Below are positions 1 through 39,508 of a stretch of DNA of 39,508 nt, in pieces; positions within the stretch are counted from its first letter, which is position 1, and every line of letters starts with the position of its first letter. The DNA is from Paludibacter sp. GTDB lineage: Bacteria > Bacteroidota > Bacteroidia > Bacteroidales > Paludibacteraceae. The notes under the pieces are model-generated. The model did not search any database, was not told where the DNA came from, and saw nothing but the letters and a program-made list of their open reading frames with translations. The position numbers and the translations under genes are program-made. Location of the stretch: assembly GCA_028692715.1 (NCBI GenBank), contig JAQUWU010000044.1:1-39508 (forward strand). Reading direction: 5' to 3'.

Positions 1-80
1 CTTCCCATTCCGAACAGAGAAGTTAAGCCTGACCACGTCGATGGTACTGCCGTAAGGTGGGAGAGTAGATAGCCGCCGTT
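1..80 (+). rRNA. rrf: 5S ribosomal RNA, 3' part
   Basis: The window opens inside a 5S rRNA. The conserved segment CCGAACAGAGAAGTTAAGC is at about 10-28 and GGTGGGAGAGTAGATAGCCGCC follows near the 3' end. About 80 of the usual 110 or so nucleotides are present; the 5' part lies outside the window. The 3' end is set by the terminator that begins at 84, so the exact last base is an estimate. It is probably the last gene of an rRNA operon. Confidence 0.93.
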
Positions 81-83
81 TTT

Positions 84-122
84 AAGCCTCAATTACTGAA
101 TAAGTAGTTGAGGCTTTTTTTT
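84..122 (+). terminator. Rho-independent terminator of the rRNA operon
   Basis: AAGCCTCAA (84-92) pairs with TTGAGGCTT (108-116), with a second short pairing inside (ACT/AGT), and is followed by a run of T to 122. It ends the rRNA transcript directly after the 5S gene. Confidence 0.9.
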
Positions 123-524
123 GTGCGAAATTACAGCGTTTTATCCTGTCATTTCGTATTTCTCGACCTCTTTTTGACTGAATCAGAATTTTATTGATCC
201 AATATTCGGGTGAAATATTAAGTTATACCGATTGCAGAAATATTATAGTCTAATTTCGACAATGTCTCATTGTCCTATTTATTTCTAAACATCGGCATTA
301 ACCACAGTAGACTTATAAAATAGCTTTGGACTATTTTATAAGTACAGATGGTATTACTCGTCTAACATCGGAAGGTCTTACTGACGTGTAGATAAGAATA
401 AAATCAATTACAAGGACAATAGTTATAGTAGGTTTTTATCGAAGTGGCTTCGTATAGGGAGCTTTATTTTTTTTGCAACAATCATTTAAATTCAATCAGA
501 CATATGTGAATGTATTTGAAGTGA
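123..524. other. Gene-free region with a candidate structured RNA
   Basis: No credible ORF is present. A perfect 13-bp inverted repeat, ACTTATAAAATAG (311-323) and its complement (331-343), has a 7-nt loop. It is enclosed by a perfect 8-bp pairing, ATTGTCCT (269-276) with AGGACAAT (413-420). The word AACATCGG occurs on both sides of the hairpin (about 288-295 and 364-371). A small CGAAG-TGG-CTTCG hairpin (about 440-452) is followed by a T-run at about 465-474. A weak -7-like TAATTTCG lies at 251-258. This could be a small RNA of roughly 210 nt on the + strand, but the promoter is poor and I do not recognise a family. Confidence 0.3.
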
Positions 525-1769
525 TTATTTTTTTAGCTCTTGTTTTTGCCATTCAATGGGCGATAAATTATTGCACACATTTTTTTTGAAAGCCCGGTAA
601 AAAGACATTCGGCTATTAAAACCTGCTTGTTCGGCTATGGTCTGAATATCAAGTTCACTGTGCAAGAGTAATTCTTTGGCAGCATTAATACGATATCGGA
701 TAAGTAATTGTTTGAAATTGCATCCACAATATTTGTTGATGTTTGCCGATACATAAGATCGATTACTGTTTAATTCAGTCACCAAATCATCTAATGTAAG
801 TTGTGGCAACCTGAAAATTTCCCTACTTTCCATAAGCATTTCAATACTACAGCTCAAATGATTTTGTTTTTCCCATTCTTTTGCTGGATTATCTAACTGA
901 GTATGAAGTTGCTCATTTTCGTTAATATTCTGGCATGTCATTCCCATTTTAGTCATTTCGCTTGGAATTGAATTTGCTTTCAAACTGCATTTTGGATTGA
1001 TATTCAGCTTGTTACCGAATATTGAATTGATATTCGAGCTCATAGGTAACACTAACTTTAAGTTTAATACTGCAATTGTTGTAATGAGGATTGAAACAAT
1101 CAAGTTGTGAATTACTTCGATGTATAGCTCGTTATTGAATGATAGAAAAAGCACACCGATTAATGGGTAAAGCAGAAATAGATAAGTTATCGCCATAAGT
1201 TTTTTTATCGGTCGAGGATCTAATTTCTTTTTTTGATAAACGTTCAAAATAGTTTGAATCTTATTCAAAGCAATAAAGAAATACGAAAGTACCTGTATCA
1301 GAAAAATAATGATGAGCGTGAGATAAAAAAATACATGCAAGGGATGTTCATTTGCAAAGCCTAAAACATCGATGATTGAATGCGAATGAGGTATCTGTAC
1401 TTCTTTAGAAAGTTTTAGAACAAGCCAAAACAAAGCCACAAAACCAAAAGGAATATAATGAATAAGAAAATAAGTCCATTTTTTCTTTTCATTCAATGCA
1501 AACCAAATATAGAAAAGAGTGAACGGTGCTATAAATATAAGTACAAGATATGATAAGGGTGTATAAGCATCAACAGGATCAATGGCTGGCAAACGTAAAA
1601 AACTATTTCGCAAATAGAGCAATCCAATGATGATAAAGATAGAGCTTAATGCTATGATTTGTGGGGAGTTTCTTCGATGAAAAATCAAAAATATACCCCA
1701 AAACAAAGCGACAAAAGAACGCAATGTACTAAAAAAGAAATCCAATAGAATATCAGTTTGAGTTTGCAT
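525..1769 (-). CDS. Membrane-anchored AraC-family transcriptional regulator
   Basis: This 414-residue protein has an N-terminal half (about residues 10-240) made of some seven hydrophobic segments and a C-terminal AraC-type DNA-binding domain (about 305-410). The second helix-turn-helix shows the usual features: IQTIAEQAGFNSRMSFYRAFKK followed by SPIEW, where family members normally have SP..YR. The first HTH contains LTLDDLVTELNSNRSYVSANIN. Membrane-embedded AraC regulators of this layout are common in Bacteroidota and probably sense an envelope signal, but the ligand cannot be read from the sequence. It is divergent from the giant secreted protein gene, from which it is separated by 464 bp, so that gene is a possible target; this is inference only. 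No clear terminator follows it. Confidence 0.85.
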   Translation of the reverse strand: MQTQTDILLDFFFSTLRSFVALFWGIFLIFHRRNSPQIIALSSIFIIIGLLYLRNSFLRLPAIDPVDAYTPLSYLVLIFIAPFTLFYIWFALNEKKKWTYFLIHYIPFGFVALFWLVLKLSKEVQIPHSHSIIDVLGFANEHPLHVFFYLTLIIIFLIQVLSYFFIALNKIQTILNVYQKKKLDPRPIKKLMAITYLFLLYPLIGVLFLSFNNELYIEVIHNLIVSILITTIAVLNLKLVLPMSSNINSIFGNKLNINPKCSLKANSIPSEMTKMGMTCQNINENEQLHTQLDNPAKEWEKQNHLSCSIEMLMESREIFRLPQLTLDDLVTELNSNRSYVSANINKYCGCNFKQLLIRYRINAAKELLLHSELDIQTIAEQAGFNSRMSFYRAFKKNVCNNLSPIEWQKQELKK

Positions 1770-2233
1770 TATTTAAGCTAAATTTTGTGCAATATAAGTA
1801 TAAAAATGAAATATATGGTAATAATTCACAAAAAATAATTATTTTTTTTGTGATGTTAGATTATTTAAGTAAAAATATAAATTTGTAAGTGCTTTAAATA
1901 CAGTCTTCTAGGTCTGTTATTTGATATTGCGTTTTGTAATTTAAACTTATTTATTTTGAATGCTTTTAATTGTTTTGATTTTAGAATGCATAACTAAACT
2001 TGATTATTCAATGACAGCTTCATTTTAATGATTTTTTGAGCGTAGTTGATGTCGATAACTCTTTGTTTATTAATGATTATAGCCTAATCAAGCATGTAAC
2101 AAAACAAATAAATACTTATAGATGCAATATTTATATGTTTTAGTACATAGTTTAAAAACTGTATGTGTAGTTTTGAATAATAATTAACAAAACACAAAAT
2201 ACTTAAAAGCAACTCATTAAATATATTCTTGTT
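1770..2233. other. Divergent intergenic region
   Basis: This AT-rich spacer lies between the AraC-type regulator and the giant secreted protein. It contains two perfect TAnnTTTG matches on the + strand (1878-1885 and 2168-2175). I see no ORF or strong hairpin. Confidence 0.6.
2168..2175 (+). promoter_or_regulatory. Candidate -7 element for the giant secreted protein gene
   Basis: TAGTTTTG matches the Bacteroidota -7 consensus TAnnTTTG and lies 58 bp before the ATG at 2234. The -33 element is weak (TTTTAG at about 2138). The implied leader is about 50 nt and A-rich, with no Shine-Dalgarno motif, as is usual in the phylum. Confidence 0.5.
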
Positions 2234-5200
2234 ATGAAAAAACTAATTTTCAAAAACAATTGGCAGTTTTTGCAATTAAAGCGAATAGCTTTTTTATTAC
2301 TCATGTTTGGAACGAGTCTGTTGTGTTCTGAAGTGAACGCAATTAGCGGTAGTGGAACAGAATCAGATCCTTATCTTTTATCAAATTCTGCTGACATGAA
2401 CACTTTCAAGCAACGTATTGAGGGTGGAGCTCCTTACTTTTATAATTATTGGAAATTAACTCAAGACATCTATTGGACTGGTTCTGGCGGAACAAACAAC
2501 CGTATTGGTTACAATGGTTGTCCATTTACAGGTACATTTGATGGTGGTGGATTTAAGGTTAAAATTGATTATATAGAAAATTCACTTCAGGGCTATAATG
2601 GATTCTTTGGACAGGCGATAAATTGTATTGTGAAGGATTTTACTTTTGAATATAAAGTTATCAACTCAGGCTATTATGGTGCTGGTTTGATTGGCGAAGC
2701 TAAACGAGAAGTAACAATCGATAATGTTCATGTGATTGGTACGGAAATGACACATGTACATGGTGGCCGTTGGGGTGGGCTGATAGGTGTGCTTACAGAT
2801 CCTGGTAAAGTAAATATTTCCTCATGTTCAGTGAATATTAGCGAAATGAAATTGCATGAAACTGGTACTGAGGGCTATTTTGATGTAGGGGGGCTAATAG
2901 GTGTAGTAAATGCCTCATCAGACGCAATCAATATCTCCGATTGTATTGCCAACGTTAAAATTAGTCTTGATGACCCCAACAGTACAAAAGTTACGATGGG
3001 TGGTTTAATTGGTTTTGTAGGTGGAACTGTGAATATTACACGCTGTTTTGTAGGAACAAATATTCCTGGTGAACTAGGCTCAAAATACCACAGAGGAAGT
3101 ATAATTGGATATAATGCAAGTGGTGGAAATGTAATATGTCGTACAATTTATGGTTTAATTTTAGATCCTAAAATTGGGTCAAACCTTGGAGCGTATAGTT
3201 TTCGTGATTGGGGACAAAGAGATACATGGACAGGCAATAATGAGGTTTATGTTCGGTTTGAAAGAAAAGATAATGAATCAAATTATTATCCTGAAAGCGA
3301 TAGGGGAAACGAAAAATGGGGATATGATAAATTGGCAAGCCCAAAAATTTCAAAAACAGCTTATTCCGTGCGTGTTTACCAAGGAGTTGGTGTAAGTACT
3401 ATTAGCGGAGCGAGACATGTTTATTCAAATGAAAATTATATAAATGCTGATGAAGTATTGACTGTTACTCCTACTGTTTCAGCTACAAAAAATCAACTTG
3501 TAAGTTATACATTTACACCTGCTTACAATCACAGCAAAGGTGCAAGTAATAATTATTCTGCAGTACAAGAAGGCGATATTTTGAAACTTACAGCCAAAGT
3601 GAATGGAACCATAAGTGCGAAAATTGTCAATATACCATACCCACAAAATCTTAATTGTGATTTTGATCAATGGCAATCAAAAATAACGTTATCGTGGTCG
3701 GCCAATAATATCGACAATGCCGAGGGAAAATGGTTTATCTACAAACGATTGTTAGGTTCGACATCTGCATTTACTCAGGTAGAAGGTGTGGCAATTAATA
3801 ATGGATCGCAATCATACAAACACGAGACGCTTCTTGATAATAGTCAATTAGAAAAAAAATGGGAGATTTTTGTCTGTTTTGTAGGTAGCAATAGCATTGC
3901 TCCAACTGTACCAACAGTTGATAATGGGTCAACTTTAAATGCATCGACCGAAACAAAGATTGATATTGTACTTGATGCTGAGGGGTTTAATGATAACATT
4001 AAACTAAGTTTCAAAGTGCCATCGCAACTCGATGACAACGATAATTATAGTTACACTGTTTTACGAAAAAAAACAGGGGATGAAAGTTTTGAAACTATCC
4101 AAGAGTCAAGAAGCTTTAGCTCGAGTGTTAAAACAGAATCAGGATATGTATATAATGACAACACTCCATCCAATAGTTGTGATCGATATTTATATAAAAT
4201 CGAGATAGCAGCATTTGACAAAGTTTTTTCGTCAACAACTAATAATGATGTGAGTTTATCCAATGGTAGCAGTATCACTTCTGTAAAAGCGACTAAGGGT
4301 GAATATGCAGGGTATGTACGAATTGCTTGGAGTGTATTTAAACTGAAAGTAGATGATATCGCTCGTTTTAAAATTTTCAGAAAGGTAGCTACCAATGATA
4401 ATGACAAAGGAATAGAAATAGCCACGATCGACACTGAAAATACAAATTATATATATACCGACAATAATATTTTACCTGGTGTATATTACAATTACGACCT
4501 TGTATTATATCAAGATTGTGGTGGTATAGAAACTGAATTAAGCAGAAAAAGTAGCATAGGTTTCTCTCAATCGCTGGGTTCGGTGCTAGGTCGTATTACC
4601 TACGGCAGCGGTCAAGCTGTAGAGAATGTAGGTGTATCGGTATTACGAAACGATTTACAGGGCAATGAAACGCAATATAAGAGCGTTGAGTCGAAAGGCG
4701 AAGGCCGAACTTTGAAGTGGGAACCAGAATCTGAATATTTCAAGGAAATATTTGAAAATGATTTTTGTTATCAGTGTTGGTTGAATCCCTCTGCAGCCAA
4801 TGAGAAAGACGATTTAAAAGTTTTTGACATTTGCGCTGTATCTACCCTGAAACTTTATCGGAATCAAAATCAATACGAATTACAGTTTTTATATATCAAT
4901 ACTGCAAATGTGGTAACAACTACGACAGGAAAGGTTATTAAAATTGATGCTAACCGATTTAGCCATATTACACTTACACGTAGCGGAAATGTGATGAAAT
5001 TGTTTGTAGTAAACGATAAGGATTTGACAAATATTACAATAGACTCGATAACAGTTACAGATGCAAGAGAAGTGTTAGCTGAAGTATATCCAGAACCATT
5101 CATAGCTATGGGTTATGATTTTAAAGGATATATAGATGAAGTAAGATTGTGGAACAAAACTTTAAGTTCATCTACAATACTGAAGGATTACAATAGAATT

Positions 5201-8200
5201 CTCACAGGAAGCGAATTGGGTTTAAAGGCCTATTGGACTTTTGACGAAGGTTTGTCTGGCTATTTTTTCGATATATCGAAAGTAGGTACGGTATTTAACG
5301 GCAATCACGGTACTTCAGAACTTTCGAGCAGCGAAATAATTCCTGAAAAGGAACAATTGGCACTTAAAGCATTAACTGATAGCGATGGGAATTATCAAAT
5401 ACGCGGTATTCCATTTACTGGGGAGGGCTGTAGCTATGATATTGTACCTACATTAGGCGTTCATAAATTTAATCCTACACGTCAGCTTCGCTATATAAGC
5501 AATTCATCGCTAGTGCACAATAATACTGATTTTAGTGATATTTCGTCATTTATATTGTCAGGAAGTGTGACCTACCAAGGTGGAACTTATCCTGTGGAAA
5601 ACTGTACTTTTGAAATTGACGATCAAACAGTGGTGGCAAGCAATGGTGAGGCTGTAAAAAGTGATGTGTTTGGTAACTACAGCATTAGTGTGCCTATTGG
5701 CGAACATAAAATTAGGATAAAGAAAAGTGGACATGATTTTGAAAACGATGGTTTGCTGATAGATCCAGAAACTAATGGCAATAAAATATTCAACAAACCC
5801 GAAACTGCCAATTTCTTCGATATCACAAAAGTAAAACTTATCGGACGTATTGTGGGCGGTATGACTGAAAATGATAAAGACCTTGGGTTTGGGGAGTCTG
5901 TAAATAATATAGGTGCTGAAACCATAACACTTACGCCGACAAAAGGACAATATGACTTGAAAACGGTAGATACAACTGAAATTGTATTACACAATCAGGG
6001 TGAATGGAAAAAGACTGATGGTTTGCAAAACGACACCTCTATTGTCCATTATAAAGCTAAAAGTATTCAGATAGATATAAGTCCAGAAACAGGCGAGTTT
6101 GTAGCTTGGGTATATCCTGAAATATATACGGTAAGCAAAATAGAAGATTCGAACTATGCTGAACCATTTTATAATGGTGGAGAGACTTTGGATTTAACTA
6201 TGGTAGCAGTTCCTTCAAATGATATGTTGAAAGAAAGTGTGAGAACATGGAAGGACAGTATATATGTAAACGGCACAGGTGTAGTTGGTTACTACAAAGA
6301 GATTGAGAAGTCCGATACTATCTTTTATAACGAAAAATGGACGCATTATTATCAAGCCACACCTTCGATGAATGTCGTTCAAATGGAAAATGACAAAGCA
6401 GTTGAATATTTCGGAGAAAAGGAATATAGTGTAAAAAACACGGATACATGTATTTCGGATACACTTGATTTAGTAAGCAACGATGGAACTTTGCTGTCGT
6501 ATTTGTTCGGAAAACCTATATTTGTTCAGGGAAAAGAGTACCAATTCAAGTTTAATGCCTACGAGGAGTATAAAAATTATAATACAAATCAAACTATTCG
6601 TTACGCTGTGGAGGATGGTACTGTAAATATTTCGAATAGCATAGCACTCACAGCACCCGAACCTTTAAAGTTGGATAGTTTGGGAGATGTAATTTATCGG
6701 TTTATTGCTGGTGCTCCTGATTTAACTACTGCTACGAGTGCTTTTATGGCCACAGTCCAAATTGGTTCTGTTAGTTATTATTGGGACAAAGGAAGTAGTC
6801 CTATCGAAGTATGGCATATGGGCGATAAAACTACAGGTACCGATTTTATGACCGCAGGTCCAAACCAAATTACAGCAATTTTGCGTGACCCTCCAGGAAG
6901 CCTTAGTAGTTCGTTTATTGAAGAAGGCAGTACCGTATTGACACGCAATAGTTTGTCAACAGGCATTGGGGTGAATACCGAATTGGGATTGACCACATCT
7001 TTTGGCCCATCTGTTACTGCTTTTGTGGGTTTAGGTGTAGGTATTATTACTTCAAGTGAAGTAACGTTGGATATAAGTGCAGGTTTGAGAACTGAGACAA
7101 AACAGAGTTCAAATTTTGAAACGGAAATATCCAGCACTTTTACTGAACGATTTGAAACTTCGGACAATCCGCTGTATGTAGGAAATAGGGGCGATGTGTT
7201 TATTGGCAATTCTACCAATATTCAGTACGGACTCACCAACGGAATAAGTATTCAAAGAAACTATATCGATGCAACTACTAATGCTTCGGGTACTGCATTT
7301 AAAGAAAAAACGGTAGGTTCGACCAAGTATTCAATTGCACCATCGGTTGCGCTGGCTTACGGACAAAACTTCGATACACGATTTGCTTTTACGCAGGTGG
7401 AAATCGAAGAAATCATGATCCCTAAATGGCAAGAAAACTTAGCCATTTTGCTTAAACCAGTAGGAACAACGGTGAATACTGCACTGATTACTACTCCTGT
7501 ATATGTATCGAAATTGTCTCACAGTGATGCTAATTTTGGGAAGTTAAATACAGACAAAGATGCTTTTGGTAGCTCGGCTGTTGAGCAAAATAAATTCGAT
7601 GATGGACCAAGTTATAAAATATATTTTCCTACTGCTTACAATAAAGCTGATTTTAAAGTGGACTCTGTAATGTGGTTTAATAACCAGATAAATGGGTGGG
7701 TAAATGTGTTGAGACAAAACGAGCAAGAGAAGGTTGCCATGGGGAAATTGGGTAACTATAGTTTTGGCTCAGGGTCAAGTATCTCGTATTCGAAAACAAG
7801 TGCTTCATCCAAAACAATTACCACAACTTTCAATACAATGATTAATCCAAGTATTGGATTAGTGACTGGTGGACAAATAATGGGTATTGGTTTGGAACTT
7901 TCGGCTAAAGTTGAGTTTGTGGCAGAATTGGAAGTTTCGGGCGGCACTACTAAACAAAGTTCTATCAGCTCGGGATTCACGCTGAAAGATGAGGGTGATG
8001 ACGATGAAATAACTGTCGATTATGGTATGACTCCATCGGGTACGATTGCGTTTAAAACTCGTGGTGGAAGAACTTCTTGTCCTTATGAAGAGGTTCAGTA
8101 CACAAAATACTTCGAGCCTGGAGAGCACATCCTGAGCGAAGGAACCATGCAGATTGAAGTGCCAAAAATTGATATTGATGGCAGTGATCAGGCATTGGCT

Positions 8201-11200
8201 GTGCCAGCAAATAAAACAGCTAAATTCAATTTAGCCATGAAAAACGAATCGGAAACTGACGAAGATGTTTGGTTCCAGCTAATAGTGGATGAAGAATCAA
8301 ATCCTTATGGTGCTGAATTGAAAATTGATGGCGCTGCAATTGGAAATGGTCGATTGTTTTTAGTAAAAGCTGGCGAGGTACTTACTAAAGTACTTACAGT
8401 GGCTAAAGGAACGGCCGATGTGTATGAAAATATTGCCTTGGTGCTTCGCTCTGAATGTCAAAGTGATCCTACCGATTTTATGCCAGATATTGCTGATACT
8501 GTAAGAATTAAACGCATCGAGTTTGTTCCAGCATGTAGCGAAGTGATATTAAAGAGTCCTGTGAATAATTGGATAGTAAATACAAAAACAAATGATACAC
8601 TCGAAGTCGTTCTCGATGGATATGACTTTAATTTTGTAAACTTCGGTTATGTGCAGCTCGAATATCGTTCTATATCGGAGACAGAATGGACTGCGCTGAT
8701 GAAATTCTATGGCAACCAGAATATTTATGATAATGTGCAGGGATTGAAAACATTGATTCCTGATGGAACGCAAAGTATTAAATACAATTGGGTACAGAAT
8801 ACCATGCCAGATGGAGAGTATGAACTTAGAGCGAAAGCAGTTTGTGTGAATGTGGACAATGAATACAAAATTATTGATGAAATATCAGAATTTACTACTG
8901 ATGCTGTAAGTGGAAGAAAAGATTTTAGTATTCCACAGGCTTTAGGAAGTCCATCACCTGCTAATGGAATTTATTCTCTGGGTGATGAAATTGCTATCAC
9001 TTTCAACGAAGCTATTCGCACAGGAATGCTTAGTTCTAATAATTTCAGTGTCAAAGCTATTCTCAATGGAGAACTCATTGCTGAGCCTGTTGGAGGTCTT
9101 GCTTTTTCAGGAACTGAATATGCTTACACCGAACTACCTATATACAATAGTGGTTCGTTCAGTATAGAAACCTGGTTTAAACGCGAAAATAATACAGCTG
9201 GAACTTTGTTCTCTTATGGTTTGGGTGACGAAATTATTTCGCTAGCCTTCGATACTCAGGGACATGCTCTTGTGACAATTGGAAGTGAAACGCTGGTGTC
9301 CACACAAACCATAAGCAATACAACTAGAACATGGAAATCTGTGGGACTTAGCTATGACCGTGAACAGAAAATGGTGTCGGTTTATGCTTGGCAAGACAGT
9401 GATCCAACTATCAAATTATTCGAAAAACAATTGTTTACAGCAACGGCTCCTTCGCAAGGTCGATTGTATGTAGGTTCGAAGTTGGATGGTAGCAATGGTT
9501 TTATAGGTGCTACAGCAATGATGCATTTTTACGATATTTATCGTGACGATACCGAAATGTCGGCTTCGAAAAACGAAAGCAAATCGGGCACTGAACCCAA
9601 TTTGGTGGGATTGTGGAATATGGACGAAGGGGAAGGCACAATCGCTACCGACAAAGCTCGTTCGCGCAATATGGTGGTGCAAAGTGCGTGGTATTTATAT
9701 CCAGCCGGCAAATCAATTGCGTTCGATGGTGCAACTCAATCCGCTACAATTCCTGGAGATAAGTGTGTTTTCCGTCCTTACGACGATTTCAGTATTGAAT
9801 TTTGGTTCAAAGCTGCAGATCAGCAAAATGCTACTCTTTTTGCAATGGGAACAGCTATGGATATAAGTTTTGATGCCTCTCATAACTTGATTTTGAACAC
9901 TGTGAAAGACAGTCAGCAACTTACTGCTACCAATTTGTTAGATGATAAATGGCATCATTTAGCTATGGCAGTCAAACGAAATGGTTCTACCAATGCCTTG
10001 ATTGATGGAGTAGTAGTTTCAACTTTTGCTACTACTAAGCTTTTCGAAAGTTCAGTGGGAGGCGGGTTCTGTTATCTCGGTGTGAAATACAGCGAAAATA
10101 TGGAAACAGGAACGCCAGTGTACGATAATCACTTTAAAGGGAATATTGATGAACTACGTATTTGGAACAACGCACTTACTACAGGTGCTGTGGCATTAAA
10201 TAAAAATAACAAATTGAGTGCTACAGAAAATGGATTGTTGGCTTACTATCCATTCGAACAATGGACTCGCAATACAGATGGTTCGTACAGTGTGCTCGAA
10301 TGGACAAAAGACATGACTGACGAAAGTCTCGCATTGGCAGGAAACTCAGTGGTTTCTACTGTAGCTGTAGGCTTGAAAGATGTACGTCCAGTGAAAGATG
10401 TGGCTCATAGCTTTACTTCGTCCGATAACAAAGTGGTGCTGAATATTACCGAAGATTTGTACAAGATTGAAGGTGTAACACTTGAAGTTTCTGCCAATGG
10501 GATTTTGGATATGTATGGCAACGAATCGAAACCCATAACATGGGTGGCCTACGTAAATCGAAATAATCTGGAATGGGGAACATCTGAATTAAATTTTGTA
10601 ATGCAAGAATCTGAAAATCTTTCATTTACTGCTGTTGTGAGCAATTCGGGTGCCGAGCAAGCTGACTATTTTATCGGGGATATTCCTTATTGGTTATCAG
10701 TAAATTATACTCAGGGAAGTTTGCAACCACTTTCGAACAAAGTGCTTACATTCACAGTGTCGCCACAAATAAATATTGGAAGTTACGATGCTTCATTGTC
10801 TCTCACGGGTACCAACAATGTTCGCAAAGTATTGGCATTGCAACTTAAAGTGACGGGGCAACGCCCAGACTGGACAGTGAATCCAAACGACTTTGAACAC
10901 TCGATGAATATCACTGGAAGTATACTTATTGAGAATAGGCCCAAAGAAGACTGCGACGATTTGCTTGCGGCATTCATCGGTGATAAATGCGTAGGTGTAA
11001 CTTCTCCAACTTATGTAGGAACTAGTAATGCATACTTTACATTTGCCGACATATATGGTAATGCTGCTGATAATAACAAACCGCTTACTTTTAAACTTTG
11101 GGAGGCATCTTCTGGACGTATTTACCCTGAAGTAGTTTGCTCAGTGAACGATATTAGTTTCGTGCCTTATAAAACATTAGGAGATATCAACTCCCCAGTT

Positions 11201-12361
11201 GTTTTTAATGCGATGGATGTTGTCGAACAACTCATTTCTCTTAAAAAAGGATGGACTTGGATTTCAACAAACTTAGTAAATGATAATCCGACATTGCTTG
11301 CACAGATGAAAAGTTCCTTAGACGTAACGGGTGTTCTTATCAAAGGCCGTGAAGCCTATATACAACAACCTGAATGGGCAGGTACTTTGTCTGAAGTAAC
11401 AGAAAAAAATATGTATGTGGTAAATTCAACACAAGACTATTCAATGCAATTGAAAGGTATAACTGTTGCCCCAGAACTTAGTCCTATTGAATTGAAAACA
11501 GGCTGGAACTGGATAGGCTATATTCCAAACTTTAGCAACACAGTAAAAAATGCTTTAGCGGGAGTCAATGCTAATGACGGTGATTTGGTAAAAGGACAAG
11601 TAGGTTATTCATCTTACACAGATGTAAATGGTTGGATTGGAAGTTTATCGTATATGCAAGCAGGAAAAGGATATATGTATTATTCTAAAAATACAACAAC
11701 ACAAAGTTTTGTATATCCATCGTCAGCCTCACAACAATCAAGAGTGAATCGTATGGCCACAAGCGAAAGCAATAATAAATGGACGGTTGAAGCTAGTAAC
11801 TATGCAGGTTCAATGACTATCACGGCTATTGTAATAAACGATAACATTGAAGAACGCAGCAATGAAATTGAAATTGCAGCATTTAGCGGCACTGAGTGTC
11901 GCGGTTCTGCAATGCTACAGTATATAGAAAGTTTGGATAGGTATATAGGTTTCTTAATGATTTATGGAGATAATAACGAAGCAATAGGTCTTCGGGTGTA
12001 CGACCATAAAAACGATAAGGAATCGATTGCTAATAATACTACTCTGCCTTATATTACTGATGCTATTTATGGTTCGCCCGACAAACCTTACTCGGTTAAT
12101 ATAGGAACTACTGAATTAAATAGCTTATTTCAATCGGAACTAAGTTTGTATCCAAATCCTGTTCTTAACGACCTACACATTATTCATTTGTTGGATGTAT
12201 TAGACTTGTTAGAAATTATGGACATGAGTGGTCGTACTCTTATTCGTGAGTATAAATTCAATAAATCAACAGTAAAAGTATCTGCTCTCGAAAGTGGTAT
12301 GTATATCATTAAACTTACACAAGGTAAGGATGTGCGAATGATGAAGTTTGTTAAAAAATAA
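2234..12361 (+). CDS. Giant type IX-secreted multidomain protein (GLUG, Fn3, LamG)
   Basis: This protein of 3375 residues starts with a signal peptide (about 1-36). Next comes a segment with repeated GGLIG-type motifs resembling GLUG repeats (about 130-290). Fibronectin III-like modules follow (about 465-790). A LamG/concanavalin-like module (about 840-1000) is inserted in carboxypeptidase-regulatory-like folds that resume at about 1045-1200. The centre (about 1200-2200) is long and I cannot assign it. Two more LamG-like modules lie at about 2290-2460 and 2490-2670, flanked by Ig-like stretches. A BACON-like region is at about 2775-2870. The last 70 residues (from SLYPNPVLND to the terminal MMKFVKK) are a type A Por-system sorting domain. 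The product is therefore expected to be exported by Sec, moved across the outer membrane by the type IX system and anchored or released. The LamG modules suggest glycan or protein binding. No catalytic motif is evident. Confidence 0.88.
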   Translation: MKKLIFKNNWQFLQLKRIAFLLLMFGTSLLCSEVNAISGSGTESDPYLLSNSADMNTFKQRIEGGAPYFYNYWKLTQDIYWTGSGGTNNRIGYNGCPFTGTFDGGGFKVKIDYIENSLQGYNGFFGQAINCIVKDFTFEYKVINSGYYGAGLIGEAKREVTIDNVHVIGTEMTHVHGGRWGGLIGVLTDPGKVNISSCSVNISEMKLHETGTEGYFDVGGLIGVVNASSDAINISDCIANVKISLDDPNSTKVTMGGLIGFVGGTVNITRCFVGTNIPGELGSKYHRGSIIGYNASGGNVICRTIYGLILDPKIGSNLGAYSFRDWGQRDTWTGNNEVYVRFERKDNESNYYPESDRGNEKWGYDKLASPKISKTAYSVRVYQGVGVSTISGARHVYSNENYINADEVLTVTPTVSATKNQLVSYTFTPAYNHSKGASNNYSAVQEGDILKLTAKVNGTISAKIVNIPYPQNLNCDFDQWQSKITLSWSANNIDNAEGKWFIYKRLLGSTSAFTQVEGVAINNGSQSYKHETLLDNSQLEKKWEIFVCFVGSNSIAPTVPTVDNGSTLNASTETKIDIVLDAEGFNDNIKLSFKVPSQLDDNDNYSYTVLRKKTGDESFETIQESRSFSSSVKTESGYVYNDNTPSNSCDRYLYKIEIAAFDKVFSSTTNNDVSLSNGSSITSVKATKGEYAGYVRIAWSVFKLKVDDIARFKIFRKVATNDNDKGIEIATIDTENTNYIYTDNNILPGVYYNYDLVLYQDCGGIETELSRKSSIGFSQSLGSVLGRITYGSGQAVENVGVSVLRNDLQGNETQYKSVESKGEGRTLKWEPESEYFKEIFENDFCYQCWLNPSAANEKDDLKVFDICAVSTLKLYRNQNQYELQFLYINTANVVTTTTGKVIKIDANRFSHITLTRSGNVMKLFVVNDKDLTNITIDSITVTDAREVLAEVYPEPFIAMGYDFKGYIDEVRLWNKTLSSSTILKDYNRILTGSELGLKAYWTFDEGLSGYFFDISKVGTVFNGNHGTSELSSSEIIPEKEQLALKALTDSDGNYQIRGIPFTGEGCSYDIVPTLGVHKFNPTRQLRYISNSSLVHNNTDFSDISSFILSGSVTYQGGTYPVENCTFEIDDQTVVASNGEAVKSDVFGNYSISVPIGEHKIRIKKSGHDFENDGLLIDPETNGNKIFNKPETANFFDITKVKLIGRIVGGMTENDKDLGFGESVNNIGAETITLTPTKGQYDLKTVDTTEIVLHNQGEWKKTDGLQNDTSIVHYKAKSIQIDISPETGEFVAWVYPEIYTVSKIEDSNYAEPFYNGGETLDLTMVAVPSNDMLKESVRTWKDSIYVNGTGVVGYYKEIEKSDTIFYNEKWTHYYQATPSMNVVQMENDKAVEYFGEKEYSVKNTDTCISDTLDLVSNDGTLLSYLFGKPIFVQGKEYQFKFNAYEEYKNYNTNQTIRYAVEDGTVNISNSIALTAPEPLKLDSLGDVIYRFIAGAPDLTTATSAFMATVQIGSVSYYWDKGSSPIEVWHMGDKTTGTDFMTAGPNQITAILRDPPGSLSSSFIEEGSTVLTRNSLSTGIGVNTELGLTTSFGPSVTAFVGLGVGIITSSEVTLDISAGLRTETKQSSNFETEISSTFTERFETSDNPLYVGNRGDVFIGNSTNIQYGLTNGISIQRNYIDATTNASGTAFKEKTVGSTKYSIAPSVALAYGQNFDTRFAFTQVEIEEIMIPKWQENLAILLKPVGTTVNTALITTPVYVSKLSHSDANFGKLNTDKDAFGSSAVEQNKFDDGPSYKIYFPTAYNKADFKVDSVMWFNNQINGWVNVLRQNEQEKVAMGKLGNYSFGSGSSISYSKTSASSKTITTTFNTMINPSIGLVTGGQIMGIGLELSAKVEFVAELEVSGGTTKQSSISSGFTLKDEGDDDEITVDYGMTPSGTIAFKTRGGRTSCPYEEVQYTKYFEPGEHILSEGTMQIEVPKIDIDGSDQALAVPANKTAKFNLAMKNESETDEDVWFQLIVDEESNPYGAELKIDGAAIGNGRLFLVKAGEVLTKVLTVAKGTADVYENIALVLRSECQSDPTDFMPDIADTVRIKRIEFVPACSEVILKSPVNNWIVNTKTNDTLEVVLDGYDFNFVNFGYVQLEYRSISETEWTALMKFYGNQNIYDNVQGLKTLIPDGTQSIKYNWVQNTMPDGEYELRAKAVCVNVDNEYKIIDEISEFTTDAVSGRKDFSIPQALGSPSPANGIYSLGDEIAITFNEAIRTGMLSSNNFSVKAILNGELIAEPVGGLAFSGTEYAYTELPIYNSGSFSIETWFKRENNTAGTLFSYGLGDEIISLAFDTQGHALVTIGSETLVSTQTISNTTRTWKSVGLSYDREQKMVSVYAWQDSDPTIKLFEKQLFTATAPSQGRLYVGSKLDGSNGFIGATAMMHFYDIYRDDTEMSASKNESKSGTEPNLVGLWNMDEGEGTIATDKARSRNMVVQSAWYLYPAGKSIAFDGATQSATIPGDKCVFRPYDDFSIEFWFKAADQQNATLFAMGTAMDISFDASHNLILNTVKDSQQLTATNLLDDKWHHLAMAVKRNGSTNALIDGVVVSTFATTKLFESSVGGGFCYLGVKYSENMETGTPVYDNHFKGNIDELRIWNNALTTGAVALNKNNKLSATENGLLAYYPFEQWTRNTDGSYSVLEWTKDMTDESLALAGNSVVSTVAVGLKDVRPVKDVAHSFTSSDNKVVLNITEDLYKIEGVTLEVSANGILDMYGNESKPITWVAYVNRNNLEWGTSELNFVMQESENLSFTAVVSNSGAEQADYFIGDIPYWLSVNYTQGSLQPLSNKVLTFTVSPQINIGSYDASLSLTGTNNVRKVLALQLKVTGQRPDWTVNPNDFEHSMNITGSILIENRPKEDCDDLLAAFIGDKCVGVTSPTYVGTSNAYFTFADIYGNAADNNKPLTFKLWEASSGRIYPEVVCSVNDISFVPYKTLGDINSPVVFNAMDVVEQLISLKKGWTWISTNLVNDNPTLLAQMKSSLDVTGVLIKGREAYIQQPEWAGTLSEVTEKNMYVVNSTQDYSMQLKGITVAPELSPIELKTGWNWIGYIPNFSNTVKNALAGVNANDGDLVKGQVGYSSYTDVNGWIGSLSYMQAGKGYMYYSKNTTTQSFVYPSSASQQSRVNRMATSESNNKWTVEASNYAGSMTITAIVINDNIEERSNEIEIAAFSGTECRGSAMLQYIESLDRYIGFLMIYGDNNEAIGLRVYDHKNDKESIANNTTLPYITDAIYGSPDKPYSVNIGTTELNSLFQSELSLYPNPVLNDLHIIHLLDVLDLLEIMDMSGRTLIREYKFNKSTVKVSALESGMYIIKLTQGKDVRMMKFVKK

Positions 12362-12383
12362 TGTGCTGAAATCACTGAGATAG

Positions 12384-12421
12384 AAAAAAATCCACTTCCT
12401 GCTTTGGGAGTGGATTTTTTT
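12384..12421 (+). terminator. Rho-independent terminator of the giant protein gene
   Basis: TCCACTTCC (12391-12399) pairs with GGGAGTGGA (12406-12414), with one G-U pair and a 6-nt loop, followed by seven T. Seven A precede the stem, so it could also work on the other strand. It lies 22 bp after the stop codon. Confidence 0.88.
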
Positions 12422-12424
12422 GTT

Positions 12425-12475
12425 GTGCGCCGAGCATGGCGAGTCTATTTGAAGGTGTAAGTCCGACTGACTTTG
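12425..12475 (+). mobile_element. Probable 5' remnant of a group IIC intron
   Basis: Four bases after the T-run of the preceding terminator the sequence reads GTGCGCCGAGCATGGCGAG, then TCTATTTGAAGGTGTAAGTCC. From memory this resembles the 5' end of bacterial class C group II introns, such as the Oceanobacillus iheyensis intron: GUGYGCC, GGCAUGGG, AGUCUAU, GGUGnnAGUCC. Class C introns are known to insert just downstream of rho-independent terminators, which is exactly this position. No domain V hairpin or reverse transcriptase is found before the next gene, so only about 50 nt of domain I survive. The 3' limit is uncertain. Confidence 0.6.
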
Positions 12476-12955
12476 GCAAATTCATAATCTATCTTTTTTA
12501 AAAAACAGTGTATCAATGCTATATAGTTTTGTCTCATAAATATAGGTGGCGAAAGCAAAGAAAATTTTTGTATTTGTGTATAAACATACGAAAAATTAAG
12601 TAATGTAAAGAATATAATGTCTCATTAATAAACTCCTAACATGCTGGCTATCTTCTTTTTGTTAGATTGCAAATGGTACATTGTTTAATGGTAAATGCTT
12701 ATATGTTTCGAGAGTACGGAATTTTATAAAATATGAGTTCAAAAACTATCAAAGTCAGGCAAAATGAAAATAATTGTTTATGGGGTATTCTACTCAACCA
12801 AATAGAAAGTCGGCTTAACCCATAGTTTATTTCAAGTAAGGAACAAGCAGTTTCTAACCGCTTGACACTAACAATTTCGGAATCTATTTTTTATATTCAA
12901 TTTTTCACAACAGCGGTAAACCTCTATTGATATGGCAGAGTCTTTTCTAGCAAAG
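12476..12955. other. Intergenic region with a nested hairpin
   Basis: No credible ORF. TATGGG (12779-12784) pairs with CCCATA (12819-12824) and encloses TTCTA/TAGAA (12788-12792 with 12803-12807). A second hairpin follows at 12844-12864 (CAAGCAGTT, loop TCT, AACCGCTTG; 8 of 9 pairs). I searched for a cobalamin riboswitch box because a BtuB-like gene lies downstream and found none. The function is unknown. Confidence 0.35.
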
Positions 12956-12986
12956 TTGTAGAATTACCTATTTTTGACTATTTTTG
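12956..12986 (+). promoter_or_regulatory. Promoter of the small ORF and TonB receptor
   Basis: TTG (12956-12958), a 20-nt spacer and TATTTTTG (12979-12986) match the Bacteroidota -33/-7 architecture. A second overlapping TATTTTTG is at 12969-12976. The ATG of the small ORF at 13005 is only 18 nt past the -7 box, so the untranslated leader is very short. Confidence 0.65.
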
Positions 12987-13004
12987 TGCCCCAAATGAAA
13001 TAGT

Positions 13005-13343
13005 ATGAATTCAATAACATTAAATATAACTAAAAATATCCGGTTCCGTCGTTGGAGCAGGGCTGGATATGCTGTGTTTAATAGTTTGGGAAGTTATATT
13101 ACTATTGGAAATGTCGTTGTTTCCATTTCTGATAAATCATTACAGAAATCTGAATCAAATTCATTCAATAATTCCGATGTGTCTCGTTCTGAAATGGCTG
13201 CTGATAACAGTATGCCGATAGAATCAGAATTAGAATCGGCATTAATTGAAATTCAATTAGCAACTTTATCTGAAATTACTTTTGATGCAGTTGTTGCGTG
13301 TGATTTTTACACTACAAAATATTTTATTCATCATTGCGGTTGA
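13005..13343 (+). CDS. Small conserved-type ORF upstream of the TonB receptor, possible leader gene
   Basis: This 112-residue protein has the basic, aromatic N-terminal block NIRFRRWSRAGYAVFNSLG, then TIGNVVVSISDKSL and an acidic, serine-rich second half. From memory, small proteins with an RRWSRKGYA-type start recur in Bacteroidota in front of BtuB-like receptors, but I could not check this. I cannot assign a function. A good promoter ends 18 nt before the start. The stop codon TGA (13341-13343) lies inside the 5' arm of a terminator hairpin, and the receptor gene begins 43 bp after the stop. This arrangement fits a translated leader whose ribosome controls read-through into the receptor gene. 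There is no recognisable signal peptide. Confidence 0.7.
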   Translation: MNSITLNITKNIRFRRWSRAGYAVFNSLGSYITIGNVVVSISDKSLQKSESNSFNNSDVSRSEMAADNSMPIESELESALIEIQLATLSEITFDAVVACDFYTTKYFIHHCG

Positions 13344-13379
13344 GAAGGGCTAATCCCCATTTCAACCGCTTTTATTTTT
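13336..13379 (+). terminator. Terminator or attenuator overlapping the small ORF stop codon
   Basis: GCGGTTGAGA (13336-13345) pairs with TTTCAACCGC (13360-13369). After one mismatch, GGG (13347-13349) pairs with CCC (13356-13358). The sequence TTTTATTTTTT follows. The stem spans the stop codon of the small ORF and ends 17 bp before the receptor ATG. If it worked constitutively it would silence the receptor, so conditional termination is the simplest reading. Confidence 0.8.
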
Positions 13380-13386
13380 TTACATT

Positions 13387-15303
13387 ATGAAAAGAGTTTT
13401 TATTTTTTTATTATTGCCGGTTTTTGGATTTCAACTAGCTTATGCACAAGAGAAATCCGATTCAATTTCAATTGATTTGTCAGAATTGCAGGTGAATGCC
13501 AATCGCAATAAATTGTATTCCGAAATGGGTCGAGTACTTACAGTGATTGATAAAACTGAAATTAAAAGTTCGGCTGTTCAGAGTATCGATCAGTTACTTG
13601 ATTTTGTGGCTGGAATTGACATTCGTCAGCGGGGAACAAATTCAACTCAGGCTGACATTTCCGTTCGTGGAGGATCGTTTGATCAGGTATTAGTATTGTT
13701 GAACGGTGTAAATATAACCGACCCTCAAACAGGGCACTACAATCTTGATATTCCGTTAAACATTTCGGATATAAGTAGAATTGAAATTCTGCAGGGTTCA
13801 TCTGCACGTGTTCTTGGTCCCAATGCATTTAGCGGTGCCATTAATATTGTTACCGAAAGTAAAGGACAAAACAATTTAAACGTTGAACTGAACGGAGGAA
13901 GTTATAATACTTTTGGTCAGTCTGTTTCAGGAAATTTTGGAGATAAAACTTTTCATACTTTCGCCTCCTTATCTCATAGAGCGAGTTCAGGTTATATGCC
14001 CAATACCGATTACGAATTATCCAGCGCTTTTATTCAATCTGTTTTGTCTACGAAAAAATTTGGAAAGTTTGATGTACAACTGGCTGCACAATTGAAAGAT
14101 TTTGGCGCTAACAGTTTTTATTCCTTATCTTATCCACTTCAGTTTGAAAGCACGAAAACATTTTTGGCTGCATTGAACTGGAATCTCTCGAAAGGAAAAT
14201 GGACATACAATGCACAAACTTATTGGCGCAGGCATCATGACCGCTTTGAGCTTTTTCGTGACTCAATTATCAATAAACCTAGTTGGTATACAACCCATAA
14301 TTATCATATGACAGATGTAACAGGAGCAAAGACTTCTGCCAGTTATTTGTCAGCACTAGGAAAATCAACTTTCGGAATTGAAGTTCGTAATGAGCATATT
14401 TTTAGCAATGTTCTCGGTACAACAATTGATTCAATGAAAGCTCCGTTGGAAAAAAATGGTTATTTTACAAAGGAAAATAACAGATTAATTGAAACAGCCT
14501 TTTTGGATCATTCGGTCAATATTAATCAATGGTATTTCTCTGCCGGAGCTGCAGCAACAAACTCTTCCACTTTTGGATTGAATGCTTATGGTGGAGTTGA
14601 TATTGCTTTTGCAATTAATGATAATTTCCGCATTTTTGCGGATGCTAATTCAGCTGTCCGTTTGCCTACTTTTACCGATTTGTATTATAAAAGTGCCACC
14701 CAGATTGCTAATCCTGATTTGCAACCCGAAAAATCACAAACTATTGAAATTGGAGCTAAAGTAAATGAAAAAGACTGGCATTTAGATGCCACCATGTATA
14801 AACGTTTTGGTCAGAATGTGATTGACTGGACGAAAGAGCCCGACTCTACTAAATGGCAAAGCCGAAACCTGACAAATGTAAATGCAATGGGTGTGGATAT
14901 TTCACTGGTTCATTATTTCCATGAATCTTTTATTAGTAAAATAACTACTTCTTACTCATATCTTCAAATTGATAAATCAGCTGTTGGATTCGATTCAAAA
15001 TATGCATTAGATTATCTAAAACATAAATTTATTGTATCTGTTGATTATCAATTTTGTAAGTCTTTGTCGGCTTCGTGGGTTGGTTCTTATTTGGTTCGAT
15101 CGGGAACATATTCATTATCAACTACTACAATCCCACAGAATTATCTACCCTATTTTTTAATTAATGCAAGACTTTTATGGTCACAGAAGATGTATGATGT
15201 ATTTGTTGATGTAAATAATATCCTCAATACCACTTATGCGGATTATGGTGGATTAACTCAGCCGGGAGTCAATTTTAATATAGGGGTAAGACTGAAATTG
15301 TAG
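13387..15303 (+). CDS. TonB-dependent outer-membrane receptor, BtuB-like
   Basis: This 638-residue protein, close in length to E. coli BtuB, has a signal peptide ending at about residue 20 (AYAQ). The plug domain spans about 40-165 and contains ISVRGGSFDQVLVLLNGV, followed by RIEILQGSSARVLGPNAFSGAINIVT, typical of TonB receptors of the BtuB/Cir type. The remaining 470 residues are beta-barrel-like with alternating aromatic strands. The C-terminus contains the common FVDVNNILNTTYADYGG segment and ends NIGVRLKL. It should import a scarce nutrient across the outer membrane using TonB energy. Cobalamin is the first guess from similarity, but no cobalamin riboswitch and no btuFCD genes are seen nearby, so the substrate stays open. 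There is no N-terminal carboxypeptidase-like extension, so it is not a SusC-type receptor. Confidence 0.88.
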   Translation: MKRVFIFLLLPVFGFQLAYAQEKSDSISIDLSELQVNANRNKLYSEMGRVLTVIDKTEIKSSAVQSIDQLLDFVAGIDIRQRGTNSTQADISVRGGSFDQVLVLLNGVNITDPQTGHYNLDIPLNISDISRIEILQGSSARVLGPNAFSGAINIVTESKGQNNLNVELNGGSYNTFGQSVSGNFGDKTFHTFASLSHRASSGYMPNTDYELSSAFIQSVLSTKKFGKFDVQLAAQLKDFGANSFYSLSYPLQFESTKTFLAALNWNLSKGKWTYNAQTYWRRHHDRFELFRDSIINKPSWYTTHNYHMTDVTGAKTSASYLSALGKSTFGIEVRNEHIFSNVLGTTIDSMKAPLEKNGYFTKENNRLIETAFLDHSVNINQWYFSAGAAATNSSTFGLNAYGGVDIAFAINDNFRIFADANSAVRLPTFTDLYYKSATQIANPDLQPEKSQTIEIGAKVNEKDWHLDATMYKRFGQNVIDWTKEPDSTKWQSRNLTNVNAMGVDISLVHYFHESFISKITTSYSYLQIDKSAVGFDSKYALDYLKHKFIVSVDYQFCKSLSASWVGSYLVRSGTYSLSTTTIPQNYLPYFLINARLLWSQKMYDVFVDVNNILNTTYADYGGLTQPGVNFNIGVRLKL

Positions 15304-15323
15304 ACCCCTTACCCCTAAAGGGG
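15304..15323 (-). repeat. Dispersed GGGG-rich repeat, copy 1
   Basis: On the minus strand this reads CCCCTTTAGGGGTAAGGGGT. Related copies are at 15378-15397 (+) and 28829-28848 (+); the consensus is CCCYTTTAGGGGnnnGGGGT. Here it begins one base after the receptor stop codon and forms an inverted pair with copy 2 around the terminator. Confidence 0.7.
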
Positions 15324-15337
15324 AATCTAAAAGAAAT

Positions 15338-15374
15338 GGCTGTATTCTTTGATGAATACAGCCAAACTTTTTTT
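15338..15374 (+). terminator. Terminator between convergent receptor and fumarase genes
   Basis: GGCTGTATTC (15338-15347), loop TTTGAT and GAATACAGCC (15354-15363) form a perfect 10-bp stem, followed by AAAC and a T-run. It serves the + strand receptor gene. A weaker TTTCTTTT tract on the other strand may let it serve the fumarase gene as well. Confidence 0.88.
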
Positions 15375-15377
15375 AAG

Positions 15378-15397
15378 CCCTTTTAGGGGTTTGGGGT
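15378..15397 (+). repeat. Dispersed GGGG-rich repeat, copy 2
   Basis: CCCTTTTAGGGGTTTGGGGT, an inverted partner of copy 1 (about 17 of 20 positions match). It lies just past the terminator T-run and 10 bp from the fumarase stop. Confidence 0.7.
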
Positions 15398-15406
15398 TGT
15401 TTTATC

Positions 15407-17038
15407 TCAACAAACCATAGTAGGTTTCAATTGTTTAAAGAAATCATTTCCTTTATCGTCTACTAAAATAAAAGCTGGGAAGTCAACCACTTCAATTTTC
15501 CAGATGGCTTCCATTCCTAATTCAGGATATTCAAGACATTCTACGTTTTTAATACTGTTTTGAGCCAGAATAGCTGCCGGACCACCAATAGAACCGAGAT
15601 AGAAACCACCGTGCTTATGACAGGCAATAGTTACTTGGTCACTGCGGTTTCCTTTGGCAATCATAATCATGCTGCCGCCATTTTCTTGCAATAAATCAAC
15701 ATACGAATCCATACGGCCAGCAGTAGTTGGTCCAAACGAACCGGATGGCATTCCTTTAGGAGTTTTAGCAGGACCTGCGTAATATATTGGATGATCTTTT
15801 ACGTATTGAGGAAGCGGTTTGCCAGCATCTAATAATTCTTTAAGTTTTGCATGTGCAATATCACGACCCACAACGATAGTTCCGGTAAGTGACAAACGAG
15901 TTGAAACAGGATATTTCGTTAACGTAGCAAGCATTTCTTTCATCGGCATGTTTAGATCGATTTTTACTGCATTTCCTTCGCCCTGTTGACGTAATTCTTC
16001 CGGAATCAAAATGCCTGGATTATCTTCCATTCTTTCAAGCCAAATTCCATCTTTATTGATTTTCCCTTTAATATTTCTGTCGGCTGAGCAAGAAACTCCC
16101 ATGCCTACAAAGCATGACGCACCGTGTCGAGATAGACGAACTATCCGAACATCGTGTGCATAATACTTACCACCAAACTGAGCACCAAAGCCGGATGCTT
16201 GAGCTTGTTTCAGAATTTTCTGTTCCATTTCCACATCACGGAAAGCTTGTCCCAATTCATTTCCTACGGTAGGTAATTCATCATAATATTTTGTTGACGC
16301 TAATTTTACCGCTTTCATGGTGGCATCGGCTGATGTTCCACCAATAACAAAAGCAATATGATAAGGTGGACAAGCAGCAGTGCCCAGTGTTTTCATTTTT
16401 TCAGTTAGGAATTTTTCCAATGAAGTTGGATTCAACAACGCTTTAGTTTCCTGAAATAAGTAGGATTTATTGGCCGAGCCACCGCCTTTGGCAATAAAGA
16501 GAAATTTATATTCGTTTCCATGACTAGCCACTAAATCGATTTGTGCTGGAAGATTCGTTCCAGTGTTTATTTCATCGTACATGTTCAAGGCAGCATTTTG
16601 TGAATAGCGAAGGTTTTCCTGAGTATACGTTTCATAGATACCTTTCGAAAGAGCCTCATCATCAGTTCCATTGGTCCACACGTTATTTCCTTTTTTTGCA
16701 TAAACAGTAGCAGTTCCAGTATCCTGACAGAAAGGAAGAATTCCTTTGGCTGCAATTTCAGCATTGCGAAGCATCGTCAATGCCACAAATTTGTCATTTT
16801 CACTGGCTTCGGGGTCATGCAGTATGGCTGCCACTTGTTTTTGATGCTCAGGGCGAAGCAAAAAAGAACAATCGCGCAGGGCAGTTTTTGCCAATAATGT
16901 AAGTGCTTCGGGTTCAACTTTCAATATCTCCTGTCCGTCAAATTCAGAAACTGAAACATAGTTTTTAGAAAGAAGATGATACTCGGTTTTATCTTTTCCT
17001 ACAGGGAATGGATCCTGATATTTAAATTCTTTTGCCAT
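15407..17038 (-). CDS. fumA: Fumarate hydratase class I (iron-sulfur, fused)
   Basis: This enzyme interconverts fumarate and malate in the citric acid cycle or its reductive branch. I chose the ATG at 17038 (MAKEFKYQ), giving 543 residues like E. coli FumA/FumB. The open frame runs 30 codons further upstream but covers the promoter. Three cysteines for the 4Fe-4S cluster are present at C104 (FCQDTG), C223 (AACPPYH) and C317 (GVSCSADRN), matching E. coli positions 105, 224 and 318. The C-terminal beta part contains [16 protein letters not shown] and KGNRSD. It is oxygen-sensitive in the family, which suits an anaerobic or facultative life style. It is a single gene, followed by a shared terminator against the TonB receptor. 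The FumA/FumB split is not meaningful here, so the symbol only marks the class. Confidence 0.95.
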
Positions 17039-17085
17039 GGTTTTATAATTTTTGAAATGATTAAATACGTCATTTTTAAAGCATG

Positions 17086-17106
17086 CAAAATTAAGGAAAT
17101 ATTTCC
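17086..17106 (-). promoter_or_regulatory. Fumarase promoter -7 element with adjacent palindrome
   Basis: On the minus strand TAATTTTG (17086-17093) matches TAnnTTTG, 48 bp before the chosen start. Directly upstream is the perfect palindrome GGAAATATTTCC (17095-17106), placed where a regulator could contact polymerase. No clear -33 element is seen. Confidence 0.5.
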
Positions 17107-17161
17107 GTATTCTACAGGTGCTTGTCATTAATATTTTGAAAATGAAGTTTAATAAACGTAT

Positions 17162-17195
17162 AAAACCAGAACCATTTTATACTGATTCTGGTTTT
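17162..17195 (-). terminator. Probable terminator of the parC gene
   Basis: AAAACCAGAA (17162-17171) and TTCTGGTTTT (17186-17195) form a perfect 10-bp stem with a 14-nt loop, 38 bp after the parC stop on the minus strand. The T stretch is short. Confidence 0.65.
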
Positions 17196-17232
17196 CTATA
17201 TTAATGATTCTTATGGTTGTGAAATTTGCTAA

Positions 17233-20163
17233 TTAGAATAAAGTCAATTGATTATCGTCTTTATTCTTTTTTGAACCTCCAGCAGTATTGTGAGGTAAAA
17301 CTGAATCGTTCTCAGTATTTTTCAATGGTTTTTCCTTTGATTTTTCAGGAACTTTCGGCTCCGATTTTACTGGTTCTTTGTTTTCAACTTCTTTTTTTGG
17401 CTGATCTTTTTGAATGACTTTTTCTATTTTATTAACAACTTCTTTTTCTGTAACTATAACTTCTTTTGAAACTATTTTTTCTTTCGAAGCTAAGACTGTT
17501 TTGTCAGTAGTTTCTTCGTCAGGATGCTCACTTTCATCGTCTTCTTCTCCAGAGTCTTCAGTAGGTTCTTCCTCCTTTTTTTTGAATTTGATTGGTTCCA
17601 GTTCATTGATGGTTTCTACTTCGAAAGTGGTCAGGCGCTTACCTTTTGCTTTATAGCTCTTTGTTCCTATAAACTCTTCTGCATCAACTATAAGGGCTTC
17701 ACGATATGCATCATTTCCTCCCATTACCACTTCGAAACGTGGATAATCCACATCAGTCATCAGCAATAAACGTGATTCATGATTATCGCCCAAAAAGTTT
17801 AACGGTTTTGTCGATGGCTCTAACTGGAAGCGTTTCAGATAATAAAATTGCTGTTCTGCATCCCAAAGTGCTACAGACCAAACTTTATTAGAATCAAATT
17901 TTTCAATAACCAGAATATCTTTGTCAAAATGATTGTTCAAATCGAAATTATTGGTATAGAAATTCCCTTTACTGGAAACAACTAATATTAAATCATCGCT
18001 TTGGAATTCACCTAAAAATTCGCCTCGATTATCATAATTTAGACGCAATACATCGTGATCGAACCAAACCTTACGGCCACCCAGAGTTGATCCACCTTTT
18101 TGTTTCAGTGTTATTTTCTGAATATCATTCTTATTCAGGATATTTCCCATGGATTGACGACCTTTAATAGCTATATCGCTAAAGTCTTTCTCGAAATTCA
18201 ATTTGAAAAGTCGTGGTTTCGGTTTAAGTGTAACACGAATCACTTCAGCTTCACCATTGGGGTTGGCGGTGAAATACACTACTTTTGATGCAGCAGCACC
18301 CTGAGTGATATCATATTCTTTGTCACGGGTAATACTGTTTACAGCAAAGCGTTTGATGTAATACGATCCGTTTTTACCATCACGATAAACACAATTATAA
18401 ACAGTCCGTTTGTCATTCTTTTTAAAGACATCCAAATGAAGTATGTTTTTGCCGACAAAAATTTTATCGGCGACTTTCACTACTTTGTATTTTCCATCCT
18501 TGAAGAAAATAATAATGTCGTCAATATCCGAACAGTTGCAAACGAATTCGTCTTTTTTGAGCGATGTTCCAATAAAACCTTCTTCGTAATTCACGTACAA
18601 TTTCTCGTTGGCTTCTACTACTTTGGCGGCAACAATTGTTTCGAAGTTACGAATCTCTGTTTTTCGTGTAAAATCCTTCCCGTACTTTGATTTCAACCCT
18701 TCGTACCACGAAATAGTGTATGCTACCAAATGCGCCAGATAATGATCAATTTCATCAATTTTCTTTTGAATGGCTAATAAAGTATCATTTGCTTTATCTG
18801 TATCAAATTTGGTGATACGCATCATTTTTATTTCGAGCAATTTCAAAAAATCCTCGCGCGTAATTTCACGAATAAAATCTTTTTTAAAGGGCTCTAACCT
18901 ATTATCGATATGAGCAATTACAGCATCTTGTGAGGTGCTATCTTCAAAACCTTTATCTTTATAAATGCGGTTTTCAATAAATAATTTTTCGAGCGAAGTA
19001 AAGAACAATTGTTCCAGCAATTCTGCTTTCTGAATCTCCAGTTCTGTTTTCAGTAAATCCTTTGTATGTTCACAACTCACTCGAAGCATTTCTGAAATAC
19101 CCATAAAGCGGGGTTTGTTGTCATGAATCACGCAGCAATTTGGCGAAATACTCAATTCGCAGTCAGTAAAGGCATAAAGTGCATCTATCGTTTTGTCGGA
19201 AGAAGAGCCGGGAAGTAAATGAACCAATATTTCAACCTCTGCCGAAGTATTGTCATCAACTTTACGAATTTTTATTTTTCCTTTATCGCTGGCGCGAATG
19301 ATGGACTCAATCAGTTTGGAAGTATTCGTTCCGAAAGGAATTTCGGTGATAGCCAGGGTTTTATTGTCAATTTTACCGATTTTTGCACGAATTTTCACCG
19401 CTCCACCACGTTCCCCATCGTTGTAACGACTAACATCAATAGATCCTCCCGTTTGAAAGTCAGGATACAATTCAAATTCTTCACCCCGAAGATGCGCTAT
19501 ACATGCATCAAGTAATTCATTGAAATTATGTGGTAATATCTTTGAATTTAAACCTACAGCGATACCTTCAACTCCTTGCGCCAAAAGTAATGGAAATTTT
19601 ACAGGCAAAGTTACCGGTTCTTTGTTTCGACCATCGTAGGACGAGCACCATTGTGTTGTTTTTGGATTGAATACGGTTTCGAGAGCAAATTTTGAAAGTC
19701 GGGCTTCAATATAACGCGGAGCAGCAGCACCATCGCCGGTAAGAATATTTCCCCAGTTTCCCTGACAATCAATTAACAAATCTTTTTGTCCGAGTTGAAC
19801 CAGTGCATCTCCGATAGAAGCGTCGCCATGAGGATGAAATTGCATCGTATGACCTACGATATTGGCCACTTTATTGTAGCGACCATCGTCCAACCGTTTC
19901 ATTGAGTGAAGAATACGACGTTGAACGGGTTTCAAACCATCGTAAATATCTGGTACAGCACGTTCAAGGATAACATACGAGGCATAATCCAGAAACCAGT
20001 TTTGGTACATTCCGGATAAATGATGTTTTACTGCATCGGTGCTTATTTTAGGAACTTTGTAATTAGAATGCACAGCAGAGGAAGCATCGTTTACGATTTC
20101 TTCGGCTGTGCCTGCGTTTTCGTTTTCTTCGTTTTCAGCTTCAATAATTTCGTCTGTGCTCAT
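17233..20163 (-). CDS. parC: DNA topoisomerase IV subunit A (ParC)
   Basis: This 976-residue protein has the breakage-reunion domain at about 38-500. It shows PDIYDGLKPVQRRILHSM, the quinolone-region HPHGDASIGDAL (110-121) and the catalytic dyad R150-Y151 in AAPRYIEARLS. A coiled-coil and gate follow at about 430-500, then a C-terminal beta-propeller-like domain (about 540-855). ParC with ParE decatenates chromosomes; parE is not in the window. The residue equivalent to E. coli GyrA Ser83 is Ala115. An acidic N-terminal extension (about 30 residues) and a low-complexity Lys/Glu tail (about 861-976) are unusual in length. The tail ends exactly in QLTLF, which matches the beta sliding-clamp binding pentapeptide. 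It is divergent from glyQS. GyrA is the main alternative, but the context motifs look ParC-like for Bacteroidota. Confidence 0.9.
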   Translation of the reverse strand: MSTDEIIEAENEENENAGTAEEIVNDASSAVHSNYKVPKISTDAVKHHLSGMYQNWFLDYASYVILERAVPDIYDGLKPVQRRILHSMKRLDDGRYNKVANIVGHTMQFHPHGDASIGDALVQLGQKDLLIDCQGNWGNILTGDGAAAPRYIEARLSKFALETVFNPKTTQWCSSYDGRNKEPVTLPVKFPLLLAQGVEGIAVGLNSKILPHNFNELLDACIAHLRGEEFELYPDFQTGGSIDVSRYNDGERGGAVKIRAKIGKIDNKTLAITEIPFGTNTSKLIESIIRASDKGKIKIRKVDDNTSAEVEILVHLLPGSSSDKTIDALYAFTDCELSISPNCCVIHDNKPRFMGISEMLRVSCEHTKDLLKTELEIQKAELLEQLFFTSLEKLFIENRIYKDKGFEDSTSQDAVIAHIDNRLEPFKKDFIREITREDFLKLLEIKMMRITKFDTDKANDTLLAIQKKIDEIDHYLAHLVAYTISWYEGLKSKYGKDFTRKTEIRNFETIVAAKVVEANEKLYVNYEEGFIGTSLKKDEFVCNCSDIDDIIIFFKDGKYKVVKVADKIFVGKNILHLDVFKKNDKRTVYNCVYRDGKNGSYYIKRFAVNSITRDKEYDITQGAAASKVVYFTANPNGEAEVIRVTLKPKPRLFKLNFEKDFSDIAIKGRQSMGNILNKNDIQKITLKQKGGSTLGGRKVWFDHDVLRLNYDNRGEFLGEFQSDDLILVVSSKGNFYTNNFDLNNHFDKDILVIEKFDSNKVWSVALWDAEQQFYYLKRFQLEPSTKPLNFLGDNHESRLLLMTDVDYPRFEVVMGGNDAYREALIVDAEEFIGTKSYKAKGKRLTTFEVETINELEPIKFKKKEEEPTEDSGEEDDESEHPDEETTDKTVLASKEKIVSKEVIVTEKEVVNKIEKVIQKDQPKKEVENKEPVKSEPKVPEKSKEKPLKNTENDSVLPHNTAGGSKKNKDDNQLTLF

Positions 20164-20299
20164 GTATAGTTAGAAGATATTAGTTATTCGTTACAAGAAT
20201 TTGGTATTTAGTTCTCAAAAAAGGCAAAATCTGTTTCCTAAAACTGCCTGTTTCAATAGTATTTTTCCAATTCAATCCACAAAAATACAAAAAAAATAG

Positions 20300-20307
20300 T
20301 AACTTTG
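20300..20307 (+). promoter_or_regulatory. Candidate -7 element for glyQS
   Basis: TAACTTTG fits TAnnTTTG and lies 103 bp before the glyQS ATG, giving a leader of about 100 nt. The -33 element is not clear. I see no T-box. Confidence 0.6.
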
Positions 20308-20356
20308 TACCTCGTTTTAAACTCGATTTTTTCGAAATCTCAATATAATATTTCTT

Positions 20357-20410
20357 GTTACTAGAAACTCATAACTAGTAACTCGTAACATGTAACTAGC
20401 AACTAAATAT
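20357..20410 (+). repeat. Degenerate 14-nt tandem repeat in the glyQS leader
   Basis: Successive units such as TTACTAGAAACTCA, TAACTAGTAACTCG and TAACATGTAACTAG run up to the start codon. A related TAGTTATTCGTTAC on the opposite strand lies at about 20181-20194 before parC. The role is unknown; it may be only a simple repeat. Confidence 0.6.
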
Positions 20411-21958
20411 ATGGCTTCACAAGAAGATGTTTTTAAAAAACTGATTGCTCATTGCAAGGAATACGGTTTTGTATTTCCTTCGAGCGAAATTTACGACGGT
20501 CTTGCTGCCGTTTACGATTACGGACAAAATGGTGTAGAATTGAAAAACAATATTAAAAAATATTGGTGGGACAGCATGGTATTACTCCACGAAAATGTTG
20601 TTGGTATTGATGCTGCTATTTTTATGCACCCAACAACTTGGAAAGCTTCGGGACATGTGGATGCTTTTAATGATCCGTTAATTGACAACAAAGACAGTAA
20701 AAAACGTTATCGTGCCGATGTATTGATTGAAGATCTTTTGGCAAAATACGATGATAAAATGAACAAAGAAGTGGAAAAAGCCGCAAAACGTTTTGGCGAT
20801 AGCTTTGACGAAGCCGTTTTCCGCTCTACAAACGAACGTGTGAAAGAAAATCAGGCTAAACGGGATGAGATTTATGCTCGTTTTGTTAAGGCTCTGAACG
20901 ATACTAATCTTGCTGAGCTTAAAGCCATTATAGAAGATTACGAAGTGGTTTGTCCAATAAGCGGAACCCGCAACTGGACTGATGTTCGTCAGTTTAATTT
21001 AATGTTTTCTACCGAAATAGGTTCAACCGCCGAAGGGGCAATGAAAATTTATCTACGTCCTGAAACTGCTCAGGGGATTTTCGTAAACTTCCTGAATGTT
21101 CAAAAAACAGGACGTATGAAAATTCCATTCGGCATAGCTCAAATTGGGAAAGCTTTCCGTAACGAAATTGTTGCCCGCCAGTTTATTTTCCGTATGCGCG
21201 AATTCGAACAAATGGAAATGCAATTCTTTGTTCGTCCGGGTGAAGAAATGAAATGGTTTGAGCACTGGAAAGAATTCCGTTTAAAATGGCACAAAGCACT
21301 AGGTTTGGGTGATCAGAAATATCGTTTTCACGATCATGATAAGCTAGCACATTATGCTAATGCAGCTACCGATATTGAGTTCGAAATGCCTTTCGGATTC
21401 AAAGAAGTAGAAGGAATTCATTCACGTACTGATTTTGACTTAAGCAGTCATGAAAAATTCTCCGGGAAAAATATTAAGTATTTCGATCCGGAGATTAATC
21501 AATCGTATGTACCTTATGTAATTGAAACGTCTATTGGTGTCGATCGTACTTTCTTGTCAATTATGGCAGCATCTTACAAAGAGGAAACCCTTGAAAACGG
21601 GGAAACACGTGTTGTGCTGAGTTTGCCTCCTGTTTTGGCTCCTGTAAAAGCATGTATTATGCCATTAGTGAAAAAAGATGGTCTACCTGAAAAAGCACGT
21701 GAAATTATGAACGATTTGAAGTTCGATTTCAAATGTGGCTACGATGAAAAAGACTCTATCGGAAAACGTTACCGTCGTCAGGATGCAATTGGAACACCAT
21801 TTTGTATTACGGTGGATCATCAAACAGTAGAAGATAATTGCGTAACAATTCGTCATCGCGATACGATGTTGCAGGAACGTGTTGCTATCTCCGATTTAAG
21901 TAAAATCATAGGCGATGCCGTAAATATGAAAAACTTGTTTAAGAAAATTATAGGATAA
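20411..21958 (+). CDS. glyQS: Glycyl-tRNA synthetase, single-chain dimeric type
   Basis: This 515-residue class II synthetase charges tRNA-Gly with glycine. It belongs to the archaeal/eukaryotic-like alpha2 type, not the alpha2beta2 type with separate GlyQ and GlyS. Visible motifs are the N-terminal FPSSEIYDGLAAVYDYGQNGVELKNN, HPTTWKASGHVDAFNDP (about 73-89), motif 2 with FRNEI and RQFIFRMREFEQMEMQFF (about 250-280), and motif 3 with ETSIGVDRTFLSIMAA. The C-terminal anticodon-binding domain is at about 400-500 (PPVLAPVKACIMPL, RHRDTMLQERV). It is a lone gene with its own promoter and terminator, transcribed away from parC. Confidence 0.96.
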   Translation: MASQEDVFKKLIAHCKEYGFVFPSSEIYDGLAAVYDYGQNGVELKNNIKKYWWDSMVLLHENVVGIDAAIFMHPTTWKASGHVDAFNDPLIDNKDSKKRYRADVLIEDLLAKYDDKMNKEVEKAAKRFGDSFDEAVFRSTNERVKENQAKRDEIYARFVKALNDTNLAELKAIIEDYEVVCPISGTRNWTDVRQFNLMFSTEIGSTAEGAMKIYLRPETAQGIFVNFLNVQKTGRMKIPFGIAQIGKAFRNEIVARQFIFRMREFEQMEMQFFVRPGEEMKWFEHWKEFRLKWHKALGLGDQKYRFHDHDKLAHYANAATDIEFEMPFGFKEVEGIHSRTDFDLSSHEKFSGKNIKYFDPEINQSYVPYVIETSIGVDRTFLSIMAASYKEETLENGETRVVLSLPPVLAPVKACIMPLVKKDGLPEKAREIMNDLKFDFKCGYDEKDSIGKRYRRQDAIGTPFCITVDHQTVEDNCVTIRHRDTMLQERVAISDLSKIIGDAVNMKNLFKKIIG

Positions 21959-21979
21959 TTATATCACAATAAATTATTG

Positions 21980-22019
21980 AAGGCTGTTTGGATTTTATGT
22001 CCCGACAGCCTTTTTTTTT
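21980..22019 (+). terminator. Terminator of glyQS
   Basis: AAGGCTGT (21980-21987) pairs with ACAGCC plus the first Ts (22005-22012), followed by a T-run to 22019. It lies 21 bp after the stop. Confidence 0.85.
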
Positions 22020-22226
22020 AACTTCAAAGCGTCGTTAAACCTCAAAGCGTCTTTAGACCTTTGAGTGTTTAAATGCTTTAGAGTTTTGAACCTTTAAAAT
22101 CACCTTCTTTCCAATAAATCATTTGTTAAACTGGTTTTGAGAAGCTATATTTTTCGAGATAATATTGTTCTGAAAATCTATACATTTTCTTGTTGTAATA
22201 GTTAAAAATATTTATCTTTAAATATT
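22020..22226. other. Intergenic spacer with short CAAAGCGTC repeats
   Basis: TCAAAGCGTC occurs twice (about 22023 and 22039), each followed by (G/T)TTA(A/G)ACC; TTTGAG and TTTAGAG words follow. No ORF is seen. It separates glyQS from the regulatory repeats of the large non-coding region. Confidence 0.4.
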
Positions 22227-22312
22227 AGTTATGAACAAGATAGTGTTTTGTTATCAGGAAATTAAGTAGTTAGCCTGTTCATAACTGCTGTTTATAAGTT
22301 GTTTATAACAAC
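22227..22312. promoter_or_regulatory. Cluster of inverted and direct repeats upstream of the ncRNA promoter
   Basis: AGTTATGAACA (22227-22237) is repeated as its perfect reverse complement at 22276-22286. Immediately after, GTTTATAA occurs twice (22290-22297 and 22301-22308), and the second copy forms part of the palindrome GTTGTT-TAT-AACAAC (22298-22312). The cluster ends 13 bp before the -33 element, as expected for operators or an activator site. Which protein would bind is unknown. Confidence 0.45.
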
Positions 22313-22324
22313 GAATGAAAAAGC

Positions 22325-22356
22325 TTGCATATTGCATATTCATTGTATTATATTTG
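22325..22356 (+). promoter_or_regulatory. Bacteroidota promoter for the candidate large ncRNA
   Basis: TTG (22325-22327), a 21-nt spacer and TATATTTG (22349-22356), a perfect TAnnTTTG, precede the gene-free structured region. Transcription would start at about 22358-22363. Confidence 0.65.
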
Positions 22357-24068
22357 CAACATGAGTTTCGACTCAAGACATAAAAAACTATGTTGAACGA
22401 TCTTTGAAATACTGATACACCAAAGAAATCAATAGTTAAATATTGAAACAAGATGCAGGGCAACTGATATTTTGAGCGAAGAACGTACTGACTATGAAAA
22501 CATAGTTATCTCCAATATTGTGTGCGCAAGCGTGCAATGAGCTGTATAACACCGTTACGTAGTTTTAAGGTTTCTTGCCAGTTTGAAAAGTACCACGGCG
22601 TCTGACTCTATAAATGAAATTGTGCATTTGAGAAAATGCATCCAGTCTCTTGTAGACTGGAAAACCGGGTAGTCGGGGAAATAGGGAGTGTGATAAAAGC
22701 GATTCGTCACTTTGATGCATTTCCGATTGCAAAGAAAAAAACAGTCATGTTTTAGAAATTGCAATTTAAAAAACTCAGACGATGCAGAACAAAAAAATAA
22801 AAAGTCAAAGAGTTCAATGTTTAGGTATGAAACGAATCTCGTTAATACGGGATAAGTTCCGGGTGAAATGATAAAAGATTATTTTACGCTAGAGACCAAC
22901 ACTTTAGAAAGTATTCAATAAAATGAAGACAATTTGAAATGAACGTTTCTGGCAACGAAATGAACAATTGCATTCACTTGAAAATGAGTTTATAACTGAA
23001 CGAAATTTTGTTGGTCTCGTACCCACAGAGTAAATCGGTCAGGAGTAAAAACAATCTGTAGAAGTGCAGACTTAGTAGCGATACAAAGGAAACACAATAG
23101 ATAAAAACAGAAAATATCAAACCCAGAAGATGACTGAAGTTGAAACCGAACACAGGAAGAACCTCCTTGATAACTGCCCTTAAAAAGTGGAAGGATAGGA
23201 AAAGCAACCAAGGTGAAGCGGAACAATGCATAGCTAACAAAGGCGACTAGAAATAGACGCACAAGTAAAACTGTAGAAGTTGTCAAATGAAAAAACTTTC
23301 GGGCGAAGGTTGGACGAAATGAAGGAAACTGAAAAGGAACTGACATTCACTATCTTCATCACTAAGAATACTAAATGCAGAAATAAAGAAGTTCAATTTT
23401 GAAACCGCCTGTTTCAGGCAAAACTCACGAATTGAGCTGAACCGTTTCAAAGCATTAGCATTGCAAATGGTAGTACTAAAATCAACCTTGTGTTGTTTTG
23501 AAAGAATACAATTTGTCAATTAGTAAAAAACCATGAAGGTTGGCACGAGAAGATAAAGTATTTATCCGTAGATAATTTTATTACAAAAATTATAAAACTA
23601 GATATACAGCATTTTATTACTAATGACTGTTGATTTTGAGTTCTTATTTTCGTTGTGGATTAAATATAGAATCCTTTTAGGAAGAAGCGTTGAAACACAC
23701 ACGGAGCTATATTGAAAGATGGATATTTCGATGAGAAATCATTTGAAACAGAAATTCGACACAAACCGTATATCAAAACAATGATTTTAAACAAATTAAA
23801 TCGTTTTAAATGATGTCGGGGGCTGGTAAAGTGAAAACGAAAAAACAGACAGATATGGTTGTAAAAACACGATCCGAAATGAGCATTTCGACAGGTTGAT
23901 AAAACAATCTCGGAACAACTACGTTAGGAAAGTTTGACGACAATTAAGCCGACAAAAGCCAGCATAATAAACATATCCAAATCAGACTCAGTGAGGTAAC
24001 ATCAGTATTAGAAAAAGATAGTAACATATATTTATGTTTAGAGAGGGCGTCCGTAAGGATGCCCTCTC
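22357..24068 (+). ncRNA. Candidate large structured non-coding RNA, about 1.7 kb
   Basis: No frame holds a credible protein; the short minus-strand ORFs are Phe/Leu/Ser-rich shadows of an A-rich, T-poor plus strand. Perfect stems seen by eye include CAACAT/ATGTTG (22357-22362 with 22390-22395) enclosing a GAGT-UUCG-ACTC hairpin; TCTTTG/CAAAGA (22401, 22421); ACTATG/CATAGT (22491, 22501). A 9-bp stem with GCAA loop (22517-22538), a 7-bp stem with GAGA loop (22623-22640) and a 7-bp stem (22642-22660) follow. Long-range pairs are 22892-22900 with 23010-23018 (9 bp) and 23398-23405 with 23444-23451 (8 bp, around a GCCTG/CAGGC hairpin). Further hairpins are at 23294-23311, 23552-23566 and 23875-23890. 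A 12-bp stem with GTAA loop ends it at 24041-24068. I do not recognise it as RNase P, tmRNA, SRP, 6S, OLE, GOLLD or ROOL. A promoter precedes it. Exact ends are estimates, and it might be two transcripts. Confidence 0.6.
24041..24068. terminator. Strong GTAA-capped hairpin ending the ncRNA region
   Basis: A 12-bp stem from GAGAGGGCGTCC (24041-24052) to GGATGCCCTCTC (24057-24068) has one G-U pair and loop GTAA. No T-run follows on either strand, so it is a transcript-end or stabilising hairpin rather than a textbook terminator. It also lies 30 bp after the stop of the minus-strand PagL-like gene, so it may serve both. Confidence 0.6.
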
Positions 24069-24098
24069 GCTATTTAAAGCAATTTGTAAGGGTTGTTT

Positions 24099-25301
24099 TT
24101 ATTTCTCGGTTATCCTATAACCAACCCGCCATTCGATAAAATCGGATACATGAAAAGCATAATCACGCAAAGTCATTCCAATAAAAATATCATTGTCAAA
24201 ATAATATTTCAGCCCAATTCTTTGATGAAATGCAGGTGATTGATTCAGGGTTTTCTTTCGGTAAAGATATACTGCAGGTTGCAATATAAGTGATAGCCTA
24301 TTTACAACCAATTCATAAGAAGGGAAGATGCTAATCTGTATTTTATCAGCTAAAGGACCTACAACAGGATCAAAATCATTGGTATTAGTTGCTATTTTTG
24401 CAGCTTCTTCAGCATTCACTGTGCTGTTGTAAACAAAATTAATTCCCAATCCAAATTTCGATTTGCGGCTAACCTGACGATTGAAACAGGTGGTGAAACC
24501 AAAGACCGGATACAACAACCCTTCGTATTGTTCAATAATGTCTGAGCTAACCGAATCGACAAAAACAAGATTTTTTGCACCGACAAAAGCAGAAAATTCC
24601 AATTCGTTACGAGGATCAAATTTTGGTAATGTTTGTTTTATAAATTCGGGTTTTTCGTATAAGTTGTACCGTAAACTTACTTTTGGTGCAATGCTATTAA
24701 TTCCGGAATTTGGGATTTTCAATGCTCCGTTCGAAAAGTGAGTCAGACTAAAACCTGTGACTAAATCAATGTTTTTTGTCAGTTCAAAGTCGAGATTTAA
24801 TCCGGCATCGATAAAAAATGATTGTCCGGCTCCAATTGCATTGTTATATTGATTTGTTATAGGATTAAATGATTTCCAGTTGGCTGTAGCGCCGAAACTG
24901 AGTTCGTAATTAAAGGCTCCTTTATCCCAACGAACAAAGGGAGCATTCAGAAATCCAAATAACGCAATGGGTGTTCCAATTTCCTGTGGATTATGAAAAT
25001 CTGCCACATAAGTGCCAAATCCCCATTCAGGATAATTGTAGATTTGTTCCCATAGTTTTTCACCATTGGTTTGCTTCGATATTTTCAGATGAAAATCCTG
25101 ATATTCATCCAGCTTTGTTGCCTGAGCATTTCTACCTCTCAGAAAATCGTTAGTGGAAAAAACATAACCATTCTGATATCCCACTATAATATTTTTGTTT
25201 TCCCAGAAGTTTTTTTTCGAAATTGTATCTGATTCAGTCTGTGCAGTTAATGTAATTGACAATAAAAGACTAAATGTGAATATTAGTTTAAGTTGATTCA
25301 T
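24099..25301 (-). CDS. PagL-like acyloxyacyl hydrolase / lipid A deacylase-type outer-membrane protein
   Basis: This 400-residue protein has a signal peptide (about 1-20, LTAQ). The segment FSLTHFSNGALKIPNSGINS matches the PagL family signature H-x-S-N followed by N-x-G; in PagL the His and Ser of this motif are catalytic. Flanking sequence is beta-strand-like with alternating aromatics, consistent with an outer-membrane barrel. The protein is longer than PagL itself (about 150-170 residues), as are many Bacteroidota members. Its ATG overlaps the RND permease stop (ATGA at 25298-25301), implying translational coupling. Likely activity is removal of a 3-O-linked acyl chain from lipid A, but activity is inferred from the motif only. 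Confidence 0.72.
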   Translation of the reverse strand: MNQLKLIFTFSLLLSITLTAQTESDTISKKNFWENKNIIVGYQNGYVFSTNDFLRGRNAQATKLDEYQDFHLKISKQTNGEKLWEQIYNYPEWGFGTYVADFHNPQEIGTPIALFGFLNAPFVRWDKGAFNYELSFGATANWKSFNPITNQYNNAIGAGQSFFIDAGLNLDFELTKNIDLVTGFSLTHFSNGALKIPNSGINSIAPKVSLRYNLYEKPEFIKQTLPKFDPRNELEFSAFVGAKNLVFVDSVSSDIIEQYEGLLYPVFGFTTCFNRQVSRKSKFGLGINFVYNSTVNAEEAAKIATNTNDFDPVVGPLADKIQISIFPSYELVVNRLSLILQPAVYLYRKKTLNQSPAFHQRIGLKYYFDNDIFIGMTLRDYAFHVSDFIEWRVGYRITEK

Positions 25302-28300
25302 GCTTCAATTTTATTATTTTGCGGAGTTTTAATAATCATCGATAAAATTCCGGGTAAAACAATCAACAACAAAGGCAAAGCCACTAACAAACCACCAATA
25401 ACTGCTATGGCTAATGATTGATGCATTTGTGCACCGGCACCTATTCCCATTGCAAGTGGTAAAAGAGCCATTATTGCACCTGTAGCGGTCATTAATTTAG
25501 GACGAAGTCGGGCTGAAATCGCAAAGTTTAGCGCATCTCGAACCGTTGAAGTTTTTAGTTGACTTAGAAATTGCTGGATGGTAAAAATGCTATTCTCGCC
25601 AATGATACCTACTATCATTATTAGTCCGGTGTAGCTTCCAATATTTAAAGCCGTATTGGTGATGAATAATGCCAAAACCCCTCCAACAACCCCTAGTGAA
25701 CTTACAAAAATCACAGTGAGCGATAATTTCAAACTTTTGAACATGAAAAGTACAACGGTAAACACTAACAAAGCAGCCAGTAATAGAATGCGAAGTAGTT
25801 CATCGAAAGATTGTTGTTGCTCGGCGAATGAACCGCCATATTCTATCTGGTATGAAGGAGGCAATGTGATGTTTGTCATCTTTTTTTGAACATCTTTCAT
25901 TACACTTCCCAAATCACGACCGTTCAACCGAGCAGTGATGGCACCCATCGATTGTAGATTTTCGCGTTCAATTTCGGCAACTCCACTTTTAATTTCAAAA
26001 TCGGCCACCTGACTGGCTGAAATGACATCGCCTATTGGAGTAAATATTTTTACATCCTTCATTTTTTCGATGGGTGTTCTATTGTTGAGTGCCGAAATCA
26101 TGCGGATATTGGTAAGTTGTTCTTTTTCAGGAATTGAGCCTACTACCTGACCCCCAAGATAAATTTCCAGTTGATTTTGTAAATCAGAAGAACTAAGTCC
26201 GAACTGTTTTAGTTTATCTTCTTTCGGAATTATTCGTACCATTGGTCCGGCAATGACGATACCATTGAACACATCGGCTGTTCCTTCAACGGACTCTACA
26301 CTGTCGGAAATCTGACGCGATAATGCCTGAAGTTTTTCTGTGTTATCACCAAAAACCTTTATTTCAATAGGTTGAACGCTGCTCATTAAATCGCCCAGCA
26401 TATCACCAATCACTTGTCCAAAATCGACAATCAAAGCTGGGAGCGTTTTCTCTATTTTCTGACGAATCTCATCCGAGACTTCTTCGGTTGTGAGTTTGCG
26501 GTCTTTTTTCAATTCAATAAGATAATCGCCACGACTAGGTTCTGTTATGAAAAAGCCCATTTGAGTCCCTGTGCGACGTGAATAAGATTTTACTTCCGGC
26601 GTACTTTCCAGTATTTTGTCCACTTCGTTGAGCATGCGTTCGGTTTCTTCGAGCGATGTTCCGGGAGGTGAGTCAAAATCTAGAACTATTGAACCTTCGT
26701 CCATTTCAGGTAGAAATCCTGTTTGTAATCGGGGCATTATAAGAAACAAACTCACCAATAGTATGACGATAAATGCGCCGCTGATATATGGTTTTGAAAT
26801 AAAATAACTGATCCATGAATGATTTTTGTGTTCAAGAACAACAGTCGTTTCGTCCAGACTTTTATTTTTTGAAAAAAGTAAATAAATAACAGGTAATCCA
26901 AGCCATGTGATGATGAACGAACAAACCAATGTTATTATCATGGTTTCGGTCAGGAATTTGAAATATGCACCTGCCACACCGGTCATTAATTCGAATGGAA
27001 TAAGAATAACTATGGTGCTGAGCGATGAACTAATCATAGAAGGCAACAAAAATTTAATGGCTTTCCCCACTAGTTCATTCGGTTTTCGATTTGGGAATTC
27101 TTCGTGGGTACGATGAATTTGTTCCACCACAATGATGGCATCGTCAATAATTAAACCAATGGATGCGGCAATTGCACCAATGGTCATAATGTTGAAATCG
27201 AATCCAATAAAATAAAGTGCTAAAAATGTGAGTGCAAGAGTGAGTGGAATGGTAACGAGCAAAACCGAACCTGCTTTGAATGAGCGAAGGAAAATTAGCA
27301 CCACAACTATTGCCAATGCTAAGCCAATCCATAGCACATCAATAATACTTTTGATGCTGTTGTTTACAAATTCAGCCTGATTGTAATACGGTTTTAGTTC
27401 TACACCCTTTGGTAATAGTTTATTCAGTTCATCAACTTTCTTCGAAACTTCGCTGGCCACATCAATCAGGTTGGCATTGGGTTGTTTCATTACTGCCAGT
27501 AAAGGAACGTTTTTGCCATCGGCTTTTATCTTAATGTATTCTGCTTTTTCGTCAATAACTACCTGACCAATATCGGATATTTTAATGCGTCTTATTCCAT
27601 TATCAAAAATAATCAGGTTTTTTAGTTCATCCAGGTTTTTTAAGGTGGCATCGGTTACAGTCAGGTACAAACGGTTGTAATCCACCGTGTAACCATTGGA
27701 ACTTATAAAATCGGTCTGTTGTAAAGCTTGCTGAATATCCTGTGGCCCGATTTTCAGCATTTGCATTTTTTGTTCGTTGAGAACAATGCGGTATTCTTTT
27801 TCTTTTCCGCCAATAACTTGAACCGACGAAACACCGGCTACACGCGACAAATAAGGTTTTACGGTATATTCAGCCAGCATTTTCAATTCCACCTGATCTT
27901 TGGTTTTCGATTGCAACGAATATCCCATAACCTGAAGTATGGATGGATTCATTTTTTCCACCGTAATTTGAACACCTGCAGGCAAATCATTTTTTATCTG
28001 ATTGATTTGAGATTCAACCTGTTGTTTGTCCAAATCGATATCGGTATTCCACTCCATAAAAGCAGAAATTTCGCAACTGCCCATGCTGGTAGTGCTTCGA
28101 ACTAAACGGATATTCTCCACTCGTTTGATGGCGTTTTCGATGGGTTTTGTAACCGTTACCATCATTTTCTCGACGGGTTGTTCCCCGTTTTCGGCTATGA
28201 TTTTAATTTTCGGAAAGGTTACATTGGGGAAGAGCGAAGTTTTCATGTTTTGATATGAGAATGCTCCTCCAATAAGTATCAGAACTAATATAACCGTAAT

Positions 28301-28333
28301 CGGACTTTTAAATCGTGTAAATAGTTTTTCCAT
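25298..28333 (-). CDS. RND efflux transporter permease
   Basis: This 1011-residue inner-membrane pump subunit exports substrates using the proton gradient. It has the expected N-terminal helix, two large periplasmic loops and twelve transmembrane segments. TM4 reads GAIAASIGLIIDDAIIVVEQIHR; the adjacent Asp pair is the proton-relay signature of drug-type (AcrB-like) pumps. The N-terminus (LFPNVTFPKIKIIAENGEQPVEKMMVTVTKPIENAI) resembles CzcA-like and Bacteroidota AcrB-like pumps. Substrate class is therefore uncertain between drugs or lipids and metals; no Met/His-rich metal motif is seen. It is the third gene of a minus-strand operon after the TolC-like and adaptor genes. A 500-bp insertion-like gap separates it from the adaptor, and the stop overlaps the start of the PagL-like gene. 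Confidence 0.93.
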   Translation of the reverse strand: MEKLFTRFKSPITVILVLILIGGAFSYQNMKTSLFPNVTFPKIKIIAENGEQPVEKMMVTVTKPIENAIKRVENIRLVRSTTSMGSCEISAFMEWNTDIDLDKQQVESQINQIKNDLPAGVQITVEKMNPSILQVMGYSLQSKTKDQVELKMLAEYTVKPYLSRVAGVSSVQVIGGKEKEYRIVLNEQKMQMLKIGPQDIQQALQQTDFISSNGYTVDYNRLYLTVTDATLKNLDELKNLIIFDNGIRRIKISDIGQVVIDEKAEYIKIKADGKNVPLLAVMKQPNANLIDVASEVSKKVDELNKLLPKGVELKPYYNQAEFVNNSIKSIIDVLWIGLALAIVVVLIFLRSFKAGSVLLVTIPLTLALTFLALYFIGFDFNIMTIGAIAASIGLIIDDAIIVVEQIHRTHEEFPNRKPNELVGKAIKFLLPSMISSSLSTIVILIPFELMTGVAGAYFKFLTETMIITLVCSFIITWLGLPVIYLLFSKNKSLDETTVVLEHKNHSWISYFISKPYISGAFIVILLVSLFLIMPRLQTGFLPEMDEGSIVLDFDSPPGTSLEETERMLNEVDKILESTPEVKSYSRRTGTQMGFFITEPSRGDYLIELKKDRKLTTEEVSDEIRQKIEKTLPALIVDFGQVIGDMLGDLMSSVQPIEIKVFGDNTEKLQALSRQISDSVESVEGTADVFNGIVIAGPMVRIIPKEDKLKQFGLSSSDLQNQLEIYLGGQVVGSIPEKEQLTNIRMISALNNRTPIEKMKDVKIFTPIGDVISASQVADFEIKSGVAEIERENLQSMGAITARLNGRDLGSVMKDVQKKMTNITLPPSYQIEYGGSFAEQQQSFDELLRILLLAALLVFTVVLFMFKSLKLSLTVIFVSSLGVVGGVLALFITNTALNIGSYTGLIMIVGIIGENSIFTIQQFLSQLKTSTVRDALNFAISARLRPKLMTATGAIMALLPLAMGIGAGAQMHQSLAIAVIGGLLVALPLLLIVLPGILSMIIKTPQNNKIEA

Positions 28334-28833
28334 AATATATTACCCCTAATCCTACCTAAAGTTAGGTAAACCATAAACGGGAATTAAATTTGGTTGTTTT
28401 TTCTGCTAAAAAATATTATGATATTATAATACAATATGAGTTAAGATTTGAAATGGGGCTTTGCCCCAAACCCCACTTACTCTTTTTGCCTTGATGCAAA
28501 AAAGTATGCAAAAAAAATCAAGACTCCGCCCGCTTCACTCGAAAAAATTGTCGCTTGTAGGCTGAAAACTTTAAACTCGTCTCGACGAAATACGTCGAGA
28601 CTCAAACAGAAAAGTTTTCTACGACCACTTCACTCGATTTTTCGGTTCACCGGACGAGGTCAATCCGCATCGAATCATTATTCTGATTTTAAAGTGCTCA
28701 TAATCTATTGATTTAATATTTCTCATTTTTTTCTACAGATTATTTTTTTTCCTCTATCACCTACATCACTTACTAAATAATTCTTTCAAATCTTTAGAAG
28801 TATGCATTATAATAAATAGTAATTTTTTCCCCT
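28334..28833. other. Interrupted intra-operon spacer
   Basis: This 500-bp gap lies between adaptor and permease genes of one operon, where a few bases would be usual. It holds the palindromic element at 28455-28680 and AT-rich flanks. The 87-codon open frame across 28448-28711 follows the repeat structure and is unlikely to be a gene. Confidence 0.6.
28455..28680. repeat. Palindrome-rich repeat element inside the efflux operon
   Basis: Nested perfect inverted repeats follow one another. They are GGGGC-TTT-GCCCC (28455-28467), CTTGAT/ATCAAG (28490-28495 with 28517-28522), GAAAACTTT/AAAGTTTTC (28564-28572 with 28611-28619) and, inside the last, GTCTCGACG-AAATA-CGTCGAGAC (28579-28601). CTTCACTCGA is directly repeated at about 28533 and 28627. 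From memory, GGGGCTTTGCCCC-type elements recur between genes in Bacteroidota. No transposase or target duplication is seen, so it may be a MITE- or REP-like unit. Confidence 0.6.
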
Positions 28834-28848
28834 TTAGGGGCTAGGGGT
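28829..28848 (+). repeat. Dispersed GGGG-rich repeat, copy 3, overlapping a gene end
   Basis: CCCCTTTAGGGGCTAGGGGT belongs to the same family as 15304-15323 and 15378-15397. On the minus strand it supplies the stop codon and the last codons of the adaptor gene. Confidence 0.7.
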
Positions 28849-29754
28849 AGTATTAGGGGTTATTCTAACTTTTGTACTATCATTCATGCCATAAGCCCCT
28901 ACACTTACAATCAAATCTCCTTTTTGTATTCCAACTCCTTCTATCTCAACCGTTGTTTCATTTGAATATTTTTTGATAACCGGCGTTTTGATAGCTAAAT
29001 CTTTATCAACAATTTTCATAACCCAAAATTCGGTTTGCTTCTCGTTCGTCATCAATGCCGATTTGGGAATCATTAAACACAAATTTCGTTTCGACTTTTG
29101 AAATGTAGCTGTTATATTCAGGTTTTCAGGGATTTGTTTGTTTGTGTTGGGCGAAATCAATATTTGTTGTGTTTGGTTGGTTTCATCTACTGTAGGTAAA
29201 ATTCGGTTTACAATTCCAATTAATGTTGTATTGTCGGGTAAGGTCAATTGGCATTTTGAACCAACTTTTATTATTGAGTTAAACTCATAAGGCATATTTG
29301 CCTGAACGGTAATGTTTTTATTCTCAATAATAGTACATAATACAGCACCTTCGGCCACATAAGCTCCGGTTTCCGACACCAAAAGTTCGCCCATAAACCC
29401 GTCGGAACTTGCAAGTACTTTTATAAATCCTGCACTTTCTTTCTCGGAATTTCCCAATGCCTTGCTTTCCTTGCTTTGAATTTCGAAAAGTACCTCATTC
29501 CTCTTTACAGTATCACCAAACTTCACTTTTGTGGAATAAATATAGCCGGAAATGGGCGAAAGCACCTGATTCTTTTTCAAAAAAATGGTTTTGGCATTCA
29601 GTTGAAGTACATCTGTAATATTGCCTTCTTCTACCGGACTCACATTTACTGAAACAACCGGTGTCTCATTTTCCGTAGTGGTTTCCTGTTTTTTACACGA
29701 AAAAATGATAAGTATTGCGAAAGCACTTATTAGAAGATATTTGTGTTTTATCAT
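28834..29754 (-). CDS. RND periplasmic adaptor lipoprotein (HlyD/MFP family)
   Basis: This 306-residue membrane-fusion protein links the inner-membrane pump to the TolC-like channel. It has a lipoprotein signal with Cys20 (ILIIFSC-KK). The biotinyl-lipoyl-like half motif VLSPISGYIYSTKVKFGDTVKRNEVLFEI lies at about 65-95 and its second half near 115-145 (SSDGFMGELLVSETGAYVAEG). A beta-barrel domain (about 150-220) and a membrane-proximal domain follow. At 306 residues it is short for the family: the alpha-helical hairpin is nearly absent, as in other short Bacteroidota adaptors. It starts 14 bp after the TolC-like stop, so the two are co-transcribed. Its last codons (TPNTTPSP) are encoded within the dispersed GGGG-rich repeat, so the natural tail may have been replaced. 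Confidence 0.88.
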   Translation of the reverse strand: MIKHKYLLISAFAILIIFSCKKQETTTENETPVVSVNVSPVEEGNITDVLQLNAKTIFLKKNQVLSPISGYIYSTKVKFGDTVKRNEVLFEIQSKESKALGNSEKESAGFIKVLASSDGFMGELLVSETGAYVAEGAVLCTIIENKNITVQANMPYEFNSIIKVGSKCQLTLPDNTTLIGIVNRILPTVDETNQTQQILISPNTNKQIPENLNITATFQKSKRNLCLMIPKSALMTNEKQTEFWVMKIVDKDLAIKTPVIKKYSNETTVEIEGVGIQKGDLIVSVGAYGMNDSTKVRITPNTTPSP

Positions 29755-29768
29755 CTTTGTATTTTTTA

Positions 29769-31061
29769 TTAATAATTCCAGTAATTATAAGCATTGATAA
29801 GAATTTGCTTTTCCATATCGAGTAACGATTTTTCTTGTTTTTTTGTTGTAAAATCACGTAAAAATATTTTGAAATCCATAATAGAAATTTCGGCAACGAC
29901 TAATTGTTTTTGGTATGCCTGATATAGTTCAGTGTACATTTTCAACTGATTTTCTGACAATAAAATACGTTCATCAAGAGCATTTATTTGCAATTGAATC
30001 TTCTTAAGATTTAATTGCTTTTGAGTTGAGAAATGGTCTTTTTCAAATGAAATTGTTTTTAATTTTAAGGTTGATTTTTGAGCTTCAATTTTTCGTTGAT
30101 TGCCATCAAAAATGTTCCAACTAAAATTTAATCCGGTACTAAACCCAAACCGATCGAAGCCAGGTAAATAAACAGCATTCATGCCCGCATTAGCAAATAA
30201 GTTAAGCTGGGGTTTGTATTTCAATTCACTAATAATTTGATCGGTTATTACATTCAGGCTGTCGTTGCTGTATGAATTCAAAAATTGAGAATTAGTTACA
30301 GTTGTTGGTTTTAATATTATATCAGACCATTCAATTTTGTTGTTTATCGATTCTTTTATTCCACAAAGTAAATACAAATCGTAAATATTAGTGTTGAATT
30401 CTTCTTCGGACGCTTTTAGTTGAATTTCAGCGTTTTGAAATTCCAGTTGCATCAACATGACATCCGTTTGTTTATAAATGGCGTGTTTTGCCAATAGTTT
30501 CAGCGTGCTAAATTGTTCCTTCAATTGCGCATTTAATTCCAGCAAATTCTCAAGTTGTTTTTTTGATTTGCGACAAAGAACAAATTGGTAACCAACTAAT
30601 TGCTCCAACTCGTGAATGTTGAGTTGAATGGCATCTTTATTTTGTTTGTCTGCGATTTCGCTTTTATTTTTAAATGCCTTTAAACTGCTACTTTTTAATA
30701 GAGGTTGATTGAGTGTTACGAATGCCTGAAACTGTCCACCATCAGTATACGCCTGATCGTAACCGATATAATTAGTCGCACCGGGCGAAGTTAATTCAAA
30801 ACGAGTTGTATTATTGTCGTGTGAGATAATGGGAGCAAAAAGGACATTTGATTCGAGGTTTATTACTGGACTTTTAAGAATGCGCTCGGTTTGTTGCAGA
30901 TCAAGTCTAATCAATTCCGTATTCGCTTTGTTTTGCTGCAAAAGTGGACTGTTCAATTTTGCCTGTTCGAGAAAATAATTTAAGTCTGGCTGCTGTGCAT
31001 TAATATTCTCAATGCCGAAAACACATAAAAACGTTAGTAGTATTATTGTAATTCGATTCAT
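29769..31061 (-). CDS. TolC-like outer-membrane efflux protein
   Basis: This 430-residue outer-membrane channel of the OEP family has a signal peptide ending at about 22 (INAQ). Two long helical repeats contain the usual patterns: LNYFLEQAKLNSPLLQQNKANTELIRLDLQQTERI near the N-terminus, and GLNFSWNIFDGNQRKIEAQKSTLKLK at about 310-335, a clear OEP second-repeat signature. It is the first gene of the efflux operon. The upstream region carries three 11-bp-phased repeats that look like a response-regulator site. Confidence 0.9.
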   Translation of the reverse strand: MNRITIILLTFLCVFGIENINAQQPDLNYFLEQAKLNSPLLQQNKANTELIRLDLQQTERILKSPVINLESNVLFAPIISHDNNTTRFELTSPGATNYIGYDQAYTDGGQFQAFVTLNQPLLKSSSLKAFKNKSEIADKQNKDAIQLNIHELEQLVGYQFVLCRKSKKQLENLLELNAQLKEQFSTLKLLAKHAIYKQTDVMLMQLEFQNAEIQLKASEEEFNTNIYDLYLLCGIKESINNKIEWSDIILKPTTVTNSQFLNSYSNDSLNVITDQIISELKYKPQLNLFANAGMNAVYLPGFDRFGFSTGLNFSWNIFDGNQRKIEAQKSTLKLKTISFEKDHFSTQKQLNLKKIQLQINALDERILLSENQLKMYTELYQAYQKQLVVAEISIMDFKIFLRDFTTKKQEKSLLDMEKQILINAYNYWNY

Positions 31062-31076
31062 AATTTTTTTTATACT

Positions 31077-31120
31077 AAAACAATGTACATCTGTAAAGAT
31101 ATTCTAAAGGAAATCTAAAG
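31077..31120 (-). promoter_or_regulatory. Efflux operon promoter with three 11-bp-phased repeats
   Basis: On the minus strand CTTTAGA (31114-31120), CTTTAGA (31103-31109) and CTTTACA (31092-31098) are spaced exactly 11 bp. They are followed after 4 nt by TACATTGT, a near match to TAnnTTTG. Seven-base half-sites with 4-nt gaps are the classic layout for OmpR/PhoB-type response regulators. The start codon is about 20 bp downstream. No such regulator is encoded in the window. Confidence 0.5.
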
Positions 31121-31406
31121 AATGAAATTAAGGTTTCAAATGTATAGAAAAAATATTGAAATTACTTCGTTAATGACAAAAAATAGAATGCAGTCCACAA
31201 TAGTTATCGGGTTTAAGAGGGTTCCCAAACTGTAGTATCAATAATTTTATAGTTTCAATTTGAAAGAATAACTGTAAACGAAAAGATGCGAAGTCGGTAA
31301 TACACGAAAAAATCCATTCTTTGTGACTTTGCAACTTTACGCCCAAAATAAACTAGCATTTACGAATTGATACTTCCACTCTCTTTTGTAGAATATATGA
31401 GATGTC

Positions 31407-31440
31407 CTCTCTATTTCTCTGTATATCATTTGTATATAAA
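31407..31440. repeat. 34-bp direct repeat, left copy
   Basis: The 34 bases ending CATTTGTATATAAA match 39123-39156 at 33 of 34 positions, in the same orientation. Flanking sequence is not similar. The two copies bracket the three-gene cluster 31569-38903. Confidence 0.85.
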
Positions 31441-31568
31441 ATTTTATCTTGTAATAAATTCTAATAGATAGAGTAAAAAATATAAAATATATTTATATCT
31501 TTACAATATAAAACAAAAATCCTCTTTTTGTTCGCTCTTTTCTTAAGTAATGTTAATAAATATTCAGC

Positions 31569-32735
31569 ATGAAAATACTACATTTTTTTTCATTATTCCT
31601 GTTCGTATTATTAATGACCAACTGTAATCATGACTCGAATAATCCGGATAATCCGGATAATCCGGATAATCCTGAAAATCCAGTAAATACACCTCTTTGT
31701 GAAATATCTGATATTGAATTTACGTCTGTAAATGATGCTAAATTAATAATAGTCAATACAAAATTAGACTGGAATGTTGCCACAAGTGATGACTGGATTA
31801 AACTTACCGAAAACAAAGGAAAGGGCAAAACAGGTATTCTGGTAGGTGTTGAAGATAACGTAAGTATTCCCAGAAATGGAAAAATAACAATCACAACTGT
31901 CGACTCAATACATGAAATAAAAATTTCACAATTTGGACCTAACAGTTTAACTTACTCAGTGGGTGGGGTAGAAGTTAAACTAATTTTAGCTCCAGCTGGT
32001 CAATTCCTTATGGGACTGAATAATAATTGGATTGACGGTCCTCAACGTCGGATAAAAATAGATAGTTTGTACATATGCGAAACAGAAGTAACAAATGAAC
32101 TTTGGAAAGCAGTGACAGGGACATTGCCTTACGATACTGTAAACGCAATTGCAGATATAACAGTATCAAAAGTGAATTTAGAACCAGTAACTTACATTTC
32201 GTGGAACGATGTTCAAAAATTTTTAACTTCACTGAATCTGAGAACAGGAAGTCAGTTTAGATTGCCAACGGAGGCTGAATGGCAATATGCAGCATCCGGT
32301 GCAAACCTAAGCAAAGGTTATATTTACTCCGGTAGTAACAATCTGCGTGAAGTGGCGTGGTATCAAGAGAACTCCGGAAGTGCAAAGCAGCCTGTAAAAC
32401 AATTGTTACCCAACGAACTAATGTTGTACGATATGAGTGGTAATGTAAGTGAATGGTGCAACGATTGGTACAAGGATTATTACGGAGACGATTCAGCACC
32501 TACAAATAATGTTGTTTATAATCCTACAGGTCCATTGACTGGAACAAATCGGGTTGTTAGAGGTGGCAACTATGCTTCAAGTCTATTACTTAACAGTTCT
32601 CCTTGCAATTTGAATGCAAGAAGTTCAATATGCCCTGTATGTTATGAAGTCGTTTTTCCAGGAACTGTTCATGAAAAAATTGTATATGGGTGTGGATATG
32701 TTGGATTTCGTTTTGTTCTTCCTTTAATCAAATAA
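31569..32735 (+). CDS. Surface-type lipoprotein with BACON-like and SUMF1-like domains
   Basis: This 388-residue protein has a lipoprotein signal with Cys19 (LLMTNC). A low-complexity Asn-Pro-Asp linker follows (about 24-38). A BACON-like beta domain is at about 42-125 (LDWNVATSDDWIKL, GKITITTVDSIHEIKISQFG). The formylglycine-generating-enzyme (SUMF1) fold fills about 128-388, with PAGQFLMG, ETEVTNELWKAV, FRLPTEAEWQYAA, LYDMSGNVSEWCNDWY, RVVRGGNYAS and GFRFVL. True FGEs oxidise a sulfatase cysteine using two cysteines near the C-terminus. Here only one (in SPCNLNARSS) aligns with that pair by eye, so a non-catalytic binding role is more likely. It is followed by its own terminator. Confidence 0.85.
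   Translation: MKILHFFSLFLFVLLMTNCNHDSNNPDNPDNPDNPENPVNTPLCEISDIEFTSVNDAKLIIVNTKLDWNVATSDDWIKLTENKGKGKTGILVGVEDNVSIPRNGKITITTVDSIHEIKISQFGPNSLTYSVGGVEVKLILAPAGQFLMGLNNNWIDGPQRRIKIDSLYICETEVTNELWKAVTGTLPYDTVNAIADITVSKVNLEPVTYISWNDVQKFLTSLNLRTGSQFRLPTEAEWQYAASGANLSKGYIYSGSNNLREVAWYQENSGSAKQPVKQLLPNELMLYDMSGNVSEWCNDWYKDYYGDDSAPTNNVVYNPTGPLTGTNRVVRGGNYASSLLLNSSPCNLNARSSICPVCYEVVFPGTVHEKIVYGCGYVGFRFVLPLIK
31639..31681 (+). repeat. In-frame 9-nt tandem repeat in the lipoprotein linker
   Basis: AATCCGGAT is repeated three times without change (31641-31667), followed by the decayed copy AATCCTGAA, and encodes Asn-Pro-Asp repeats. Copy-number change would keep the frame and alter only linker length. 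Confidence 0.85.
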
Positions 32736-32745
32736 AAATTGAAAT

Positions 32746-32786
32746 ACAACTTGCTTATTCCTATTTTTAATCAAGCTGTTTTTTTT
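32746..32786 (+). terminator. Probable terminator of the SUMF1-like lipoprotein gene
   Basis: ACAACTTG (32746-32753) pairs with CAAGCTGT (32772-32779) at 7 of 8 positions, with an 18-nt loop, followed by a run of T to 32786. Confidence 0.5.
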
Positions 32787-32836
32787 CTGTTTACTAAATT
32801 TTGCATATTCATTACGAACTTAAAAAATATAATCGT

Positions 32837-33442
32837 ATGAAAGGTAACCTATTATTGTTTACATTTATTTTTGCAACAAGTTTGTCGGCTCAAACCGTTG
32901 TAAATATGAAAATGCCTACACAAGCTGCAGAAGCACTCGAGGTGGCCATTCTTTTCGAAGAACCACTTCCTCTAGATATTCCGGTTGTTTTGGGTATTAT
33001 CGGTTTCGGAATTAAAGGCGGAACAAATCCTTACACATATACTTGGTTAAAAGATGAAGTGATTATTGGCACAGGAACTACAATAGTTATAACACCCACT
33101 GCAGGAAGCACATATACTCTGCGTGTTTCTGATAAGAACAAATGTGTAATAAATAATTCACTCAATTTATCTGCAATTAAAAAAGCCCCCGGAAATTATC
33201 GTATTGAGCAACTGAAAATTTATCCAACCCTTGTCAACACTCATATCAATGTCGAATTTTCGGAATTTGTGCCGGAAAATACCCAGATAAAAATATTTGA
33301 CATAAAAGGAATTAATCATTTTCAACAAAATATTACTGGCAGTACAACCATTTATCCACAACTCACGCAGGGAGAATATTTTGTGGTGATTGAAAGTGCT
33401 GGAAAATATAGTGTTCAAAAAATCATTGTAACAAATCATTGA
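32837..33442 (+). CDS. Small type IX-secreted protein
   Basis: I chose the ATG at 32837, which gives a clean signal peptide (MKGNLLLFTFIFATSLSAQ) and 201 residues; the frame is open 12 codons upstream. A PKD/Ig-like segment (GGTNPYTYTWLKDEVIIGTGTTIVITPTAGSTYTLRVSD, about 61-99) is followed by a type A Por sorting domain (about 128-201, KIYPTLVNTHINVEF to the end). It has no enzyme motif. It ends 7 bp before the protease gene, so the two are probably one transcript. C10 proteases in Bacteroides are often encoded next to their inhibitors, but this protein does not resemble those inhibitors by eye, so an adhesive or partner role is as likely. Confidence 0.78.
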   Translation: MKGNLLLFTFIFATSLSAQTVVNMKMPTQAAEALEVAILFEEPLPLDIPVVLGIIGFGIKGGTNPYTYTWLKDEVIIGTGTTIVITPTAGSTYTLRVSDKNKCVINNSLNLSAIKKAPGNYRIEQLKIYPTLVNTHINVEFSEFVPENTQIKIFDIKGINHFQQNITGSTTIYPQLTQGEYFVVIESAGKYSVQKIIVTNH

Positions 33443-33449
33443 AAACGCT

Positions 33450-36400
33450 ATGAAATCAATAAAATACAAAAGTTTGTACACACAATCATTTATATTGTTT
33501 TGCATATATATGTTTGTGAGTTTAATTTGCAGCAATAATCTTTTAAATGCTCAAATTAAATCAACTGAAATTGCCGGAAGGTATGCGCTGAATTACTTTA
33601 ATTCATTTAGTCAGAAAAGTGAAATTCAAAAAGTAAAAGTTAGTTCAGGTGACATACAGTTAAAATATCAATCGGAAGATAAGGCATCTGTTCCTGTCTA
33701 TGTTTTTCAAAATGAACAAAAAGGGTTTGTCGTTTTTGCTCAAAGCATCAATGGTTTTCAGGTGTTGGGATATTCTGACAAAGCCACTTTTGATTCAACC
33801 AACATTCCTGAAAGTTTCCTGCAACTTTTGAAGATTTACGAAAATGCAGACCCTGATAAGATTAAAGGAATCCAAAATTCATACGAAAATTCAGTGGCAG
33901 TAGCACCATTATTAGACGAAGCAGGAGTAGCTCTTAATCAATTTTCTCATGAAAATGCCGGTGGATGTCCTACAGGTTGTGTGGCGACTGCTATGGCGCA
34001 AATTATGAGTTATTATAAGTATCCCAACAAAGGCGTTGGTTCTCATTGTTATACACATCCTACTTATGGACAACTTTGTGCCGATTTTGAAAACACTAAT
34101 TACAATTGGGCAAATCCCAGTGAGTCTGATTATAAGTTGTTATCTTTCCATGTAGGGGTCGCAATGGATATGGGTTATTGCAGCGATCCTTCCGGAAGCG
34201 TACCTTTATCTTCGGGTTATATTTATGCTTTGCAAGATTATTTTGGATATACTTGTGAGCCATTTAACTATTTAGCAAGTCTACCTTTAATTCAGGACGA
34301 AATTGTGCAACGAAAACCTATTTATGTTGAGCTGCCGGGCAATCCGGGTCATGCTGTAGTTTTGGATGGTTTTGACAATAACGGTTTTTTTCACATCAAC
34401 TTTGGCTGGGGCGGAAATGCTAATGGTTATTATCAGTTCAACGGTTCAACAATTGATGTGGGTTATAAACTCTCGGCGGATATTGGGCAAGCTCTTTTAA
34501 TACAGCCGGGGCATGTTTGTTTAGATAAAACAGATTCCCTTACATTAGTATCAATTCAAAACAATATCAGTAATTTAAACTGGGATTTATCTAATTCTCA
34601 AAAAAGGTCAGGCATAATTACATTAGATGGCAGGGTTCTCGGCTTGCTTATTAATTCTTATAATAGTGTTATTGAAGGTTCGATACCTGAGAGTATTGGA
34701 GATCTGAAAAACTTAATTTTTTTAAAAATTTTTGGCAAACTACATGGGACTTTACCTCAGTCAATTTCCAATCTGACCAAACTTCAGACATTACACATTT
34801 CAAACGAAGCCGGAACTTTAAGTGACACAATTCCCAATGATATAGGTAATTTATCCGATTTATCCAATTTAAATATTTATAATGCTGTTAAAGGACCTAT
34901 ACCACCCTCCATTGGGAAGCTCACTAATCTACAAGACATTAACTTGTCAATAGGAAATCTCGATGGAGCCATCCCCAATGAATTATACAACTTAAAGAAT
35001 CTATATTCGATATGTATAAGTAGTGCAGGTAAAATAACTGGAAATATATCAGAAAACATAGGAAACCTGAAAGAACTTCGTTATATAAATTTAAATAACA
35101 ATCAAATTACAGGTAAAATTCCTTCTTCCATTGGAGAATTAACAAATCTCGTCACAATCGATTTGTCTGGGAATGAACTGAATGGAGAACTCCCGCTTTC
35201 GCTAAAAAATTGCAACTTATTAACCCGACTGAACCTTTCGAATAATAAATTGGAGGGTTTGGTCCCTCCTATTTTTGAGAATATGAACAGCCTGACGAGT
35301 CTCGAATTAGCTTACAATAAACTGACAGGGATAAGTCAAAATATTGGGAAACTCACAAGTATTACAGGATTAATCCTAAACAACAACGAGCTTACGTCAC
35401 TTCCCGATTCGCTGAATCAGTTAAAAACGTTACAAATTTTATCTGCAGATTCGAATAAAATATCCCTGTTACCCGAAAACATGAATCAGCTTACCAGTCT
35501 TAAAACCCTTAATCTGGCAAATAACGAAATAAATCATTTCCATGCAGATTTATGTTACTTGCCGAATTTGACAGATATAGATCTCAGTTATAACAAAATA
35601 ACATTTTTGCCTACCTTGGCATCCAGTTTAAACGCACAAAATTTTTATATACAAGATAACGAACTTTCTGGGATTTTGCCAGCCAATTTACTTCGGACTC
35701 AGCGTTTTTCATATCGGTTCTATAATAACCGATTTGTTTACAACGATATTCCTGTCGGGAATGATTTTACAAATGATATAGGATCCCAGAAATCGTTAAA
35801 ACTATCAAAAAATATTTTCAAAGGATCTAATGGTGACAGCATCGAGATTGATATTCGAAATCTGTACAATAATCTGAATAAGAACGATCACTATTATTGG
35901 TATGAATATCTAAAATTTAATGGAAATCAGATACAAAAAGAAGTTGAACAAGGTCCGGTTTTACATCTTGTGATATCAGACAAAGATTTACCCCAAAAAT
36001 ATTACTGTAAAATTACAAATGATAGTGTTGCTTCTTTCAAGGATCCACTAGTTAATTACAAAATGCCTTGTTTGAGTTCTTTGAACACCGATACTATTTT
36101 TGTTGAACTAATAACCAATGAAGAGTTTTTCCACGAAGAATATTCTGATAGTTATATTGTTCAATCACAAGATGTTATAAAAAAAGAAATAACTGATAAA
36201 ACAGTTACGCTGATTTCTCCTTTCAAAATGCGTGGAGTTAAAAAATGGGAAGGTTCTGCTGATGGGAAAATCTGGTATGAGCTATCTGTTTCAATGTCAC
36301 AAAACGATCTTAAAACAAACATTGTATCAGTAAAAACTGAAGAATTAATACTATCTCCTAAAACTCCGTCATTCTACCGTTGTAAGCTTCTCGAATCAAA

Positions 36401-38903
36401 TTGTGGTCCGATGTACAGCGATACTATAAAAGTAAATCCGTACGGAAAAGTGTTAGTTGATTCTATCGTCAATGTTGATTTAAATATGGTGAAAGTAAAA
36501 ACGGATAGCATTGAGATTACTATCCCTAAAGGTATACACCAGGGCGATTTCAGACTTACAGTGGTGAAATTAGATAATCCACCTGCTGCAACTGAAAATA
36601 TAAAAATGAGTTCAGTTTATGATGTTACAGTGAGTTTTGGTAATGTTTTTGATATTCCACTACTTATTAAATTCAAAAATATACCCAAAAATTTCGACCC
36701 AATGAAAATTGATGCATATCAGGGTGTTTATTTTGATGATATAAATCAGGAATGGGTGAAATTCAATAATTCTTTTATTAGCTATACCGACAGCACCCTC
36801 AATATCCTTACTAATCATTTGACAAAATTATCGTGGTGGTGGGATGGTGAAGCTCTCTTTGGTAATACTCATGTTCAATCGGGAAAAAGAGTAAATGTAT
36901 ATTATGTCTGGACAAAGAATTCAACAGAAGATCAATATTTCCAAAAGTACGAGTCTATTGTTCAAAGCAAACCCCGACCATGGAGAAATACCAATACAGA
37001 TCCAGATGCTAATGGAAATCCGATAATGATTCAGGATATTGTTGCAAATATGGATACAATTATTGCCAGATTCGAAGCATTAGGACTTGAAACTCCTTAT
37101 TTAAATTTTAATGTATATGTAGCTGATTATGGGAGCGACTATTATGCCAAGATTGGAGCGGATGGATATTTATCTCCCCGTGGCTACTTTCGATTTAATT
37201 TAAAAATGGCCTGTAAAAAGGATGAAGAAGAAATGCGTAAAACTTTAGCACATGAATATATGCACTACACGCAGGACTATTATATGACTGTATTATTAGA
37301 TAATTTGTTTTTTACCGAAGTTCATGCACCTTTAGCTGATCGATTAGTGTGGCCAAATACAAGTCAACTTGAAAATTCTGAATGTGAATCGTTGCTGCGT
37401 GATAGTTATTACTCAAGAGCTGGCTCAATAGCGGATTTTGATGCTGGAGAATACAGTATTTTTGATTTATTATCAAATTCATGGGATCATGATGCTACAT
37501 TAGCGGTTCTTGAAAAACTTTCAGTGGCATTATTTACTATTGAAGCAAATTTATCAGGTTGCTTCCTTCATTACATGCGCTCTTACCGTACAGGAACCAA
37601 ATTAGATATTGTTAAATTGCTGATCAATCACGGTTGGGTTAGTACTGCTGTTAATTGGAAATGGATTGCATACTTGAATACACAAACCAATTCTCAGCTG
37701 AACACAAAACTTGGTGATGAGTTTGACGATTATGTGAGATTTCTATTAGAGGGTAGTCAGGAAAAATTTACGCTTCTCGATTTAAAAGGAACAAACATTT
37801 ACAAATACATTATAGCTAACGCTGATTTTTCAAAAGGGAAAGGTACATTCACACAGTCATTAGGATATAATTTCAAAGATTGTGATGATCCCCAAAAGGA
37901 TAATATAGACATTGATGTTGATTACTTGTCAGCTAAAATGTTAATGCTAACTAATTTGACAACAAATAAAAATGTAATTGTTAATTACAAACGAAAACAC
38001 ACTCCAAATGATGAGTATAAAATTTATCACGGGTGTTACAATTTAAAAGATAAGAAGGTAGTTTATGTTGATATCAGTGATTCGACAGATTATAATTTTT
38101 TATTGCAACCCATGGAGGATAACCCAAATTACAAATATCAGAATATTAGTTTTTTATTATTAGTCAACAAAAAATGTCCTTCTGCAGTGGGTGTGTTTAC
38201 TACATTTAACGCCTCATTCGAACTGACGGCCACTCCTGTGCCTAATATTTCAGATATATGTTTGGCTGCTTCTTATGATAAGATTCATAATTTTAGCGAT
38301 GGAAGTAAGGGCGAATTTATTATTAATGGTCTGAATAATGGAACAAGTCTCTTTTCAAGTTCCGGAATAGGGTCTAGTATTGAGAATTATCAAACATCGA
38401 TGGAGTTAATTAAAGATTCAATTATTCGGACAAAATGCAGCTTTATCGATAATTTAGAAGTCGACAATGGAGCCAATTTACCAGCTTCAATCACAAATCG
38501 TGAGGTTACACAGACTATTGAATATAATTATATTACCGGAAGTCTAATGTTACATCAACTTACAAAAACAATCTATAAATTCGGTGCTTATCACGATAGT
38601 CAGACTAATACAGATATACCTGAAATAAACTCGTCAATACGTGAAGATGATCAAAAAATGTGTTTGAAAAAGGTTTATATTTTTGTAACTGATGATAGTC
38701 AAGATATTTATGGAAATAATTTGCTTTTCGAGACTAAAAGCACTCAGGAAACCATTGATGCAATAGAAAAACTGGAAGGAAGTTCAAGAACTACTCGATA
38801 CGTCGAAAATGAACCCGTTATTACAACTGTAAATTATGTAAGTACTGATTATACAGGCATCAACACAATGACAGTTAGGTTTCATAATAAAGAATTAAAA
38901 TAG
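33450..38903 (+). CDS. Streptopain-type (C10) cysteine protease with leucine-rich repeats and an HExxH zincin region
   Basis: This 1817-residue protein has a signal peptide or anchor (about 1-35) and a propeptide-like region (about 36-155). The C10 peptidase domain (about 156-355) has Cys177 in TGCVATAMAQIMSYYKYP, His301 in GHAVVLDGF and Trp320 in INFGWGG, matching the SpeB catalytic pattern. About 15 leucine-rich repeats of 22-25 residues follow (about 390-750; for example LRYINLNNNQITGKIPSSIGELTN). Ig-like and ZU5-like beta regions span about 780-1135. A second hydrolase-like region contains HEYMH (1268-1272) with Glu1290 18 residues on, a gluzincin-like pattern. The last 350 residues are unassigned, and no Por sorting domain is seen at the C-terminus. 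If both sites are active this is a two-protease protein. It probably acts outside the cell on host or prey protein, which is inference. Confidence 0.85.
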   Translation: MKSIKYKSLYTQSFILFCIYMFVSLICSNNLLNAQIKSTEIAGRYALNYFNSFSQKSEIQKVKVSSGDIQLKYQSEDKASVPVYVFQNEQKGFVVFAQSINGFQVLGYSDKATFDSTNIPESFLQLLKIYENADPDKIKGIQNSYENSVAVAPLLDEAGVALNQFSHENAGGCPTGCVATAMAQIMSYYKYPNKGVGSHCYTHPTYGQLCADFENTNYNWANPSESDYKLLSFHVGVAMDMGYCSDPSGSVPLSSGYIYALQDYFGYTCEPFNYLASLPLIQDEIVQRKPIYVELPGNPGHAVVLDGFDNNGFFHINFGWGGNANGYYQFNGSTIDVGYKLSADIGQALLIQPGHVCLDKTDSLTLVSIQNNISNLNWDLSNSQKRSGIITLDGRVLGLLINSYNSVIEGSIPESIGDLKNLIFLKIFGKLHGTLPQSISNLTKLQTLHISNEAGTLSDTIPNDIGNLSDLSNLNIYNAVKGPIPPSIGKLTNLQDINLSIGNLDGAIPNELYNLKNLYSICISSAGKITGNISENIGNLKELRYINLNNNQITGKIPSSIGELTNLVTIDLSGNELNGELPLSLKNCNLLTRLNLSNNKLEGLVPPIFENMNSLTSLELAYNKLTGISQNIGKLTSITGLILNNNELTSLPDSLNQLKTLQILSADSNKISLLPENMNQLTSLKTLNLANNEINHFHADLCYLPNLTDIDLSYNKITFLPTLASSLNAQNFYIQDNELSGILPANLLRTQRFSYRFYNNRFVYNDIPVGNDFTNDIGSQKSLKLSKNIFKGSNGDSIEIDIRNLYNNLNKNDHYYWYEYLKFNGNQIQKEVEQGPVLHLVISDKDLPQKYYCKITNDSVASFKDPLVNYKMPCLSSLNTDTIFVELITNEEFFHEEYSDSYIVQSQDVIKKEITDKTVTLISPFKMRGVKKWEGSADGKIWYELSVSMSQNDLKTNIVSVKTEELILSPKTPSFYRCKLLESNCGPMYSDTIKVNPYGKVLVDSIVNVDLNMVKVKTDSIEITIPKGIHQGDFRLTVVKLDNPPAATENIKMSSVYDVTVSFGNVFDIPLLIKFKNIPKNFDPMKIDAYQGVYFDDINQEWVKFNNSFISYTDSTLNILTNHLTKLSWWWDGEALFGNTHVQSGKRVNVYYVWTKNSTEDQYFQKYESIVQSKPRPWRNTNTDPDANGNPIMIQDIVANMDTIIARFEALGLETPYLNFNVYVADYGSDYYAKIGADGYLSPRGYFRFNLKMACKKDEEEMRKTLAHEYMHYTQDYYMTVLLDNLFFTEVHAPLADRLVWPNTSQLENSECESLLRDSYYSRAGSIADFDAGEYSIFDLLSNSWDHDATLAVLEKLSVALFTIEANLSGCFLHYMRSYRTGTKLDIVKLLINHGWVSTAVNWKWIAYLNTQTNSQLNTKLGDEFDDYVRFLLEGSQEKFTLLDLKGTNIYKYIIANADFSKGKGTFTQSLGYNFKDCDDPQKDNIDIDVDYLSAKMLMLTNLTTNKNVIVNYKRKHTPNDEYKIYHGCYNLKDKKVVYVDISDSTDYNFLLQPMEDNPNYKYQNISFLLLVNKKCPSAVGVFTTFNASFELTATPVPNISDICLAASYDKIHNFSDGSKGEFIINGLNNGTSLFSSSGIGSSIENYQTSMELIKDSIIRTKCSFIDNLEVDNGANLPASITNREVTQTIEYNYITGSLMLHQLTKTIYKFGAYHDSQTNTDIPEINSSIREDDQKMCLKKVYIFVTDDSQDIYGNNLLFETKSTQETIDAIEKLEGSSRTTRYVENEPVITTVNYVSTDYTGINTMTVRFHNKELK

Positions 38904-38906
38904 ATT

Positions 38907-38971
38907 TTAGAACCAAAATCAAAAATATTAACTTTCATTTTTTCAATCGATTGTTTGGATTTTGCTTCTAA
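38907..38971 (+). terminator. Long imperfect stem after the protease gene
   Basis: TTAGAACCAAAATC (38907-38920) pairs with GATTTTGCTTCTAA (38958-38971) at 13 of 14 positions, with a 37-nt loop. It begins four bases after the stop codon. No T-run follows, so it may stabilise the 3' end or be a Rho-type end. Confidence 0.45.
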
Positions 38972-39403
38972 ACACTTTTAGTAGTTTGTGAAATTGAAAT
39001 CATTTAAAAGAACCTTTGTTTGATAAACTGAAGTTTTTTGTATTTAGGCGAAGTCTCCAGACTTCCCTATTAGCACCTAATAATACCGATATTTTAATTT
39101 TCGCGATAGCTATCGTGAACTGCTCTCTAGTTCTCTGTATATCATTTGTATATAAATTTCCGTCATGTGCTGAATTTGTGAATATTAATCATTTACAAAG
39201 CATTATCATATTTAATTGCACTGTCTTTCGACTTTTTCAGGGAATCTCACTAATTATAGATAAATCCTAAATAGATGTATTGAAAATTCCGTTTAAAAAA
39301 TTTTGAGCGAAAAAGTTAGTGAATCTCTAATCTGGAAGGTGTAAAAGTGCTAAGAAACGAAGGATTTGCTTACAAGTAAGCTTTATTTTAACCCGTTTTG
39401 CAG
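38972..39403. other. Intergenic region
   Basis: It contains the perfect palindrome CGATAGCTATCG (39104-39115), the right copy of the 34-bp repeat (39123-39156) and a GCTTAC-AA-GTAAGC hairpin (39368-39381). The 84-codon open frame at 39016-39270 runs across the repeat, has no family features and is probably not a gene. Confidence 0.5.
39123..39156. repeat. 34-bp direct repeat, right copy
   Basis: Matches 31407-31440 with a single T/G difference at the eighth position, in the same orientation. Confidence 0.85.
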
Positions 39404-39508
39404 CTATCCGTTCATAAAGTTATAAATTTCAGCGACATCATTTTTTTGAATTTGTGGTTTGGGCACTACAGATTTTTTTCGGATAAAGGGTGCATATTTA
39501 TATTTCAA
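39404..39508 (-). CDS. Possible 3' end of a gene cut by the window edge
   Basis: One minus-strand frame is open from the window edge for 34 codons and ends at TAG (39406-39404). Its translation is basic, then acidic (YAPFIRKKSVVPKP, then NDVAEIYNFMNG). A GCTTAC/GTAAGC hairpin lies about 20 bp after the stop. The stretch is too short to identify, and it could be a chance frame. Confidence 0.3.
   Translation of the reverse strand: MKYKYAPFIRKKSVVPKPQIQKNDVAEIYNFMNG

Follow-up and report, generated by a model that had tools for sequence, protein, structure and literature searches.

A conserved, uncatalogued class of large, predicted structured RNA in Paludibacter with a putative rRNA-like leader and closing helix

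The plus strand of a Paludibacter contig probably carries, at positions 22361-24079, a stand-alone gene whose product is a large structured RNA that functions as such and is completed and folded in the manner proposed in the Discussion. The contig (C69, part of a 4.85-Mb draft genome) was analyzed over 39,508 nucleotides, and that whole stretch is called the window. A sequence-only reading had pointed to this place as a candidate large structured noncoding RNA of a new class, and the folding energy, the covariation and the lack of an Rfam match support that proposal. On comparative evidence, the RNA belongs to a conserved class of large structured RNAs that is as yet uncatalogued. Conserved boundaries, a conserved covarying fold, a closing helix and a boxA-like sequence were seen directly, and no conserved ORF was found. 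The general kind, the large ornate bacterial RNA, is already known; the class and its rRNA-like frame are new as far as our searches reach. We regard it as a large ornate RNA of a new class that probably acts in trans, a role that we infer. The present analysis adds that a helix with a boxA-like element joins the 5' and 3' ends, that repeat boxes are conserved upstream, that the middle of the RNA varies and that a second family has a related frame.

Coding potential of the locus

The glyQS gene (20411-21958; NCBIfam: glycine--tRNA ligase) lies upstream on the same strand as the RNA, and the gene 3' of the RNA is on the minus strand and ends at 24099. No plus-strand ORF of at least 80 aa was found between glyQS and 24099, in agreement with the earlier statement that this intergenic span has no credible gene. 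The longest plus-strand ORF over the window RNA is 47 aa. Across 16 aligned homologues the longest plus-strand ORFs are 45-103 aa at inconsistent positions, and no conserved reading frame was found among them. Two minus-strand ORFs of 88 aa and 118 aa are present, and neither has a Pfam match up to E 1. When compared with 15 relatives using tblastn, the 118-aa ORF gave one partial match (E 4e-8, in L031), which we judged unconvincing, and the 88-aa ORF gave nothing below E 0.028. The check for a decayed gene consists of the ORF lists and these searches of two ORFs against Pfam and 15 relatives, and it is therefore indirect.

Elsewhere in the window a single plus-strand open frame of 3375 aa occupies 2234-12361, and positions 1-81, at the contig edge, are the 3' portion of a 5S rRNA. 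No 16S rRNA was found in the genome's own assembly.

Promoter, ends and parts of the RNA

The features of the locus, all on the plus strand (+), are as follows.

22276-22309 (+): array of three imperfect TGTTNATAAC boxes 5' of the promoter, in tandem and conserved across 19 aligned genus promoters
22325-22356 (+): promoter, with TTG at 22325-22327, 21 bases, and TATATTTG at 22349-22356
22361-24079 (+): putative ncRNA gene, from the predicted start to just beyond the terminator, with conserved ends and covarying structure
22362-22375 (+): 5'-terminal hairpin with a TTCG loop (helix 1; 98.7% of cells paired; two-sided change in 3/5 pairs)
22377-22416 (+): 5' strand of the 5'-3' closing helix, pairing with 24001-24038 (helices 2-4)
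22398-22407 (+): boxA-like CGATCTTTGA, inside the 5' strand of the closing helix
22436-22824 (+): conserved 5' domain, closed by 22436-22448/22812-22824 (helices 7-22)
22623-22660 (+): two adjacent 7-bp hairpins (helices 14 and 15; 93.6% and 95.5% paired)
22664-22678 (+): strongly conserved motif ACCGGGTAGTCGGGG, which is GCCGGGTAGTCGGG in most relatives
22780-22806 (+): conserved A-rich stretch CGATGCAGAACAAAAAAATAAAAAGTC
22830-22975 (+): window-only stretch, missing in the other 15 of 16 aligned copies
23351-23498 (+): second window-only stretch, missing in the other 15 of 16 aligned copies
24001-24038 (+): 3' strand of the 5'-3' closing helix, directly 5' of the terminator hairpin
24041-24068 (+): terminator hairpin GAGAGGGCGTCC-GTAA-GGATGCCCTCTC (helix 54; 96.6% paired; two-sided change in 5/11 pairs)

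The TTG-N21-TATATTTG promoter described earlier was found exactly at 22325-22356, and we take it to be of the Bacteroidales type. TATATTTG is invariant in 19/19 aligned promoters, and the position of the promoter predicts an RNA start at 22361. A strict pattern of the three upstream boxes was scanned in six genomes (G000, G045, G005, G042, G110 and G016). G000 and G045 match once each, at the RNA promoter; there was no match in the carriers G005, G042 and G110, nor in G016. Boxes resembling TGTTNATAAC also lie upstream of other RNA types. DnaA boxes were considered as a possible reading of the repeats.

The closing duplex has energies of -26.4 to -40.0 kcal/mol in the 20 members whose terminator was located by script, these being raw energies with no random control. 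The script missed or misplaced the terminator in L039, L043, L044 and L069. The U tract behind the window terminator is weak, and a terminator scan did not have the hairpin at 24041-24068 among its calls.

The element within the 5' strand of the closing helix resembles the boxA of 16S rRNA leaders and may indicate an rRNA-like leader-trailer design, the evidence for boxA itself being mixed. TCTTTGAA of this element is invariant in 19/19 promoters, conservation that pairing with the 3' end could explain alone. The 10-base core CGNTCTTTGA is also found in the 16S leaders of two genomes of the genus (G016, G018) and one of another family (G725), and is absent from that of G535. It occurred in 2-7 of 5000 shuffles of those three leaders, a core picked post hoc. 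A 19-position boxA profile found the 16S leader of G725 (0/1000 shuffles as high), was borderline for G535 (40/1000), and failed on G018 (395/1000) and G016 (837-856/1000). A model of the promoter plus the first 90 bases, R2, weakly matches both G725 16S leaders (E 0.006).

Folding energy and covariation

The minimum free energy (MFE) of the window RNA is -413.2, compared with a mean of -343.5 (sd 10.4) for dinucleotide shuffles, which is far better than chance (z -6.7; 0/100 as low). Six other members gave z values of -6.3, -9.4, -8.4, -8.4, -3.4 and -3.7, so that the seven span -3.4 to -9.4. For comparison, two coding stretches of the same window gave -2.3 and 0.3; the two members near -3.5 are little past the former value.

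The A-rich plus strand had been described as packed with perfect stems, and the counts bear this out: 13 perfect hairpins have stems of at least 6 bp, compared with a shuffle mean of 3.81 (0/100 shuffles as high). For stems of at least 7 bp there are 5 (mean 1.12; 3/100), and for at least 8 bp there are 2 (mean 0.26; 7/100). The GCAA (22526), GAGA (22630), GTAA (24053) and TTCG (22367) loops are all present. Single pairings from the sequence-only reading fared less evenly. The 9-bp stem with a GCAA loop at 22517-22538 exists, but it comprises 6 Watson-Crick and 3 G-U pairs. Segments 22892-22900 and 23010-23018 are complementary, but nothing supports them as a long-range pair because the 5' strand falls in the window-only stretch 22830-22975 and the 3' strand has local partners in the conserved fold. 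The pairing at 23398-23451 is within the window-only stretch 23351-23498 and therefore beyond the reach of covariation. The adjacent hairpins at 22623-22660 are conserved, with two-sided change in 1 and 2 pairs, respectively.

A consensus structure of 330 pairs in 54 helices was obtained from the 16 aligned copies using RNAalifold. Among 4929 cells, 88.8% are paired, versus 37-41% when the 3' partners are slid. Two-sided changes, although inflated by the relatedness of the copies, occur in 118 pairs and 256 cells, compared with shuffle means of 62.5 and 92.5, and the margin is nonetheless large (0/500 shuffles reach these values). The stems thus covary in the homologues.

As the 330-pair structure was derived from the same 16 sequences, which favors it over the slid versions, two held-out tests were made. 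With a fold derived from 11 relatives, 282/388 pairs form in the window, versus 135-165 of about 380 when slid, with 37 two-sided changes versus 12-23. A fold derived from the genus was then applied to 3/6 second-genus members (L108-L110 left out). Here 211-224 of 314-317 pairs form, versus 105-138 slid, with 30-36 two-sided changes versus 11-23.

Distribution in Paludibacter and its family

A blastn search with 22349-24080 produced a match in 20/100 relatives including the RNA's own genome, all of one genus, Paludibacter; the match in G011 is a 31-base piece only. Sixteen copies, including that of the window, could be aligned over their full extent, start through terminator, and measure 1719 (window copy), 1401-1416 (n = 12), 1150-1151 (n = 2) and 731 (n = 1) bases. 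A model of 22604-22806, R1, identified 16/48 genus genomes and 15/200 genomes of a family sample, 3 of them from a second genus. R2 identified 26/358 family genomes, comprising 19 of the genus, 6 of the second genus and a weak match in G165 that precedes a reading frame; 25/26 matches are at E 9.5e-15 or better. An exact-pattern scan of named species genomes returned 19 contigs, of which 12 are Paludibacter, 1 is Paludibacteraceae and 6 are named only as Bacteroidales, Bacteroidia or Bacteroidetes. One carrier is a Paludibacter jiangxiensis MAG.

Complete relatives keep the promoter, the 5' start and the terminator hairpin around bodies of 0.64-1.72 kb. Within the genus, the G034 copy (L047) is truncated by the contig end, and L046 and L048 (the latter about 640 nt) have kept their ends around divergent interiors. 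With R1, L046 matched only slightly (E 1e-5), and no clear match appeared in L048 or L108-L110.

R2 had no match in 29/48 genus genomes, many of them drafts, so not every member of the genus needs the RNA. Among these 29, and likewise unmatched by blastn and R1, is the complete genome of the type strain, P. propionicigenes WB4 (3,685,504 bp; PMC3072083), which may be one reason that the RNA escaped notice.

The two nearest ORFs on each side (at least 80 aa) mostly differ around 18 genus copies, as expected of a self-contained gene; several copies are at contig ends, and L047 was left out. Only three groups in the genus share neighbors (L043/L044/L045, L038/L046 and L031/L032), and the contexts point to no linked gene. 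In the second genus a larger upstream gene is common to 6/6 copies and a small one to 4/6, which is taken as shared ancestry; the L067 examples of these upstream genes are RlmD-like and TPM-domain. Phage and plasmid records had no match to the RNA copies, and viral contigs had no match to one exact promoter pattern.

Comparison with known RNAs

At gathering score, Rfam 15 had no match over the window RNA or the loci of its relatives, and permissive scans over the RNA gave weak matches only, none convincing. The covariance search thus agrees with the sequence-only reading, which recognized none of the known large RNAs here. No prior description of the Paludibacter RNA was found in the literature, as judged on titles and abstract openings. 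The RNA has the hundreds of nucleotides, the covarying multi-helix fold and the absence of a conserved ORF that mark large ornate bacterial RNAs. GOLLD, ROOL and OLE are not known to combine a boxA-like leader with a helix that closes the 5' and 3' ends.

GOLLD, ROOL and OLE are likewise bacterial RNAs of large size, whose folds are elaborate and covary and whose functions are little understood (PMC12286853). A length of 659 nt is given there for ROOL env-120, and one above 800 nt for many GOLLD members. In the same source GOLLD and ROOL are phage- or prophage-encoded, often near tRNA islands; for the Paludibacter copies no match was seen in phage and plasmid records. The T-large CP group II RNAs are also large structured bacterial RNAs, of about 900 nt, but Deinococcus-Thermus, Firmicutes and Proteobacteria are phyla named for them (PMC8637638), and the Paludibacter RNA has no Rfam group II intron match.

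The nearest likeness for the ends is an rRNA operon, with a boxA-like element early and a long end-to-end helix, as in E. coli pre-16S rRNA (PMC10250234). According to that source, boxA and the pairing element boxC are 18 or 19 nt apart in Enterobacteriaceae, and in E. coli boxA and the leader-trailer helix act in 30S biogenesis. The Paludibacter RNA differs in that it encloses no rRNA and its boxA-like bases are themselves in the helix.

Similar promoters in other Bacteroidales

Across the order R2 matched 9/393 genomes at E 0.01, own genome included, which is not much more than chance could yield at such a cut-off. Nine of these loci were read along with G165, and among them are a 16S leader, leaders of coding genes and candidate RNAs. 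One of them, L107, duplicates the L102 leader and was counted only. A weak match (E 0.0096) in the family coded f20, L106, resembles a 1.15-kb RNA with an MFE z of -8.4. The f20 family has a blastn match in 25/101 genomes, and 21 of its loci were examined (L106, L137, L139, L141-L150, L152, L153, L155-L160). The box AGGAGTTC[AT]TTGACA is present in 21/21. In 17/21, TTTGAACTCCT followed by a terminator-like hairpin occurs 0.7-1.1 kb downstream; the two were not found in L139, L141, L142 and L157 within the DNA examined. The f20 RNAs are about 0.7-1.2 kb, with a repeat-box promoter, a boxA and, in 17/21 loci, a matching 3' strand ahead of the terminator. Fifteen of them fold jointly into 170 pairs, 89.3% paired and 67 with two-sided change, these being raw figures without controls.

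R3, a joint promoter model, matched 126/384 genomes of the order at E 0.01 and 35 at E 1e-4. Matches at E 0.01 were not trusted because there were too many. In a control sample of the phylum, 3/385 genomes matched at 1e-4, namely the one that carries the window, a second from its order and a third from outside that order. Twenty-eight R3 loci were read (L165-L192). Twenty are RNAs of a CAAG type (L165, L166, L167, L168, L170-L174, L176-L181, L183, L184, L187, L188, L190), L186 is another RNA, and the remaining 7 are rRNA-type promoters, a 16S leader or a coding gene. CAAG-type RNAs start with CAAGTGAG-N-GATAAAAG or similar and come from 14 families of Bacteroidales. Thirteen aligned members have a 3' ATAACAGTAACTTGGC region in common, and those whose end could be located have a terminator after about 0.3-0.6 kb; the thirteen give 38 pairs, 25 with two-sided change, again as raw figures without controls. 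Rfam had no match in the scanned loci of other RNA types in Bacteroidales families. L104/L186 (family f34) form a candidate RNA of about 0.75 kb with a similar promoter, a strong terminator-like hairpin and an MFE z of -3.3.

Tentatively, the window RNA might be one member of a Bacteroidales-wide, fast-evolving superfamily of large RNAs, largely one copy per genome, with a common repeat-box promoter, a build like a miniature rRNA operon (boxA leader, closing helix, terminator) and interiors past alignment. There is also a considerable chance, though not an even one, that the common frame arose by convergence, with long RNAs of unrelated origin making use of one promoter and boxA device. The bodies from Paludibacteraceae and f20 are not alignable and have no core in common by eye, while the promoter, the boxA position, the closing helix and the terminator are common to both, as convergence would have it. 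Against it, promoter and leader align across both families over about 150 model positions. Convergence is compatible with the main reading of the window RNA.

Discussion

For the RNA itself we propose the following working. Transcription would start at the repeat-box promoter, and the boxA-like element would recruit NusB/S10 antitermination factors, as in rRNA operons. Antitermination would carry the polymerase past Rho to the end of the long untranslated transcript. The 5' segment would then meet the 3' segment, the closing helix forming just before the terminator, and the enclosed domains would fold compactly and stably, as an RNA or an RNA-protein particle working in trans in the way of OLE, ROOL or GOLLD. 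We infer transcription, antitermination, stability, the trans role and any partner. An rRNA-like program of completion and folding is proposed because the boxA-like core occurs in 16S leaders and because of the E. coli leader-trailer analogy. Mostly differing neighbors, self-contained ends and a search that turned up no conserved reading frame fit a trans-acting RNA or particle. The best analogy, as distinct from a proven identity, would be a scaffold or an oligomeric particle of the kind that OLE, ROOL and GOLLD represent.

Other readings of the locus are considerably less probable. One is that the RNA is a decoy which presents boxA and titrates NusB/S10, the remainder only stabilizing the element or timing its exposure. 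A boxA-like element similarly placed behind a 5' hairpin in two families is in keeping with this, but helices with two-sided change span the whole molecule, beyond the need of a short decoy, and boxA is paired within the predicted closing helix. We consider a decoy improbable. A small-protein messenger or dual-function RNA is more improbable still: small ORFs are present, as in any sequence, but on the plus strand they reach only 47 aa in the window and 45-103 aa at shifting positions among the 16 homologues, and those on the minus strand lack Pfam matches and are hardly conserved. The position of the RNA, 3' of glyQS and on its strand, could suggest a long cis-acting leader or a 3' extension of a neighboring gene, which we think very unlikely given a conserved promoter and terminator of its own, a downstream gene on the opposite strand and neighbors that mostly change from copy to copy. 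The least probable origin, to be given hardly any weight, is a retroelement RNA, such as a group II intron that is degenerate or unusual, which would suit the comparable size, A-richness, GNRA loops and scattered genomic positions, but Rfam introns do not match the window up to E 5 or the RNA of five relatives up to E 1, one crude domain-V pattern finds nothing, and the RNA has its own promoter and terminator, 5'-3' closure and no conserved ORF.

A stand-alone large structured RNA thus remains the probable reading. With 13/16 aligned copies measuring 1.4-1.7 kb, the RNA is among the larger ones of its kind, and we know of no RNA of comparable size from the same bacterial group. Searching with its promoter also brought up further RNAs in other families of Bacteroidales. 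The rRNA-like frame offers a testable idea of how bacteria may finish and fold very long untranslated RNAs.
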